Position numbers and translations under genes: made by a program. Shown here in pieces: positions 1 to 64,000 of a DNA stretch of 64,000 nucleotides. The notes beneath the pieces were generated by a model. It had not been told where the DNA came from, ran no database searches, and saw only the letters and a list, made by a program, of their open reading frames with translations. Position 1 is the first letter of the stretch. Every line of letters begins with the position of its first letter. Source of the stretch: Natrarchaeobius halalkaliphilus (GTDB taxonomy: Archaea > Halobacteriota > Halobacteria > Halobacteriales > Natrialbaceae); contig NZ_REFY01000001.1 in NCBI RefSeq assembly GCF_003841485.1, positions 558,001 through 622,000 on the forward strand. Direction: 5' to 3'.

Positions 1-2
1 TA

Positions 3-2003
3 TCAATCGTCATCGAGGTCGACGTCCGTTCGAGCCTGGCGTCGCTGTGCCCGTTCGATAAATTCCTGAGGCAGTTCGTCGATCTCGCCGGCTTGAACTC
101 CCCAGAGGTGTGAGTAGAGGCCACCGCTTTCGAGTAACTCCCGGTGCGTCCCCCGTTCGACGATGCGCCCGTCCTCGAGGACGAGGATCAGATCCGCGTC
201 CTTGATGGTCGACAGGCGGTGAGCGATGGCGAACGTGGTACGGTCTGCAGTCAAGTGGTCGATCGATCGCTGGATGAGCATCTCCGTCTCGGTATCGACG
301 TCGCTGGTCGCCTCGTCCAGAACGAGCACGTCGGGATCTTTGAGGACGGCGCGGGCGATGGCGACGCGCTGGCGCTGACCGCCGGAGAGTTTGACGCCGC
401 GTTCGCCGACCATCGTGTCGTAGCCGTCGGGGAGGTTCCGGATGAACTCATGAGCCTCCGCGGCTTTCGCCGCCTCGATTATCTCCTCGCGACTCGCCTC
501 GAACGTGCCGTAGGTGATGTTCTCCTCTACGGTTCCGTAGAAGAGAAACGAGTCCTGACCGACGTAGCCCATCGACCGGCGGAGACTCGAGAGCGAGGCC
601 TCGCGGACGTCGCGATCGTCGATCCGAATCGAACCCTCGTCGACGTCGTAGAGTCGCAACAGGAGTTTGAGGACGGTCGACTTTCCGGCACCCGTCGGTC
701 CGACGAGGGCAACGGTGTCGCCGCCGTCGACCTCGAAGGAGACGTCGTCGATAATTCGGTTTGCGCGTTGGGTCTCCTGGCTCACCGAACCGTCCGTCTC
801 GTCGTAACTGAAGCTTACGCTCTCGTACTCGACGCGACCGTCGGTGATCTCGAGATCCTCGGCGTTCGCGTCGCGCTCGATCCGACCCCGTTCGTCCATC
901 AGCCCGAAGATCCGCTCGCTCGAGGCCGCCGCACGCTGGTACATATTGATGACCTGTCCGAACTGCGCCATCGGCCAGACCAGCTGCTGGGTGTAGAGGA
1001 TGAACGCGACGAACGTTCCGGTCTGGAGCGTACCGGTAAACGGCCCCGGACCGCTCTCCGTGAAGACCCAGTACCCTCCGACGACGAACGTGAGTACGAA
1101 GCCGATCCCCGACAGTAACTGGAGGCCGGGAAAGAACCGGATTCGCAGTCGGATCGCTCCCCAGTTCGTATCGTAGTACTTCCGCGAGACGTCCTCGACG
1201 CGACCCGACTCGAACTCCTCCGTGTTCGAGGACTTGATGACGCCGATTCCGCCGAGGTTGTTCTCGAGTCTGGAGTTGACTTTGCCGACCGACGAGCGCA
1301 CCGCCGCGTACTTGGGCTGGATCTTCTTGACGAACACGTAGGTGAAAACGCCGATCAGCGGTACGGGTGCCAGCGAGATGAGCGCAAGCTGGGGGTTGAG
1401 CCAGAACAACAGGAGCGTGATTCCGACGACCATCACGACCAGACGGGTCGCTGAATTCAGCCCATCGTTGAGGAATCGCTCAAGCTGGTTGACGTCGTTC
1501 GAAAGCACCGACATCATCTCCCCGGTCTGTTTGTTCGCGAAGAACTCCATGTCCAGGCGTTGCATCTTGTCGTAGGTCGCTGTCCGGACGTCGTGTTGTA
1601 CGTCCTGAGAGAATGCGTTGAATCCCCAATTGCGCAGCCAGTGAAAGAGTGCACCGAGCACGAAGGACCCGGCGATAACGACCGCGACGAACCAGAACTG
1701 TCCCGACGCCGTCGTCGGAAGCCACGCCTCGGGCAGAACGACGAGCGGAACCTGCTCGTGGAACACCGCGTCACCGAACACCGCATCGATGGCGACGGCG
1801 AGCAGCAACGCCGGGAGCAGATCGAGCGCACGGGCGAGGATACTCGAGCCGAAGCCGACGGCCATCGAGAACCAGTAGGGACGACCGTACTCGAAAAGCA
1901 GCCGACGCATCGGGCTCTCGACGTGTTCGCGTTGCTCCTCGAAGGGGTCGTCTTTGTCCCAGTCGACCGCGTCCATCGCGTCCGACTCCGGGTCGGTCGA
2001 CAA
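3..2003 (-). CDS. ABC exporter, fused membrane and ATPase domains
   Basis: Half-size ABC exporter of the MsbA/LmrA type: a six-helix membrane domain (about residues 40-345) followed by one ATPase domain (about 390-630), so it should work as a dimer in the cytoplasmic membrane. The ATPase shows Walker A GPTGAGKST, signature LSGGQRQR, Walker B VLVLDEATS and the H-loop AIAHRLST. The substrate cannot be read from sequence; lipids or hydrophobic compounds are usual for the family. The frame opens with TTG at 2003 and the first ATG lies at 1979. A TATA-like CTATATG on the minus strand (2028-2034) would put the transcription start near 2005, which fits a leaderless TTG start, but the choice is not firm. 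Confidence 0.9.
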   Translation of the reverse strand: MSTDPESDAMDAVDWDKDDPFEEQREHVESPMRRLLFEYGRPYWFSMAVGFGSSILARALDLLPALLLAVAIDAVFGDAVFHEQVPLVVLPEAWLPTTASGQFWFVAVVIAGSFVLGALFHWLRNWGFNAFSQDVQHDVRTATYDKMQRLDMEFFANKQTGEMMSVLSNDVNQLERFLNDGLNSATRLVVMVVGITLLLFWLNPQLALISLAPVPLIGVFTYVFVKKIQPKYAAVRSSVGKVNSRLENNLGGIGVIKSSNTEEFESGRVEDVSRKYYDTNWGAIRLRIRFFPGLQLLSGIGFVLTFVVGGYWVFTESGPGPFTGTLQTGTFVAFILYTQQLVWPMAQFGQVINMYQRAAASSERIFGLMDERGRIERDANAEDLEITDGRVEYESVSFSYDETDGSVSQETQRANRIIDDVSFEVDGGDTVALVGPTGAGKSTVLKLLLRLYDVDEGSIRIDDRDVREASLSSLRRSMGYVGQDSFLFYGTVEENITYGTFEASREEIIEAAKAAEAHEFIRNLPDGYDTMVGERGVKLSGGQRQRVAIARAVLKDPDVLVLDEATSDVDTETEMLIQRSIDHLTADRTTFAIAHRLSTIKDADLILVLEDGRIVERGTHRELLESGGLYSHLWGVQAGEIDELPQEFIERAQRRQARTDVDLDDD

Positions 2004-2039
2004 TAAGGGTTTGCTACGAACCGAAACATATAGAGAGGG

Positions 2040-2531
2040 TTATCCGTCGTCGATCGCGACATCGTCGCCAACGGCCATCTCCGTCTCGTTTGCATATCCA
2101 CGAGGGACTTCGAGGACCCACTGTGCACGCCCCGAGTACCGTAGCTCCTCGCCGTCCTCGCCGGGCTCCGGCGCACGTGCGTTCTCGATGGACGTAACCG
2201 TTCGATCGCCGCCGATGAAGACGATATCGATGTCGAAGTCCATCTCCCGCATCACGTACGTCCGGTCGTCCTCGCTCGCGTGGACGAACAACATACCGTG
2301 GCCGGCCTCGAGCGAATCGTGGTCACTCAGCCCGGTGTACCGTTCCTGCAAGGTGTCAGCGACCTCGACTTCGACCGTGGCTTTGGGTTCGCCGTCGTCA
2401 TCGAGAACGGTGACGGTCGTTCGATCCTGTCCCCAGGGAGTAGAGACGACGCTCGCCTGAACGAGTAGCGTGACGACCAACACGAGCACGACTCCGGCGA
2501 GTAGCGTCTTACAGACGCGCCCTGTGGCCAT
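2040..2531 (-). CDS. DUF192 family exported or anchored protein
   Basis: 163 residues: one hydrophobic N-terminal segment (about 8-30, signal or anchor) followed by a DUF192 domain (about 45-155). Family features seen are the region YTGLSDHDSLEAGHGMLF, the hydrophobic strand DIDIVFIGGDRTV and the C-terminal part WVLEVPRGYA. DUF192 proteins are small beta-rich extracytoplasmic proteins of unknown function, so none is assigned. The gene lies 36 bp upstream of the ABC exporter start on the same strand, so co-transcription is possible, although the exporter has its own TATA-like box in the gap. Confidence 0.85.
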   Translation of the reverse strand: MATGRVCKTLLAGVVLVLVVTLLVQASVVSTPWGQDRTTVTVLDDDGEPKATVEVEVADTLQERYTGLSDHDSLEAGHGMLFVHASEDDRTYVMREMDFDIDIVFIGGDRTVTSIENARAPEPGEDGEELRYSGRAQWVLEVPRGYANETEMAVGDDVAIDDG

Positions 2532-2592
2532 ATCACACCCTGCAATACGAGAAAGTAAAGGTTATTCGGACAGGGAGATTTTGTTCGGTTAG

Positions 2593-2666
2593 GGGCTCGT
2601 GGTCTAGCTGGTTATGACGCGGCCTTTACAAGGCCGAGGTCGGTGGTTCGAACCCGCCCGAGCCCA
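2593..2666 (+). tRNA. tRNA-Val (anticodon UAC)
   Basis: 74-nt cloverleaf without encoded CCA. The acceptor stem GGGCTCG/CGAGCCC pairs 2593-2599 with 2659-2665, with discriminator A2666. The anticodon stem CGGCC/GGCCG (2620-2624 with 2632-2636) closes the loop TTTACAA with anticodon TAC (valine, GUA codons). The T arm contains GGTTCGAACCC. No intron is visible. Its last 22 nt are repeated twice downstream (see the repeat at 2667-2908). Confidence 0.95.
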
Positions 2667-2908
2667 TATTTCTGCCGCGAACAACTCGTGAGCGGCAGAA
2701 ATCTGTCGCGAGTGGCGGGTTCGAACCCTATCAGTCGCGCGCAGCGTAGCGAGCACGTCTGATTTCGGTTCGAACCCGCCCGAGCCCACTACCTACTGCG
2801 AGCAAATTCGCGAGAAGCAGGTATGGGACCGAAGATGGGTTCGAATGAGACGAGCCGTGCGCACCGAAGCGAGCACGTCTCGGCGTGGTTCGAACCCGCT
2901 CGAGCCCA
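2667..2908 (+). repeat. Two tandem ~120-bp units ending in tRNA-Val 3' end copies
   Basis: Two head-to-tail units, 2667-2788 (122 bp) and 2789-2908 (120 bp), follow the tRNA. Each ends in the tRNA T-arm/acceptor sequence: 2767-2788 is identical to 2645-2666 over 22 nt, and 2887-2908 matches with one change. The units also share an internal second T-loop-like GGGTTCGAA (near 2717 and 2836), the block GCGAGCACGTCT, and a hairpin at the start. In unit 1 the hairpin has perfect 11-bp arms (2668-2678 with 2692-2702). This could be a tandemly amplified att-like site left by integrations at the tRNA, or a repeated tRNA-derived RNA gene. Confidence 0.8.
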
Positions 2909-2974
2909 TCCGTATCCGACACGAATTGTGTTTTACCACATATTTTTAATAGTTATTCAGTCGTTGTAGTTGGT

Positions 2975-3475
2975 ATGGTCTCGAAACGTGTTTTTTTGAA
3001 ATCGGCGTTGTTCACGATTCTCGTTCCAGGAACGGTCGCCATGGCGCTTCCGCAGTTGCTGGCGAAATACCGACCGCATCCGAAGCTCCCTATCGAGCCG
3101 AACGTCGGTCGAGTGCTCGGTGGGCTTTCGATATTCGCCGGGGTTCTCGTATATCTCCGGACGGTGTTCCAATTTGGGACGGACGGAAGGGGGACACCCT
3201 CACCGACCGACGATCCCGACGATCTGGTGACCGGCGGACTTTACGCACGGACGCGAAACCCGATGTATATCGGCGTACTTCTGGTCATACTCGGGCAGGC
3301 ATTCCGGCAGCGTTCTGTGGCGATACTCTGGTGGGGTGTCGGAATGTGGATCGGGTTTCACAACCGAGTCATCGGCTACGAAGAGCCACATCTCGTCGAA
3401 AAGCACGGAGAGGCGTACGAAGAGTACCGCGATCGAGTTCCGCGATGGCTTTCGTTCACTCGTCCCCCACGGTGA
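2975..3475 (+). CDS. Isoprenylcysteine carboxyl methyltransferase-like membrane protein
   Basis: 166 residues from the ATG at 2975; an upstream in-frame extension into the tRNA repeat is rejected. It has about four membrane segments and the C-terminal signature of the ICMT/phospholipid methyltransferase family: GLYARTRNPMYIG (SAM-binding region) followed by EEPHLVEKHGEAYEEYRDRV. Family members methylate small or lipid substrates at the membrane; the substrate here is unknown. The gene is alone between the tRNA-linked repeats and a convergent aminopeptidase gene. Its position beside a repeatedly duplicated tRNA end makes it a possible cargo gene, which is inference. Confidence 0.75.
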   Translation: MVSKRVFLKSALFTILVPGTVAMALPQLLAKYRPHPKLPIEPNVGRVLGGLSIFAGVLVYLRTVFQFGTDGRGTPSPTDDPDDLVTGGLYARTRNPMYIGVLLVILGQAFRQRSVAILWWGVGMWIGFHNRVIGYEEPHLVEKHGEAYEEYRDRVPRWLSFTRPPR

Positions 3476-3490
3476 GTCGCCCGAAACGCG

Positions 3491-4600
3491 CTATCCGTCG
3501 AAGCCGTCCTCGAACCGGAAGGTGCCGTCCCGCTGTACCACTTCGCCGTCCACCTCGATGGACGAATTCTCGCTCATGTCCACGATCATGTCGACGTGAA
3601 CGGCGGAGTCGTTGGCTTCGTTACCGCTCCCGACGGTGTCGTCGTAGGCACGCCCGACGGCCATGTGGACGGTATCGCCCATCTTCTCGTCGAAGAGCAT
3701 ATTGTACGTAAATCGGTCGATATCGCGGTTCATTCCGATGCCGAGTTCGCCCAGCCGACGTGCGCCGTCGTCGGTGTTGAGAACTTCGGTGAGGACGTCC
3801 TCGTTTTTGGCCGCCGAGTGCGAGACGACCTCGCCGCCGTCGAACTCGAGGGAGACGTCGGTGATCTCCCGACCCTGGTGATACAGCGGCATATCGAACA
3901 GTACCTCGCCTTCGACGCTGTCGGGCTGGGGAGCGGTGAACACCTCACCGCCGGGCAAGTTGTGCTCGCCGTGGTCGTTCAGCGTCGGGTTGCCAGCGAT
4001 CGACATCGTGACGTCGGTCGTCTCCCCGCTAACGATTCGGATCTCGTCGGCCGGATCGAGGATCTCCACCATGTTCTCCTGGTGAGCGCGCTGGGCGTCC
4101 CAGTCTCTGTTGACGGCGTCCCAGACGAAGTTCTCGTAGCCCTCCGTACTCATTTCGGCGAGTTGAGCGTTGGCGGGAGCGGGATACTGTGTCAGACACC
4201 AGCGTTTCGAGAGCCGCTCTTCGAGGATGGGGCGCTGGGCCTGGCTGTAGGCCGCGCTGGTCACCGGATCGACGTCGGCGGTCTGGGTGACGTTGTCGGT
4301 CGCCCGAATGGCGATGTAAACGTCCGTGTTCTCGATGAGTGCGAGTTCGTGATCGGGCGTCTCGAACTCGGGTTCCGCGTCGTCCCCCTCTGCGGCCCGA
4401 AGGTACGCACGCTGCTGGCGCTTGCCGGTTCGCTGGCTCGTCGTCACTGGATTGGCTCCCCGGTCGCCAATAACCTCGTGGAGGGCAACGACGAGGTCCT
4501 CCGCGACCGGATGGGCGTCGACGACGACGTTGTCGCCTTCCTCGAGGTCGACCGAGTGAGTTGCGATGATCTCGGCGTGTTCGCGAATGCGCGGGTCCAT
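3491..4600 (-). CDS. M29-family aminopeptidase
   Basis: 369 residues from ATG at 4600 (MDPRIREHAEII); the frame stays open upstream but that part is not conserved-looking. It resembles thermophilic M29 metallo-aminopeptidases: N-terminal EEGDNVVVDAHPVAEDL, a central substrate region, and a C-terminal metal-ligand region with GELGIGMN, HMAVGRAYDD and SAVHVDMIVDM. M29 enzymes remove N-terminal residues from peptides in the cytoplasm with two metal ions. Its 5' end is 88 bp from the 3' end of the DJ-1/PfpI gene on the same strand, so the two may be co-transcribed. Confidence 0.88.
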   Translation of the reverse strand: MDPRIREHAEIIATHSVDLEEGDNVVVDAHPVAEDLVVALHEVIGDRGANPVTTSQRTGKRQQRAYLRAAEGDDAEPEFETPDHELALIENTDVYIAIRATDNVTQTADVDPVTSAAYSQAQRPILEERLSKRWCLTQYPAPANAQLAEMSTEGYENFVWDAVNRDWDAQRAHQENMVEILDPADEIRIVSGETTDVTMSIAGNPTLNDHGEHNLPGGEVFTAPQPDSVEGEVLFDMPLYHQGREITDVSLEFDGGEVVSHSAAKNEDVLTEVLNTDDGARRLGELGIGMNRDIDRFTYNMLFDEKMGDTVHMAVGRAYDDTVGSGNEANDSAVHVDMIVDMSENSSIEVDGEVVQRDGTFRFEDGFDG

Positions 4601-4688
4601 GTGCCACAGGTACCCGAAGCGTCGGGATACCGTTTTCGAATCGAAGTGCAACCGGCGAGATACGAACGGGAGATCGTCCTCTCGGGCG

Positions 4689-5285
4689 CTACCCGAAAAC
4701 CGAACCCCGGCGGTCGTGTGCCATCTGTCGGGCGACCTCGTTCGCGACGTCGGCACCGAACTCGCGCTCGAGAAGCCACAGCGCCAGGTCGAGACCGGAC
4801 GTGACGCCCCCGGCGGTGAGCACGTCGCCGTCGTCGACGACGCGTTCGTCGACGACAGTCGCGTCCGTGGCTTCGAGGTCGTCCACGGCGGCGTGGTGGG
4901 TCGTCGCTGGTCGTCCCTCGAGCAATCCGGCCTCGGAGAGGATCATCGCGCCGGTACAGACCGATGCGATCGTCGCGCCGGCGGTGTATCGCTCGTCGAC
5001 AGCGCCGGGCAGGATGCCGTCCTCGACGACGGCCCGGACGCCCTCGTTCGCGGTCGTCCAGCCGCCACCGGGGACGACGAGGAGATCCGGCTCCCCGAGC
5101 GTTCCGTGAGGTTCGACGCGGAGGTCGTGACTGGCCGTCACGACGTCGGTCTCCTCGAGCGTGACGAGGCGCGTCTCGATCGATGCACCGGCTTCCGCGC
5201 CGTTGACCAGTACCTCGTAGGGGCCGATCGCGTCGAGTTCGTCGAAGCCGTCGAAGAGGACGATTTCGGCAGTGATGTCGACCAT
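4689..5285 (-). CDS. DJ-1/PfpI family protein
   Basis: 198 residues from ATG at 5285. Class I glutamine-amidotransferase-like fold of the DJ-1/PfpI group: N-terminal VLFDGFDELDAIGPYEVL with the conserved acidic residue, the PDLLVVPGGGW turn, and the nucleophile elbow SVCTGAMIL with its cysteine. Family members include chaperone/glyoxalase-like, peptidase-like and isonitrile-hydratase-like enzymes; the DELDAIGPYEVL motif is closest to the last group and to AraC-type sensor domains. No exact substrate is claimed. Confidence 0.85.
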   Translation of the reverse strand: MVDITAEIVLFDGFDELDAIGPYEVLVNGAEAGASIETRLVTLEETDVVTASHDLRVEPHGTLGEPDLLVVPGGGWTTANEGVRAVVEDGILPGAVDERYTAGATIASVCTGAMILSEAGLLEGRPATTHHAAVDDLEATDATVVDERVVDDGDVLTAGGVTSGLDLALWLLEREFGADVANEVARQMAHDRRGSVFG

Positions 5286-5514
5286 GGACGAACGTCGACG
5301 GCGACGGAGAAACGTGTTGTGACTGGTCGAACCCGCCGACACGCTGATCCTCTCCGAGGCTGGGTTCTCGAGGGGCGAACTGACGAGGCGACGACGCAGT
5401 TCGAGACGCTGCGGTCAACTGCCCCGCGCACGGTGGCTCGGAGCTTGTCATTGAACCTCATCCAGCGTACACTCGTTATTTCCCCCTCGGTCACGTACGG
5501 AGTGTGGACGGAAC

Positions 5515-5834
5515 ATGGTGTACGCGTTCACCGCAGTCGACGTCGCAACCGGCGTGTCCGAGGAGGTCTGTAAAGCCGTTCGCACCTGTGATACGGTTTA
5601 CTGTGACTTTTTTCCGGGGCGACCGCGAGCCGTCCTGCGGTCGCTCCGGTAACGACTTACAGTAGACCGTATGAGGGCGTTCTCGAGGCCCACGTGATTT
5701 CGGGGGAGTTCGACGTCATGGTCGAGATAGAAGGCGACGGACCGCACGACATTCTGACGACGGTTACCTCGGACATCCGTTCGCTCGAGGGCGTCGGAAC
5801 GACGCGAACGTACGTCCGTCTCGACGAACACTGA
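5515..5834 (+). pseudogene. Lrp/AsnC-type ligand-binding domain gene split by a MITE
   Basis: A small stand-alone Lrp/AsnC (RAM/ACT-like) ligand-binding domain gene cut in two by the 80-bp element at 5592-5671. The 5' part encodes MVYAFTAVDVATGVSEEV and continues to VRTC. The 3' part encodes EGVLEAHVISGEFDVMVEI and ends SLEGVGTTRTYVRLDEH. Translation from the ATG at 5515 stops inside the element. Removing the element plus one of the two flanking TGA copies joins the parts in frame as VRTCEGVLEAHV, giving a normal 78-residue protein. The intact family binds amino acids or other effectors without a DNA-binding domain. The 3' part keeps a long open frame but lacks an obvious start. Confidence 0.85.
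5592..5671 (-). mobile_element. 80-bp MITE copy 1, inside the Lrp-like gene
   Basis: Ends TACGG/CCGTA with imperfect 13-bp terminal inverted repeats, and an inner stem-loop centred near 5632. Flanked by direct TGA copies (5589-5591 and 5672-5674). Its reverse complement is identical over all 80 bp to the copy at 44911-44990. This is the only copy that interrupts a coding sequence. Confidence 0.88.
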
Positions 5835-5921
5835 GCGCCCGCGAACGATTACGGCGCCGCCGAGACTGCGGACGTCCTCGCCGACCTCGAGTTTAAGTAT
5901 CGAAGCGCGGCCAACGTTGGC

Positions 5922-6698
5922 ATGATCGACGACGCCATTCGCGTCCTCGCGGGCGACTGTACCGTGATTTCAGAGGCCGCCGACCGCGAGGAGTACCGCG
6001 GTCGCGTGACGACGATCGTCAAGCCCGACAACACCGTTCTCGTCCACGACGTCGACGGCTACCAGCCGGTCGCCTGGCTCACCCGCGCCGACAGTGTCTC
6101 GAGCGACCGGACGGACGGCTTTACTCTCGTGGCGAAAAAAGACGAACAGACGCTCAGAATCGCCGCTCACGAACAGGACGGGTTCGCCCACTATCCGTCG
6201 TCATCGGCGGGCGTTCCCGTCGGGGAGTGTCCCGATTGTGACGGTGCGCTCGTCCGGTCTGACGGCGTTCACTGCGTCGGCTGTGGGACGCGCTACGGCG
6301 TCCCCGCGGACGCGACGATCTGTACGGACCAGAGTCACTGTGACTGTGGACTTCCGCGAATGCGCGTCGAACGCGGCCTCGCGTTCAACGTCTGTCTCGA
6401 CCGGAGCTGCGAGTCGCTCGACGAGGCGGTCACGGAGGCGTTCGATCGCGAGTGGAGCTGCCCGAAGCCGAGCTGTGACGGCGACCTGCGAATCCTTCGT
6501 CGCGGTGGCCTCATCGCCGGCTGTGAGCAGTATCCCGACTGCGAAACCGGGTTCGCGGTCCCGACCGGCGTCGTCGACGGGGAGTGTCGCTGTGGTCTCC
6601 CGAGCTTCGAAACGAGAACCGGAACCCGCTGTCTCGACGCGACGTGTGAACGCGTCCTCGAGCGACCGCCCGGAGCCGAGCCGGCGAGTGACGATTAA
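5922..6698 (+). CDS. NucS-N-like domain fused to multiple zinc ribbons
   Basis: 258 residues. Residues about 20-60 (GRVTTIVKPDNTVLVHDV, then GYQPVAWL) resemble the N-terminal DNA-binding/dimerisation domain of NucS/EndoMS (DUF91). The rest is cysteine-rich, with repeated CPDCDGALV, CVGCGTRYG, CGLPRMRVERG and CDGDLRILRRGGLIAGCEQYPDC units. These resemble topoisomerase-I-type C4 zinc fingers and their degenerate partners. The NucS nuclease core is absent, so a DNA- or RNA-binding role is more likely than cleavage. A TATA-like GTTTAAGTAT (5891-5900) lies about 25 bp before the ATG, fitting a leaderless mRNA. The gene's TAA stop is also the target triplet of MITE copy 2. Confidence 0.65.
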   Translation: MIDDAIRVLAGDCTVISEAADREEYRGRVTTIVKPDNTVLVHDVDGYQPVAWLTRADSVSSDRTDGFTLVAKKDEQTLRIAAHEQDGFAHYPSSSAGVPVGECPDCDGALVRSDGVHCVGCGTRYGVPADATICTDQSHCDCGLPRMRVERGLAFNVCLDRSCESLDEAVTEAFDREWSCPKPSCDGDLRILRRGGLIAGCEQYPDCETGFAVPTGVVDGECRCGLPSFETRTGTRCLDATCERVLERPPGAEPASDD

Positions 6699-6777
6699 TA
6701 CGGTCTATTGTAACGATTTACCGCTGGGACCGCAGACGGGTCGCGGTTCCACCGGCAATGGCTTACAATAGTCCGTA
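6699..6777. mobile_element. 79-bp MITE copy 2
   Basis: Diverged member of the family: ends TACGG...CCGTA, TIRs TACGGTCTATTGT/ACAATAGTCCGTA, and an inner stem around the GGGACCGC...GCGGTTCC pair. Flanked by direct TAA copies (6696-6698 and 6778-6780). The left TAA is the stop codon of the upstream gene. Confidence 0.82.
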
Positions 6778-6934
6778 TAAGAGGGTTTGCTACCTCGATG
6801 TTTCGCGACACCCGTGACCCGTCCTGGGGATGCGTCGGAACTGACCGACGACGGTCCGCGTGACGCACCGACCGACACCGGTCGGCCCGGAGCCGATCCA
6901 CAGTCACTTAGTGTCCGCTGGCCAAGCCCCTGCT

Positions 6935-7984
6935 ATGTCACTCGAGGGGCGATACGACGAGAGCGCGAACGTCGTCCGTCTGGGCGAAAACGCGCGCCAG
7001 CGATTTCACGATGCACGAGGTTACGGCTACCCGCTCTCGGGCAACGAGATCGCACTCGCTCCCGTCGAGGCCGCACACCTGCTTTACCGCGGCGACCTCG
7101 AAGCGGTCGTCGACGTCGAGAGCGGCGAGCGCCTGTCGTTTCGGTCGTTCGTCGCCCGCGAGCCGGGAACGGAGTTCGGCGTTCGGTTTCTCGTCTACGC
7201 CGATCTTCGATCGCGGGGGTTTTACCTCTCGCCGGCCGCCGAACCCTGGCTCGTCGATCCGCCGACCGCCGACTTCGCCGTCTTTCCCCGCGGAAAGGGA
7301 CCCGGCGACGGCGAGATTGCTTACACCATGCGGGTTATCGGTGAACGAACCGACGTCCCGGCGGCCGATCTCGCGTCGGGCGTACTGGCCGTCGTCGACG
7401 AAGAGAGCGAAATTACGTACTTCGACGTCGGCCGAGCGGATCCGCGGGGATCGTCGACCGCCACGTTACCCGACGGCTGCGACGCCGATCTACTCGCAGA
7501 CCGCGTCGTCGTGTGGGACCCGCCGCTCGATCTCTACGAAGAGGCGTTCTACGGCCAACCGCTCGAGGGGCGGGAGTACGACCGACCGACGCTTCAGTGT
7601 TCGCTGCTCGAGGCGGCCTTTCTCGTCGAACGGGGTGCGATCGATCTCGAGTCATCGGTAGTTCGAGAGCGTGGTCGCGAGGTCGAAGGCGAACGGTTCG
7701 GACGACGGAGACGGGTCTACACGGCGCTTCGCGAACGCGGGGTCGTTCCCAAGACGGGCTACAAGTTCGGTGCGGATTTTCGGACGTACGCCGACGTCGA
7801 GTCGGTCGACGAACTCGGCCACTCGGAGCTGCTGGTACGCGTTCACTCCGCTTCGGCCGTCTTCGAGCCGCGCGATCTCGCACTCGACGTCCGACTCGCA
7901 CACGGCGTCCGCAAGACGATGGTCTTCGCTCTCGTCGACGGCGAGGAGATCGAGTGGTGGTCGCTCGAGCGACTCACGCCGTGA
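6935..7984 (+). CDS. endA: tRNA-intron endonuclease
   Basis: 349 residues from ATG at 6935; a longer in-frame GC-rich leader is not used. EndA cuts introns at bulge-helix-bulge motifs in archaeal pre-tRNA. The length and two similar halves (each with an N-terminal beta-rich part and a nuclease-like domain) match the two-repeat archaeal form that works as a homodimer. Only the C-terminal half keeps the catalytic triad, seen as Tyr285 (in GADFRTY), His296 (LGHSELLV) and Lys327 (HGVRKTMVF). The His-Lys spacing of 31 matches the known enzymes. A tubulin-like GTPase and trpS follow on the same strand. Confidence 0.95.
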   Translation: MSLEGRYDESANVVRLGENARQRFHDARGYGYPLSGNEIALAPVEAAHLLYRGDLEAVVDVESGERLSFRSFVAREPGTEFGVRFLVYADLRSRGFYLSPAAEPWLVDPPTADFAVFPRGKGPGDGEIAYTMRVIGERTDVPAADLASGVLAVVDEESEITYFDVGRADPRGSSTATLPDGCDADLLADRVVVWDPPLDLYEEAFYGQPLEGREYDRPTLQCSLLEAAFLVERGAIDLESSVVRERGREVEGERFGRRRRVYTALRERGVVPKTGYKFGADFRTYADVESVDELGHSELLVRVHSASAVFEPRDLALDVRLAHGVRKTMVFALVDGEEIEWWSLERLTP

Positions 7985-8042
7985 TCGATGTCGGCTCGAC
8001 GAATCACTACACTGACGTACAGCCGGCGGTAACAGTTCGGAT

Positions 8043-9203
8043 ATGCAACTCGAGGTGATCGGCGTCGGTGGCGCCGGGTGTCGGATCGCCGCTGCGATCC
8101 TGGAAGTCGATCCAGCCGACCACTCCTTCGTCGCTGACGTGTTCGCGTTCGATACGGATTCGGCGTGCCTGGACGAGGTCACGTCGATTCCCGACCCCTA
8201 CCGCCACCGGTACGGAGAGACGATCGAAAGCGGGCTCAACGGGAATCTCCAGCGGGGGCGCAGCGTTGGCAACGAGTACGTCGAAGAGCTCAGCCGGCGG
8301 CTGGATCGGGGACGGCCGGCGGTTGCCGACGCGTTTCTGGTCGCCGTCGGTCTCGGGGGAGCGACCGGCGGGGGAACGATCCCACAGCTCGTCGAGAACC
8401 TCCAGACGCTGTACGACGCGCCGGTCTACGTGCTCGCGACGCTTCCGGCCGAACGGGAGCTCGCGCCGCCATCGGACGGCGGTTCCGACGCGGGCAACGA
8501 ACCGACGGCACGCCCGATGGCCGAGGAGAACGCGACCCGGACGCTAGAGGAACTCGACGGAACGGCGGACGCCGTTCTCTGCTTCGACAACGAGAGGTGG
8601 CTCAAAACCGCTGAGACGATGGCTGACGCCCGTGATCGATTGAACCGGGAGCTCGCGACGCGCGTCGCAACGTTCTTTTCGGCCACGGCGGACGCGACCG
8701 AGGAGGGAGAGGTGACGGCGGCGGAAACGATCATCGACGCCAACGACGTCGGGCGGATCTTCGGAAACGAGACGGGAATCGCGACGATCGGTTACGGGAA
8801 ACAGCGAATCGAAACCGATAGTGGCGGCTCGCGGTTCGGCCTCGGACTGTTCTCGGCGGAGCCGTCCGTCGAAACGAGCGAGGCCGTAAGCGCCATCGAG
8901 ACGACGATCGGCAAGGCGCTGCGCGACAGGCTCACCCTCGAGTGTGAGCCCGAAAACGCAGCGCGAGCGATGCTGGTGGTCGGCGGGCCGCCGGCGTGGC
9001 TCAACCGACGAGCGATCGCAGACGGACGACGAACGATCGAGGAGGCGACGGGCTCCGTAGAGATCCTCGGCGGCGATGCGCCGCGGCCGGAGAGCGACGT
9101 CGTCTTCGCGGTGGTCGTCCTCGCCGGCGTCGACCCAGTCGAGCGACTCGAGGCGATCCGGTCTCGAACGACCCCGCTGGATCGAGACCGAACCGGCCGC
9201 TGA
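8043..9203 (+). CDS. Tubulin/FtsZ-superfamily GTPase, CetZ-like or non-canonical
   Basis: 386 residues. The N-terminal GVGGAGCRIA and the modified tubulin signature GLGGATGGGT mark a GTP-binding Rossmann domain of the FtsZ/tubulin/CetZ superfamily. A T7-like segment TIIDANDVGRIFGNE follows, in which the usual Asn-Leu-Asp pattern is altered but two aspartates remain. The C-terminal part is shorter and unlike FtsZ. CetZ proteins control cell shape in haloarchaea; this protein looks more divergent than CetZ1/2. It lies 58 bp after endA and about 100 bp before trpS, so a link to tRNA metabolism by position alone is speculative. Confidence 0.75.
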   Translation: MQLEVIGVGGAGCRIAAAILEVDPADHSFVADVFAFDTDSACLDEVTSIPDPYRHRYGETIESGLNGNLQRGRSVGNEYVEELSRRLDRGRPAVADAFLVAVGLGGATGGGTIPQLVENLQTLYDAPVYVLATLPAERELAPPSDGGSDAGNEPTARPMAEENATRTLEELDGTADAVLCFDNERWLKTAETMADARDRLNRELATRVATFFSATADATEEGEVTAAETIIDANDVGRIFGNETGIATIGYGKQRIETDSGGSRFGLGLFSAEPSVETSEAVSAIETTIGKALRDRLTLECEPENAARAMLVVGGPPAWLNRRAIADGRRTIEEATGSVEILGGDAPRPESDVVFAVVVLAGVDPVERLEAIRSRTTPLDRDRTGR

Positions 9204-9305
9204 AGCGGTCATTTTTGATCGGTTTTCCGATTCGGAAATAGTCGCGAATCGCCGGCACCGACGAAGGCGAAGGTTTTTGCGCGCTGGACCGCCAAAGCGG
9301 TGGTA

Positions 9306-10958
9306 ATGAGCGGAGACGACCCACTCGAGGAGACCGAGTCCGGGGAATCGGCCGGCGAGGAGCGCACGCGGTCCCCGTCGAGGCGCTGGACCGAGAGCGC
9401 AGCTCCCTCGGACGACGGAGCGGAGCGTGTCCGAACGGACGGCGGAGCCGTCGACGACGTCGCGCTGGATCCGTGGGGTTCCTCGAGCGTCTCCGACTAC
9501 CGCAAGCTGTTCGAGGAGTTCGGCATCGAGGAGTTCGACGACGTCAGCGACGAGGTTCCGAACCCACACTACCTGATGCGACGGGGCGTCATCTTCGGCC
9601 ACCGCGACTATCGACCGGTCGCGAACGCGATGGCTAACGGAGAGCCCGCGGCCGTCCTCTCTGGATTCATGCCCACGGGAGAGCCACACATCGGTCACAA
9701 ACTCGTCTTCGACGAGATCATCTGGCACCAACAGCAGGGAGCCGACGCCTACGCATTGATCGCGGATCTCGAGGCAAACTCCGCTCGCGGAATGAGCTGG
9801 GCCGAAATCGACGAACACACACGCAACTATCTGCTGTCGCTGCTCGCGCTCGGATTCGACCTCGAAGAGGGAACGCTCTACAGACAGTCGACCAACCGAG
9901 AGGTACAGGATCTGGCGTTCGATCTCGGTGCCGAAGCCAACTTCTCCGAGTTCGAGGGGATCTACGGCTTCGACGGCGAAACCTCAGTTTCGCACATGCA
10001 ATCGGTCGTCACGCAGATGGCGGACATCCTCTACCCGCAACTCGAGGAGCCAAAGCCGACCGTTATCCCCGTCGGGCCCGACCAGGACCCCCACGTCCGG
10101 CTGGCGCGAGATCTGGCCGAGCGAATGCGCTTTTTCAAAGTCACGCGGGCGTACGCCAGCTTCGAACTCGAGGCCGAAGAGCGCGACCTCGTCGCCGCGT
10201 TCTACGACCGACTCGAGCCCGCGGAGTTCGACGACGATCAGCTTCGGTGTCTCCACGTGGCCGAGGCGCTCGAGGCGACGCCGCTTGCGGAGCTCGACAT
10301 CGACGCGAGCGTTCTCGAATCGGTCCTCACGAAACTGAACGAGGCCGGAATGGAGCCCGTTCGCCCGCGAACGCGCTTTTTCGATCGGCGGGCGACCGAG
10401 GAGGCGTTCGAGGCGCTGATCGACGCGGTCGAGGGCGAAAAGCGCGTCTACGAGAGCCACGTCGATGCATTCGAGATCGGTCGGGAGGCGGCCGAAGAAC
10501 TCGCCCGAACGATCGAAGTCGAGAACGGCGGCTACGGCTTTCGGCCCCCGTCGTCGATCTATCACCGCTTCATGACCGGCTTGACCGGCGGAAAGATGTC
10601 CTCGTCGATTCCGGCCAGCCACATCTCGCTGCTCGACGATCCCGAGACGGGCTACGACAAGGTCAAATCAGCGACGACCGGCGGCCGCGAGACGGCCGAA
10701 GAACAGCGCGAGAAGGGGGGACGGGCCGACGAGTGTCCGGTCTACGAGCTGTACGCCTATCTACTCGCTGGCGACGACGACGAGTTCGCCAAACTGGTCT
10801 ACGACGAGTGCGTCGGCGGCGAGCGTCTCTGTGGTGACTGCAAGGAACAGGCCGCGGGCCTCATGCGCGAGTTCCTCGAGGATCACCAGGAGAAACGCGC
10901 CGAGGTCGCGGACTTACTCGAGGCGGCCGACATCGAACTCGAGTCGCCGCGCCGCTGA
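9306..10958 (+). CDS. trpS: Tryptophan--tRNA ligase
   Basis: 550 residues from ATG at 9306 (a GTG two codons earlier is possible). Class I aminoacyl-tRNA synthetase: the HIGH-type motif is in GEPHIGHKL (near residue 127) and the KMSKS-type loop is GGKMSSSIP (near 429). VIPVGPDQDPHVRLARD is typical of TrpRS. The acidic N-terminal 60 residues are low-complexity, and the C-terminal region includes GGERLCGDCKEQA with a Cys pair. It charges tRNA-Trp in the cytoplasm. In haloarchaea tRNA-Trp is a classic intron-containing tRNA, which gives endA upstream a plausible functional link. Confidence 0.95.
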   Translation: MSGDDPLEETESGESAGEERTRSPSRRWTESAAPSDDGAERVRTDGGAVDDVALDPWGSSSVSDYRKLFEEFGIEEFDDVSDEVPNPHYLMRRGVIFGHRDYRPVANAMANGEPAAVLSGFMPTGEPHIGHKLVFDEIIWHQQQGADAYALIADLEANSARGMSWAEIDEHTRNYLLSLLALGFDLEEGTLYRQSTNREVQDLAFDLGAEANFSEFEGIYGFDGETSVSHMQSVVTQMADILYPQLEEPKPTVIPVGPDQDPHVRLARDLAERMRFFKVTRAYASFELEAEERDLVAAFYDRLEPAEFDDDQLRCLHVAEALEATPLAELDIDASVLESVLTKLNEAGMEPVRPRTRFFDRRATEEAFEALIDAVEGEKRVYESHVDAFEIGREAAEELARTIEVENGGYGFRPPSSIYHRFMTGLTGGKMSSSIPASHISLLDDPETGYDKVKSATTGGRETAEEQREKGGRADECPVYELYAYLLAGDDDEFAKLVYDECVGGERLCGDCKEQAAGLMREFLEDHQEKRAEVADLLEAADIELESPRR

Positions 10959-11037
10959 CCCCGGGCGATACGCCGGATCGACGTCGATCCGAGTCGGAAC
11001 CGCTAACTGACCGCCCGAACGCCTACCACACAAGCGA

Positions 11038-12564
11038 ATGCAACTACCAGAATCACAGGTCGCGGTCGTAGAGGCCGCGAGCGCGGACGAGACGACGGCC
11101 GTCGACGCCCTCGCCGCGGCGACCGACCTTCCGCCCGAGACCGTCACCGGTGCGGTCTTCGAACTCGAGGAGGACGGTCTGGTCGTCGTCAAAGAACGCG
11201 TCGACGAAACGAGTAGACTCACCGACGAGGGAGAAACGTACGCGGACGACGGACTCCCCGAGGTCCGGCTCTACGAGGCCGCACTCGAGGCCGGCGCGGA
11301 CGACGACCCCGCCTCGATGGGACGGGTCATCGGTGCGTCGGGACTCGAGGGATCGCAGGTCGATATCGCGCTCTCGAACTACGCGCGAAAGGGCTACGGA
11401 GCGATCGACAGCGGCGAGCTCACCGCCGACCCCGACGCCGATCCCGCGGCCGACGCCGAGGCGAACGCACTCGAAGAACTCGCCGGAACCGACGATACAC
11501 CGCTCGAGGTCGTCGATGTCGACGGCGAAACGATGGGCGGACTCGAGCGTCGCGGGCTCGTCGAGATCGCCGAGACGACGGTGCGCGAGGTGAGGCTGAC
11601 CGAACGGGGTGTCACGGTCCGAACGGACGGTCTCGAGCGCTCCGAGACGGTCGGACAGGTTACGCCGGAACTGTTGACCAGCGGCGAGTGGGAGGACGTC
11701 GAGTTCGCAGAGTACAACGTCGAAGCCGACGCCGAACAGGTAAAAGGCGGGCGGGTTCACATCCTGCGCCAGACCGCAGACCGCGTGAAAGACGTCCTCG
11801 TTGGGATGGGCTTTCAGGAGATGGAAGGACCACACGTCGACGCGGACTTCTGGATCAACGACTGTCTGTTCATGCCCCAGGACCATCCCGCACGAACCCA
11901 CTGGGATCGGTTCGCACTCGAGGAACCGACCCACATCGACGAGCTTCCGGAAGGGCTCGTCGAACGCGTCGAGCGCGCCCACCGCGAGGGCGTCGGCGAC
12001 GACGGCGAGGGCTATCACTCGCCGTGGGACGAAGACTTCGCGCGGGCGCTTGCGCTTCGCGGACACACGACGTCGCTGTCGACGCGCTACCTCTCCGGCG
12101 AACAGATCGGTGAGATCGAGCCGCCGGCGCGCTTTTTCAGCGTCGAGAAGGTCTATCGGAACGATACGCTCGATCCGACCCACCTCCTCGAGTTCTTCCA
12201 GATCGAGGGCTGGGTGATGGCCGAGGACCTCTCGGTTCGGGACCTGATGGGCACCTTCGAGGAGTTCTACGCCCGGTTCGGCATCACCGACATCGAGTTC
12301 AAACCCCACTACAACCCCTACACGGAGCCGAGCTTCGAGCTGTTCGGCACTCACCCGACGACGGGCGAACTGGTGGAGATCGGTAACTCGGGCATTTTCC
12401 GCGAGGAGATGCTAGAGCCACTCGGCGTGGAGTGCGACGTGATGGCGTGGGGGCTCGCGCTCGAGCGGCTGCTCATGTTGATGTACGGCTTCGAGGACAT
12501 TCGCGACATCCACGGCACGCTGTGTGACCTCGAACTGCTGCGGGAAACGGAGGTGACTTACTGA
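11038..12564 (+). CDS. pheS: Phenylalanine--tRNA ligase alpha subunit
   Basis: 508 residues, the long archaeal/eukaryotic type with winged-helix repeats in the first 230 residues. The class II catalytic core follows: motif 2 region FFSVEKVYRND with HLLEFFQIEGW, and motif 3 region GLALERLLMLMYG. Forms an (alpha-beta)2 enzyme with PheT that attaches phenylalanine to tRNA-Phe. The stop codon TGA at 12562-12564 overlaps the ATG of pheT by one base, so the subunits are translationally coupled. Confidence 0.97.
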   Translation: MQLPESQVAVVEAASADETTAVDALAAATDLPPETVTGAVFELEEDGLVVVKERVDETSRLTDEGETYADDGLPEVRLYEAALEAGADDDPASMGRVIGASGLEGSQVDIALSNYARKGYGAIDSGELTADPDADPAADAEANALEELAGTDDTPLEVVDVDGETMGGLERRGLVEIAETTVREVRLTERGVTVRTDGLERSETVGQVTPELLTSGEWEDVEFAEYNVEADAEQVKGGRVHILRQTADRVKDVLVGMGFQEMEGPHVDADFWINDCLFMPQDHPARTHWDRFALEEPTHIDELPEGLVERVERAHREGVGDDGEGYHSPWDEDFARALALRGHTTSLSTRYLSGEQIGEIEPPARFFSVEKVYRNDTLDPTHLLEFFQIEGWVMAEDLSVRDLMGTFEEFYARFGITDIEFKPHYNPYTEPSFELFGTHPTTGELVEIGNSGIFREEMLEPLGVECDVMAWGLALERLLMLMYGFEDIRDIHGTLCDLELLRETEVTY

Positions 12565-14294
12565 TGCCCACGGTCGACATCGACCCCGATGAACTGCGCG
12601 AACTGACCGGCCACGAGGAAAAAGACGACGACGAACTCAAAGACGACCTGTTCGGGCTCGGCCTCGAGTTCGAGGGTCGAACCGACGACGGCGCGTTCGA
12701 ACTCGAGTTCGCCCCCGACCGTCTCGATCGGCTCTCCGTCGAGGGAGTCGCACGCTCCGTGCGGTACCAGTACGGCGACGCCCGGGGCGTCCACGTCCCG
12801 TCGACGAACTCGCCGGAGTGGACGATCGTCGTCGACGAGTCGGTTCCCGAGGAGCGCCCCTACGTGACGGGTGCGGTAATCAGGGACGTCGATCTGGACG
12901 ACGCGAGCCTCGAGTCGCTGATCCAGCTCCAGGAGAAACTCCACGCGACGATGGGGCGAAAGCGCGCGAAAGGTGCGGTCGGGATCCACGATCTGACGAT
13001 GCTGAAAGGCTCGACGGCGACGGAAGGCAACCCGACCATCGAGTACGTCGGCGTCGAACCCGACGGGGATCGGTTCGTTCCCCTCGATTCGGACGCCGAG
13101 ATGACGCCGGCGGACGTCCTCGAGGACCATCCGACGGGACAGACCTACGCGGACCTCGTCAGCGAGTACGAGCGCTATCCCGCGATCTACGACGACCTCG
13201 GACTGTTCTCGTTCCCGCCGGTGATCAACGGCCGCCGGACGGAGGTTTCGACCGATTCGCGGGACCTGTTCGTCGAGATGACCGGCACCGACCAGTGGAC
13301 GATCGACAAGATGCTGAACATCGTCTGCTACGCGCTCGCGGCGAGGGGAGCGACCCTCGAGGAGGTTCGGGTCGAGTATTCCGACGGCGAGTCCGGCGAA
13401 CGCGAACTGGTCCGGCCCGACCTCTCGACGAAGACCAAGACCGTCTCCCACGACCGAATCGAGACGATCCTCGGCATCGACCTCGATCCGGACGAGGTGA
13501 TCGACCTCGCGGAACGGTCGGGACTCGAAGCGGAGAAACGGGAGAGCGGAGACGACGACGGACTCGTCTACGAGGTGACGATCCCGCCCTATCGGGTCGA
13601 CGTGCTTCATCCGCTCGACGTCATCGACGACCTCGGACGAGCCTACGGCTTCAACGACCTCGAGCCGAAGTACCCCGACGTGGGAACCGTCGGCGGCCGC
13701 CACGAGCGCTCGAGACTCGAGGACGCCGCCCGGACCCAGCTCGTCGGGCTCGGCTTCGAAGACCTGCTGAACTTTCACATGATCAGCGAGGGAGAGAACT
13801 TCGATCGACTCTCCGCCTCACCGGGAGACGACGTTTACGGTCCCGGCGAGCCGGCGACGATCAAAGGTCCGTACAGCGAGGATTACACCATGTTGCGGAC
13901 CTGGGTCACGCCCTCGTTGTTGATGGTCCTCGAGCGAAACACCCATCGTGCGTATCCACAGAACCTGTCCGAGATCGGGTTCACGGCAGCGGTCGACGAG
14001 GCCGAAACCACCGGTATCAGCGAACGGCGTCGCGTCGGGGCCGTCCTCGCGAGTCACGAATCCGGCTACGAAGACGCCAAAGCCAGATTGCAGGCCCTCT
14101 GTCGACGGTTCGACGTCGACCTCGAGACGCCATCCACGGAACACCCGACGTTCATTTCGGGTCGTACGGCGAGCGTCGTGATCGACGGCGAGGCCGTCGG
14201 CGTGATCGGAGAAGTACATCCGCGCGTGCTCGTCGAACACGACCTCAAGGTCCCCGTCGCCGGCTTCGAGTTCGACCTGGCGGCGCTGTCGTAA
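12564..14294 (+). CDS. pheT: Phenylalanine--tRNA ligase beta subunit
   Basis: 576 residues, usual for archaeal PheT, which lacks the long bacterial N-terminal extension. B3/B4 editing-type region near residues 90-250 (FPPVINGRRTEV), B5 domain near 275-350, and a catalytic-like core with DLLNFHMISE, MLRTWVTPSLLMVLERN and the closing EVHPRVLVEHDLKVPVAGFE. It partners PheS and contributes tRNA binding and editing of mischarged Tyr. ATG at 12564 overlaps the pheS stop. Confidence 0.97.
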   Translation: MPTVDIDPDELRELTGHEEKDDDELKDDLFGLGLEFEGRTDDGAFELEFAPDRLDRLSVEGVARSVRYQYGDARGVHVPSTNSPEWTIVVDESVPEERPYVTGAVIRDVDLDDASLESLIQLQEKLHATMGRKRAKGAVGIHDLTMLKGSTATEGNPTIEYVGVEPDGDRFVPLDSDAEMTPADVLEDHPTGQTYADLVSEYERYPAIYDDLGLFSFPPVINGRRTEVSTDSRDLFVEMTGTDQWTIDKMLNIVCYALAARGATLEEVRVEYSDGESGERELVRPDLSTKTKTVSHDRIETILGIDLDPDEVIDLAERSGLEAEKRESGDDDGLVYEVTIPPYRVDVLHPLDVIDDLGRAYGFNDLEPKYPDVGTVGGRHERSRLEDAARTQLVGLGFEDLLNFHMISEGENFDRLSASPGDDVYGPGEPATIKGPYSEDYTMLRTWVTPSLLMVLERNTHRAYPQNLSEIGFTAAVDEAETTGISERRRVGAVLASHESGYEDAKARLQALCRRFDVDLETPSTEHPTFISGRTASVVIDGEAVGVIGEVHPRVLVEHDLKVPVAGFEFDLAALS

Positions 14295-14446
14295 GATCTC
14301 GGACGAAGCGACCGCCTCGTTTTCGCCGTGGACGCCGTAACGTACCGCGAGCGAACGACGTGAGCGAGCGGGCCGACGACTGACGTGAAGTGACGCTACG
14401 CGTCACGGAACGGAAGGAGGAGTGCTTTTAATCGAATTTTTGCCGA

Positions 14447-14466
14447 GGGTGCGCCTTGGCGCACCC
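14447..14466. other. Perfect 9-bp inverted repeat between pheT and a convergent gene
   Basis: GGGTGCGCC-TT-GGCGCACCC lies between the converging ends of pheT and the small AbrB-like gene. A second hairpin with 7-bp arms (GTGACGC/GCGTCAC, 14390-14406) is nearby. Neither is followed by a clear T tract on the exit side, so a terminator role is only a suggestion. Confidence 0.45.
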
Positions 14467-14486
14467 GCAGAGCAAAACTTCGATGG

Positions 14487-14684
14487 CTAGAATTCGTGTT
14501 CGACGTCCTCTCCGTCGGCTTTCTGAATAATGATCTTCCCGTCCCGGACTCGGACGAAGACCTCGTCGCCGATATCCATCCCCGCGACTGCGAGTTCGTC
14601 CTCGTGGAGATTGAGGTGGACGTTGTGGTAGTTTCCGTCGTCGTCTTTCGCACCGCTTGGACTCAACTTCTTTTTCCGTACCAT
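14487..14684 (-). CDS. Small AbrB/SpoVT-like protein
   Basis: 65 residues with a swapped-hairpin-like pattern: VHLNLHEDELAVAGMDIGDEVFVRVRDGKIIIQKA resembles the AbrB/MazE beta fold, preceded by a basic MVRKKKLSPSG start and followed by an acidic tail. Such proteins bind DNA or act as antitoxins, but no toxin gene is next to it. A TATA-like CTTAAGTATA on the minus strand near 14721-14730 lies about 40 bp upstream of the ATG. No partner gene is visible, so its function remains open. Confidence 0.65.
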   Translation of the reverse strand: MVRKKKLSPSGAKDDDGNYHNVHLNLHEDELAVAGMDIGDEVFVRVRDGKIIIQKADGEDVEHEF

Positions 14685-14913
14685 CGCGGGATTCTATGAC
14701 GAACTTCGCCGTAGGATATACTTAAGTGTTTTCTACGAGATACCAGACGGCCGTCCGTGGCAAACGATCATCAGAACCACGCGTGAAACCGTTGGTCTGG
14801 GATAGTGCGACTAAATGCCGTAGTCCATGTACTTAAAGATACCGACGCTGTCGGTCGTTTTTCGGGGATATCTTTATGTCAGACCGTGCGCTGGATTGAC
14901 ATGGAGGAAAACC

Positions 14914-15222
14914 ATGGTACGTGAAGACGGTAAGCGAAACTTTGCGCTACGTGAATCGAGCGGTGACGAGTCGAGCGTCTTTTCGGGGAACACTCCCCGA
15001 CAGGCCGCACTCAAGGCAGCCAGGCGACTCGATCCGGGTTCCAGCGAGGACGACGCGGACCGAGTCGAATTGGAACTTCGCGAGAAGGGGACTGACAAGG
15101 TCCACATCTACGACGGCTGGGCGTGGGAGGAGACGGCTCCCGACGACAAGCCGGACTGGATGCCAAGCGAGATCACCGAGGCAAACGTCTCGAAAAAGGG
15201 GATCGAACATCTCGAAGAGTGA
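14914..15222 (+). CDS. Non-histone chromosomal protein MC1
   Basis: 102 residues. Matches the MC1 architectural DNA-binding protein of methanogens and haloarchaea: RNFALRESSGDESSVFSGNT, PRQAALKAARR, then LRE/ELREKGTDKVHIYDGW, and DKPDWMPSEITEANVSKKG. MC1 is a monomer that bends DNA sharply and helps compact the chromosome. The ATG at 14914 has a GGAGG Shine-Dalgarno motif six bases upstream, unusual among the mostly leaderless genes here. A TATA-like CTTTATGT near 14872-14879 lies upstream. Confidence 0.93.
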   Translation: MVREDGKRNFALRESSGDESSVFSGNTPRQAALKAARRLDPGSSEDDADRVELELREKGTDKVHIYDGWAWEETAPDDKPDWMPSEITEANVSKKGIEHLEE

Positions 15223-15547
15223 GAACGGAGGAGCATTTCGCGGTTGACGAGTTCGAAGGGCGAACCGTTCGGTCGAACGTGTGGACGTAGCTCCGGCGTG
15301 TTCTGAGACGATTCTCCCGACCGGCGAGCGGAGTGCCAACGCTGCGTTCATCCTCGAAGAGCGGACTGTGCACGCCTCGAGATCCGAACATCCACCCTCG
15401 AGAAGTGGCGGCTCGGGTCGATAGGCACCGAGTGGAACGGACCGTCGGTCTCCGCGGTCGCGTCCGTGGACGGAACGAGCCGTCTCGACGAGTCCGATCC
15501 GGACGAACCCGAGGGCCTTTTGATCCTCTCTGTACTATGAGACGACA
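15223..15547. other. 325-bp gap between MC1 and pheA
   Basis: No convincing gene or RNA is seen on either strand. Near its end the sequence GGCCTTTTGATCC (about 15510-15522) could serve as the TATA region for pheA. The rest has the base composition of the flanking genes. Confidence 0.4.
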
Positions 15548-16360
15548 ATGGCCGTCATAACGCTCGGACCCGAGGGGACGTATTCACACAGAGCGGCGCG
15601 TGCGATCGGTGACGAGATCGAATTCAGCCAATCGGTTACGTCGATCGTCGACGCCGTCGCAACCGGCGAACACGACCGAGGCGTCATCGCGATCGAGAAC
15701 AGCATCGAAGGAAGCGTCACGGAGAGTCTGGACGCGCTCGCGGAGTACGACGTCGCCGTCGTCCGCGAAATCGTCACCCCGGTCAGACACGCGTTGCTCG
15801 CACAGGGTCCGACGTTCGAGACGGTCGCCAGCCACTCGCAGGCGCTCGCCCAGTGTCGAACCTACCTCGAGCGCGAGTACCCCGACGCCGCGCTCGAGGC
15901 CGTCGCCAGTACGGCCCAGGGCGTCGACTTCGCTCGCACGGACGCCTCCGTCGCGGGCATCGGCCATCCGGCGAACGCAGACGACGGCGACGAACTCGAG
16001 GTACTGGCCGAGGACATCCAGGATCAGGACTCGAATTCGACCCGGTTTTTCGCGATCGCCCCGACGGAGGATCGATCGACCGGCGGCGGAAAGACGTCCC
16101 TCGTGGTCTACCCGAACGCGAACTACCCCGGATTGCTGCTCGAGTTACTCGAGCCCTTCGCGGACCAGGATATCAACCTGACTCGGGTCGAGTCGCGTCC
16201 GAGCGGACGACGACTGGGCGATTACGTCTTCCACGTCGACTTCGAGGCGGGGCTGTACGAATCGCGGACGAACGAGGCCATCGAGGAACTCGAAGAGCTC
16301 GCGGAAAACGGCTGGGTTCGGCGGCTGGGTTCGTACGACACGGAACACGTCGTCGATTGA
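15548..16360 (+). CDS. pheA: Prephenate dehydratase
   Basis: 270 residues. Catalytic domain residues 1-180, opening LGPEGTYSHRAA, with GVIAIENSIEGSV and the conserved NSTRFFAI (TRF threonine essential in the family). A C-terminal ACT domain follows (about 190-265, NYPGLLLELLEPFADQDINL, RPSGRRLGDYVFHVDF). It converts prephenate to phenylpyruvate in phenylalanine synthesis; the ACT domain normally gives feedback inhibition by Phe. There is no fused chorismate mutase. Its stop TGA (16358-16360) is the target triplet of MITE copy 3. Confidence 0.96.
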   Translation: MAVITLGPEGTYSHRAARAIGDEIEFSQSVTSIVDAVATGEHDRGVIAIENSIEGSVTESLDALAEYDVAVVREIVTPVRHALLAQGPTFETVASHSQALAQCRTYLEREYPDAALEAVASTAQGVDFARTDASVAGIGHPANADDGDELEVLAEDIQDQDSNSTRFFAIAPTEDRSTGGGKTSLVVYPNANYPGLLLELLEPFADQDINLTRVESRPSGRRLGDYVFHVDFEAGLYESRTNEAIEELEELAENGWVRRLGSYDTEHVVD

Positions 16361-16440
16361 GACGGTCCGCTGTAACTGTTTACCGGCGCACCCGGAACCC
16401 GGTCTCCGGATACGCCGGTACTGACTTACAGCAGACCGTA
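16361..16440. mobile_element. 80-bp MITE copy 3, diverged
   Basis: TIRs GACGGTCCGCTGT/ACAGCAGACCGTA and an inner stem TACCGGCG...CGCCGGTA. Flanked by TGA on the left (pheA stop) and CGA on the right, a decayed duplication. The core is more diverged than in copies 1, 4, 6, 7 and 8, suggesting an older insertion. Confidence 0.75.
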
Positions 16441-16633
16441 CGAGAGACCGCTTCAGCCGATTTCTGTGTGTCCATCCCGTTCGCGGTTGCACCGGACGCA
16501 GGTACAACGGCCCGTACATCCACACTGGAGGACGGAGGTATCACGGCCAGTCACCGCACGTCAGATTCTGAGGCCGGTCTCGGCGGAGACGACCGCTCCG
16601 AACCTTTTCCCACGTGGCCCCGGTAGCCGGTGT

Positions 16634-17095
16634 ATGGTACTCGAACCAGGCGAGAACGCGCCGACGGTGACCGCACTCGATCAGGACGGCGAGGACGTCG
16701 AACTCGCGTTCGACGCGCCGACAGTGCTGTATTTCTATCCGCGGGACGCCACGCCGGGCTGTGCGACCGAAGCGCGTCAGTTCGATCGCGAACTCGAGGA
16801 GTATCGCGACGCCGGCGTCTCCGTTTACGGAGCCTCGACCGACGACGTCGACTCCCACCGGGAGTTCCGTGACGACGAGGGGCTCGACTTCGACCTGCTT
16901 GCCGATCCCGACGGCGAGCTCGCGGACGCGTTCGACGTCGACCGAACTCGAGGTGCGACCGAACGGACGACGTTCGTCCTCGCTGACGGCGAAGTCCAGA
17001 GCGTCTACGAAGGGGTCGATCCGGACGGCCACGCACGCGAAGTGCTCGAGGACGCACTCGAGGACGGGCTGGTCACGCTGTCCGAGTTGGATTGA
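16634..17095 (+). CDS. Peroxiredoxin, Bcp/PrxQ-like
   Basis: 153 residues from ATG at 16634. AhpC/TSA fold; the peroxidatic cysteine sits in YFYPRDATPGCATEA. The position where most Bcp/PrxQ proteins carry the resolving Cys five residues later (pattern TPGCTxEAC) holds Arg, so this looks like a one-Cys enzyme relying on an external thiol. It reduces hydrogen peroxide or organic peroxides in the cytoplasm. Followed 89 bp downstream by an Hsp20 gene on the same strand, consistent with stress functions. Confidence 0.9.
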   Translation: MVLEPGENAPTVTALDQDGEDVELAFDAPTVLYFYPRDATPGCATEARQFDRELEEYRDAGVSVYGASTDDVDSHREFRDDEGLDFDLLADPDGELADAFDVDRTRGATERTTFVLADGEVQSVYEGVDPDGHAREVLEDALEDGLVTLSELD

Positions 17096-17184
17096 GATCT
17101 GCCGTGGCCGAACGGGAAGAAACGATCCGTTCTGTCCTCGATCGACGGGCAGAATTTATCTCCTTCGAGGACGTAGTTCCGCTC

Positions 17185-17604
17185 ATGCGAGGAAACCCAC
17201 TCGACGAACTCGAGGAGATGCTGAACCGGGTCAGCCGACAGGTCGAAGAGGGGATGACCGGTGGCGGACTGCAGGTTCCCGGCTCCGTCCCCGTCGACGT
17301 CGCGGACAGGGACGAAGAGTACGTCGTGACGGCCGATCTCCCCGGCTACGAGACCGACGACATGTCGCTGACGCTCTCGGACGGAACGCTCCACCTGGAA
17401 GCGACGCGAGCGGACGAGGAGGAGTACGACGGGGGACGCTACCTCCGTCGCGAGCGGACCCGGACGGCGGCGAGCCGACGGATCCGTCTCCCGGAGCCCG
17501 TCGAAGAGGGGTCGATCTCGGCCGGCTACGAACAGGGGGTGCTGACCGTCCGCCTGCCGAAAGCCGGCGGCGGTGACGAGTCGAAAGAAATCGACATCGA
17601 GTAG
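17185..17604 (+). CDS. Hsp20/alpha-crystallin small heat-shock protein
   Basis: 139 residues from ATG at 17185 (MRGNPLDELEEML). Alpha-crystallin domain from about residue 32 to 125: VPVDVADRDEEYVVTADLPG, an ERTRTAASRRIRLPEPV strand pair and the hallmark YEQGVLTVRLPKA. It ends in the short acidic tail EIDIE. ATP-independent holdase that forms oligomers and binds unfolding proteins. The frame is open further upstream but that part lacks family similarity. Confidence 0.92.
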   Translation: MRGNPLDELEEMLNRVSRQVEEGMTGGGLQVPGSVPVDVADRDEEYVVTADLPGYETDDMSLTLSDGTLHLEATRADEEEYDGGRYLRRERTRTAASRRIRLPEPVEEGSISAGYEQGVLTVRLPKAGGGDESKEIDIE

Positions 17605-17806
17605 GGGCGTCGGCCAGCCCACGTTTCGTTTTCGTCTCCGTCCGATCGAGCGTCTCGGTGTCTCCGGTCGCGGACGCCTACGTCCGAGAAGACCGGCGCG
17701 TTACCGGACGGCGACCATCGCTGCCGCCCTCGATCGGCGGCACAATGAGGACCGACAATCGACGGATGGAAAGCTATAGGGCGGCGTCGCGTCCACACAC
17801 ACACAA

Positions 17807-20467
<2,661 letters not shown>

Positions 20468-20531
20468 TCCGGGACCGGGTTTTCGACGCCGTCGGCCATC
20501 CAGTAATCCCCAGTGGCCGTCCTCGAGGACG

Positions 20532-21650
20532 TCAGCGCACCACGACGACCCAGCTGACGATCAGCGCAACGACGGCGATCGGGTGGGCAACGAGGGCTCC
20601 GGCCGCTCGTCTCGAGAGATCCACTCCCCGTTCCCGACGCGTGGCGAGGAGTCGACCGGCGAGGTACGAGAGGGTCCCGAGCGGTGTTGCGACGACGAGG
20701 ACGGCGACGGGACCGAGTGCGAGCAGGATCGGCTCGAAGCCGCCTCTGACTATGTCCCCCGCGACGAGATAGCCCCAGAGACCGGCGAACGGGGCGCTCG
20801 CGGCCGCCCAGCTTGCGACCAGACCGTCGTTCAGGTACGCGACCGCGGCGGCACCGACGAGGCCGGCCGGAATCGCGAGCTGCACCGCGAGCCACGCCAA
20901 AACCGTCAGTCGGTGGCCCGCCCCGACTGCGACGAGGTCGAGCGCCAGAAACGTCGCGAACGCGAACGCCACGATCCAGACGGCGTACCGGCGTGACGAA
21001 CCGACGTGGCGGCCAAACAGACGACGAGGCACACCCGTCCGAGCAGCGCCGACGGCACCGTCGCGCTCGAACGCTCCGAGACGATCGGCCACGAAGACGA
21101 TGAGCGTACCACAGAGAGCCGCCAGAACTGCGGCCACAAGCCAGGGTTCCGGCGCGGTCGGTGCGGTCGTCGCGGTCCCGGCGTCGTCACCGAGCATCCC
21201 GACCCGTGCGGGACCGCGAACGATGGCGGCGACGGTCATCGCGAGGAGTCCGACGAACGTGATCGGAGCGAACAGTCGATCGACGGCGTCGGCGAGCCGA
21301 TCGACGACTCCGGGTTCACCCGCAGCCACGACGACCGCCCGTTTCGACGGCTCGTAGACCGTTACTTCGCGACCGTTCTGACCGTAGCGCGTCTCGACGG
21401 CCTCGAGCAGGTCTGCCGACTCGAGCTTGTCGACGTGATAGGAGACGTTTTGAATGCTCGTCTCGAGGTCATCGGCAAGCTCCGATCGAGTGCGCCCCTG
21501 CTCGTAACACGCCGCCAGGATGGCGCGAGAGGTCTTGGATCCGAGAGCGTCGAACAGCTTGTCGGCGTCTTCGTCCTCGAGCCCGGCGACGGTCGGCTCG
21601 TCGGCGTCGTCGCGAAACCGTCGCACGAGCCGGCCAGCGAGGCGGTCCAT
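20532..21650 (-). CDS. Membrane-bound ArsR-like HTH regulator
   Basis: 372 residues. Residues about 28-105 form a winged helix-turn-helix of the ArsR/HTH_20 type (FDALGSKTSRAILAACYEQ, RTRSELADDLETSIQNVSYH). Several hydrophobic segments follow (about 125-370, seven or so membrane spans). This layout, with a cytoplasmic DNA-binding head on a membrane domain, is common in haloarchaea and suggests a one-component membrane sensor. Ligand and targets are unknown. Its 3' end faces the 3' end of leuS. Confidence 0.8.
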   Translation of the reverse strand: MDRLAGRLVRRFRDDADEPTVAGLEDEDADKLFDALGSKTSRAILAACYEQGRTRSELADDLETSIQNVSYHVDKLESADLLEAVETRYGQNGREVTVYEPSKRAVVVAAGEPGVVDRLADAVDRLFAPITFVGLLAMTVAAIVRGPARVGMLGDDAGTATTAPTAPEPWLVAAVLAALCGTLIVFVADRLGAFERDGAVGAARTGVPRRLFGRHVGSSRRYAVWIVAFAFATFLALDLVAVGAGHRLTVLAWLAVQLAIPAGLVGAAAVAYLNDGLVASWAAASAPFAGLWGYLVAGDIVRGGFEPILLALGPVAVLVVATPLGTLSYLAGRLLATRRERGVDLSRRAAGALVAHPIAVVALIVSWVVVVR

Positions 21651-21973
21651 ACACGGACCGTCGTACTCGAGAACAAAAGGGTATCGGGGACGTCAAATGA
21701 GCGTTTGAGCCGTGCCAGCGGTGTCAGTGGAATCGGAGGCGGCTTGGAGCAGCTGTGGCGTTCACCTTTCTGGACCGATGTCCGCGTCCGATCCGCCGTC
21801 CACCGAGTCCTGCTCCAGTCCGCCGACGATGGGGAGTACGCCACGGACAGCGACGTAGGGGAGTCTTCACACCGAAGAGCGGAGGGGTCGACGGCCTCGC
21901 TGTCAGGATCATCGTCGACGGGGTGAACATCTCAGCGGAACTATTTTCTGAGTGGAATCCTCTACTGAAAGGT
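21651..21973. other. 323-bp gap between divergent HTH regulator and antitoxin genes
   Basis: No gene supported on either strand. It should hold both promoters; a TATA-like ACTATTTT (21940-21947) lies about 30 bp before the antitoxin ATG. The central part is GC-rich, with no repeat detected. Confidence 0.4.
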
Positions 21974-22252
21974 ATGAGCACGTCGGTCAAAGTGACGGAT
22001 ACCACGAAATCCCGCCTCGAGGAGCTCCAGGCCGAGATTCGTCTCGAGACGGGTCGGAACGTAACGCAACAGGATCTGCTCGAGCGGATCGTGACCAGCA
22101 GCTACGAGTCGAAAGACGAGGTGATCGATTCGTTTCGCGACGAGTTCGAGCCGCTGTCGGACGAAGAGATCGACCGGTGGCTGTCCGGAAGTTCCGATTG
22201 GGAAGTCGAAACGAGTGAAGAAGAGATCGACGACGTTCTGTACGGCCCATGA
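21974..22252 (+). CDS. VapB-like antitoxin
   Basis: 92 residues from ATG at 21974. The N-terminal SVKVTDTTKSRLEELQAEIR resembles a ribbon-helix-helix DNA-binding domain. The acidic C-terminal half (SDEEIDRWLSGSSDWEVE) is the usual toxin-wrapping tail. The last four bases ATGA contain the start of the PIN-domain gene, so the two are translationally coupled. VapB antitoxins neutralise the toxin and repress their own promoter; an upstream TATA-like box fits autoregulation. Confidence 0.82.
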   Translation: MSTSVKVTDTTKSRLEELQAEIRLETGRNVTQQDLLERIVTSSYESKDEVIDSFRDEFEPLSDEEIDRWLSGSSDWEVETSEEEIDDVLYGP

Positions 22253-22689
22253 GCGTCCTCATCGATACGGGTGTGTTCGTCGCCGCACAGAACGAGCGTG
22301 ACGAACATCACGACGTGGCGGTGCGAGCATTAACGGCCGGATTCAACGGGGAGTTCGGTGCGTTGTACACGACGGACTACGTGTACGATGAAGCCGTTAC
22401 GCTCGCGCGTATAAGAACCGGTAGTCATCGCGAAGCGCGTCTCATCGGAGATCGCATCGCGGGTCGCCACTCGTACCCGTCCGGAATCGAACTCCTGTTC
22501 GTTCACGACGATCGATTCGAGAAGACGGTACGAACGTTCGAACGGTACGACGACCACGAGCTGAGTTTTACCGACGCGAGTCTCATCGCGGTCGTCAAAA
22601 GTGAGGGGCTGGACGCCGTTCTCAGCTTCGACGACGACTTCGACGGGGTCGTCGACCGAATCGATCCGACGACGTCATCGGGTCGATAA
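22249..22689 (+). CDS. vapC: VapC-like PIN-domain toxin
   Basis: 146 residues. PIN-domain RNase: conserved acids appear in SVLIDTGVFVAA, TDYVYDEAVTL, LSFTDASLIAV and AVLSFDDDFDGV, the expected four-acid Mg2+ site. Such toxins cleave tRNA or rRNA when the antitoxin is degraded. Start ATG overlaps the antitoxin stop by 4 bp. MITE copy 4 lies about 90 bp downstream. Confidence 0.88.
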   Translation: MSVLIDTGVFVAAQNERDEHHDVAVRALTAGFNGEFGALYTTDYVYDEAVTLARIRTGSHREARLIGDRIAGRHSYPSGIELLFVHDDRFEKTVRTFERYDDHELSFTDASLIAVVKSEGLDAVLSFDDDFDGVVDRIDPTTSSGR

Positions 22690-22780
22690 CTCGAGGCGGC
22701 CAGGCGATCGCTGTGTCGGTTTGGGGGATAATCGGAGACGAGTCACAGGTACGCAAGAAACGGCGGACAATGCCGTCTCA

Positions 22781-22860
22781 TACGGTCTACTGTAAGTCGT
22801 TACCGGAGCGACCGCGAGCCGTCCTGCGGTCGCTCCGGTAAAAAGTCACAGCAAACCGTC
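22781..22860 (+). mobile_element. 80-bp MITE copy 4
   Basis: TIR TACGGTCTACTGT at the left, an inner perfect 15-bp stem (TACCGGAGCGACCGC with its complement) and a 10-nt loop GAGCCGTCCT. Flanked by direct TCA copies (22778-22780 and 22861-22863). The right TCA is the reverse complement of the stop codon of the HdrD-like gene. Confidence 0.88.
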
Positions 22861-25059
22861 TCAGTCCGCGGCCATCTCGAGGTTCGCCTTCGACTGTGCG
22901 CCGATCGCCTCGACGATCAGTTCGGCGATATCGACGACCTCGAGGTCGTCTTCGAAGCCGCCGGTCTTGCGGCCGTCCTCGTACATCGTCATGCACATCG
23001 GGCAGGCGACGACGAACTTTTCGACGCTCGAGCCGGCGTCGGTATCCTCGAGGGCCTCGCGGAGCCGTTCCTCGCTCGGTTTCGGCTCTTCTTCGAAGTC
23101 CATCCAGAGTCCGCCGCCGCCGCCGCCACAACAGAACGAGTCCGCGCGGTTTCGCGGCATCTCGCGGAGATCACAGCCGGTGGCCTCGATCAGGTCACGC
23201 GGGGCCTCGTACTCGTCGTTGTATCGCCCGAGGTGACATGGGTCGTGGTAGGTGACGGTGTACTCGAGTTCGTCGCCCGAAAGCTCGAGTTTGCCCTCCC
23301 GTACCAGCTCTTCGACGGCCTGGGTCCAGTGGAGGACGTCGACCTCGCCGTCCTCGTTCCACTGGTCGGTGTACTCGAAGGGCATCATCGGGTCGTCAGC
23401 GAACTCCGCGAAGTCGACCTCGGGGTACTCGTTTTCGAACGTGTTGTAGGAGTGGGGATCGGTACAGACGATCGTGTCGAACTCGCAGCTCTCCCAGGTC
23501 TCGACGTGGTGGCCCGCGAGTTCGACGTAGAGGAACTCCTCGCCGACGCGGCGAACGTCGTTGCCGTCGTACTTCTCGTCGTCGAAGAGAATGCCGAAGC
23601 TGACGTCGGCTTCCTGGAGGATGGTGGCCAGCGACCGTGCGACCCGCTTGTTTCGTTCGTCGTAGCTCGGATAGTCACCGACGTACCAGAGGTAGTCGAC
23701 CTGCTCTTCGCGGGCGTCCGTGAGGTCGAACTCGAGGTCGTCGGCCCAGTCGGCACGGTTGCGGGGACTGTTGCCGAAGGTGTTGCCGTGTTGCATGACG
23801 TTCTGAAAGACGTCCTGCATGGGCGCGGAGACGTCGCCCTGATCGGTCATCTGGCGATTGAGCCGGGTGAACGACTGCAGATGCTCTATCTCGACCGGAC
23901 AGGCGTCCATGCAGGCCATGCAGGCCATACAGGACTCCATCGTCTCGGTGTCGATCACGCCGCCGCCGTCGGCAACGATCGGCTTCTCTTCGCCGCCGGC
24001 CTCGAGATCCTCGCGGTAGGATTTCAGATCGAGGATGACGTCGCGCGGGTCGAGCGGGCGATCGGACGCCTTGGCGGGACAGATCGACGAACAGCGACCG
24101 CACTTGGTACAGGCGTCCTGGTCGAGCAGTTCCTTCCAGGTGAAATCGTCGATGGATTCGGCGTTGGTCGCGTCCAGGTCGGCGGGAACGTTCGGCAGCC
24201 GCTTGCCGGCCTTCTCATCGCGTGTGATAATGTTCGCGAACGACGAAAGCATGTGGAAGGGCTTGGCGTAGGGAATCCACGCGATGAAGAAGAACGCGAG
24301 CAGCGAGTGCGACCACCACGACAGCCAGTGGAGCGTCTCGGCGTTGAACCCGAGGACGGAAACTGCGGTATAGTTCGGATCGGTCGCCGTTCCCGCGACC
24401 GTCGGCAGTCCGATCGCCTGGAACACCATCGCGAGGCCGTAGCCGACGAAGCTGACGGCTTCGTGGTCGGGCATCCCGGTCGCGTAGATGCGAAACCCCT
24501 CCAGGAGGAAGCCGCCGACGCCCAAGCCGAACAGCGTCCAGATAAAAATGGCATCCTCGTTCGAGGTGTGTCGTCCCCAGAGACGCTCGTTGCGGACCCA
24601 GTAACGCCGGTAGATCGCCATCCCGATGCCGACGACGAACAACAGTCCCATCGCGTCGACGATGAACTGGTAGGCGAGATAGAACTCGCCCTCCCAGAAC
24701 GTCAGGTTCAACAGCAGTTCGGTCCCGTACTGTTCGACGGCGATGATCGCGGTCGCGATCAACAGCGTGAGAAACCCCCAGAGGATGAACGCGTGCATCA
24801 ACCCGCCGTAGAGATCCCTGTCGAACTGTTTCTCGTTCGAGAGGACGATCGCAGCCCCACGGCTGATCCGGGTCGAAAGATCGTCGAGACGCTGAAACGG
24901 GTCGTCGGAACCGGCGGCGTACCGGGCGAACCGACGGTAGACGCCGTAGAGGAAGACGAAAATCGTAATCGCCGCGAGGAGATAGAACACCGCGTATTCG
25001 GTGGCACTGATCCCCCAGTACGTCTCCCTCGTCACCTCCGCCTGGGCTATCGCGTTCAT
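22861..25059 (-). CDS. HdrD/GlcF-like membrane-anchored iron-sulfur oxidoreductase
   Basis: 732 residues. The N-terminal 285 residues hold about five or six membrane helices of the NarI/DsrM heme b type. A ferredoxin-like pair of 4Fe-4S motifs follows (CTKCGRCSSICP near 315, CMACMACMDACPVE near 376), then CCG (cysteine-rich) segments ending in CCGGGGGGLW near 645 and CPMCMTMYEDG near the end. This is a fused membrane HdrDE-like or lactate/glycolate-type Fe-S subunit passing electrons to or from the quinone pool. The electron donor is unknown, and no flavin dehydrogenase gene is adjacent. Its TGA stop coincides with the right target triplet of MITE copy 4. Confidence 0.88.
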   Translation of the reverse strand: MNAIAQAEVTRETYWGISATEYAVFYLLAAITIFVFLYGVYRRFARYAAGSDDPFQRLDDLSTRISRGAAIVLSNEKQFDRDLYGGLMHAFILWGFLTLLIATAIIAVEQYGTELLLNLTFWEGEFYLAYQFIVDAMGLLFVVGIGMAIYRRYWVRNERLWGRHTSNEDAIFIWTLFGLGVGGFLLEGFRIYATGMPDHEAVSFVGYGLAMVFQAIGLPTVAGTATDPNYTAVSVLGFNAETLHWLSWWSHSLLAFFFIAWIPYAKPFHMLSSFANIITRDEKAGKRLPNVPADLDATNAESIDDFTWKELLDQDACTKCGRCSSICPAKASDRPLDPRDVILDLKSYREDLEAGGEEKPIVADGGGVIDTETMESCMACMACMDACPVEIEHLQSFTRLNRQMTDQGDVSAPMQDVFQNVMQHGNTFGNSPRNRADWADDLEFDLTDAREEQVDYLWYVGDYPSYDERNKRVARSLATILQEADVSFGILFDDEKYDGNDVRRVGEEFLYVELAGHHVETWESCEFDTIVCTDPHSYNTFENEYPEVDFAEFADDPMMPFEYTDQWNEDGEVDVLHWTQAVEELVREGKLELSGDELEYTVTYHDPCHLGRYNDEYEAPRDLIEATGCDLREMPRNRADSFCCGGGGGGLWMDFEEEPKPSEERLREALEDTDAGSSVEKFVVACPMCMTMYEDGRKTGGFEDDLEVVDIAELIVEAIGAQSKANLEMAAD

Positions 25060-25204
25060 GTACAGTCACGGGCAGGGGTGAAACTTAATTCTTGTCACGC
25101 CACCTGGAGACCACACCGCTCACGTCATGCGAAAATTATAATCTGCCAGTGAGTTCATAACAGTTGTTCGTGAGCGTCCACCGTCGACAGTCTCTGGCAA
25201 CAGG

Positions 25205-25212
25205 CTTAAATA
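25205..25212 (+). promoter_or_regulatory. TATA-like box
   Basis: CTTAAATA ends 25 bp before the ATG at 25237, the spacing expected for a leaderless haloarchaeal transcript. Confidence 0.55.
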
Positions 25213-25236
25213 GCCACCCGTCGGGAGTGTCCACCC

Positions 25237-25827
25237 ATGAACGAGAAAACCGAGGAATTGCGGGATATCTTCACTGACGTTACCGACGGCGAAGCGACCG
25301 TCACCGAATCGCAGGAGAACACCCGCGGTTCCCTCGAGAAGGACGAGCGGACGGAGGAAGACCGATTGGAAACGGTCGTCAGCCAGATGCGCGACCGATA
25401 CGAGTTCGAGACGACGCTCTCGGACGAGGAGCTGATCCACGTCGCGAGGGGGTTTTACGACGGCGATAGGGACGACGTCATTGCCGACCGGGTGGGGGGT
25501 GGGCCGACGGAGGTGTTCGAAGCCCGGCTGTCGCTTCACCTCGTCGACGAGGACGACGCCGACGAAGTCGACCTCGCCGCGATCCGCGAGCGCGACGAAG
25601 ACACAGCGACGCTGGCCGAGGAGTACGACGTCAGCAACGAACAGATCGAGCGATACCGTCGCGTCGCGTCGGCCAAAGACGAGTCTCGAGCGGCGAACGA
25701 CCGGTATCGCGACGAGTTCGACAGCATCCTTGCCGACGCGGAACTCTCCGAGCGGATGACGACGGACGTTCGCGAGGACGGACTCGAGGACGCCACCGAA
25801 GGCATGGAGACGAACGTCGACCTGTGA
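25237..25827 (+). CDS. Haloarchaeal acidic helical protein, possibly conditioned medium-induced protein 4
   Basis: 196 residues, very acidic and mostly helical, without membrane segments or cysteines. The opening NEKTEELRDIFTDVTDGEAT and the middle EDTATLAEEYDVSNEQIERY, which looks like a short helix-turn-helix, resemble haloarchaeal proteins named conditioned medium-induced protein 4. That name is recalled, not verified. The HTH-like part suggests a DNA-linked role, but none is claimed. It stands alone, divergent from the HdrD-like gene. Confidence 0.65.
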   Translation: MNEKTEELRDIFTDVTDGEATVTESQENTRGSLEKDERTEEDRLETVVSQMRDRYEFETTLSDEELIHVARGFYDGDRDDVIADRVGGGPTEVFEARLSLHLVDEDDADEVDLAAIRERDEDTATLAEEYDVSNEQIERYRRVASAKDESRAANDRYRDEFDSILADAELSERMTTDVREDGLEDATEGMETNVDL

Positions 25828-25904
25828 ACTCCGACGGGCGCGCCGAGTCCGTCCAAGTCGGGCGGAGACGAACGTTTTTGTAAGAAAACGCGCCCAAGCG
25901 GGCC

Positions 25905-26597
25905 GTGGCCAGAACCCGAGTCAGCTTTAGCGACCTCCGAACTGCCGCGTACTGTCCTCGAAAGTGCTATTATCGTCGTACCGAGGACGACGAGCGCGAA
26001 CCGCCGCCGGAGATCGAGGCGATCCGTGCGCTCTCGACTCGATACGAGGAGCTACTCGAGGAGCCGATAGCCGCGCTGGCGGACGAGCCGATCGCCGTCT
26101 CACCGGATCGGTACCGCGAGACGCTGATAGCGACCAGACGACGACTCGAGGACGACGGCTGTTGGACGCGACTCTGTGCTCCCGAGGGGCGAAACGCGCT
26201 CGTGACCGGACGCGACTGTCGGGGCGTGGTCCACAAGGTGCTCGTCGATCCGCTCGAGCCGGTTCTGGTCTCGGCGGGCGAACCACCGGAGCGTGGCGTC
26301 TGGGAATCTCAGTCCGTCCACGCCGTCGCAGCCGCGAAGGCGCTCGGCTGGGAGCGACGGACGGCGATCGACCGGGTCTGGCTCGAGTACCCGGCCTACG
26401 GAGTAGTCCGGTCGGTCAGCCTCACGACGCGACGGAAAGCCCGGTACCGACGCGCGCTTCGGACCGTTCGGTCCCTGGACGGACCGCCATCACGGATCGC
26501 GAACCGATCGAAGTGTACCAGTTGCGAGTACGCCGCACGGTGTGGCGTCCGGACCCGGACGCTCCGGTCGATACTCGGGTTCGGCCGAGGCGAGTGA
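25905..26597 (+). CDS. Cas4-like protein with degenerate nuclease core, stand-alone
   Basis: 230 residues from GTG at 25905. The N-terminal SFSDLRTAAYCPRKCYY and C-terminal KCTSCEYAARCGVR give the four cysteines that bind the Fe-S cluster in Cas4/AddB-like nucleases. The middle has VVHKVLVDPLEPVLVSAGEP and QSVHAVAAAKALGW: the Asp and downstream Gln are present, but the expected E-x-K is replaced by a SAGEP segment. Nuclease activity is therefore doubtful. There is no CRISPR array or other cas gene in the window, so it probably serves DNA repair or is a relic. Confidence 0.7.
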   Translation: MARTRVSFSDLRTAAYCPRKCYYRRTEDDEREPPPEIEAIRALSTRYEELLEEPIAALADEPIAVSPDRYRETLIATRRRLEDDGCWTRLCAPEGRNALVTGRDCRGVVHKVLVDPLEPVLVSAGEPPERGVWESQSVHAVAAAKALGWERRTAIDRVWLEYPAYGVVRSVSLTTRRKARYRRALRTVRSLDGPPSRIANRSKCTSCEYAARCGVRTRTLRSILGFGRGE

Positions 26598-26642
26598 CCC
26601 GACGTCGCAGCCCTTAACAGTCGTCGCCGCCACGTTTCAGTA

Positions 26643-27455
26643 ATGACCGACCGAGAGGGCGACCGCGATCACCGCTTCTCCGAGGGAGAGGGGTTCGACG
26701 ACGCCTACGACGAGTTCGATCTGGATCCGCCGGAACTGGCCGTCGACCCGTCGAAGGTCGATCCCGTCGACTCCCGGGTCGTCACCGATACGCTCGACGA
26801 CCAGCAGATCGCGAGCGACGACGTCGACGCCGCGGAACTGCTCGACGTCGGGCTGAACTACATGGGAATCAACCGCTACGAACAGGCCACCGACGCGTTC
26901 GGACGAGCCGCCCAGTTCGCGGAGGACGACCTCCTCGCACAGGAGTCGTGGGTCAACAAGGGCGTCGCTCACGCCGAACTCGAGGAGTGGGACGAGGCGA
27001 TCGGCGCACACCGAGAGGCGCTGTCGATCGACGATCGGAGCGAACACGCCGCGACAGCCGAGACGAACCTCGCGTACGCGCTCTGGGAGTTCGGTGAAAC
27101 TGCCACGGCGCTCGAGCACGCCGAGCGAGCCGTGGAGATCGACGAGCGCTTCGCGGAGGGGTGGTTCAATCGGGCGTTCTTCCTCTCCGAGCGGGGGCTC
27201 TCCGAGGAGGCGCTCAACTGCGTCGACAACGCGATCCGACTCGGCATGCGCAACGCGCGGGTGCTCGAGGAAAAGGCCCAGATTCTCGAGGACCTTGGCG
27301 AGTACGACGAGGCGGAGGAAATCGCAGAGGAGGCAAACGAGATGCGCGAGCGAGTCGAACAGCAGATGATGGAAGATCGCATGGAAGGACGCGGACAGAT
27401 GCCGGACGGGAGCGACCCCTCGCGAGCAGACGATCGCGAACGACGGTTCGAGTGA
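26643..27455 (+). CDS. TPR-repeat protein
   Basis: 270 residues. Acidic N-terminal 70 residues, then about five tetratricopeptide repeats (YMGINRYEQATDAFGRAAQ, HAELEEWDEAIGAHREALS, YALWEFGETATALEHAERA, WFNRAFFLSERGLSEEALN, EDLGEYDEAEEIAEEA), and a methionine-rich basic tail. TPRs hold protein partners together; the partner is unknown. Two bases separate its stop from the DUF424 gene, implying an operon. Confidence 0.85.
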   Translation: MTDREGDRDHRFSEGEGFDDAYDEFDLDPPELAVDPSKVDPVDSRVVTDTLDDQQIASDDVDAAELLDVGLNYMGINRYEQATDAFGRAAQFAEDDLLAQESWVNKGVAHAELEEWDEAIGAHREALSIDDRSEHAATAETNLAYALWEFGETATALEHAERAVEIDERFAEGWFNRAFFLSERGLSEEALNCVDNAIRLGMRNARVLEEKAQILEDLGEYDEAEEIAEEANEMRERVEQQMMEDRMEGRGQMPDGSDPSRADDRERRFE

Positions 27456-27457
27456 CG

Positions 27458-27751
27458 ATGATCGTACACGAGCGGGAGACGCCGGAGGGGCTGCTGGTCG
27501 CGATCTGTGACGACGACGTGCTGGGAGAGACGTTCGAGGAAGACGACCTCTCGCTGACCGTCACCGAGGAGTTCTACGGCGGCGACGAAACCGACGAGCG
27601 TGGCGTGATCGACAGTCTTTCGAGAGCGACCGTCGCCAACATCGTCGGAACGCAAGCGGTCGAACTGGCCATCGAGGAGGGGTTCATCGACGAGGCGAAC
27701 GTTCTCGAGGTCGACGGAACCCATCACGCACAGCTGTTGCGGATGTACTGA
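27458..27751 (+). CDS. DUF424 family protein
   Basis: 97 residues from ATG at 27458. Compact alpha/beta archaeal family DUF424: MIVHERETPEGLLVAICDDD, LGETFEEDDLSLTVTEEFYG, then TVANIVGTQAVELAIEEGFI. The family is widespread in archaea and its function is unproven. Starts two bases after the TPR gene stop. Confidence 0.85.
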   Translation: MIVHERETPEGLLVAICDDDVLGETFEEDDLSLTVTEEFYGGDETDERGVIDSLSRATVANIVGTQAVELAIEEGFIDEANVLEVDGTHHAQLLRMY

Positions 27752-27816
27752 CTTCGGCAGGCAGAGCTGACCGATTCGGGAAAACGTTTTTATTCCATAA
27801 TGGTGTCCCATCAATT

Positions 27817-28725
27817 ATGAGCCGCGAACAGCGGTCGGTTCTCGACAGGGTTCGCCAACCCGAGTACACTGGTGCGAACCGGTGCGTTCCGTGTACTGCG
27901 GTCAATCTCGGTATCGCGGTCGTTCTCGCCGGTGGGATCGCCATCGTCGCACCGCTCGCCGCAACGCTCGTTCTCGTCAGTTCGGTCGCCGTCATCTACG
28001 TCCGGGGTTATCTGGTACCGGGAACGCCGACGCTGACCGAGCGATACGTCCCCGACCGGCTGCTCGCCGCGTTCGACAAGCACCCGGAGCCGCGCAGTGG
28101 AACGCTCGAGACGAACGGCGACGGGCTCGAGACGGAAGCGGGTGGCTCCGTCGACGAGATGAGTCCTGACCCGAGCGACGGCGGAGCGTCCGCCGCGATC
28201 GATCCCGAATCGACGTTTCTCGCGCACGACGTTCTGATTCCCTGCAGCGACCTCGCGGACTCGGACGGAGCGCACCCGGACGACGACCTCTGTCTCACCG
28301 AGGACGTCGAGCGTGCGTGGCGACGCGAGATCGACGCCCATCGCGGCGGCGACCGCGAGGATCAGGTGGCCGCGTTCCTCGAGACCGATCCGGAACGGGT
28401 TCGAATCGTTCAGCCGCGAGATAGCGGCGTCAGAGCCCTCGTCGACGACAGGTCGGTCGCACGATGGGAATCCGACGCGGCACTCCTGGCCGACCTCGCG
28501 GGAGCGACAGTACTCGCGACTCGAGTAGCCGACTGGGAGCGGCTGTCGGTCGAAAACCGCAGTCGACTCGCGAACGGTCTCCGGACGTTCGTCGGGCAGT
28601 GTTCGGCGTGCGACGGCGAAGTTTCGCTCGACGAAGAAACCGTCGAGTCCTGCTGTCGATCCCATCAGGTGTACGCGATCACCTGCGAGGACTGTAACGT
28701 TCGCATTCTCGAAGTTCCGCTGTAG
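27817..28725 (+). CDS. Haloarchaeal membrane protein with CPC and zinc-ribbon-like cysteines
   Basis: 302 residues. An N-terminal NRCVPCTAVN motif precedes two closely spaced membrane segments (about 27-65). A long acidic cytoplasmic part follows, ending in a cysteine-rich module (CSACDGEVSLD, ESCCRSHQ, TCEDCNVRI) that could bind zinc. Not recognised by function. Short intergenic distances to DUF424 upstream and sufS downstream do not prove a common operon. Confidence 0.75.
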   Translation: MSREQRSVLDRVRQPEYTGANRCVPCTAVNLGIAVVLAGGIAIVAPLAATLVLVSSVAVIYVRGYLVPGTPTLTERYVPDRLLAAFDKHPEPRSGTLETNGDGLETEAGGSVDEMSPDPSDGGASAAIDPESTFLAHDVLIPCSDLADSDGAHPDDDLCLTEDVERAWRREIDAHRGGDREDQVAAFLETDPERVRIVQPRDSGVRALVDDRSVARWESDAALLADLAGATVLATRVADWERLSVENRSRLANGLRTFVGQCSACDGEVSLDEETVESCCRSHQVYAITCEDCNVRILEVPL

Positions 28726-28830
28726 CTCCGAAGCTCCACGAGGTCCGGATACCGACCCAGAACCGCTCTCGAAAATCCGCCTCAGATCGGACCGAAGGAG
28801 TGTTTTGTCTGGGTCCCCTGCTAGTCGCCA

Positions 28831-30075
28831 ATGAGCCAGCAAAACCTCGAGTCGCTCGACGTCGAGGCGATCCGTTCGGAGTTTCCCATCCTCGAGCGCG
28901 AGTTCGACGGCCAGCAGGTCGTCTACCTCGATAATGCGGCAACGACCCAGACGCCGGATGCGGTCGTCGACGCGATGAGCGACTACTACCGCGAGTCGAA
29001 CGCGAACATCCACCGCGGTATTCACCACCTCAGTCAGGAAGCCTCGGAAGCGTACGAAGTGGCACACGACCGCGTCGCGGAGTTCATCGGCGCGGAAGGA
29101 CGCGAGGAGGTCATCTTCACCAAGAACACCACCGAGAGCGAGAACCTCGTGGCCTACGCGTGGGGGCTGAACGAACTCCAGGCCGGTGACAGGATCGTGC
29201 TCACGGAGATGGAACACCACGCCTCGCTCGTCACCTGGCAACAGATCGGCAAGCGAACGGGCGCCGACGTCGAGTACATTCGTATCGACGAGGACGGTCG
29301 CCTCGACGTGGACCACGCCAGAGAGCTGATCGACGACGACGCGGCCATCGTCTCGGCGGTCCACGTCTCGAACACGCTGGGGACGGTCAATCCCGTCTCC
29401 GAACTCGTGGATATCGCACACGAACACGACGCGCTAGCGTTCATCGACGGCGCACAGGCCGTCCCCAACCGCCCGGTCGACGTCGAAGCGATCGACGCCG
29501 ACTTCTACGCATTCTCGGGTCACAAGATGGCCGGGCCGACTGGGATCGGCGTCCTCTACGGGAAAGAGCATCTGCTTGAGGCGATGGAGCCCTACCTCTA
29601 CGGCGGCGGCATGATCCGCAAGGTCACCTTCGAGGAGACGACGTGGGGCGACCTGCCGTGGAAGTTCGAGCCTGGAACACCCCCGATCGCTGAGGCCGTG
29701 GGTCTGCACGCGGCGATCGACTGGCTCGAGGAGATCGGCATGGATCGCATCCGGAGTCACGAAGAGGAAATCGCCCGCTACGCCTACGAGCGACTCGACG
29801 CCGAGGGCGACGTCGAAATCTACGGCCCCGAACCCGGCCCCGACCGCGGTGGCCTCGTTAGTTTCAACCTCGAGAGCGTCCACGCCCACGACTTGACCTC
29901 GATCATGAACGATCACACCGTCGCCGTCCGCGCCGGCGATCACTGTACGCAGCCGCTACACGACAAGCTCGGCGTTCCCGCGTCGACTCGAGCGTCGTTC
30001 TACGTGTACAACACTCGCGAAGAGGTCGACACGCTGGTTGCGGCACTCGACGACGCGCGCCAGCTGTTCGCGTAG
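28831..30075 (+). CDS. sufS: Cysteine desulfurase, SufS type
   Basis: 414 residues. PLP-dependent class V aminotransferase fold: VYLDNAATTQTP at the start, ANIHRGIHHLSQ, TEMEHHASLVTW, and the PLP lysine K232 in SGHKMAGPTG. The active-site cysteine C372 lies in RAGDHCTQPLHDK (SufS-type RxGHxCAQP variant). It draws sulfur from cysteine for iron-sulfur assembly. No SufBCD or SufU gene is next to it here. Confidence 0.93.
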   Translation: MSQQNLESLDVEAIRSEFPILEREFDGQQVVYLDNAATTQTPDAVVDAMSDYYRESNANIHRGIHHLSQEASEAYEVAHDRVAEFIGAEGREEVIFTKNTTESENLVAYAWGLNELQAGDRIVLTEMEHHASLVTWQQIGKRTGADVEYIRIDEDGRLDVDHARELIDDDAAIVSAVHVSNTLGTVNPVSELVDIAHEHDALAFIDGAQAVPNRPVDVEAIDADFYAFSGHKMAGPTGIGVLYGKEHLLEAMEPYLYGGGMIRKVTFEETTWGDLPWKFEPGTPPIAEAVGLHAAIDWLEEIGMDRIRSHEEEIARYAYERLDAEGDVEIYGPEPGPDRGGLVSFNLESVHAHDLTSIMNDHTVAVRAGDHCTQPLHDKLGVPASTRASFYVYNTREEVDTLVAALDDARQLFA

Positions 30076-30126
30076 CGGTACACAACGCGTCGACTCGAGT
30101 TCCACAAATCGAGTTTCAATAGTCAC

Positions 30127-30136
30127 GTATTTATTG
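30127..30136 (+). promoter_or_regulatory. TATA-like box for the BtuF-like gene
   Basis: GTATTTATTG lies in an AT-rich gap and ends 22 bp before the ATG at 30159, suitable for a leaderless mRNA. Confidence 0.5.
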
Positions 30137-30158
30137 TATTGGCGGCCACGGTACTGAT

Positions 30159-31370
30159 ATGTCCACAGTACGGATCTGTTTCGTCGCATTGCTCGTCGCG
30201 GCGATCGCGGTGAGTCCGGTCGCCGCCGTCGCCGACGCGGGCGGAGAGTCGCTACACTCGAGCGCCGCGGCCGACGCGTCGACGGAGTGTTCGTTTCCGC
30301 TCACCGAGACTGACGACACTGGAACGGAGGTAACGCTCGAGGAAGAACCCGAGACGGTCGTCACGCTCAACCCGAGCGCCGCTCAGACGATGTGGGAGAT
30401 CGGTGCCGAGGAGAAGGTGATCGGCACGACCAAACACGCGGAGAACCTCGAGGGAGCCGAGGAGCGGACGAACGTCTCGACCGACGCCGAGACGATCGAG
30501 CCGGAGATCGTCGTCGACGCAGACCCCGACCTCGTGCTCGCGCCGAGTTCGAACTTCGTCTCCGAAGAGACCGTCGAAACCCTTCGTGAGGCCGGCGTGA
30601 CCGTCTTTTACTTCCAGTCGGCGGAGTCGATCGACGAGGTCCGCGACCGAACCCAGCTGGTCGGCTCGCTCGTCGGAGAGTGCGAAGGGGCTCAGGAGAC
30701 CGTCGACTGGATGGACGAGGAACTCGAGATCGTCGAGTCAGCGCTCGAGGGCGAAGAGCGTCCCGACGTGCTGTACACCTTCTTCGGGTTCACCGCCGGG
30801 GAGGAGACGTTCATCCACGACCTCATCGAAGCGGGCGGCGGGACGAACGTGGCTGCCGAAGCCGGCGTCTCGGACTACCAGCAACTCAGCGAGGAAACCG
30901 TGATCGACGCCGATCCGGAGTGGATCGTCCTCAACACGAACTCGCCGGAGGTTCCGGAGGGGGCGGCCTACGAGTCCACGACGGCCGTCGAGAACGATCA
31001 AGTTCTCACCGTCGAGATCAACCATCTCAACCGACCCGGACCCCGCGTTATCCACGCCGTCACGACGTTCGCGGAGACGTTCCATCCCGAAGCGTACGCG
31101 GCCGCTGCCGCCGAACACGACGGAGTCGAAGGTGGTGCCGACGACGATGACGACCACGCAGAGACCGACGTCGAAGGCGACGGATCCACGACCGATGACG
31201 TGGACGAGGGAGCCACAGCCGACGGTGCGGACGAGTCCGCGACCGACGACGAGTCTGTGGCCGGCGGCGCTGACGACCAGCCAGGCTTCGGCATCGTCGC
31301 TGCCGTCGTGGCACTGGCCGTCGCAGCCGTCTCGATCGGCTCGAGTCGGTACCGTCATGGTCACCGATAA
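30159..31370 (+). CDS. BtuF/FhuD-type ABC substrate-binding protein with PGF-CTERM anchor
   Basis: 403 residues. Signal peptide at 1-28 (ALLVAAIAVSPVAAVADA), then a class III periplasmic-binding domain (about 45-320) with EPETVVTLNPSAAQTMWEIG and PEIVVDADPDLVLAPSS. An Asp/Thr-rich linker follows (about 325-375), and the C-terminus is PGFGIVAAVVALAVAA plus basic residues. That tail is a PGF-CTERM signal, which archaeosortase A processes to a lipid-anchored cell-surface protein. Likely ligand is cobalamin or an iron chelate. No permease or ATPase gene is adjacent. Confidence 0.9.
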   Translation: MSTVRICFVALLVAAIAVSPVAAVADAGGESLHSSAAADASTECSFPLTETDDTGTEVTLEEEPETVVTLNPSAAQTMWEIGAEEKVIGTTKHAENLEGAEERTNVSTDAETIEPEIVVDADPDLVLAPSSNFVSEETVETLREAGVTVFYFQSAESIDEVRDRTQLVGSLVGECEGAQETVDWMDEELEIVESALEGEERPDVLYTFFGFTAGEETFIHDLIEAGGGTNVAAEAGVSDYQQLSEETVIDADPEWIVLNTNSPEVPEGAAYESTTAVENDQVLTVEINHLNRPGPRVIHAVTTFAETFHPEAYAAAAAEHDGVEGGADDDDDHAETDVEGDGSTTDDVDEGATADGADESATDDESVAGGADDQPGFGIVAAVVALAVAAVSIGSSRYRHGHR

Positions 31371-31382
31371 CAAGGCACCTGT

Positions 31383-32267
31383 ATGAACGTCATCTCCACG
31401 TCGCCGTCGTCGACGGAGATCCTGTACGAACTCGGCGTCGAACCGGTCGCGGTTTCACACGCCTGCGATCACCCGCCGGCGGCGACCGAATTGCCGACGA
31501 TCGACGTCTCGAAGGTCGACGCAAGCGCAAGCGCGGACCGCCACGAACAGGTTCGCACGGCGACGGCGAACGGCCACCTCTACCGGATGGACGGCGAGCG
31601 AATCGACGCCCTCGAGCCGGATCTGATCGTCACCCAGGGCGTCTGTGGCGTCTGTGCCGTCGATGACGTGCTCGTCGAAGAGACCCTTGCCGATCTCGCG
31701 GTCGATCCCGACGTGCTCGCCCTGCAGGCGAACCGACTGGCGGACGTCCTCGAGTGCGTCGAGGACGTCGGACGAGCGACCGCGACGGAAGAGCGTGCCA
31801 CAGCGCTGGTCGACGACCTCCGCGAGCGCATCGCCGGCGTCGAGAGACGAGTTCCAGACGAGCCCCGACCGCGGACGGCGGTCCTCGAGTGGATGGATCC
31901 GATTCGACCCGCCGGAAGCTGGGTTCCGGACGTCGTCGATGCGGCCGGCGGGGAGTACGACATCGGTGATCCCGGCGAGCGCTCACAGCCCCTCGAGTGG
32001 GACGCGTTTCTCGCGTACGATCCCGAGGTACTGGTCGTCGCCCCCTGCGGGTTCGACGCCGAGCGCACGCTCGAGCAGTTCCACGAGCTGTCGGATCGTC
32101 CCGGATGGGACGAGATCACGGCGGTCCGCGACGACCGGGTGTTCGTCCTCGACGGGAGCGCCTATCTGACCCGGTGGACGCCGCGGCTGGTCGACGCCAT
32201 CGAGCGCCTCGCGGCGCTCTGTCACTCCGAAGAGTTCGAGCTTCCGGCGGACGTCGTCCGGCCGTAG
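31383..32267 (+). CDS. Cytosolic BtuF-like cobalamin-binding protein
   Basis: 294 residues with the same class III binding fold as its upstream neighbour but no signal peptide: NVISTSPSSTEILYELGVEP, EPDLIVTQGVCGVCAVDDVL and VLEWMDPIRPAGSWVPDVVD. These wordings are typical of the cobalamin-binding group found in archaeal and bacterial cytosol. Starts 12 bp after the PGF-CTERM BtuF-like gene, so they form an operon. One outside and one inside the cell suggests scavenging plus a cytoplasmic handling step, which is inference. Confidence 0.85.
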   Translation: MNVISTSPSSTEILYELGVEPVAVSHACDHPPAATELPTIDVSKVDASASADRHEQVRTATANGHLYRMDGERIDALEPDLIVTQGVCGVCAVDDVLVEETLADLAVDPDVLALQANRLADVLECVEDVGRATATEERATALVDDLRERIAGVERRVPDEPRPRTAVLEWMDPIRPAGSWVPDVVDAAGGEYDIGDPGERSQPLEWDAFLAYDPEVLVVAPCGFDAERTLEQFHELSDRPGWDEITAVRDDRVFVLDGSAYLTRWTPRLVDAIERLAALCHSEEFELPADVVRP

Positions 32268-32467
32268 CCCGAGAGGGTACGACGCGTGGATTGCCTGTGT
32301 CGTCGCCCGATCAACTGGATCGCACGGCGGATACTGTGGGATGATTACAAAAGTTCTTCGTAGAAAAGAAATAAGTGGTACGTCGGGATAGAACGAGTGG
32401 TGTTTGGTATCATTGAGCAATATCGGGCACCGCGGACCGTTCTCCGCGAAGAACGGGGAGAAAAACC

Positions 32468-32872
32468 ATGGCAACCGAACAAACACACCAGGAGATCGAG
32501 GAGTATCTCGGACAGGTACCGAGTTGGATGGAGACCATCGCAGAGCCGGCGGGCGATCACAGCTGGGGCCTCTTTCGCGACCTGGTTCTCGGGGAGACCG
32601 AACTCTCCTCGCGAGAGAAAGGACTCGTCGGACTCGGCGTCGCGGCCGCGATCGGCTGTCCCTACTGCACCTACTTCCACAAGGAAGAAGCGCGGCTGGC
32701 CGACGTCTCGGACGAAGAACTCGAAGAGACGATCAACGTCGCTAGCAACACGCGGTACTTCTCGACGATACTGCACGGAAACGAGGTCGATCAGGACGAT
32801 TTCGTGGCCGAGACGGACGAAATCGTCAACTACATCCAGGAGCAACAGGAGGCCGCACCGGCAGACGACTGA
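32468..32872 (+). CDS. Carboxymuconolactone decarboxylase/AhpD-like protein
   Basis: 134 residues. All-helical AhpD/CMD fold with the redox motif CPYCTYFHKEE preceded by SSREKGLVGLGVAAAIG. AhpD-like proteins with CxxC act as peroxidase-linked disulfide reductases; the decarboxylase activity of the family name lacks this pair. It is a single gene. Its TGA stop (32870-32872) is the left target triplet of MITE copy 5. Confidence 0.88.
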   Translation: MATEQTHQEIEEYLGQVPSWMETIAEPAGDHSWGLFRDLVLGETELSSREKGLVGLGVAAAIGCPYCTYFHKEEARLADVSDEELEETINVASNTRYFSTILHGNEVDQDDFVAETDEIVNYIQEQQEAAPADD

Positions 32873-32952
32873 TACGATCAGCCGTCACTGCATACCGGAA
32901 CGACCGCTGGACGGAACGCGGTCGCTCCCGGCCTGACGAACAGCGATCCGTA
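32873..32952. mobile_element. 80-bp MITE copy 5, diverged
   Basis: Ends TACGATC...GATCCGTA with an inner stem CCGGAACGACCGC...GCGGTCGCTCCCGG. Flanked by TGA (gene stop) on the left and TGT on the right, a decayed duplication. Found by its conserved core and 80-bp length. Confidence 0.72.
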
Positions 32953-32955
32953 TGT

Positions 32956-33243
32956 ACGCGCGCTCGGAACGCTTTTTTCGGATCGCAGACGGCTCACCGG
33001 GCCGTCCGAACCACGCTTTGGAGACGGCCGTACGGGCAGTCGACGACTCGAGGTTCATCCGGCTTCGGTCGTCGCCGCGGCGATCCGGTCCCCTTCCTTG
33101 GAGTGGGGAAAGTCGTGAGATCGACGTCCGACATATTCCAATCATCAGACACTTTTTGACTACTTTACTAGGATTTAGATGACTTTTTCCCAATTTATCG
33201 GGTTTTGAGAATCTTTTTGTTGTATGGATCGAAGCACGCACTC
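32956..33243. other. AT-rich gap before the methyltransferase
   Basis: No gene seen. The second half (about 33140-33230) is markedly AT-rich for this genome, with several T runs and TATA-like AATTTATC (33191-33198). It probably contains the promoter of the following gene and may mark the edge of a transferred segment. Confidence 0.4.
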
Positions 33244-33948
33244 ATGCAGGCCAATTTCCACACGGATACTGCTCGCTTGATCACGGACATTCGGTACGAG
33301 TTCGACGTGGACAACTTCATCGAGACGGGAACGAACGTCGGAGAGACGGCCGAGTGGGCGAGCGAATACTTCGATCAGGTCACGACGATCGAGATGGACG
33401 ACGAACTGCACGCACAGGCGACGAACGAGAGGGGGCACCTCGACAACATCGAGTTCGTCAAGGGGAAATCTCAGGACGAGTTACCGACGATCGTCCAGGA
33501 GCTGGAGGAACCAGCCGTCTTTCACCTCGATGCCCACTGCGGCGGAAAGTGGTTGGATTCGGCGGGAGACACGTCGGCCAACGCCGAGTTTACCGAGTGC
33601 CCGGTGTTGGACGAACTGGAAGCGTTATCGCTGTCCGACCACGACCATTTCGTGTTCATCGACGACGCCCGAGTGTTCACCTCCCCGCGACGGGAGCCGT
33701 TCGATATGGACGACTGGCCGGGCATTCAAGAGATCAGCCACACCGTTGAAGCGCTCAACGAGGACTACCACATTCTGATCTACGTGGACGAAATAATCAT
33801 CGTCCCGCCGTTCGCCACCGAGTTCGTCCGCGAACGCATCAGGACGTACAAGACGGAAAACCGGGACCAATCGAATCGATTCAAGCGATACGTGATGAAC
33901 AAAGTGTGGCAACACGCTAGCCTCTCCGGTCCGGTTCAGGACGTCTGA
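33244..33948 (+). CDS. SAM-dependent methyltransferase-like protein
   Basis: 234 residues from ATG at 33244; an upstream TTG at 33205 is the alternative. The Rossmann-type motif NFIETGTNVGETAEWASEYF resembles the SAM-binding motif I of class I methyltransferases. TTIEMDDELH follows at the ribose-binding acidic position, and later VFHLDAHCGGKW and FVFIDDARVF. Family members in glycan loci methylate sugars or lipids. It precedes a convergent flippase gene and shares its lower GC, suggesting a small cell-surface polysaccharide locus. Confidence 0.7.
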   Translation: MQANFHTDTARLITDIRYEFDVDNFIETGTNVGETAEWASEYFDQVTTIEMDDELHAQATNERGHLDNIEFVKGKSQDELPTIVQELEEPAVFHLDAHCGGKWLDSAGDTSANAEFTECPVLDELEALSLSDHDHFVFIDDARVFTSPRREPFDMDDWPGIQEISHTVEALNEDYHILIYVDEIIIVPPFATEFVRERIRTYKTENRDQSNRFKRYVMNKVWQHASLSGPVQDV

Positions 33949-34005
33949 CTGGCTCGAAGGCCCTGCACAACTCGAACAATACTCTCCGTTTCGGGATCGG
34001 GTTTT

Positions 34006-35511
34006 TTACCGCGACGTCAGCTGACGAACTCGAGGGACGGTCTCGAGCACCTCTACCACTTCGCTGCGGGAGAGTGCCCTCGTTGCCCAGGCGAGCAGAA
34101 AGAACGAGGCCAATCCGACCAGAGTCACGACGACGATCGAGAGCACGTTCGACTCGAGGGATCGATCGATCAACCAGAGAATCGGAATCGGTCCGGTGCA
34201 GGTAACGACCACCCGCCCGAGCCGAACGTTTCTGAGTGGGTTGAAGCCGAGCCGTTTTGCCGCCAGAATGTGGAATATCAGCATCGATCCGTATCCAACG
34301 CTGGTCGCGACCGCTGCCCCGTAGACGCCGAACTGCGGAATCAGCGCGAGATTCAACACCACGTTTAGTATCGCGGCACCTCCGGTCCCATAGATCAATG
34401 CTCGCATGTTCCCGTGACCCTGCCCGATCGCGTATATGGGGCGGGCGACAGCGAATCCGACGACGCCCGGTAACAGCAACAGCATCGGTACGTACGATGC
34501 GGTGAACTCGCCGCCGAAATAGATCGGCAAGAACGAATCACCGACGATCGCGAGCACGATGCCGACGCCGCCGGTGAGCAACAGCGTGTACCGTGTGATG
34601 TTACTCGCCACCGCCGTTATCTCTGCGGTCCGCCCTTCGGTCCACAGCTGTGAGGCGGAGTGGAGCAGAACGATTTGTAAGGCAAGTGGGACGAACCACA
34701 GGAATTCGGCGACGACGAGCGATGCGTTGTAAAACCCCACACGTTCGCTCGTTACGAACGGTTGTAGGAGGAGAATATCGGTGATATAAAGAGATTTGGT
34801 TAGTAGCACGAACACGACGTTCAACAACCCGTACCGGAACATGCGAGAGTGGAATATTTCGGCCGGGTTCGGGACGATCGACCGCATTCCGCGGACACGG
34901 ATGTTCGTCTGGCGTTTCAAGGCGACGTAGCCGAGACTCACGATCAGAAACGTCGAAGCCGCGTGTCCTATCAGTATGCCCGAAACGTGAAATCCGATCA
35001 CGGCGAGAGGTAGCCCGATGATCGGAAAGAATACCCTATTGAGAACGTACATCGTCTCCGAGTACTCCTCCAGTTTGAACCCCATCAACGAACTCCGGAC
35101 GAGGTGGTAGAACGCGTGGAAGAACACCATCACGGCGACGATGTACAGGTAGTTCCGCAGGCGATACTCGAGCAGCACGGTGCCGATCGCGCCGTAGGTG
35201 AACAGTACCAATCCCAGTGCGATAGTCGCGCCGGACAAAAACGAAATCGTCAGGTAAAACGAAAACACCGCGGCTTTGTCCTCGCGATCCGGGTATTCCG
35301 CAATGTACTTTCGTGCACCTTCGTACACGCCGCCGCCGGCCAGCGTTCGTAAGGCGCTGTAGACAGCCATCGCGAACGCGTAATCGCCGTAGCCCCCGCT
35401 GCCCAGCACGCGCACGACGAGCGGAGTGGTGAGTACAGTCAACACCCCGGCGCCGACGCGACCGGTGAAAATGTAAAAGAAACCGTGAGTCAGCCGCTGT
35501 TTGATATTCAT
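34006..35511 (-). CDS. Polysaccharide flippase, Wzx/MATE-like
   Basis: 501 residues with about 14 membrane helices and few charged loops. It matches the oligosaccharide flippase family (MVIM/MATE fold): the N-terminus NIKQRLTHGFFYIFTGRVGA and internal repeats of about six helices. It would move lipid-linked sugars across the membrane for surface glycan or S-layer glycosylation. No glycosyltransferase is next to it, only the methyltransferase. Codon use looks more AT-rich than in neighbours, consistent with horizontal transfer. Confidence 0.88.
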   Translation of the reverse strand: MNIKQRLTHGFFYIFTGRVGAGVLTVLTTPLVVRVLGSGGYGDYAFAMAVYSALRTLAGGGVYEGARKYIAEYPDREDKAAVFSFYLTISFLSGATIALGLVLFTYGAIGTVLLEYRLRNYLYIVAVMVFFHAFYHLVRSSLMGFKLEEYSETMYVLNRVFFPIIGLPLAVIGFHVSGILIGHAASTFLIVSLGYVALKRQTNIRVRGMRSIVPNPAEIFHSRMFRYGLLNVVFVLLTKSLYITDILLLQPFVTSERVGFYNASLVVAEFLWFVPLALQIVLLHSASQLWTEGRTAEITAVASNITRYTLLLTGGVGIVLAIVGDSFLPIYFGGEFTASYVPMLLLLPGVVGFAVARPIYAIGQGHGNMRALIYGTGGAAILNVVLNLALIPQFGVYGAAVATSVGYGSMLIFHILAAKRLGFNPLRNVRLGRVVVTCTGPIPILWLIDRSLESNVLSIVVVTLVGLASFFLLAWATRALSRSEVVEVLETVPRVRQLTSR

Positions 35512-35607
35512 GGTTCGATGAGTCGACCGATCGAAACGGGTACCGTTCCGTCGCGCTTACCCGGTGAATCCGTCGTGTTTGTCATCGCCCGAGCTGTGCG
35601 CAACATC

Positions 35608-36096
35608 TTATGCGACCACCACGCTCGCCAGTCCGGCTGCGAGGACGATCGCCGTGACTCCGAGACAGAACAACGCGTAGTTTGCGACCGGATCGGCGGC
35701 CGTCGTTACGGAGAGGGAGTATCGGTTACCGGTGAAAAGCGGGTCGACTCCCATGGGCGTGAGTGCATCGACGGCGATGTGAGACGCGACAGCGATCGTT
35801 CCGATGACGAGCCCCAGCGATCCGAGTACGAACGGGGCGCCGAAGTTAGTTTGCACACCAACAAGTATTCCTGTCAGACCGAGGATGACACCGACTAACA
35901 CCGCAAAATGGACCGTGTGCGTCACGCCGCGGTGGGCGATTCGCGCGGTCTTCATATCGACGTCGGGAAGAACTGAGAGTCCGATCGCTACGAATCCACT
36001 GACGGCGGCCAGTTCGGCCGAGAGGAGTACCGCTACGACGAACCCGACCGGCGCGTAAGCCACGAGCGCCGCACCGTAGTGTCCCGTCTGCTGCAT
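35608..36096 (-). CDS. YdjM-type membrane-bound metal-dependent hydrolase
   Basis: 162 residues from ATG at 36096. Four or five membrane segments with the conserved His/Asp residues of the LexA-binding, membrane-bound hydrolase family: TGHYGAAL at the start, SVLPDVDMKTARIAHRGVTH, then SHIAVDALTPMGVDPL. The RGVTH and HIAVDALTP motifs are the likely metal ligands. Substrate unknown; some members lie in repair regulons. Divergent from the next gene. Confidence 0.83.
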   Translation of the reverse strand: MQQTGHYGAALVAYAPVGFVVAVLLSAELAAVSGFVAIGLSVLPDVDMKTARIAHRGVTHTVHFAVLVGVILGLTGILVGVQTNFGAPFVLGSLGLVIGTIAVASHIAVDALTPMGVDPLFTGNRYSLSVTTAADPVANYALFCLGVTAIVLAAGLASVVVA

Positions 36097-36313
36097 TACT
36101 ACCGGTTCACAGGTGCTGGGGTACCAATCTATCGGTGCTCGAGTATGGACGAGTCTCACGATCACAGCTCGTGATTCTGCTTCGACGCGGCCGGCAACGA
36201 ACTGTGGCAGGACGGAACTGTTCGGTCATCGGAATATCGATCGGACGGCCGAGCGTTCCGCAAAGGGCTTTTCCCGCTCGCTCGAGTACGAACTGATGCC
36301 GAGGTGAGAACGA

Positions 36314-36562
36314 ATGTACGAGAAGCGCATCGGCCGTCCCGAACGGGATCCGTTCGATGCCCTGGTCGACGTTCTCGCCGCGGTGGATCGGTACGACCTG
36401 TTACTCGGGATCGTGCCGATCGCGTTCGCGGTTGCACTGGTCGCGGCGAGCTTGCTCGGCGTCTCGGTGACGCAGGCGATGATCGTTCCGGCGATCGTCG
36501 GTGTGTTCACCATCGTCGACGCCTGCTACCGCAATCCCCCGATCGACCAGGGGTCACGGTAA
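36314..36562 (+). CDS. Small two-helix haloarchaeal membrane protein
   Basis: 82 residues. Soluble N-terminal 28 residues ([20 protein letters not shown]) followed by two hydrophobic segments (about 29-49 and 52-70). Similar short proteins are frequent in haloarchaea, and no function is known. Located 155 bp upstream of hel308 on the same strand. Confidence 0.7.
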
Positions 36563-36717
36563 CGGTACCGTCGGAGGCGGTTCCGGCGACGAATCGACCA
36601 CCAACCGTTTTCGAACGACCGCCGTCATCACCGTCCTCGAGCGACGCGTTCGCAATCGAAGAGAAGTCGAATCGTCGAGACGATAGTTTAAACCGCAACA
36701 CGAGCCAAGGCCGGGTA

Positions 36718-39105
36718 ATGAACGTCGAGGAGCTGTCGGGGCTCCCGCCCGGTGCGATCTCGCACTTCGAACAGCAGGGAATCGAGGAGCTCTACCCGCC
36801 ACAGACGGAGGCCGTCGAAGCTGGCGCGACCGAGGGAGGAAACCTCGTCGCCGCCGTCCCGACCGCGAGCGGCAAGACGATGATCGCCGCCCTTTCGATG
36901 CTGTCGGCGGTCGAACGCGGCGGGAAGGCGCTGTACATCGTGCCGTTGCGAGCGCTCGCCAGCGAGAAAAAAGCCGAGTTCGACGACTACGAGAGCTTCG
37001 GCGTGACGACCGGTGTCGCGACCGGTAACTACGAATCGACCAGCGAGTGGCTCGCCACCAAAGACGTGATCGTCGCGACCAGCGAGAAGGTCGACTCGCT
37101 CGTGCGAAACGGCGCGGAGTGGCTCTCGGATCTCACCTGCGTCGTCTCCGACGAGGTCCACCTCATCGACGACCGGAATCGGGGACCGACGCTCGAGGTC
37201 ACGCTCGCCAAACTCCGGAGGCTCAACCCGGGCATACAGGTCGTTGCGCTGTCGGCAACCGTCGGAAACGCGGGGGAGATCGCAGACTGGCTCGACGCTT
37301 CGCTCGTCGAGACGGACTGGCGACCCATCGACCTCCGGATGGGCGTCCACTACGGGAACGCGCTCAACTTCGACGACGGCTCGACGCGGGAGGTGCCGGT
37401 CGAGGGTGCAGAGAAACAGGAAGCGGCGCTCGTCAGGGACATCCTCCAGGAGGGCGGTTCGTCGCTCGTGTTCGTCAACTCCCGTCGCAACGCCGAGGCC
37501 GCCGCCCGCAGGCTGGGCAGCGTCTCGGTGGACGAACTCACCGACGACGAACGGACGAAACTGACGGACGTGGCGGAAGAGATTCGCGACGACAGCGACA
37601 CCGAGACGAGCCAAGATCTCGCAGACTGCGTCGCGAACGGCTCCGCCTTCCACCACGCCGGGCTCTCGAGCAGCCAGCGGAGCCTCGTCGAGGACGCCTT
37701 TCGCGATCGGCTGCTGAAAGTGATCGCCGCGACGCCGACGCTCGCGGCCGGCGTGAACACGCCCGCCCGGCGCGTCGTCGTTCGGGACTGGCGGCGCTTC
37801 GATCCCAGCGCGGGCGGAATGGCGCCGCTCGACGTCCTCGAGGTCCACCAGATGATGGGACGAGCGGGTCGGCCGGGACTCGATCCCTACGGCGAGGCCG
37901 TCCTGCTCGCAAAGAGCCCCGACGAGAGCCAGGAGCTGTTCGATCGGTACGTCTGGGCCGATCCGGAGCCCGTCCGATCGAAACTGGCGGCCGAACCCGC
38001 CCTGCGGACGCACGTCCTCGCCACCATCGCCTCCGGGTTCGCCCGGACTCGAGAGGGGCTGCTCGAGTTCCTCGAGGCCACGCTGTACGCCAGCCAGTCG
38101 GCCGAGTCGGGCCGGCTCGAGACCGTCACCGACGACGTCCTCTCGTACCTCGAGCGAAACGACTTCGTCGAACGCAAAGCGCCAGACGCCGCGGAATCCT
38201 CGAGCGGTGACACCGACGCGGCGGGTGCGTTCACCACCGCAGCGGACATCGCGGACCGCGGGGACGCAGCCGCCGTCGAACTCGAGGCGACGAGCCTCGG
38301 TCACACAGTCTCCCGGCTCTATCTCGATCCGATGAGCGCCGCCGAAATCGTCCACGGACTCGAGAGCGCCGACGAGCGACCGACTGCGCTCGGGCTCTAC
38401 CAGCTCGTCTCGAGAACGCCCGACATGTACGAACTCTACTTGCGGTCGGGCGAAGAGGAGACGTTCGGTGAGCGGTACTACGAACGGGAGACGGAGCTGC
38501 TCGGTGACGCACCGAGCGAGTTCGAGGAAAACCGCTTCGAGGACTGGCTCGCCGCCCTGAAGACGGGATCGTTGCTCGAAGACTGGGCCGAGGAGGAAAA
38601 CGAAGAGGCGATCACCGAACGGTACAAGATCGGACCCGGCGACCTCCGCGGAAAAGTCGACACCGCCGAGTGGTTGCTCGGCGCGGCGGAATCGCTCGCC
38701 CGTGAGATCGACAGCGAGTGGACCGTCGCGGTCCGGGAGGCTCGCGCTCGCGTCGAACACGGCGTCGGAGAGGAGCTGCTCGAACTCGTCTCCGTCGGCG
38801 AGGTCGGCCGCAAACGAGCCCGTCGGCTCTACGCCGTGGGGATCGAAGAGCCCGCCGACCTGCGCAGTGTCGACAAGGGCGTCGTTCTCGGCGCGCTCAA
38901 GGGGGCGAAGACGGCCGAAACGATCCTCGAGAACGCGGGTCGCGAGGAGCCGTCGATGGACGGCGTCGTTCCAGCCGGCCCGGGCGACGGAGCTGCCAGT
39001 GAAACCGTAGAGGACGACCAATCCGGCGGGAGCGAACCGAGCCAGACGGCGAACGGACGGTCAGCGGAGGGAGACGACCAGTCCAGCCTGGGTGATTTCT
39101 CGTGA
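36718..39105 (+). CDS. hel308: ATP-dependent DNA helicase Hel308
   Basis: 795 residues from ATG at 36718. Superfamily 2 Ski2-like helicase: Walker A PTASGKT near residue 52, DEVH at 145-148, SAT box ALSATVG, and motif [16 protein letters not shown] winged helix, ratchet domain and C-terminal helix-hairpin-helix-like part follow ([20 protein letters not shown]). It unwinds lagging strands at stalled forks and helps recombination repair. The acidic C-terminal 60 residues end in QSSLGDFS, resembling a PCNA-interacting peptide. Overlaps cgi121 by 4 bp. Confidence 0.95.
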
Positions 39106-39692
39106 GGACACTCGAGTGTCGACTCGCGATCGACGATCTCGACGGGTTCGTCGCCGCTCTTGGCGATATCGGAGACCGGACGGGAACGACAGTTCAGGCG
39201 TTCGATGCCCGGTACGTCGCGGACCGTCGCCACCTGAAGCGTGCGCTCGAACTGGCCGATCGATCCATCGCTCGAGGGGAGAACGTCGCCCGCGATCGCG
39301 CCGTCGAGATCCTGCTGTACGCCGCCGGCAGACGTCAGATCGACCGCGCACTCGAGATGGGCATCGGTGAGAGAGAAACCCGGGCAGTCGTGCTGGTCGA
39401 TCGGAGACCGGACGGCGGAGACTGTTCCCGCGCCGACACCGACGACGGCAACGGGATCGGTGGGACCGACGTCAGCGACGCGGAATCGGAAGCCGTCGAC
39501 GCGGAGTCCGAAGCCGTCGACGCGATCCGAGACCTTGAGGCGTTCGTCGGAGAAGAGCCGACGCTCGATTCCCCCGACGAGACGACGCTGTGTGCGTTCT
39601 TCGACGTCACCGACGCCGAACGGGAAGCGACCGACGCCTCACTCGGGGCGCTCGTCCGCGAGCGAGTTGCGCTGCTCGAAGTCGAGAAATGA
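39102..39692 (+). CDS. cgi121: KEOPS complex subunit Cgi121
   Basis: 196 residues from GTG at 39102. Matches Cgi121: [20 protein letters not shown], then [20 protein letters not shown] and [15 protein letters not shown]. The KEOPS complex makes the t6A modification on ANN-decoding tRNAs, and Cgi121 binds the tRNA 3' CCA end. An acidic insert (about residues 100-155) contains the tandem repeat DAESEAV twice and is likely disordered. The start overlaps the hel308 stop (GTGA), a linkage often seen in haloarchaea. Confidence 0.9.
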
Positions 39693-39839
39693 ACGGCGTC
39701 GAAATCGCTCTTCCGAGTGAATCGATCGAACTCGTCTGGGATCCGCGTCGACGAGTGTCCGGGCTCGTCGGACCGGCGAGGGAACGACCATTCGCGTTTC
39801 GGACGGCACGCTCTTGTGCGATCCCGTGATAGGCAAGCT

Positions 39840-41201
39840 ATGGCCGCGCTCGAGGATCCGATCGAGATCAACGGCGTCGAGATACCGAACCGGCTGTATC
39901 GGGCTCCGTTGCTCGAGTGTGCCGGCAACGGACCGGACGCAGTCGAAACGTTGATCGACGACCTCGAACCCGCCGCCGCCTCCGGCGTGGGACTGATCTG
40001 TCAGGGTGCAACGATCGTTCGCGGCGAGGGCGGCTGTGCAGCGCCGGGAATGACCCGCGTCCACGATCCGGCGTTCGTTTCGCGACTCTCGAGGCTCACG
40101 GACCGGATCCACGACCACGGAAGCCGGATCTTCTTGCAACTCGAACACGGCGGATTGCGAAGCATGGAAACCTGGCACGCCGAGTATCGCGCCGAGAACC
40201 CGGCGCTCGGGCAGCTGGCGGTTTCTGAGCCGCCCTGGCAGTTGCGGCTGCTGGATCGAATCGGGATACTCTCGTACGATCCGCACGTCCTCTCGACCGA
40301 GGAGGTGTACGAACTCGCCGTCGATTTCGGTCGCTCGGCCGCGTATGCGATCGAAGCCGGCTACGACGGCGTTCACCTCTCGGGGGCGAACATGGGGATT
40401 ATTCAACAGTTCTGCTCGCCGTTTTACAACCGACGAACCGACGAGTTCGGCGGCTCGCCGGAAGCGCGCCTCGAGTTTCCGGCGCTCGTTCACGACGAAA
40501 TCCGCGAGCGGGCAGGAGACGTTCCCCTGATAACGAAGGTACCCGCAGAGACCCCCGCACCGCCTCGTCCCCTCGTCACCCGAAAGCTGTCGCTCGAGGA
40601 CGGCGTCGAGATGGCGCGCCGACTCGAGCGCATCGGCTACGACGCCGTCGTTCCCGTCGAAACGTCCGTCGTCTGGGACATGAGCGTCGTTCGCGGCGAG
40701 TATCCCGACCGCGCGTGGGCGAACGAGGCGCTTCGGGAGGGATACGACGCCGCCTTCGGCGGTCCGGGACGCCGCCGGCTCGTCTCGGTCGGCAACCGAC
40801 TCGAGTCGATCGTCTACGACACCGAGTCGGCGTGGAACGAATCGTTCTGTCGACGCGTCCGCGAGCGAGTTTCGATTCCGGTGCTCGCGGAGGGCGGAAT
40901 CCGTGAGCGAAGCACGATGGATCGGCTGCTCGGCTCGAGTGGAAACGAGGGAGTTCGAACCGGTTCGAGCGGAGCCCCACCAGCCTGCGAGATGGTCGGA
41001 CTGGCCCGTCCGTTTTACGCCGAGCCGCGGCTGGGAGCGCGTCTGCTCGAGCCCGAAACCGACGAAACAGGCGTTCTCTGTGGGAGCTGTAACAACTGCA
41101 CCGTTCCACAGGCAACGGGCGCGCCGGGCATCTGCCGAACGCCGTCCGTGTTGCGACGACGAGGGGAACTCGAGCGAGCGGGTGCGTACGAACGGCAGTG
41201 A
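39840..41201 (+). CDS. NADH:flavin oxidoreductase (Old Yellow Enzyme family) with Fe-S motif
   Basis: 453 residues from ATG at 39840. FMN-binding TIM barrel of the OYE family: NRLYRAPLLECAGNG, LFLQLEHGG-like FLQLEHGGLRSM, YDGVHLSGANMGIIQQFCSP, and RRTDEFGGSPEARLEFP. The C-terminus has CGSCNNCTVPQATGAPGIC, the four-cysteine cluster of 2,4-dienoyl-CoA reductase-type members. The further NAD(P)-binding domain of those enzymes is absent, so a separate electron donor is likely. Substrate unknown; enoate or enone reduction is typical. Confidence 0.87.
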   Translation: MAALEDPIEINGVEIPNRLYRAPLLECAGNGPDAVETLIDDLEPAAASGVGLICQGATIVRGEGGCAAPGMTRVHDPAFVSRLSRLTDRIHDHGSRIFLQLEHGGLRSMETWHAEYRAENPALGQLAVSEPPWQLRLLDRIGILSYDPHVLSTEEVYELAVDFGRSAAYAIEAGYDGVHLSGANMGIIQQFCSPFYNRRTDEFGGSPEARLEFPALVHDEIRERAGDVPLITKVPAETPAPPRPLVTRKLSLEDGVEMARRLERIGYDAVVPVETSVVWDMSVVRGEYPDRAWANEALREGYDAAFGGPGRRRLVSVGNRLESIVYDTESAWNESFCRRVRERVSIPVLAEGGIRERSTMDRLLGSSGNEGVRTGSSGAPPACEMVGLARPFYAEPRLGARLLEPETDETGVLCGSCNNCTVPQATGAPGICRTPSVLRRRGELERAGAYERQ

Positions 41202-41220
41202 GGACGAAGACTCGCACTCG

Positions 41221-41300
41221 TACGGCCGACTGTAAGTCGTTACCGGAGCGACCGCGAGCCGTCCTGCGGTCGCTCCGATGAAAAGTCACAGCAAAGCGTC
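41221..41300 (+). mobile_element. 80-bp MITE copy 6
   Basis: Close to copy 4 (same loop orientation GAGCCGTCCT), with changes at the ends (TACGGCCGAC, AAAGCGTC) and in the right arm (CTCCGATGA). Flanked by TCG on the left and TCA on the right. The right TCA (41301-41303) is the stop codon of the rhodanese gene on the minus strand. Confidence 0.85.
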
Positions 41301-42050
41301 TCAGGCCGTGATGACGTCGCTCGTAATCTCCGCGAGCGTGAGTTCGTGCGTGTACTCCGGCCCGTCGACCTCGAGTACCGTGTCGTCGTCGACGTCGGTG
41401 AAATACAGAGTCATCTCGTAGCGACCGTCGGCGTCGATCTGACCGGGCTCGCGCTGGCCCGTGACCGGATCGCGAATCCAGACGAACTCGCCTTCGTACG
41501 CGGGGTCGGTTCGTCCCTGGACGTCGAACGCCGGGAGCTCCTCGTCGACGTCGTCACCCTCGAGAGGGTAGCCCGCCTCGATCCAGGCGTTGAATCCCTC
41601 GTCCAGCGCGTAGACGTTCTCGTAGCCGTCCTGTATCAGCGCGGCTGCGCGCTGGACGGCCATCGCGTGCGGACAGACACAGTAAGTCACGATCAGGCCG
41701 TCTTCGTCCCACGCCTCGACGGGGTCGTCGGAGTCGGGACCGGTCGGTGCCGGACTCAACGCCGCACCGGCGATGTGACTGACCTCGTACTGGTGTTCCG
41801 ATCGCGTATCGACGACGGAGACGGCATCCGAATCGTACCACTCGTAAACGTCCTCGAGCGGCGCGAGCGGAACGTCTACGTCGTCGTAGTTCATCGTCGG
41901 GTACGCCTCGCCGTTGACGACCGGCTGTTCGTCGGAACCGGATGCGGTCGTCTCGCCGGATTCGTCGGGCTGGTCGTCACCGTCCAGACAGCCAGCGACT
42001 CCGCCGATAGCGAGCGCGCCAGTCGACACGAGGAGCTTTCGCCGTTCCAT
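41301..42050 (-). CDS. Rhodanese-like Tat lipoprotein
   Basis: 249 residues from ATG at 42050. Twin-arginine lipoprotein signal MERRKLLVSTGALAIGGVAGC with lipobox Cys22, so it is folded before export and lipid-anchored outside the membrane. Rhodanese domain about 70-175: VSVVDTRSEHQYEVSHIAGA and the active-site loop VTYCVCPHAMAVQRA with two cysteines. A C-terminal beta domain (about 185-249) follows. It may move sulfur or act as a thiol/redox protein at the cell surface. Its TGA stop is the right target triplet of MITE copy 6. Confidence 0.87.
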   Translation of the reverse strand: MERRKLLVSTGALAIGGVAGCLDGDDQPDESGETTASGSDEQPVVNGEAYPTMNYDDVDVPLAPLEDVYEWYDSDAVSVVDTRSEHQYEVSHIAGAALSPAPTGPDSDDPVEAWDEDGLIVTYCVCPHAMAVQRAAALIQDGYENVYALDEGFNAWIEAGYPLEGDDVDEELPAFDVQGRTDPAYEGEFVWIRDPVTGQREPGQIDADGRYEMTLYFTDVDDDTVLEVDGPEYTHELTLAEITSDVITA

Positions 42051-42181
42051 GATCTCAGGGTAGTGGCGGCGGAACAATATCGGTTGCGGTGACGGCGAGG
42101 AGCCGATCTACCGGCCACAGACCCCTTCGTTTCGGGTGGAGACCGGGGGATGTGACTGGAACGGTTCTCGAGTCGAAGAAG

Positions 42182-42254
42182 TAGTCCATCCTGGATTCGA
42201 ACCAGGGTCGAAGCCCCCAGAAGGCTTCAGGATTGGCCGCTACCCCAATGGACT
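42182..42254 (-). tRNA. tRNA-Gln (anticodon CUG)
   Basis: 73-nt cloverleaf on the minus strand. The acceptor stem AGTCCAT/ATGGACT pairs 42248-42254 with 42183-42189, with discriminator A (complement of 42182). Anticodon stem AAGCC/GGCTT encloses TTCTGGG with anticodon CTG (glutamine, CAG codons). T arm contains GGTTCGAATCC. No intron or encoded CCA. Confidence 0.94.
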
Positions 42255-42478
42255 GCCATATCTCGCCGGACCCCGCTCCGGCGGCGTACCACCCCGTAGT
42301 CGGTGTTCATATTAGAGTGTTACGAACTCTGGTGGAACCAGATGAGGGCACACAGTCCGAGCGATCGCGCGAGCGCCGTCGCATAGACGTCCAGCGGGAA
42401 GATCGGTCCGGCGAGGAATCGTCGGTTGGGAGCCATCCAAACCGACATTCCTTTTCCCTTCTCGCTCGGATCTCGAGT
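42255..42478. other. Gap between tRNA-Gln and purO
   Basis: Contains a TATA-like CTAATATGAA on the minus strand (complement of 42305-42314), about 50 bp upstream of tRNA-Gln, and a small minus-strand open frame (42320-42436, listed separately). A 6-bp inverted repeat GCCGGA/TCCGGC (42265-42282) lies between the TATA-like box and the tRNA. Confidence 0.4.
42320..42436 (-). CDS. Possible 38-residue hydrophobic small protein
   Basis: A short open frame with ATG at 42436 and stop TAA: starts [19 protein letters not shown] and ends with a hydrophobic segment [17 protein letters not shown]. The codon third positions are mostly G or C, as in real genes here, and a single membrane-associated segment is predicted by eye. 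No similarity is recognised and no ribosome-binding site stands out. Confidence 0.3.
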
Positions 42479-43069
42479 ATGTACGTCGGACGATTCGTCG
42501 TCGTCGGTCCGGAGGTCGGTGCCTACCGCGTCTCCTCACGATCGTTTCCCAACCGCGAAATCAGCGCCCGAGACGGGGCGCTCACCGTCGGTCCGACCGC
42601 GGACGCTCCGGAGACGGACAACCCCTACGTCGCCTACAACTGCCTTCGGGTGGTCGAGACGCCGACGGGCGAAACGGTCGCCTTCGGCAACGGCTCGCAG
42701 GTCGACCCGATCGCGGAGAAACTCGAGTTGGGCTACCCGGCCCGCGACGCGCTGGCGGAGTGTCTGCTCGCGCTGGATTACGAGAAGGACGACTACGACA
42801 CGCCGCGCATCGCGGCGACGATCAGCGGCGACGGCGAGGCGCTCGTCGGAACGGTCCGGAAAGACGCCTTACTGGTCGAGACCGTCGACGAGCCGACGCT
42901 GGTCGCGACCTACGAGAAAGACACCCCCGAGCCGTTCGAGTTCGACGTCGAGACCGCTGGCGAAGCGGCCAGCGAGGCGTACGACCTCGAGTTCGAACAC
43001 GCGGTCTGTGCGGCCGGCGTTTCCCGGACCGAAAACGGGTTCGTGACGGCCCTCGAGAACGGCGAGTGA
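42479..43069 (+). CDS. purO: IMP cyclohydrolase, archaeal PurO type
   Basis: 196 residues. Archaeal PurO family, unrelated to bacterial Pur[51 protein letters not shown] and [20 protein letters not shown], then [20 protein letters not shown]. Catalyses the last step of purine synthesis, ring closure of FAICAR to IMP. The start ATG at 42479 directly follows an AT-poor leader, and a TATA-like TTCCTTTTCCC lies about 25-30 bp upstream. It probably precedes the phosphoesterase gene in a short operon (52-bp gap). Confidence 0.94.
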
Positions 43070-43121
43070 GCGATCGACGGGAGAACCTACATACCCCTCG
43101 AGGCGGTTAGCCACGAGTACG

Positions 43122-43790
43122 ATGAAGGTCGGACTCATCTCGGACGTCCACGGGAACCTGGTCGCACTCGAGGCCGTCCTCGCGGAGATGCCGCCAGTCG
43201 ACGAGGTACTGTGTGCGGGCGACGTCGTCGGCTACAATCCCTGGCCGGGCGAGTGTATCGACGAGTTGCGAGGCCGCGACGTGCCGACCGTGATGGGAAA
43301 CCACGACGCGGCGGTCGTCGGAGACGCGCCGTTTCGGTTCAGCGGGATGGCTCGAGCGGGCGTCGAACACGCCGAATCGGTCCTTTCGGGGGCACAACTC
43401 GAGTGGCTCGAGTCGTTACCGATCGAACGTACCGAGTGCGACGGACGGGTAAAACTCGTCCACGGCCACCCGGACGATCCGGACCGCTACACCCGGTATA
43501 CGTATCCAAAAGAGTTCTCGCCGCGGATGCTCGGTGACGAGGACGTTCTGGTTCTCGGTCACACCCACGTTCAGGGCGCGTCCCAGTACGCAGAGGGAAT
43601 CGTCGTCAATCCCGGCAGCGTGGGCCAGCCGCGCGACGGCGATCCGCGTGCGGGCTACGCCGTCGTCGATCTCGAGGCGCTGACCGTCGACACCCACCGC
43701 GTCGAGTACGATATCGAGGCTGTCCAGTCCGCGGTTGCGGAGACGGATCTTCCGGAACAGATCGGCGGACGGCTCAGTCGGGGGAAGTGA
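43122..43790 (+). CDS. Metallophosphoesterase, YfcE/MJ0936-like
   Basis: 222 residues. Calcineurin-like phosphoesterase with all metal motifs: ISDVHGN, CAGDVVGYNPWP, VMGNHDAAV, VHGHPDDP and GHTHVQGASQY, then VVNPGSVGQPRDGDPRAGY. Such enzymes hydrolyse phosphodiesters using two metal ions. The NPWPGECID wording is typical of the single-domain archaeal/bacterial group. Substrate unknown. Confidence 0.9.
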   Translation: MKVGLISDVHGNLVALEAVLAEMPPVDEVLCAGDVVGYNPWPGECIDELRGRDVPTVMGNHDAAVVGDAPFRFSGMARAGVEHAESVLSGAQLEWLESLPIERTECDGRVKLVHGHPDDPDRYTRYTYPKEFSPRMLGDEDVLVLGHTHVQGASQYAEGIVVNPGSVGQPRDGDPRAGYAVVDLEALTVDTHRVEYDIEAVQSAVAETDLPEQIGGRLSRGK

Positions 43791-43911
43791 GACGCCGACG
43801 CGTCGAAACCGGTCAACCGCCGGCGCTCGAGGAGAGTGACTCGGCGGCACGTCGAGACGGCGACCGGAAAACAACCGTTTTATGCGATCCGGATCGGTAG
43901 AACGTCGATGG

Positions 43912-44424
43912 ATGTTCGGACGGCTTCGTGAAGATATTCGTGCGATGTGCGATCGTGATCCCGCCGCGACCGGCTGTCTCGAGGTCGCACTCTGTTATCC
44001 CGGCGTTCACGCCGTCTGGGGCCACAGGGTGGCTCACTGGCTCTGGAATCGCGGGCTCCGACTGGCCGCGCGGCTGTTCGCACACGTCGTGCGGCTCCTG
44101 ACCGGTGTCGAGATCCATCCCGCGGCGACGATCGGTCAGCGGGTGACGATCGATCACGGGATGGGCGTCGTCATCGGAGAGACGGCCGAGGTCGGAGACG
44201 ACGTTCACATGTACCACGGCGTCACGCTGGGCGGAGATACGAACGAACGGGTCAAGCGCCATCCGACGCTCGAGGACGGGGTTACGGTCGGCGCGAACGC
44301 GACGCTGCTCGGCGCGATCACCGTCGGGTCGGGGGCGTCGGTCGGTGCCGGCTCCGTTCTGACCACCGACGTCGAGCCGGGCGCGACCGTCGCGGGCGTC
44401 CCGGCACGCCGCCTCGACGACTGA
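43912..44424 (+). CDS. cysE: Serine O-acetyltransferase
   Basis: 170 residues from ATG at 43912; an ATG ten codons earlier (43882) is also in frame. N-terminal helices [20 protein letters not shown], then the left-handed beta-helix with hexapeptide repeats: [61 protein letters not shown]. This is the short CysE type. It acetylates serine from acetyl-CoA, the first step of cysteine synthesis. Confidence 0.93.
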
Positions 44425-44439
44425 GTCGTCGACCGAGAC

Positions 44440-44853
44440 TCACTGCTGGTCGTCGTCTACCGACCCGTCTGCACCGGGTGGCTGTCCCTCTCCGGAGACG
44501 CCCTCGCCGGTATCGACGTCGTCCGTTTCGACGTCCTCGGCGTCGAGATCGGTCGCTTCCGGACCAGCAACGGACGCACCCTCCGAGTCAGCCCCCTGCT
44601 CGTCGTCGGGACCGGAGACGTAGCCGAGTTCGAACCAGAGCGTCGCTGTACAGTTCATCGACCGTTCGTCCAGCTCCGTATCGTCCGTTCGACGGTCGAG
44701 ATAGGCGTTACAGCGACCGTGTGTGACGACGTTCATCAGGCTTGCAGCGGAGCCACACTCCGGGCAGTCGATGTAGTAGTTCCCCTCGTCGTTCTGGTGC
44801 CAGGTGTCCGAATCGAGCTCAGTGTACGCGGCGTCCCGAGTCCTGTCGGTCAT
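44440..44853 (-). CDS. Acidic protein with CPxCG-type zinc ribbon
   Basis: 137 residues from ATG at 44853. A zinc-ribbon-like module (YYIDCPECGSAASLMNVVTH, then GRCNAYLDRR, with a further Cys in MNCTATLWFELGYV) is followed by a low-complexity acidic tail of about 65 residues. Small CPxCG proteins are common in haloarchaea and may bind nucleic acid or regulate. No specific function recognised. MITE copy 7 begins 58 bp upstream of its start. Confidence 0.7.
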   Translation of the reverse strand: MTDRTRDAAYTELDSDTWHQNDEGNYYIDCPECGSAASLMNVVTHGRCNAYLDRRTDDTELDERSMNCTATLWFELGYVSGPDDEQGADSEGASVAGPEATDLDAEDVETDDVDTGEGVSGEGQPPGADGSVDDDQQ

Positions 44854-44910
44854 ACGCAGATGGTGGACACCGAGGCCGGTAAGTGCAAGCCCGGAGTGCG
44901 CAACCACTGA

Positions 44911-44990
44911 TACGGTCTACTGTAAGTCGTTACCGGAGCGACCGCAGGACGGCTCGCGGTCGCCCCGGAAAAAAGTCACAGTAAACCGTA
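44911..44990 (+). mobile_element. 80-bp MITE copy 7, between divergent genes
   Basis: TIRs TACGGTCTACTGT/ACAGTAAACCGTA, loop AGGACGGCTC. Flanked by direct TGA copies (44908-44910 and 44991-44993). Identical over 80 bp to the reverse complement of copy 1. It lies in the 189-bp gap between the starts of two divergent genes, so it may affect both promoters. Confidence 0.9.
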
Positions 44991-45042
44991 TGAGCCCAGA
45001 CAGTAGCTACTTAATCGATCGAACGAAAGGGACCGCTAAACG

Positions 45043-45408
45043 ATGTCCGTCAAGACGGGAACGATCGCCCTCGTCGCGGGGCTCGCCGCGTTCTTCGGCG
45101 TGGGAATCGGCGTGACTGCGATCACCGAACACTGGATCGACTTTCCGCTGCTCCTCGGCCTCCTCGCGGGGACGCTATCGGGGCTCGTGGCGACGATTGC
45201 GGTCACGGTCGGCCTCGAGAGCGACGTTTCCGCGGGGCGGAGACGGACCGCCGGTATCGTCACGGGCTTTGGCGGCGGGTTCGTCTGTGGCCTCCTGATC
45301 GGAGCCGCCGCCGAACCCATCGGAACGGTCGGATCGATCGGCGTCGGAGCGGGTGTGGGACTGCTCGTCGCCGGAGGATACGCGGTCAGTCCGTTCGGAT
45401 CCCGGTAG
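45043..45408 (+). CDS. Four-helix haloarchaeal membrane protein
   Basis: 121 residues with four hydrophobic segments (about 6-28, 33-55, 68-88, 91-113) rich in Gly/Ala, joined by a short charged loop at SDVSAGRRRTA. Glycine patterns resemble small haloarchaeal DUF membrane proteins. Function unknown. Its start lies 49 bp after the TGA duplication of MITE copy 7. Another gene follows after 54 bp. Confidence 0.72.
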   Translation: MSVKTGTIALVAGLAAFFGVGIGVTAITEHWIDFPLLLGLLAGTLSGLVATIAVTVGLESDVSAGRRRTAGIVTGFGGGFVCGLLIGAAAEPIGTVGSIGVGAGVGLLVAGGYAVSPFGSR

Positions 45409-45431
45409 CCGCCGGGCTGACAGGACGAATG

Positions 45432-45439
45432 CTTTTATC
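45432..45439 (+). promoter_or_regulatory. TATA-like box for the XPD-type helicase
   Basis: CTTTTATC lies 24 bp before the GTG at 45463, fitting a leaderless transcript and supporting that start codon. Confidence 0.55.
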
Positions 45440-45462
45440 GGAGCGGGAACCAATCACCACTC

Positions 45463-47634
45463 GTGTCCGAGACGAGCGACTACATGCGGTTTTTTCCCTA
45501 CGAGCAGCCCTACGAGAATCAGCGCGAGGCGATGGATCGAATATACAACGCGCTGACTCGAGGCCAGAGCATCCTCTTCGAGGGTGCCTGTGGCACGGGG
45601 AAAACCCTCTCGTCGCTCGTCCCCGCCCTCGAGGTCGCTCGCGAACGAGATAAGACGGTCGTCATCACGACGGACGTCCATCAGCAGATGCGTCAGTTCG
45701 TCGCCGAAGCCAGAGCGATCACCCGCGAAGAGGAGATTCGAACGATCGTCTTCAAGGGAAAATCGTCGATGTGTCACATCGACGTCGGCTACGAGGAGTG
45801 TCAGGCCCTGCGCGATAACACTCGGGCCGTCGTCGACGCCGAACGGGACAGAAATCAACTCGAGCGACGACAGCGGGAACTGCTGGCCGAAAGCCAGCAA
45901 GGAGACGGCGGCGCGGCCGACGCTCGCAGTGCAGTCATGGACGAACTCGCGAACATCGAGGAGCGACTCGAGGACCTCGAAGAGCAAAACGTCTGTGAGC
46001 ACTATCGGAACAACCTGACCGAGGATACCGAGGAGTTCTTCGGGTGGTTGTTCGAGGACGTCCGGACCCCCGAAGAGATCTACGAGTACGCAGACCGCCA
46101 GGAGTTCTGTGGCTACGAACTCTTAAAAGAGGGGATCGAGGGCGTCGATCTGGTCGTCTGTAACTACCACCACCTGCTCGATGCCACCATTCGAGAACAG
46201 TTCTTCCGGTGGCTCGGCCGCGACCCGGAGGACGTCATCGCCGTCTTCGACGAGGCACACAACGTCGAGGACGCCGCCCGCGAACACGCGACGCGAACGT
46301 GTTCCGAGCGGACGATCGACGCCGCGATCGACGAGCTCTCCGAAACCGACGATCCGCTCGCCGACGACGCGGCGAACGTGTTGTCGGCTTTCCACCGGGC
46401 GCTCGTCGAAACGTACGAAGAGTCGTTCGGGTTCGGAGCACGCGAGCGGATCGACGAGCGCTGGGAGGACGTCCCGATCGCCAACGAGGACCGCCGCGAC
46501 GACCTCACCCTCGAGTTTCTCCAGCGCTACTCGGGACGGGGAATCGACGTCGATCTCGAGGCCGCGACGAAGCTCGGGCAGACGCTCGACGAGGAGTACG
46601 AGGAAGCTTACCGGGAGGGTGAGACGGCGACGCGGACGGAGTGTCAGACCCTGCAGGCGGCGGCGTTCGTCAGCGCGTGGATGAACGAAGGCGCGAAAGA
46701 CGGCCTGTATCCGGTCGTCTCCGTCACTCGCGACGCGGGAACCGACGAGGTCTACGGCCGTGCCGAACTGTACACCTGTCTGCCGCGCCAGGTGACGGGA
46801 CAGCTGTTCGACGAAGTGTACGCGACCGTCCTGATGAGCGCGACGCTACAGCCGTTCGACGTCACCGAAGACGTCCTCGGGCTGGAGGAGTCGGTCACGA
46901 TGGCCTACGGGCTGCAGTTTCCCGCGGAAAACCGACGAACGTACGCGGTCGAAACGCCGCCGCTGTTCTCCTCGGATCGCGACGATCCGGCCGTCCAGGA
47001 GGCGGTCACCGGAGCGATCCACGACGCGGTCCGCATGACGCCCGGGAACACGCTCGCCTTTTTCCCGAACTACGGCGAGGCGAGCCGGTACGCCGGTCGC
47101 CTCGAGCAGCGAGACGAGCGGACGGTCTACACAGACGAGCCCGGAACGGCCGTCGAAGAGCTTCGCGCTTCGTTCGTCGACGACGACGATTCGATCCTCT
47201 GTACGTCGCTGTGGGGAACGCTCGCTGAGGGAGTGAGCTTCGACGGCGACGACGCACGCACGGTCCTCGTCGTGGGAGTCCCCTATCCACACCTCGACGA
47301 CCGAGCCGAGGCCGTCCAGGACGCCTACGACGGCGCATTCGAGGGAACCGACACCGGCTGGCGCTACGCCGTCGAGATTCCGACCGTCAGAAAGACCAGA
47401 CAGGCCCTCGGTCGGGTGATTCGGTCGCCCGACGACGTCGGCGTTCGCGCGCTCATCGATGCGCGCTACTCTCGAGACGCGAAGGCCGACCTCGGCAAGT
47501 ACAGCGTCAACGGTAGCTTCCCTCACGAGGAACGCGAGGAGCTACTGGATCTCGAGCCGGAGAAACTCAAGTTCGCGATGTTGAACTTCTACACCGATCA
47601 CGACAGCTACGACGGAGCGGTTCCGTCGCCTTGA
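45463..47634 (+). CDS. XPD/Rad3-family DNA helicase
   Basis: 723 residues from GTG at 45463. Superfamily 2 helicase with Walker A EGACGTGKTLSS near residue 43 and DEAH near 262. The four cysteines of the XPD iron-sulfur domain are C104, C113, C178 and C216 (MCHIDVGYEEC, NVCEHY, EFCGYE). C-terminal motifs LMSATLQPFD, SLWGTLAEGVSFDG and QALGRVIRSPDDVG. XPD unwinds DNA 5'-3' and serves nucleotide excision repair. The long coiled region between C113 and C178 belongs to the Fe-S/arch part. Possibly follows the small membrane protein gene, but it has its own TATA box. Confidence 0.95.
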   Translation: MSETSDYMRFFPYEQPYENQREAMDRIYNALTRGQSILFEGACGTGKTLSSLVPALEVARERDKTVVITTDVHQQMRQFVAEARAITREEEIRTIVFKGKSSMCHIDVGYEECQALRDNTRAVVDAERDRNQLERRQRELLAESQQGDGGAADARSAVMDELANIEERLEDLEEQNVCEHYRNNLTEDTEEFFGWLFEDVRTPEEIYEYADRQEFCGYELLKEGIEGVDLVVCNYHHLLDATIREQFFRWLGRDPEDVIAVFDEAHNVEDAAREHATRTCSERTIDAAIDELSETDDPLADDAANVLSAFHRALVETYEESFGFGARERIDERWEDVPIANEDRRDDLTLEFLQRYSGRGIDVDLEAATKLGQTLDEEYEEAYREGETATRTECQTLQAAAFVSAWMNEGAKDGLYPVVSVTRDAGTDEVYGRAELYTCLPRQVTGQLFDEVYATVLMSATLQPFDVTEDVLGLEESVTMAYGLQFPAENRRTYAVETPPLFSSDRDDPAVQEAVTGAIHDAVRMTPGNTLAFFPNYGEASRYAGRLEQRDERTVYTDEPGTAVEELRASFVDDDDSILCTSLWGTLAEGVSFDGDDARTVLVVGVPYPHLDDRAEAVQDAYDGAFEGTDTGWRYAVEIPTVRKTRQALGRVIRSPDDVGVRALIDARYSRDAKADLGKYSVNGSFPHEEREELLDLEPEKLKFAMLNFYTDHDSYDGAVPSP

Positions 47635-47660
47635 TCACCCGGAACGAAGCGGCCGCGGCG

Positions 47661-48011
47661 CTACTCGATCGTGACCGTTGCGACCCCGCCGATAATGACC
47701 ACCGAGTGCGTTCCGCCGTTCTGGACGGTTATCTCGAAGGTTTCGGACCCCTCTATCGACCGCGTATCGAGGATACCGTGTTCGGTGTGATCGAGCCGGA
47801 ACCCGATTCCTTCCCGTTCGACGTCCATATCGTCACCGAGTTCGTGCACCTCTTCGACGTCGACGGTCACGGTCAGCTCTGCTCCCTCGTCGGCCTCGAA
47901 CTCGACTCGCTCGTCCTCTCCGATCGTCGTGTCGATGCCACCACCCAGGAGAGAGCTACAACCGGCGAACGGGACGACTGCTGTGAGCGCGATAAATGAG
48001 CGTCGGCGCAT
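47661..48011 (-). CDS. Small Tat lipoprotein of unknown function
   Basis: 116 residues. Signal MRRRSFIALTAVVPFAGC with twin arginines and lipobox Cys18, then SSLLGGG and an all-beta domain of about 90 residues rich in Asp/Glu (ELTVTVDVEEV, SETFEITVQNGGTHSVVI). Likely anchored at the outer face of the membrane. The family is not recognised. Converges with the XPD-type gene, 26 bp apart. Confidence 0.75.
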   Translation of the reverse strand: MRRRSFIALTAVVPFAGCSSLLGGGIDTTIGEDERVEFEADEGAELTVTVDVEEVHELGDDMDVEREGIGFRLDHTEHGILDTRSIEGSETFEITVQNGGTHSVVIIGGVATVTIE

Positions 48012-48096
48012 AGTAAGACGTACCGAGACCGGTCTGGAATAGTTTCCGGCCGGTACCGGGGACGACCGAGGTCGTCCGACGATTCGGACTCACCAC

Positions 48097-48597
48097 TCAC
48101 GCGGGCAGCGAGATACGACTCACGGGGAGCCTGTAGGAGCCGTCCCAGAACTCGAGTTCGGAGACCGTCCAGGTGATCGGCTCTATCTCGCGCGCCGCGA
48201 GTCGCTGTGCGGTCGCCTCGTCGCCGCCGCGAGCGAGGGTGACGTGTGGGACGTAATCGGGGCCCTCGAGTCCGTCGACCACCTCGAACGCCGTCGCGAG
48301 ATCGGCGTGGATGGACTCGAGACCCGGGCTTTCGACGGCGAGGTAGACGACGGGAGCGGATCCCAGCGGCGGGTCGGCAAAGTACTCGATTCCGGTGATT
48401 CGGGCTTCGACCGCGGGTGCGCCCTCGAGCGCACGGTGGGCGCGCTGCTGGAGGCGGGCGACGTGATCGGCGTCACCGAAGCGTTTGAGCAGACACGAGT
48501 GATCGTCGCGGACGGTATCGAACGCGACGAGATCGGGGTACAGGTCGTTGGCGAGGGTGCGAACGCGACCGGGAACCGGAACGTTGACGCTGTACAC
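48097..48597 (-). CDS. 2'-5' RNA ligase/phosphodiesterase (LigT-like)
   Basis: 166 residues from GTG at 48597 (opening YSVNVPVPGRVRTLANDLYP), chosen because the family starts there; the frame is open for another 26 codons. The two HxTx-type motifs are HSCLL (degenerate first motif) and HVTLARGG, with PPLGSAPVVYLAVESPGL between. 2H phosphoesterases ligate or open 2'-5'/cyclic phosphate RNA ends. The weakened first motif leaves catalysis uncertain. Confidence 0.82.
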   Translation of the reverse strand: MYSVNVPVPGRVRTLANDLYPDLVAFDTVRDDHSCLLKRFGDADHVARLQQRAHRALEGAPAVEARITGIEYFADPPLGSAPVVYLAVESPGLESIHADLATAFEVVDGLEGPDYVPHVTLARGGDEATAQRLAAREIEPITWTVSELEFWDGSYRLPVSRISLPA

Positions 48598-48712
48598 TTC
48601 TGATCGTGGTAGGGTCGTGTTCGGTATCAGACTGTCGGACGACGACGGGCCGAACAGCGCCGATCGAGACGGCACCAGCAGGTTCTTTTCGATCCCGCAC
48701 GAGGCGGATGGT

Positions 48713-49162
48713 ATGAGGGTCGATACGGCAGAGATTCGGCGTGGAATAGCCGAAACGCGCGGGTTTGTGCTCTCCCATCACCTCCCAGAGGAGTACTACC
48801 GGTGTTACTCGCCGGTCGTCTTCGGTCGGCAACTCCACATCTGTGCCCGGTGTGTGGGGATCTATCCGGGAATTCTCGCAGGGCTGTTCGCCTACGCCGT
48901 TGCTCCGCCGCCGATGACGTCGGTCGTACTGGTTGCACTCGTTCCGCTACCGGCGCTCGTCGACTGGGCGGTAACGACGTTTACCACACGGCGCGGGTAC
49001 AACGTGGTGCGAACGGTGACCGGATCGGCGCTCGGATACGGATACGGTCTCGGCGTCGGCTACGTATTCGTCGAAACGAATCCGTTCGTAATCGGCGTGG
49101 GCGTTCTGTACGGGCTCGTCGCCGCCGTCTTGCTCTTTCGCTCGAACGCGACCGACGAGTGA
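48713..49162 (+). CDS. DUF2085 membrane protein
   Basis: 149 residues from ATG at 48713. Family DUF2085: SHHLPEEYYRCYSPVVFGRQ, HICARCVGIYPGILAGL and PALVDWAVTTFTTRRGYN, with four membrane segments. The CxRCxGIY motif and an Asp in a membrane helix are family hallmarks. Function unknown. Starts about 115 bp from the divergent 2'-5' ligase gene. Confidence 0.85.
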   Translation: MRVDTAEIRRGIAETRGFVLSHHLPEEYYRCYSPVVFGRQLHICARCVGIYPGILAGLFAYAVAPPPMTSVVLVALVPLPALVDWAVTTFTTRRGYNVVRTVTGSALGYGYGLGVGYVFVETNPFVIGVGVLYGLVAAVLLFRSNATDE

Positions 49163-49206
49163 ATAATTATTTAACTACTGTGTGACAATAATGTGCAAGA
49201 TACGTA

Positions 49207-49641
49207 ATGAAACACTGTCTCAACTGCGGCGACCAGATCAAGGCGGAAGCGGCGGTCTGTCCGACCTGCGGTTTCAATCAGTCGGATACGCTCGAGGGAA
49301 GCCACGAGGACCGTGCGGAAAACGAAAAGTACTGCGTCGAATGCGGAGCGACGATCAACAGGCAGGCGGAGATCTGTCCCGAATGTGGGGTTCGACAGCC
49401 GTCGGCCTCCGGTTCGGGTGATACGGACAAGATCGCGGCCGGAGTCCTGGCGCTCTTACTCGGCGGCTTAGGTGCGCACAAGTTCTATCAGGGGCGAATG
49501 AAGCTCGGCGTGTTGTATCTGTGTTTCTTCTGGACGGGGATTCCGGCCCTGCTCGGACTGATCGAGGGGATACTCATGTTGATCGCGGACGACGACGAGT
49601 ACGAGCGAAAGTACGCGGACGGGGGCATACTCGGCCGATAG
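49207..49641 (+). CDS. TM2-domain protein with double zinc ribbon
   Basis: 144 residues. Two N-terminal zinc ribbons (CLNCGDQIKAEAAVCPTCG and CVECGATINRQAEICPECG), a short Ser/Gly linker, then a TM2 domain (KIAAGVLALLLGGLGAHKFY, LGVLYLCFFWTGIPALLG) with two membrane helices. The ribbon-TM2 layout is widespread and functionally uncharacterised. It begins 45 bp after the DUF2085 stop. MITE copy 8 lies 52 bp downstream of its stop. Confidence 0.87.
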   Translation: MKHCLNCGDQIKAEAAVCPTCGFNQSDTLEGSHEDRAENEKYCVECGATINRQAEICPECGVRQPSASGSGDTDKIAAGVLALLLGGLGAHKFYQGRMKLGVLYLCFFWTGIPALLGLIEGILMLIADDDEYERKYADGGILGR

Positions 49642-49693
49642 CGGTCCTATCTCCCGACTCGAAAAACGGAGCGCCCGATCGGCGGGCGACTCA

Positions 49694-49773
49694 TACGGTT
49701 TGCTGTGACTTTTTACCGGAGCAACCGCAGGACGGCTCGCGGTCGCTCCGGTAACGACTTACAGTAGACCGTA
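49694..49773 (-). mobile_element. 80-bp MITE copy 8
   Basis: Reverse-oriented member like copy 4 (loop reads AGGACGGCTC on the plus strand), with one change in the left stem (GCAACCGC). Flanked by direct TCA copies (49691-49693 and 49774-49776). The right TCA is the stop codon of the small membrane gene on the minus strand. Confidence 0.9.
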
Positions 49774-49959
49774 TCAGAGCCGGTCGTAGAGCCACAGGAC
49801 GACGACGAGTGCGACGATCAGCAACAGGATCGGCGTCAACAGCTGAGCGATCCAGCCGACGACGATGCCGACGATCTGGAGGGCGAGCAAAACGGCAACG
49901 AGCGCGAGGACGATTTTCAGGAGCGTTTCGACCTCGAGTGCACCGCGTGAGTCGATCAT
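49774..49959 (-). CDS. Small two-helix membrane protein
   Basis: 61 residues, almost all hydrophobic after MIDSRGALEVETLLK: two membrane segments (about 14-35 and 37-57) with no polar active residues. Haloarchaea commonly carry such proteins, and no function is known. Its stop codon is the target triplet of MITE copy 8. Confidence 0.75.
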   Translation of the reverse strand: MIDSRGALEVETLLKIVLALVAVLLALQIVGIVVGWIAQLLTPILLLIVALVVVLWLYDRL

Positions 49960-50047
49960 GCGTTCGCTCGTTCACAGGGCGATGTAAAAAACGCACCGCC
50001 GTCGCCGTCGGAAAGACCTATTTAGCCGGCTACGACATGTCTCAGTA

Positions 50048-51277
50048 ATGGACGAGAGGGGGCTACGGGCCCTTGTCTGCGTGCTCGTGGTGCTAGGGTG
50101 CTCGGTTGCGCTCGTTCCGTCGGTTTCGGCTGCTGTGGTGGCAGACGCCGGCATGGAGAGCCCCGCCTATCAGGAGCTAAACGAGAGTGAACAGGAGACG
50201 GAAGACGACGGAGCGGTAAACGAAAGCGACGGAGCTGACGAGTCGAACGGAACGGACGACGACGGAAACGAAAGCGAACAGGGACAGAACGAAAGTACGG
50301 CGTTGAACGAGAGCGATCAGCTCGACGACGCTGATGAGGTTCACATCGACGTTTCGTTACACGAGAACGGATCGGCAACGTTCGTCGTCGACTACCGGTT
50401 CGGAAACGACTCGACGGAAAACTGGGAGGCGCTGCGCGACGACGTCGAGGCGAACTCCGAGGCGTACGCCGAAAAAGAGCGAAACGACTGGAACGAAATC
50501 CTCGTCGAGGGAGCGAACGAAACGGGACGCGACATGGAGATTTCTGACGTTACCGTGGAGACGGACACCAGCTCCGCACCTCGGAATATGGGCCACGTCG
50601 AGTTCACGTTCCGGTGGTCGTCGTTCGCCCACGTCGAGTTGAACCGGATCGAAGCGGGCGATGCGCTCGCCGGGTTTACGCTGGTCGACGACACGACGTT
50701 GCAGTTCTTCTGGCCCGAGGAGTACGCGGTTCGTGAGATCGATCCCTCACCCGACGACCCACCGGATAATTCGATCTTCTGGGACGGAGACGGGACCGAG
50801 TTCACCGACGAACAGCCGTGGATCGTCCTCATCAAAAACGGTGGCACAGCGGACGAAGCCGTCGAGGTCACCGAGAGTCCGGCGATGCCGTGGCTCGCCG
50901 TTCTGGGGGCGTTGCTCCTCCTCGCGGCGGCAGCAGCCGTCGGCTGGCTGATCAGACATCGTGCCGACGGAATCGGATCGAACGATGACCACTCCACCGG
51001 CTCGTCGCCACCATCGACGGAGACGCGAGAACCGATCGAACCCGGCGAACGGGGGACCGGACCGCCGTCGGACCTCCTGAGCAACGAAGAGCGCGTCCTC
51101 CAGCTGCTCGAGGAACGGGGTGGTCGGATCAAACAACAGGAGATCGTCTCCGAACTCGAGTGGACGGAGGCCAAGACGAGTCAGGTCGTTAGCGGTCTGC
51201 GAGAGGAAGACGAGATAGACGTCTTCCGAATCGGCCGCGAAAACGTCCTTGCGATCCCCGAAGACGGGGACGAGTAG
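50048..51277 (+). CDS. Membrane HTH transcriptional regulator with exported sensor domain
   Basis: 409 residues. N-terminal signal segment (about 8-28), an acidic Glu/Ser/Asn-rich linker (about 40-95), an extracytoplasmic beta domain (about 95-275: VHIDVSLHENGSATFVVDYR, MGHVEFTFRWSSFAHVE), one membrane helix (about 280-300), and a C-terminal winged HTH (about 345-405: EERVLQLLEERGGRIKQQEI, EWTEAKTSQVVSGLREED). This domain order suggests sensing outside and DNA binding inside. Target genes are unknown. Divergent from the small membrane gene. Confidence 0.82.
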   Translation: MDERGLRALVCVLVVLGCSVALVPSVSAAVVADAGMESPAYQELNESEQETEDDGAVNESDGADESNGTDDDGNESEQGQNESTALNESDQLDDADEVHIDVSLHENGSATFVVDYRFGNDSTENWEALRDDVEANSEAYAEKERNDWNEILVEGANETGRDMEISDVTVETDTSSAPRNMGHVEFTFRWSSFAHVELNRIEAGDALAGFTLVDDTTLQFFWPEEYAVREIDPSPDDPPDNSIFWDGDGTEFTDEQPWIVLIKNGGTADEAVEVTESPAMPWLAVLGALLLLAAAAAVGWLIRHRADGIGSNDDHSTGSSPPSTETREPIEPGERGTGPPSDLLSNEERVLQLLEERGGRIKQQEIVSELEWTEAKTSQVVSGLREEDEIDVFRIGRENVLAIPEDGDE

Positions 51278-51313
51278 CAGGACTTAATACTCGCCACTCA
51301 CTATCCCAGTCAA

Positions 51314-51418
51314 ATGAGTCGTCGTGTCGGCCCCGTATCCGTCGTGTTCGACGTCGACAGAGCTCTTTCTTCGCCGCGGGTCGAGCGGCTTCGACGACCC
51401 CGGCGACGGGCCCCTTGA
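51314..51418 (+). CDS. Possible 34-residue leaderless small ORF
   Basis: ATG at 51314 sits 25 bp after a TATA-like ACTTAATA (51282-51289), the spacing of a leaderless mRNA. It encodes a short basic peptide (start MSRRVGPVSVVFDVDRALS) ending in RRPRRRAP. No similarity is recognised; it could be a remnant or chance. Confidence 0.25.
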   Translation: MSRRVGPVSVVFDVDRALSSPRVERLRRPRRRAP

Positions 51419-51535
51419 GCCCGCACTATTACACATCTCACGTCCCGTTGGTTCGAACGTTTCACCGTTCCACAGAAATCCCGTTTCTCGGATAGCAGCT
51501 GCTTTCAGATTTAATTCCTAAACGTGAATCAACGA

Positions 51536-51543
51536 ATTTAATA
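51536..51543 (+). promoter_or_regulatory. TATA-like box for argG
   Basis: ATTTAATA ends 28 bp before the argG ATG at 51572. A second similar GATTTAATTCC lies about 27 bp further upstream (near 51508-51518), so either could serve, or the pair may overlap a regulator site. Confidence 0.55.
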
Positions 51544-51571
51544 CCGTCCTTCCGTTTCACACGAGTACGAC

Positions 51572-52759
51572 ATGACACGCGTTGCACTTGCGTTTTCGGG
51601 CGGGCTGGACACGACTGTCTGTGTCCCGCTGCTCGAGGAGGAGTACGGATACGACGAGGTAATCGGCGTGACGGTCGACGTCGGCCAGCCGGCCGAAGAG
51701 TTCGACGAGGCCGAAGAAACCGCCGAAGCGCTCGACCTCGAACACCACATCGTCGACGCGACGGACGAATTCGCGGACCTCTGTTTCGAGGGCGTTCGCG
51801 CGAACGCGACGTACCAGGGCTACCCGCTCGGGACCGCACTCGCACGCCCGGTGATCGCAGCAGCGATCCTCGAGGTGGCAAACGAACAGGACTGTACCGG
51901 TATCGCTCACGGCTGTACGGGCAAAGGTAACGATCAGCTTCGGTTCGAGGCCGTCTGGCGCGACTCCGATCTCGAGGTCATCGCCCCCGTGCGCGAACTG
52001 GGACTGACCCGCGAGTGGGAACAAGAGTACGCCGACGAGAAGAACCTCCCCGTCGAGGGTGGAAGCGGCGGCGACTGGTCGATCGACACCAACCTCTGGA
52101 GTCGCTCGGTCGAGGGCGACAAACTCGAGGACCCGAACTACGTCCCGCCGACGGAGATCTACAACTGGACGGACGAGCCGTCGGGCGAGACCGAAGAGAT
52201 CGAGATCCGCTTCGAAAACGGCTATCCAGTAGCGATCGACGGCGAGGAGTACGACCCCGTCGCGTTGATCGAGTACCTGAACGAACTCGCCGGTTCCTAC
52301 GGCGTGGGCCGAACGGACTCGATGGAAGACCGCATGCTCGGGCTGAAGGTTCGTGAAAACTACGAGCACCCCGCCGCGACGACGCTACTCAACGCCCACG
52401 AGGCGCTCGAGGGGCTCGTCCTCACCCAGGAAGAACGCGAGTTCAAACAGCTGATCGATCAGCGCTGGTCGAAAAAGGGCTACGAGGGACTCGTCGACGC
52501 GCCGCTCGTGAGCGCGCTCGAGGGCTTCATCGACGAGACCCAAACGCGCGTGACGGGAACCGTGACGATCCGCTTCGAGGGCGGGCAGGCTCGTGCGGTC
52601 GCACGCGACAGCGAGTACGCGGCGTACTCGGCCGAGCACGCCTCCTTCGACACCGAGTCGGTCGGCAAGATCTCGCAGGAGGACGCGACCGGGGTCGCGA
52701 AGTATCACGGCTTCCAGCGCCGTCTCGCCAACAGCGTCATCGACGCCGAGGACGAGTAA
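51572..52759 (+). CDS. argG: Argininosuccinate synthase
   Basis: 395 residues. N-type ATP pyrophosphatase: VALAFSGGLDTTVCVPLLEE (P-loop SGGLDT), AHGCTGKGNDQLRFEAVWR, and GVGRTDSMEDRMLGLKVREN. Joins citrulline and aspartate with ATP to form argininosuccinate. First gene of the arginine block; only 2 bp separate it from argH. Confidence 0.96.
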   Translation: MTRVALAFSGGLDTTVCVPLLEEEYGYDEVIGVTVDVGQPAEEFDEAEETAEALDLEHHIVDATDEFADLCFEGVRANATYQGYPLGTALARPVIAAAILEVANEQDCTGIAHGCTGKGNDQLRFEAVWRDSDLEVIAPVRELGLTREWEQEYADEKNLPVEGGSGGDWSIDTNLWSRSVEGDKLEDPNYVPPTEIYNWTDEPSGETEEIEIRFENGYPVAIDGEEYDPVALIEYLNELAGSYGVGRTDSMEDRMLGLKVRENYEHPAATTLLNAHEALEGLVLTQEEREFKQLIDQRWSKKGYEGLVDAPLVSALEGFIDETQTRVTGTVTIRFEGGQARAVARDSEYAAYSAEHASFDTESVGKISQEDATGVAKYHGFQRRLANSVIDAEDE

Positions 52760-52761
52760 TC

Positions 52762-54291
52762 ATGACCGAGGAGAGCGCTCACGACGGCGTCAGCCGCCCG
52801 GAAACCGGATCGACGATCGCGACCGACGGCGGTGAGCGATCGACCGACGGATCCGACGAAGGCGTCGTCCGCCGAGATCGCTTCAGCGGCGGTCCGGCCC
52901 GGAGCTTCCTCTCCTCGCTCGAGGCCGACGAACGGATCTTCGCGGCCGACCTGGAGGTCGACCGCGCACACGTCGTCATGCTGGCCGAACAGGGAATCAT
53001 CGACGACGACGTCGCCGGTGATATCCTGACCGCCCTCGACGCGATCGAAGTCGACAGTCACGGCTCGCTACCCGACGGCGAGGACGTCCACGAAGCCATC
53101 GAAACGGCCGTTATCGAACGTATCGGAGCCGACGGTGGCAAAATGCACACCGCCCGGTCGCGCAACGACGAGGTCGCGGCCTGCATTCGTTATCGCCTCC
53201 GCGAGGACGTCCTCGCGGCCATCGAGACGACGGTCGCGCTTCGCGAGTCGCTTCTCGACGTCGCGGCCGACCACGCGGAGACGGTCATGCCGGGCTATAC
53301 GCATCTTCAGCCGGCTCAGCCGACGACGGTCGCCCACTGGGCGCTGTCCTACGAGGGGGCGGTTCGTCGCGATACGGCGAGATTGCTCGAGGCCTACGAT
53401 CGAATCGACGAGTCGCCCCTCGGCGCGGCCGCGTTCGCGGGAACGACCTTCGACATCGACCGCGAGCGGACGGCAGAGCTGCTCGGCTTCGACGGTATCG
53501 TCGAGAACTCGATGGACGCCGCCTCGAGTCGCGACTTTCTGCTCGAGACGACGCAGGCGCTGTCGACGCACGCGACGACGCTGTCCGGACTCGCAGAGGA
53601 CGTCGTTATCTTCGCGAACCGCGGCTTCGTTTCGCTTGCGGACGACTACTCCTCGACGTCGTCGATCATGCCCCAGAAGAAAAACCCCGACACGCTCGAA
53701 CTCGTTCGCGCGGTCGCGGGCGACGCGGCCGGCAACGTTCAGGGACTGACGACGACGCTCAAGGGTCTTCCGCGCGCGTACAACCGCGATCTCCAGCGTG
53801 CGACGACTCACGCCTGGAAAACCGTCGACGCGGTTACCGAGGCGAGCGAGGTCGCCGCGGGTGCGGTGGCAACGGTCGACTGGAACGAGGAGAGCCTCGC
53901 CGCCGAGGCCGACGCGGGCTTTTCGACCGCGACCGGCGTTGCCGACCTGCTCGCCGCGAACGGATTGCCGTTCCGGACGGCACACGAGGTCGTTGCGCTC
54001 GCGGCCGAACGAGGCAGCGACATCGACGCGGTCGAGGCGGCGGCCCAGGACGTCCTCGAGGAACCTCTCAAATCGTTCGTGGATCCGGCCGACGTCGAAG
54101 CGGCGCTCGATCCGACCGAGAGCGTCGGCAGTCGCGACTCGCGGGGCGGACCCGCTCCCGGAGCGGTGACGGCGAATCTCGAAACCGCACGCCAAGTACG
54201 CGAGAACGATGAGCACCGACTGACCGACGAGGCGGCCGCGCTCGAGACGGCCCACGAAGCGCTTCGGTCGGAGGTGAACGGCTATGTCTGA
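52762..54291 (+). CDS. argH: Argininosuccinate lyase
   Basis: 509 residues, slightly longer than usual because of a Ser/Asp-rich N-terminus (about 35 residues). Fumarase/aspartase fold with the signature SSIMPQKKNPD (catalytic Ser loop) and KMHTARSRNDEVA, MPGYTHLQPAQPTTVAHW. Releases fumarate and arginine from argininosuccinate. Operon with argG (2-bp spacing). Confidence 0.96.
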   Translation: MTEESAHDGVSRPETGSTIATDGGERSTDGSDEGVVRRDRFSGGPARSFLSSLEADERIFAADLEVDRAHVVMLAEQGIIDDDVAGDILTALDAIEVDSHGSLPDGEDVHEAIETAVIERIGADGGKMHTARSRNDEVAACIRYRLREDVLAAIETTVALRESLLDVAADHAETVMPGYTHLQPAQPTTVAHWALSYEGAVRRDTARLLEAYDRIDESPLGAAAFAGTTFDIDRERTAELLGFDGIVENSMDAASSRDFLLETTQALSTHATTLSGLAEDVVIFANRGFVSLADDYSSTSSIMPQKKNPDTLELVRAVAGDAAGNVQGLTTTLKGLPRAYNRDLQRATTHAWKTVDAVTEASEVAAGAVATVDWNEESLAAEADAGFSTATGVADLLAANGLPFRTAHEVVALAAERGSDIDAVEAAAQDVLEEPLKSFVDPADVEAALDPTESVGSRDSRGGPAPGAVTANLETARQVRENDEHRLTDEAAALETAHEALRSEVNGYV

Positions 54292-54443
54292 GCTCACCGT
54301 CTACCGTCGGACATCGCGACGACGAACCCCGCGAGGGGGATACACATGCTAAATGATATGTCATACTAAAATTTCGGTAAGTCAGGGTTGAAGGTCCGAT
54401 AGAGTGGCGTGCAGATAGTATAATTTTGCTGTTAAGTTCGAAG

Positions 54444-54451
54444 GCTTTAAG
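54444..54451 (+). promoter_or_regulatory. TATA-like box before lysW
   Basis: GCTTTAAG lies 27 bp before the lysW ATG at 54479. The AT-rich gap upstream (54292-54440) also has the inverted repeat ATGA-TATG-TCAT (54353-54364), a possible operator. Confidence 0.45.
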
Positions 54452-54478
54452 GGAGATCGGTTCCCAGTTGGGAGTACA

Positions 54479-54643
54479 ATGACCGAATGCGTCGAGTGTG
54501 GGGCCGAGGTGTCCCTGCACGACGATCTAGAGATTGGAGAGATCGTTGACTGTACCACCTGTGGAGCAGAGCTGGAAGTCGTCGATACCGAGCCGCCAGT
54601 CCTCGAACGAGCCCCGGAGCTCGAAGAGGACTGGGGTGAGTGA
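54479..54643 (+). CDS. lysW: LysW amino-group carrier protein
   Basis: 54 residues. The zinc ribbon (CVECGAEVSLHDDLEIGEIVDC then CG) and the C-terminal EEDWGE are diagnostic for LysW/ArgW. The gamma-carboxyl of its last glutamate is ligated to glutamate (or aminoadipate), and the carrier protects the amino group through the later steps. In this cluster the presence of argF, argG and argH makes arginine the likely product. It is a separate transcript from argGH, with its own TATA-like box. Confidence 0.95.
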   Translation: MTECVECGAEVSLHDDLEIGEIVDCTTCGAELEVVDTEPPVLERAPELEEDWGE

Positions 54644-54752
54644 CCTTGCAGACGGTCGCAGCTAAGCAGCCCCCTGCTCACCCTCAGCGCTGTCGGACTC
54701 GTCCGACGAGGATCGGCTCGCAGGACGCGGCTCATCACGGGAGGTGGCTCGC

Positions 54753-55658
54753 GTGAACGTCGGAATACTCTACTCCCGGATCCGCAAGGACGAGAAGCTG
54801 CTGCTCAACGAGCTCCGCGAGCGCGACCACGAGATCGAGAAGATCGACGTCCGGAAACAGGCGTTCGACATCGGCGCGGTTCCCGAGGAGCTTGCGGACC
54901 TCGACATCGTCGTCGACCGCTGTCTCGCGACGAGCCGAAGCCTGTACGCCACACAGTTCCTCGAGGCGTACGGGATTCCCGTGGTCAACAGCCACGAGAC
55001 CGCCGAGATCTGTGCGGACAAAGTCAAAAACAGCCTCGCGCTCGAGGAGGCGGGCGTTCCCACGCCCGCGACGAAAGTCGCGTTCACGAAAGAGACGGCG
55101 ATGGACGCCATCGAGAGCTTCGGCTACCCCTGCGTGCTCAAACCCGTCGTCGGCTCCTGGGGTCGCCTGATGGCCAAGATCGACTCGCCGGACGCCGCCG
55201 AGGCGATCTTAGAGCACAAGGCGACGCTCGGCCACTACGAGCACAAGGTGTTCTACGTCCAGGAGTTCGTCGAGAAACCGGGCCGCGACATCCGCGTGCT
55301 CGCGGCCGACGGCGAGCCGATCGCCGGAATGGTTCGCTCTTCGGACCACTGGATCACCAACGCCGCAAAGGGTGCCGAAACGGACGTTTTCGAACCCGAC
55401 GGCGAGGCGAGAGAACTCGTCGCACAGGCGAGCGACGCCGTCGGCGGAGGCTTGCTCGGGATCGACCTGATGGAAACAGCAGACATCCCCGAATCAGAGC
55501 CGGAGTCTGGCCAGCGGTACACCGTCCACGAGGTCAACCACACCGTCGAGTTCAAAGCCCTCGATGGAGCCGTCGACACCGACGTCGCCGGCACCGTCGT
55601 CGACTGGCTCGAGGAGAAAGCCGCCGCGACGAACGACGACCTCGAGGTGACCGCCTGA
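54753..55658 (+). CDS. argX: Glutamate--LysW ligase
   Basis: 301 residues from GTG at 54753, favoured over GTG at 54744 because GGAGGT sits at the right distance before it. ATP-grasp RimK-like ligase: NVGILYSRIRKDEKLLLNEL, NSHETAEICADKVKNSLALE, VLKPVVGSWGRLMAKID, QEFVEKPGRDIRVL and YTVHEVNHTVEFK. Attaches the substrate amino acid to the LysW C-terminal glutamate. The 4-bp overlap region continues into argC at 55658. Confidence 0.93.
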   Translation: MNVGILYSRIRKDEKLLLNELRERDHEIEKIDVRKQAFDIGAVPEELADLDIVVDRCLATSRSLYATQFLEAYGIPVVNSHETAEICADKVKNSLALEEAGVPTPATKVAFTKETAMDAIESFGYPCVLKPVVGSWGRLMAKIDSPDAAEAILEHKATLGHYEHKVFYVQEFVEKPGRDIRVLAADGEPIAGMVRSSDHWITNAAKGAETDVFEPDGEARELVAQASDAVGGGLLGIDLMETADIPESEPESGQRYTVHEVNHTVEFKALDGAVDTDVAGTVVDWLEEKAAATNDDLEVTA

Positions 55659-56734
55659 TGGCGGCCGACGCCGAATCCCACGCGGACGGACGCGCGGACG
55701 CAGTTACCGCGAGTATCGTCGGCGGCTCCGGTTTCACCGGCGGCGAGTTGCTTCGGCTGCTCGCCGGTCACCCGCACGTCGAGGTCGCGGAGGTGACGAG
55801 TCGATCGAAAGCCGGCAAGAGCGTCGGATCGGTCCATCCGCCGCTTCGCGGCTCGGACCTTCGCTTTACCGAACCCGACGACATGGAGAACGTCGACGTG
55901 CTGTTCGCCGCCACGCCACACGGCGTCTCGATGGGGCGGATCGACGACTTCTTCGAGATTGCGGACACCGTCGTCGACCTCTCGGCCGACTTTCGCCTCG
56001 GCACGGAAGCGCAGTACGACGAGTGGTACGACGGCCACGACGCACCCGAGTACATGGAGAAGGCCGAGTACGCGCTCCCCGAGATCAACCGCGAGAACCT
56101 CGAGGGAGCCGAACTCATCGCGGGCGGCGGCTGTAACGCCACCGCGACGATCCTCGGACTCTACCCGCTGTTTGAACACGGAATTCTCGAGGGAGGAGAA
56201 CAGGTCGTCGTCGACGTCAAGGTCGGCTCCTCGGAAGGCGGAGCCGGCGGCGGCGAGGCCTCGAGTCACCCCGAGCGCTCGGGCGTCGTCCGACCCTACG
56301 CGCCGACGGGCCACCGCCACGAGGCCGAGATCGAGCAGTTCCTCGGCACCTCGGTGGCCTTCACCTGCCACGCCGTGGACATGATCCGCGGCGCGAGCGC
56401 GACGAGTCACGTCTTCCCCTCGGGACCGGTCTCGAAGGGAGACCTCTGGAAAGCCTACAGGGGATGTTACGAGGACGAACCGTTCGTCCGCATGGCCGCC
56501 GGAAGCTCCGGCGTCTACCGCTATCCCGAGCCGAAAGCCGTCGCCGGGACGAACCTCGCGGAGGTCGGCTTCGAACTCGACCCGTCGAACGAGCGCATCG
56601 TCGTCTTTTCAGCCATCGATAACATGATGAAAGGGTCGGCCGGACAGGCCGTCCACGCCGCCAATATCGCGCTCGGCTTCGAGGAGACCGCCGGACTCGA
56701 TTTTGCGGGGCTACACCCCGTGGGGGCACCATGA
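55658..56734 (+). CDS. argC: LysW-bound glutamyl-phosphate reductase
   Basis: 358 residues; the ATG at 55658 overlaps the argX stop. NADPH-dependent ArgC fold: ASIVGGSGFTGGELLRLLAG, FAATPHGVSMGRI, the active-site Cys in IAGGGCNATATILGLYPLFE, and HRHEAEIEQFLG. Reduces the carrier-bound acyl phosphate to the semialdehyde. Together with argB, D and E it handles LysW-linked intermediates. Its TGA stop lies inside a hairpin (56730-56754). Confidence 0.95.
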   Translation: MAADAESHADGRADAVTASIVGGSGFTGGELLRLLAGHPHVEVAEVTSRSKAGKSVGSVHPPLRGSDLRFTEPDDMENVDVLFAATPHGVSMGRIDDFFEIADTVVDLSADFRLGTEAQYDEWYDGHDAPEYMEKAEYALPEINRENLEGAELIAGGGCNATATILGLYPLFEHGILEGGEQVVVDVKVGSSEGGAGGGEASSHPERSGVVRPYAPTGHRHEAEIEQFLGTSVAFTCHAVDMIRGASATSHVFPSGPVSKGDLWKAYRGCYEDEPFVRMAAGSSGVYRYPEPKAVAGTNLAEVGFELDPSNERIVVFSAIDNMMKGSAGQAVHAANIALGFEETAGLDFAGLHPVGAP

Positions 56735-56780
56735 ACTCGCTTCGCTCGTTCATGAGCCTTGCTTCGCTTCGCTCAGCAAG
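56730..56780. repeat. Two tandem hairpins with identical 11-nt loops
   Basis: Hairpin 1 has arms CATGAAC/GTTCATG (56730-56736 and 56748-56754), overlapping the argC stop. Hairpin 2 has arms CTTGCT/AGCAAG (56758-56763 and 56775-56780). Both enclose the same loop TCGCTTCGCTC. They sit between argC and argB, where they could affect mRNA stability or translation of the distal genes. Confidence 0.6.
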
Positions 56781-56813
56781 ACACCCTGAGATGACACACC
56801 GGAGGTGGCTCGC

Positions 56814-57686
56814 GTGACCGTAGTCGTGAAAATCGGCGGCGCGCGCGCCGTCGATCCCGAGGGAGCGCTCGTCGACGTGGCCTCGCTGGTTGACGAGGGC
56901 GAAGACGTCGTCCTCACCCACGGCGGTTCGACCGCCGTCGACGAAACGCTCGAGGAACTCGGCCAGGAACCGACCTACGTCGAGACGCCCGGCGGCATCG
57001 TCGGCCGCTTTACCGACGAGGAGACGATGGACGTCTTCAAGATGGTGATGCCGGGTAAGCTCAACACTGATCTGGTCGAGAGCCTGCAGAACGAAGGGGT
57101 CGACGCCGTCGGCCTCTCGGGGACCGACGGCAAGCTCCTCCGTGGCAAGCGCAAGTCCGCCGTTCGAATCAAAGAGGACGGCAAGAAGAAGATCAAACGC
57201 GGCGACCACTCGGGTACGATCGAGTCCGTCAACGCGAGCCTGCTCGAGACCCTTCTGGCGGGGAACTACACGCCCGTCGTCTCGGTCCCGGTTCTTGGAA
57301 CCGAAAAAGACGGAGGCTACACGGCGGTCAACGCCGACGCCGACCGTGCAGCCGCCGCTATTGCGGGAGCACTCGAGGCCGACCTCGTCGTGCTGACGGA
57401 CGTCTCCGGCATCTACGCCGATCCCGACGACGAGTCCACGAAGTTCGACTCCGCCTCGACGCCCGAGGAGTTCGACGCGGTCAAAGACGCCGCGGAAGGT
57501 TTCATGACCAAGAAGGTCATGGCAGCATCGGAGGCGCTCGAGGGCGGCGCGGCGTCAGTCACCGTCGCCACCGCGAACGCCGACGAGCCGATCACGAGCG
57601 CGCTCGCCGGCGAAGGCACGACGCTCGAGCCCGGCGTGCTTGCGAATGGGGATGCGAGCGAAACTCCACAGGAGGCCACGAAATGA
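56814..57686 (+). CDS. argB: LysW-bound glutamate kinase (acetylglutamate kinase family)
   Basis: 290 residues from GTG at 56814. Amino-acid kinase fold: VVVKIGGARAVDPEGALVDV, LTHGGSTAVDETLEELGQEP, GIVGRFTDEETMDVF, and VNADADRAAAAIAGALEADL with VVLTDVSGIYAD. Phosphorylates the carrier-bound glutamate. The start is preceded by the same 17-nt leader GGAGGTGGCTCGCGTGA as argX. Overlaps argD by 4 bp. Confidence 0.94.
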   Translation: MTVVVKIGGARAVDPEGALVDVASLVDEGEDVVLTHGGSTAVDETLEELGQEPTYVETPGGIVGRFTDEETMDVFKMVMPGKLNTDLVESLQNEGVDAVGLSGTDGKLLRGKRKSAVRIKEDGKKKIKRGDHSGTIESVNASLLETLLAGNYTPVVSVPVLGTEKDGGYTAVNADADRAAAAIAGALEADLVVLTDVSGIYADPDDESTKFDSASTPEEFDAVKDAAEGFMTKKVMAASEALEGGAASVTVATANADEPITSALAGEGTTLEPGVLANGDASETPQEATK

Positions 57687-58837
57687 GCGACCACGACTTC
57701 GTCTCCGGGGGGAAGCCGATCGCCATCGATCGCGGTGAGGGACCGTTCCTCTACAGCACAGACGGCACGGAGTACGTAGACGCCGGTGCGAGTTTCGCGT
57801 GTACGCCGCTGGGACACTCTCATCCCGCGGTCGTCGATGCCGTCAAAGCGCAGGTGAGTAAGGTGACGTTCGTCGATTCTTCCTACCCCGTGCAGTCGCG
57901 CGAGGACGCTTACGCCGCGCTCGTGGCGGCGACGCCCGACGGACTCGATCAGGCCTGGTTCTGTAATTCCGGCACCGAGGCCAACGAGGCCGCACTGAAG
58001 TTCGCTCGCTCGGCCACCGGGGAGTCGAAAATCGTCGCCGCGACCCGCTCGTTCCACGGACGGACGATGGGATCGCTCGCGGCGACCTGGAAGGACGAGT
58101 ACAAGAAACCGTTCGAGCCACTCGCCGGTGACGTCGAGTTCGTCCCGTACGGAGAGAGCGAAGCGCTCGCTGACGTAGTCGACGACGAGACCGCGGCCGT
58201 GATCCTGGAGCCGATCCAGGGCGAAGGCGGCATCAACGTTCCGCCCGCTGGTTACCTCGAGACCGCCCGCGAACTCACCGACGAGACCGGTTCGGCGCTC
58301 GTCTTCGACGAAGTCCAGACCGGTATGGGTCGGACCGGATCGATGTGGGCCTGTGAGAACGCAGGCGTCACGCCCGACGTGCTCTCGACGGCGAAGGGAC
58401 TGGGCAACGGTCTACCCGTCGGCGCGGTCGCGGTTCGCGACTGGATCGCAGACGGCGCGGCCTCGCACAACGCCACCTTCAGCGGCGGCCCCGTCGTCTC
58501 CGCGGCGGTCCACGCGACCGTCTCGACGCTCGTCGAAGAGGGGTGGCCCGACCACGCTGACGAAATCGGTGACTATCTCGTCGACGAACTCGAGGCGACA
58601 CTGGGCGACGAAGTGCGCGAGATTCGCGGTGATGGGCTACTCATCGGCATCGAACTGAAACGCGGGGCGAACCGCGTCGCCCGCGACCTGGCGATGGATC
58701 ATCGGATACTGGCGCTTCCCGCCGGCCGGACCGTCCTCCGATTGCTGCCGCCGCTCGTGATCGGTGAAGACGAAGCGGATCGAGTCGTCGACGCACTGAC
58801 CGAGATCGTCGTACCCGACGCAGAGACCGAGTCATGA
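57683..58837 (+). CDS. argD: LysW-bound ornithine aminotransferase (ArgD/LysJ)
   Basis: 384 residues. PLP class III aminotransferase: VDAGASFACTPLGHSHPAVV, FCNSGTEANEAALKFARSAT, LVFDEVQTGMGRTGSMWACE, and PLP lysine K238 in STAKGLGNGLPVGA. Converts the semialdehyde on LysW to the amine using glutamate. Overlaps argB and argE by 4 bp each, so the block is tightly coupled. Confidence 0.95.
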   Translation: MSDHDFVSGGKPIAIDRGEGPFLYSTDGTEYVDAGASFACTPLGHSHPAVVDAVKAQVSKVTFVDSSYPVQSREDAYAALVAATPDGLDQAWFCNSGTEANEAALKFARSATGESKIVAATRSFHGRTMGSLAATWKDEYKKPFEPLAGDVEFVPYGESEALADVVDDETAAVILEPIQGEGGINVPPAGYLETARELTDETGSALVFDEVQTGMGRTGSMWACENAGVTPDVLSTAKGLGNGLPVGAVAVRDWIADGAASHNATFSGGPVVSAAVHATVSTLVEEGWPDHADEIGDYLVDELEATLGDEVREIRGDGLLIGIELKRGANRVARDLAMDHRILALPAGRTVLRLLPPLVIGEDEADRVVDALTEIVVPDAETES

Positions 58838-59946
58838 ACGCGAGCACGACCGAGTCGGCCGACGTGTCGATCGAAGACGCCCGCCAGTTGCTGATCGATC
58901 TGGTCTCGATCCCCTCACCCTCGGGCGAGGAAGCGAAGGCAGCCGAGCATCTCGTCGAGTTTTTCGAGTCCTACGGCCGCGAGGCCTGGATCGACGAGGT
59001 CGGCAACGTTCGTGCCCCCGCAGACGACGCGGTGTTACTGACGTCTCACGTGGACACCGTTCCGGGCGAGATCCCGGTCGGCGTCACGCCAGCGGACGAG
59101 ACAGACCTCGAGACCGAGATCGCCGACGAGGTGGGGGAAGACGTCCTCCGGGGCCGCGGCAGCGTCGACGCGACGGGACCGCTCGCCGCAATGGCCGCCG
59201 CGGCCGTCAGAACCGGCGTCTCGTTCGTCGGCGTCGTCCGCGAGGAGACGAGTTCTCGCGGCGCGCGTCACCTCGTCGAGGATCGCACGGAACCCGATGC
59301 CGTCGTCAACGGCGAGCCAAGCGGTTCGAACGGAATCACGCTCGGCTACCGCGGCTTTCTCGCCGGAACGTACGTCGCGACGAGCGAGTCCGGTCACACC
59401 TCGCGACCGGAGCCGAACGCGATCCAGCACGCGATGAACTGGTGGACGAGCGTAGAGGCGGCGTTCGAGCAGGACCAGTACCAGCCGGTGTTCGAACGCG
59501 TCACCACGAAACCCGTCGACATCGACGGCGGGATCAGCGACGACGGTCTCTCAGTCGAGACGACGCTCGAAGTCCAGCTTCGCGTCCCCCCGACGCTCGA
59601 CGTCGAGACGGTTCGCGAGACGGCCGAAGCGAGCCTCGAGATCGGAACCGTCTCCTGGGCCGAGCCGATTCCGCCGGTGATGGAAAGTCCCAGAACGGAC
59701 GTCGCCCGAGCGTTTCGCGCGTCGATTCGCACGGCGGGCGAGGAGCCACGACTCTTGCGCAAGACCGGCACCAGCGACATGAACATCTACGCGAGCGCCT
59801 GGGACTGTCCGATGGTGACCTACGGACCGGGAAACTCCGATCTGGATCACGCGCCCGACGAGCGTATCTCGCTCACCGAATTCGATCGATCCGTCGATAT
59901 CCTCGACGGAGTTGCGACCACGCTACGCGGAGGTAACGATGACTGA
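58834..59946 (+). CDS. argE: LysW-ornithine hydrolase (ArgE/LysK)
   Basis: 370 residues. M20 metallopeptidase: metal ligand His in VLLTSHVDTVPG, Asp in RGRGSVDATGPLAAMAAAAV, and Glu pair in VGVVREETSSRGARHLVED. GYRGFLAGTYVATSESGHTS is the dimerisation-domain entry. Releases ornithine from the carrier LysW, which can then be reused. Overlaps argF by 8 bp. Confidence 0.94.
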   Translation: MNASTTESADVSIEDARQLLIDLVSIPSPSGEEAKAAEHLVEFFESYGREAWIDEVGNVRAPADDAVLLTSHVDTVPGEIPVGVTPADETDLETEIADEVGEDVLRGRGSVDATGPLAAMAAAAVRTGVSFVGVVREETSSRGARHLVEDRTEPDAVVNGEPSGSNGITLGYRGFLAGTYVATSESGHTSRPEPNAIQHAMNWWTSVEAAFEQDQYQPVFERVTTKPVDIDGGISDDGLSVETTLEVQLRVPPTLDVETVRETAEASLEIGTVSWAEPIPPVMESPRTDVARAFRASIRTAGEEPRLLRKTGTSDMNIYASAWDCPMVTYGPGNSDLDHAPDERISLTEFDRSVDILDGVATTLRGGNDD

Positions 59947-60907
59947 TACCGACACCGACACCGAAACGACTGACTCGAGCGCCGTCGACACGGGCGACGC
60001 CGAACTACGCCACTTCCTCGAGGTCGACGATCTCTCGCGAGAAGAATTACTGGCGGTTCTCGACCGCGCGGCGGCGTACAAAGGCGCACAGGCTCGCGGC
60101 GACGACCACGAGGACCTCGAGGGTCAAACGCTAGGAATGATCTTCCAGAAGCCGAGTACGCGAACCCGCGTCTCCTTCGAGACGGGGATGACCCATCTCG
60201 GCGGTCACGCGATCTTCCTCGGAGCCGACGATATCCAGCTCGGTCGCGGCGAGCCGCTAAAGGACACCTCGAGAACGCTCTCGAGGTACGTCGACGCGGT
60301 GATGGGGCGAGTGTTCAAACACGACAACATCGAGGTGCTCGCGCAGTACGCCTCGGTTCCGATCGTCAACGGACTGACCGACGACGCCCATCCCTGCCAG
60401 ACGCTCGCGGACTTACAGACGATCCGCGAGCACGAGGACGGATTCGACGACGTCTCTGCGGCCTGGATCGGCGACGGCAACAACGTCGCCCAGTCGTTCG
60501 CCATCGGCGCGGCGCTGACCGGTATCGATCTGACGATCGCGACGCCCGAGGGATACGGCATCGACGACGCCGTTCTCGAGCGCGCCCGGAGCCTCGGCGG
60601 CGAGCCAACGGTGACGACCGATCCAATCGACGCCGTGGCTGACGCCGACGTCGTCTACACCGACGTCTGGATCAGCATGGGTCAGGAAGACGAACGCGAC
60701 GTTCGCATGGACGACTTCGAGGGCTTCCAGGTCAACGACGGCCTGCTCGCCCACGCCCCCGACGCGTCGGTGATGCACTGTCTGCCCGCCCACCGCGGCG
60801 AGGAGATCACCGACGACGTCGTCGAGGGCGACCGCTCGATCGTCTTCGACCAGGCCGAGAATCGTCTGCACGCACAGAAGGCGTTGTTGAGCTGGCTGCT
60901 CGAGTGA
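59939..60907 (+). CDS. argF: Ornithine carbamoyltransferase
   Basis: 322 residues from ATG at 59939. Carbamoyl-phosphate binding KPSTRTRVSFE near residue 71, NGLTDDAHPCQTLADLQTI, WIGDGNNVAQSFAIGAALTG, and VMHCLPAHRGEEI. Forms citrulline from ornithine and carbamoyl phosphate, the step feeding argG. It carries an extra acidic N-terminus (about 25 residues, Thr/Asp-rich). The last 30 bp (60878-60907) are repeated exactly 120 bp downstream in the same reading phase. Confidence 0.95.
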   Translation: MTDTDTDTETTDSSAVDTGDAELRHFLEVDDLSREELLAVLDRAAAYKGAQARGDDHEDLEGQTLGMIFQKPSTRTRVSFETGMTHLGGHAIFLGADDIQLGRGEPLKDTSRTLSRYVDAVMGRVFKHDNIEVLAQYASVPIVNGLTDDAHPCQTLADLQTIREHEDGFDDVSAAWIGDGNNVAQSFAIGAALTGIDLTIATPEGYGIDDAVLERARSLGGEPTVTTDPIDAVADADVVYTDVWISMGQEDERDVRMDDFEGFQVNDGLLAHAPDASVMHCLPAHRGEEITDDVVEGDRSIVFDQAENRLHAQKALLSWLLE

Positions 60908-61027
60908 TCGTTCCGTGAGCACCGCGAGCGGCTTTTTGGTCCAGATTTTTGCGTGAGGGTGAACGCACGTGAACCCGAACGGAAAAAGGTGGCAGTCAAG
61001 GCGTTGTTGAGCTGGCTGCTCGAGTGA
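60878..61027 (+). repeat. 30-bp direct repeat of the argF 3' end
   Basis: The last 30 bp of argF (60878-60907, encoding KALLSWLLE and the stop) recur identically at 60998-61027. The 90-bp spacer is open in the same frame, so a second 40-codon run ends in the same KALLSWLLE. This could be a duplicated gene tail, or an att-like repeat left by insertion. Confidence 0.85.
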
Positions 61028-61092
61028 ACGAGCGTCCGAGTTGACGGACGAATCCACGTTCTTTTTGCCCGTGCCCGCCCTCTCGAGCGACA

Positions 61093-62370
61093 ATGAGTCT
61101 TAATCTCTCCGCCGATCAACCGGCCGTGCCCGACGACGCCGACGACGGCGTTTGGCTCGAGTGCATCGAGTGTGGCGAAACGTTCGCGCCGTTCGCGGAC
61201 GTCCGCTACACCTGCGACGAGTGCGATGGCCTGCTCGAGGTCCGCTACGCCGACCTCCCGACGTTCGGGGACTTCGAGGGCCAGGGAGTCTGGCGCTACA
61301 CCGCCGCCTTGCCCCTCGAAGAGGGCGTCACGACCCAGGAAGGGGCGACGCCACTGTACGAGGTGCCACGGCTCGAAGACGAAATCGGCGTCGAGGCGCT
61401 TCGAATCAAACACGAGGGAATGAACCCGACGGGCTCGTTCAAAGACCGCGGAATGACCGTCGGCGTCGCCGTCGCGAAGGAACTCGGCGTCGACCGGCTG
61501 GCGTGTGCCTCGACCGGAAACACGAGCGCGGCGCTTGCGGCCTACGGCTCCCGCGGCGGGATGGAGACCCTCGTGCTCCTGCCGGCGGGCAAGGTCGCCG
61601 CGGGCAAGGTCGCCCAGGCCAGCCTCCACGGCGCGCGTATTCTCGAGGTCGACGGTAACTTCGACGCCTGCCTCGATATCGTTCAGGAACTCGCCGCGAA
61701 GGGCGAGGCCTACCTGCTCAACTCGCTGAACCCCTTCCGCCTCGAGGGCCAGAAGACGATCGGCCTCGAGATCCTCGAGGGCTTTCTGTCGGATTACGAC
61801 GCGGTTCCGGATCGGATCGTCCTGCCGGTCGGCAACGCCGGGAACACGTCGGCGCTGTACAAGGCGTTTCGCGAACTCGTCCAGGCCGGCGCGCTCGACG
61901 AGAGCGAGGTGCCGAAGCTGGTCGGCGTCCAGGCCGAGGGCGCGGCACCGATGGTCGAAGCGATCGAGAACGACGCAGACGAGGTGCGCCGCTGGGACGA
62001 CGTCGAGACGCGCGCGACGGCGATCCGGATCGGCAACCCGGTCAACGCGCCGAAGGCGCTGCCCGGAATCCGCGAGACCGGCGGCACCGCGATATCGGTC
62101 ACCGACGAGGAGATCACCGACGCTCAACGCGACCTCGCGGGCGAGGGGATCGGCGTCGAGCCGGCGTCGGCGGCGTCCGTCGCCGGCCTGCGGAAACTCC
62201 GGGCCGAAGGCGTCGTCTCTGACGACGAGCGCGTCGCCTGCCTGACGACCGGCCACCTGCTCAAGGATCCGGACGCGGCCGCGGCCGCGGGCAGCGATCC
62301 CGAACCGGTGCCGGCCGAGACGAACGGCGTTCTCGCGACCCTTGCGAGCGAGAACTCGTCGGATCAATAG
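61093..62370 (+). CDS. thrC: Threonine synthase
   Basis: 425 residues. An N-terminal zinc-ribbon-like module (CIECGETFAPFADVRYTCDEC) precedes the PLP beta-family core: HEGMNPTGSFKDRGMTVGVA with PLP lysine K117, ACASTGNTSAALAAYGSRGG, and VLPVGNAGNTSALYKAFREL. Converts O-phosphohomoserine to threonine. The zinc-ribbon form is common in archaea. A transcription unit separate from the arg genes. Confidence 0.94.
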   Translation: MSLNLSADQPAVPDDADDGVWLECIECGETFAPFADVRYTCDECDGLLEVRYADLPTFGDFEGQGVWRYTAALPLEEGVTTQEGATPLYEVPRLEDEIGVEALRIKHEGMNPTGSFKDRGMTVGVAVAKELGVDRLACASTGNTSAALAAYGSRGGMETLVLLPAGKVAAGKVAQASLHGARILEVDGNFDACLDIVQELAAKGEAYLLNSLNPFRLEGQKTIGLEILEGFLSDYDAVPDRIVLPVGNAGNTSALYKAFRELVQAGALDESEVPKLVGVQAEGAAPMVEAIENDADEVRRWDDVETRATAIRIGNPVNAPKALPGIRETGGTAISVTDEEITDAQRDLAGEGIGVEPASAASVAGLRKLRAEGVVSDDERVACLTTGHLLKDPDAAAAAGSDPEPVPAETNGVLATLASENSSDQ

Positions 62371-62502
62371 ATCTGACGGCGTACTCGAGCAGCGGAAATC
62401 GTCCCCGAGACGGACCGTGACAGCCGGGCGAATGACCGTCGTCTGACGAGTCTGACGCTCGACTGACTGACCTTTTTCCACGTCGCCGTGGTACTAACTG
62501 AC

Positions 62503-62835
62503 ATGTCCGTCGAACAACGGCCCGTCGACAGTCCCCCCACCGACGAACGAGCGAAGAACCCGCGATACGGTATCGAACTCGAGTTCCGATCGACCGATAC
62601 TGATTCGTCCGCCGATCGGGTCGAGCGAACGCTCGCCGTCCGTATCGAGCGAGTCCGGTTGCTCGCTCGTATCGCCGCACTGGAACGCGAACTCGAAGAG
62701 TGCGAAAAGCGCCGACAGGAGATCATCACGCGGTACGAACGAGTGCTCGAGGATCAGCGAGCGGACGCGGATCGCGGTGAAACGCGGACGAACGCACCCG
62801 ATCCGCTCGGTCGACTCCGTCGAATCGTTCGGTAA
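62503..62835 (+). CDS. Small coiled-coil protein
   Basis: 110 residues from ATG at 62503. Disordered N-terminal half rich in Pro, Ser and Asp, then a coiled-coil region (LARIAALERELEECEKRRQE, IITRYERVLEDQRADAD). No domain recognised. Ends 22 bp from the convergent amidotransferase gene. Confidence 0.6.
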   Translation: MSVEQRPVDSPPTDERAKNPRYGIELEFRSTDTDSSADRVERTLAVRIERVRLLARIAALERELEECEKRRQEIITRYERVLEDQRADADRGETRTNAPDPLGRLRRIVR

Positions 62836-62857
62836 GCCACCGGTTCGAAGCCGTCCG

Positions 62858-63604
62858 TCAATCCGACCGGCCAGTGGCGGACGGTCGGTCGCCGTTGGCC
62901 TCGACCGATACGTCACCCGCAGTGGTCTCGCGAACGAACGCGAGGAAGTTTTCGAAGACGAGTTTTGCCTGGGCAGCCGCCCGATAGTTCTCCTCGGTGA
63001 TCTCGTCGAGAACGGACGCGAGGCGTTCGTCGGAGAGGTTCTTGCTGTGGACGAGGTCTCGAGCAGTCACCGGATCGTACTCTGGGTGGAACTGAACGCC
63101 GAAGACCCGACCCTTTCGGAAGCCGTGGTTCGAGTAGTCGTTGGTCGCGAGTGACGTCGCGCCGGGTGGCAACTCGGTGACCGCATCCGAGTGGCTGGTA
63201 AACGCCAGAAACCGTTCGGAGACTCCCTCGAGGAGTCGTGAAGTCGAATCACGATCCGTTCGCTCGATGTCGCTGTATCCGACCTCGTACGAACCCATGT
63301 CCTCGACTGTCCCGCCGAGGACGTCCGCGAGCAGCTGGTGGCCCCAACAGATACCGAAACACGGCATTCCGCGATCGATCGCCGCAGAGATCCAGGCCTT
63401 CGTCGACTCGATCCACTCCTCGTCCCAGTAGACGGACGAGCGCGAGCCGGTGACGACAGCGCCGTCGAACTCGAAGTGATCGGGAAGCGAGCCGTCGGTC
63501 ACGTCGAACTCCGACAGCGAACCGTCGAGTTCGCGCCGGAAATTCCGTCTCGTGTGTTCGTCCTGGTGGGTCGCGTCCAGGACGGCGATACGAAGCTGAC
63601 TCAT
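62858..63604 (-). CDS. Class I glutamine amidotransferase-like protein
   Basis: 248 residues. GATase1 domain with nucleophile Cys86 in CFGICWGHQLLADVLGG and the His/Glu pair in FGVQFHPEYDP, plus FDGAVVTGSRSSVYWDEEW at the N-terminal turn. Similar proteins are annotated as GMP-synthase-like amidotransferases but stand alone. No synthase partner is adjacent, so the acceptor is unknown; gamma-glutamyl hydrolase-type activity is possible. Confidence 0.87.
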   Translation of the reverse strand: MSQLRIAVLDATHQDEHTRRNFRRELDGSLSEFDVTDGSLPDHFEFDGAVVTGSRSSVYWDEEWIESTKAWISAAIDRGMPCFGICWGHQLLADVLGGTVEDMGSYEVGYSDIERTDRDSTSRLLEGVSERFLAFTSHSDAVTELPPGATSLATNDYSNHGFRKGRVFGVQFHPEYDPVTARDLVHSKNLSDERLASVLDEITEENYRAAAQAKLVFENFLAFVRETTAGDVSVEANGDRPSATGRSD

Positions 63605-63730
63605 CGGTTACTAGTGACTCCGCCGAACGGATAGACCTTCTGTCAGTCGCCGGCGTTGCCGCGACCGGAGACGGGATTCGAGCGCCGCCGATCACGGCTC
63701 TAGGAGCGACTGGATGGCTCGAGTCGGCGG

Positions 63731-64000
63731 TTACGACGTCTCTATGTGATAGACGCCGCGTTCGTCCCGTCGAAACCGTTCGCCCGTGTCGAACCAACCG
63801 TCGAGGAACCGTCCGCCGCCGAATCTGTCGTCCGCGGCGGCGTCGTCGGAAGCGGCAGCGTTTACGTATCCATCCGCGACGACGGGGCCCGAGAGCAAGA
63901 GCCGTCCCGTCCCGGCCTCCTCGAACACCGCGCCGTCATCGTCGATCAGCCTGACACGACAGTCCGGGATGGGGACGCCGACGGTGTCGTCGCGGTTCGG
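63731..64000 (-). CDS. AMP-binding (acyl-CoA synthetase-like) enzyme, 3' end only
   Basis: Partial gene running off the right edge; 89 C-terminal residues are visible. Motifs VGVPIPDCRVRLIDDDGAV, TGRLLLSGPVVADGYVN and FLDGWFDTGERFRRDERGV match the adenylate-forming family around core motifs A7-A8 (Asp of TGD is Glu here). The frame stops at HIETS, where family members normally continue for about 100 residues as the mobile C-terminal domain. That domain is not found downstream in any frame, so the gene is either a short variant or truncated. Confidence 0.7.
   Translation of the reverse strand, partial: PNRDDTVGVPIPDCRVRLIDDDGAVFEEAGTGRLLLSGPVVADGYVNAAASDDAAADDRFGGGRFLDGWFDTGERFRRDERGVYHIETS

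Follow-up and report, generated by a model that had tools for sequence, protein, structure and literature searches.

Why does the 3' end of a tRNA gene recur twice, at almost regular spacing, in the DNA directly behind it? The question is raised by the tRNA-Val(TAC) gene near the beginning of the window, by which we mean the whole 64-kb stretch of DNA analysed here (G000:C1:558001-622000, from a haloarchaeal genome of 3.5 Mb). An earlier note on this stretch reported that the last 22 nt of the tRNA are repeated at spacings of 122 and 120, held the repeats to be related tandem units rather than unrelated inserts, and offered two readings of them: a tandem attachment site or a family of tRNA-derived small RNAs. 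The description holds, since the first copy is exact, the second has a single mismatch (Table 1), and the two units share 76% identity over their last 72 nt. Regarding the two readings, the RNA family turned out to be the better one, and the attachment site the poorer.

The array behind tRNA-Val(TAC) consists of a 122-nt unit and a 120-nt unit, which both close with a copy of the tRNA 3' end (T copy). Within the unit, the parts follow a constant order: a first hairpin (SL1), located directly 3' of the tRNA end, an inverted copy of the end of the T-arm (anti-T), a GC-rich second hairpin (SL2), and the T copy. The anti-T of unit 1 is perfectly complementary both to the copy (2767-2780) and to the tRNA itself (2645-2658). 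The "extra T-loop-like" GGGTTCGAA pointed out by the earlier note is indeed present, but it is not a separate feature, being part of this perfect 14-nt reverse complement of the T-arm. On the tRNA-sense strand, the predicted fold consists of SL1 and a long stem between the anti-T and the T copy, with SL2 as its cap, and its stability is far above that of dinucleotide shuffles (z of -7.2 for unit 1 and -3.9 for unit 2).

Table 1. Features of the tRNA-Val(TAC) locus in the window (A1, alignment of 34 units of many tRNA kinds, picked from a list; R1, covariance model).
Feature	Position	Strand	Support
tRNA-Val(TAC) gene	2593-2666	+	ARAGORN; Rfam RF00005, 63.6 bits
T segment, last 22 nt of tRNA-Val(TAC), GGTTCGAACCCGCCCGAGCCCA, copied downstream	2645-2666	+	
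Unit 1 SL1 hairpin, 11-bp stem, tandem G.A core CGAAC..GTGAG	2668-2702	+	predicted fold
Unit 1 anti-T, 14-nt perfect reverse complement of the tRNA-Val T-arm end	2714-2727	+	
Unit 1 SL2 hairpin module, type CTATCAGTCGCGCGCAGCG..GCGAGCACGTCTGAT	2728-2766	+	predicted fold; helix with covariation in A1
Unit 1 T copy, 22 nt, identical to the tRNA 3' end	2767-2788	+	
Unit 2 SL1 hairpin, core CGAGC..GCGAG	2790-2823	+	predicted fold
Unit 2 anti-T, shorter, TGGGTTCGAA	2836-2845	+	
Unit 2 SL2 hairpin module, type GAGACG..CACGTCTC	2846-2886	+	predicted fold
Unit 2 T copy, 22 nt, one mismatch	2887-2908	+	
R1 match, unit 1	2713-2788	+	84.8 bits
R1 match, unit 2	2833-2908	+	61.2 bits

Among the families of Rfam 15, tRNA alone reaches the gathering score in the window, and a search of the tRNA-Val array at E values up to 5 returns chance microRNA-like matches only. 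The other tRNA of the window, Gln(CTG) at 42181-42254, has no unit. Two open frames on the minus strand, 2604-2789 and 2731-2922, run antisense to tRNA-Val and its units (e.g. ...WARAGSNHRPRPCKGRV...) and resemble the spurious proteins often annotated opposite tRNA genes.

Distribution of the units behind tRNA genes

The repeat behind tRNA-Val is not the product of chance, because 15 of the 41 tRNAs of the same genome have a downstream copy of their own 3' end and none of the 41 has one upstream. A copy was defined in this census as the tRNA's own last 22 nt with at most 4 mismatches, no further than 450 nt downstream. The tRNA kinds with copies include Lys, Gly, Phe, Val, Ser, Met, Gln, Glu, His and Leu, and several further tRNAs are followed by an anti-T and hairpins with no recognisable copy. 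Model R1 has matches at 18 places of this genome, and these include the two units of the window. Two matches lying off the listed tRNAs were examined; each stands behind either a tRNA end that has been displaced or an end resembling that of a tRNA. When a loose anti-T...T pattern is searched for in the genome, the tRNA loci are the sole matches.

A unit was also observed at G000:C4:206202-206285 (L383), behind a tRNA-like end, AGTTCGAATCTGCGCCGGCCCA, that is unreported by ARAGORN and Rfam; the tRNA may contain an intron, or its end may have been displaced.

A search for the unit behind other haloarchaeal tRNAs, which had been proposed in the earlier note, found it throughout the haloarchaea, behind 34 tRNA kinds. 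Unselected haloarchaeal tRNAs carry a copy in 15 of 51 cases, and tRNAs from the rest of the phylum (outside the order) in none of 55; no upstream copy occurs among the 147 tRNAs of the own-genome, unselected haloarchaeal and rest-of-phylum sets. At the genome level, R1 has matches in 23 of 24 haloarchaeal genomes, with 3 to 28 per genome, and in none of 124 other genomes of the phylum. An exact pattern, made of one SL2 type and the start of the T-loop, is present in at least 119 stretches of named genomes, almost all of them haloarchaeal, and in 75 of the 125 genomes of the family. Where the flank is long enough, nearly all of the pattern matches have a tRNA immediately upstream, to which the copy in most cases corresponds; these tRNAs represent more than 25 kinds. 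Among the orthologues of tRNA-Val(TAC) in 49 genomes, the number of copies ranges from 0 to 3, with at least one in 44 and at least two in 12. Some of the locus sets were chosen by motif; the frequency claims made here rest on the unselected tRNA samples and on the genome counts of R1.

Judging from these genomes, the units form a haloarchaea-wide family standing behind about a third of the tRNA genes. This family is apparently undescribed, as searches of the open-licence literature yielded no description of such units in haloarchaea. One contig (L107), filed under the Bacteroidetes MAG QS_9_68_14, carries a tRNA-Val(TAC) of haloarchaeal type with a typical unit, and is probably mis-binned.

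Anatomy, folding and reshuffling of the modules

From 173 loci of 34 tRNA kinds, 255 units were excised, with related sequences included, so that the counts given here do not equal independent events. The T copy corresponds to tRNA positions 52-73: identity leaps from background to 0.87-1.00 at position 52 and drops past the discriminator base, and, while the match threshold favours high identity within the copy, it does not favour these sharp edges. The copy has 0 or 1 mismatches to its own tRNA in 192 units, and is nearer to it than to any other tail in 252. The anti-T is equally bound to its locus. Its core is found in 214 units (16 among shuffled units), it is specific to the unit's own tRNA (Wilcoxon p 1.7e-36), and it takes a fixed place, at a median of 47 nt past the tRNA end and 40 nt before the copy. 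This inverted copy of the tRNA 3' end, present in most units, and the tRNA-specific pattern across the genome were missed by the earlier note. The same note had suggested that the units mimic tRNA and could attract RNase Z or RNase P, an idea that is weakened by the copy beginning at position 52. Since the 5' strand of the T-stem is thereby left out, a real T-arm is generally not rebuilt.

The SL1 hairpin is characterized by the core CGARC..GYGAG, which occurs within the first 60 nt of 161 of the 255 units (shuffles, 0.9). In 85 units the inner pair is A-T, in 69 it is G-C, and in 7 it is mismatched; the G.A and A.G of the core, to judge by the letters, probably form tandem sheared pairs. A K-turn or K-loop was considered for SL1 and rejected, given that the base preceding the G.A pair shows covariation with the one opposite (A-T/G-C) and is thus paired, leaving no 3-nt bulge.

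Several observations bear on whether these parts are constrained as a folded RNA. Folding of 120 units gives a median z of -3.8, with the T copy paired into the unit in 87.5% of them. In alignment A1, 88.3% of the cells are paired, a share that never exceeds 41% once the partner is slid; for covariation, the score is 0.205 versus 0.115 in shuffles (0 of 500), and two-sided changes occur both in the tRNA-end stem and in the SL2 stem. At the T-loop purine, which is not an anchoring position, the copy and the anti-T show A-T in 79 cases, G-C in 57 and other combinations in 19. The tandem G.A core lies on the tRNA-sense strand in 217 of the 255 units and on the opposite strand in 2, which is a pointer to a folded transcript, and the motif CGARCGNAGYGAG is likewise found on the tRNA-sense strand 104 times and never on the opposite one. 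Mismatches in the stem of anti-T and copy are more often G.T (68) than A.C (33), whereas in the SL1 stem the two are nearly equal (16 and 14), which is weaker than expected under a purely RNA-level constraint; as a test between RNA and DNA, this comparison is only moderately informative. Taken from the sequences, the strand bias, the pairing and the covariation favour a folded transcript over a purely DNA-level palindrome.

In all, the genome holds the hairpin motif CGARCGNAGYGAG at 39 places, as against 16 for its reversed control, and the majority lie off the listed tRNA genes; the window holds an example at 56736-56748 on the minus strand.

The modules are not fixed to a given tRNA. The SL2 type with GAGCACGTCT occurs behind 30 tRNA kinds and some other SL2 types behind 4 to 12, and in every case these types are combined with the anti-T and copy proper to the host tRNA. 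Within tRNA-Val(TAC), a handful of SL1 and SL2 types appear, by eye, to be freely combined, and both the number of units and the combination of modules differ among relatives. The arrays also grow and shrink: the tRNA-Phe of genome G239 is followed by three identical 122-bp units in tandem and the tRNA-Gly of locus L098 by two units that are 99% alike, which denotes recent tandem growth, and the loci L202, L242 and L241 have undergone the precise loss of SL2 or SL1 between T cores. The unit is dispensable, as around two thirds of the tRNA genes do not have one and it is missing behind the same tRNA in relatives.

Competing explanations of the arrays

The reading that we prefer, with a probability of roughly 0.55, is that the two units in the window, arranged in tandem, belong to a haloarchaeal family of structured tRNA 3' trailers, similar to the RtT element of Escherichia coli, whose T parts are kept in register with each tRNA while their modules are reshuffled. 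By analogy with E. coli RtT, read-through of the tRNA gene would yield a pre-tRNA with the unit as its trailer, and cleavage at the tRNA 3' end would free this trailer, which may then persist as a stable hairpin RNA. The purpose of the T copy would be to pair with the anti-T, which could otherwise be liable to invade the T-arm of the tRNA itself. Recombination or gene conversion at the T-loop core, the part common to tRNAs, would spread the hairpin modules and swap them from one tRNA locus to another, and conversion or selection would hold the T parts equal to each tRNA. As to the role of the released RNA, our guess would be an aid to processing, an aid to termination, or a decoy for a tRNA-binding protein.

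A different explanation, which we consider unlikely, dispenses with the RNA and takes the arrays for palindromic repeats acting at the DNA level, comparable to REP/BIME. Unequal crossing over would have raised their number, and template switching or gene conversion would keep them palindromic and in agreement with the tRNA. Such a process would account for the alternation of T, anti-T and T with hairpin spacers, the mosaic combinations and variable number of units, the near-identical tandem units of L098 and of the G239 tRNA-Phe, the clean loss of SL2 or SL1 from between T cores in L202, L242 and L241, and the similar frequency of G.T and A.C in the SL1 stems. However, the correction of palindromes would have erased the tandem G.A mismatches that 217 of the 255 units retain, on one strand only, and neither the G.T bias of the stem between anti-T and copy nor the confinement of the loose anti-T...T pattern to sites behind tRNAs in the own genome fits this explanation.

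The short T runs of these loci have a bearing both on the trailer reading and on a third explanation. Their density is 13.3 per kb in the first 15 nt past the tRNA and 10.5 past the last copy, versus 0.75 inside the arrays, so that a short and a long transcript are both conceivable; the runs directly past the tRNA might mean that transcription often stops ahead of the unit. The units could then be regarded as elements of transcription termination or insulation, whose hairpins and T-rich start slow or stop the polymerase and separate the tRNA from the next gene. This enrichment would be in line with such a function, which we nonetheless hold to be improbable: the same T runs are found just past tRNAs with no unit (15.4 per kb), around two thirds of the tRNAs do without the element, and the tRNA-specific forward and inverted copies would be left unaccounted for.

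The idea that the repeats go back to site-specific integration at the 3' end of the tRNA, either as a tandem attachment site or as scars, has a sound starting point, since the 22-nt T segment is a working att site. An insert of 23.6 kb with a Phage_integrase protein begins at the T segment of tRNA-Val in genome G095, and another of 35 kb begins at the same segment in G096. In both genomes, however, the array lies intact beyond the insert, and must therefore be older than the integration, which displaced it rather than made it; with the inserts placed between tRNA and array, the tRNA also manages with another trailer. No unit was found in the viral contigs of IMG/VR searched with two exact patterns, nor in phage records searched with blastn, and plasmid records gave two weak matches to units by the same method. 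Moreover, the units are conserved structured sequences with tRNA-specific inverted copies, unlike the ends of elements. An attachment-site origin of the arrays, the first of the two readings of the earlier note, is thus largely refuted, and we regard it as very improbable. The least probable of all is that the units serve as decoy att sites drawing integrating elements off the tRNA gene: the copies retain the full 22-nt att-like core, and a 5.4-kb gene block of the own genome stands behind two tRNA-Glu units and closes in a further tRNA-Glu 3' part with its unit, but the two inserts studied in other genomes had gone in at the end of the tRNA itself, ahead of the array, integration at this end restores the tRNA anyway, and the anti-T and the conserved hairpins would be left unexplained.

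Two places of the own genome deserve a description of their own. At G000:C4:102805-108684 (L382), the block of 5.4 kb past tRNA-Glu(TTC) and its two units, which ends in the second tRNA-Glu 3' part with its own unit, encodes a transporter set of binding protein, permease and ATPase, a regulator-like protein, and an aldehyde dehydrogenase. Arrays of this kind may help to assemble gene islands. Outside the window, at G000:C1:487692-511954 (L387:434), the 3' end of tRNA-Arg(GCG) recurs without a mismatch 24 kb downstream of the gene, ahead of a decayed region of SL1, anti-T and SL2; the layout suggests an integrated element of 24 kb.

Relation to known systems and significance

The closest known counterpart of these units in anatomy is the repeat behind tyrT of E. 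coli (MG1655 tyrT-tyrV, L381; Rfam RtT RF00391, rttR), the one bacterial locus on which our comparison is based. There, exact copies of the tRNA end recur at regular spacing, in 178-bp repeats that close in 19 nt of tRNA-Tyr. An anti-T matching at 14 of 17 positions is present in each of the examined units (shuffles 0 to 0.0005), three of four examined units have the hairpin CGAGC-GNNA-GCGAG on the tRNA-sense strand, and in the Rfam structure of RtT the anti-T is paired with the copy. Both systems hence consist of tandem tRNA 3' trailer units that close in a copy of the tRNA end, in both the 5' part of the unit pairs with this copy (a predicted pairing in haloarchaea), and both have the same type of tandem G.A hairpin on the tRNA-sense strand. 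They differ in that the haloarchaeal units serve 34 tRNA kinds across a whole archaeal class instead of tRNA-Tyr alone, measure around 120 rather than 178, and have other hairpin sequences, whereas the E. coli copy takes in the CCA and starts later. Model RF00391 has no match in the window between 2560 and 2960 up to E = 5, nor does R1 in the E. coli locus up to E = 1; being blind to each other's locus, the two models do not allow the units to be filed as RtT, and we call them RtT-like on the basis of anatomy.

The REP/BIME elements of enterobacteria are extragenic, mosaic sequences in which inverted repeats alternate with spacers and which grow in tandem. The haloarchaeal arrays share all of these features, but what is repeated in them is the end of the neighbouring tRNA, which varies from locus to locus, and in the own genome the units were found at tRNA ends, with no extragenic dispersal of the REP/BIME kind. 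Another parallel is offered by 3'ETS-leuZ, the trailer (3' external transcribed spacer) of a bacterial tRNA operon that binds sRNA as a sponge. The units would resemble it, by analogy, as tRNA trailers that could persist as small RNAs; to our knowledge, no copied or inverted tRNA end is known for 3'ETS-leuZ. Finally, archaeal tyrosine integrases, such as those of the SNJ2 type, use att sites at tRNA ends (PMC8371274). Their att core is the same 3' segment of the tRNA, but the units come without an integrase, have a conserved RNA-like structure, and are pushed aside intact by real integrations.

A broader and speculative proposal, on the unlikely side in our estimation, is that bacterial RtT and the haloarchaeal units make up a single class of non-coding elements, spanning both domains and located behind tRNA genes, which would share the tandem G.A hairpin and rewrite their ends, forward and inverted, to match each host tRNA. 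Such a class could be selfish, with tRNA ends as a safe haven, or it could consist of trailer RNAs with a conserved role in tRNA maturation.

For genome annotation, the units matter because they yield spurious antisense "proteins" and can pass for integration scars. The haloarchaeal units are apparently both undescribed and uncurated, with no Rfam family of their own, and they raise the questions of whether they are transcribed and excised together with the tRNA, how their copies are kept equal to each tRNA, and why the same hairpin is found in bacteria and archaea. What was supposed to be an oddity of one E. coli operon thus becomes a pervasive feature of a whole archaeal class, extending over 34 tRNA kinds.
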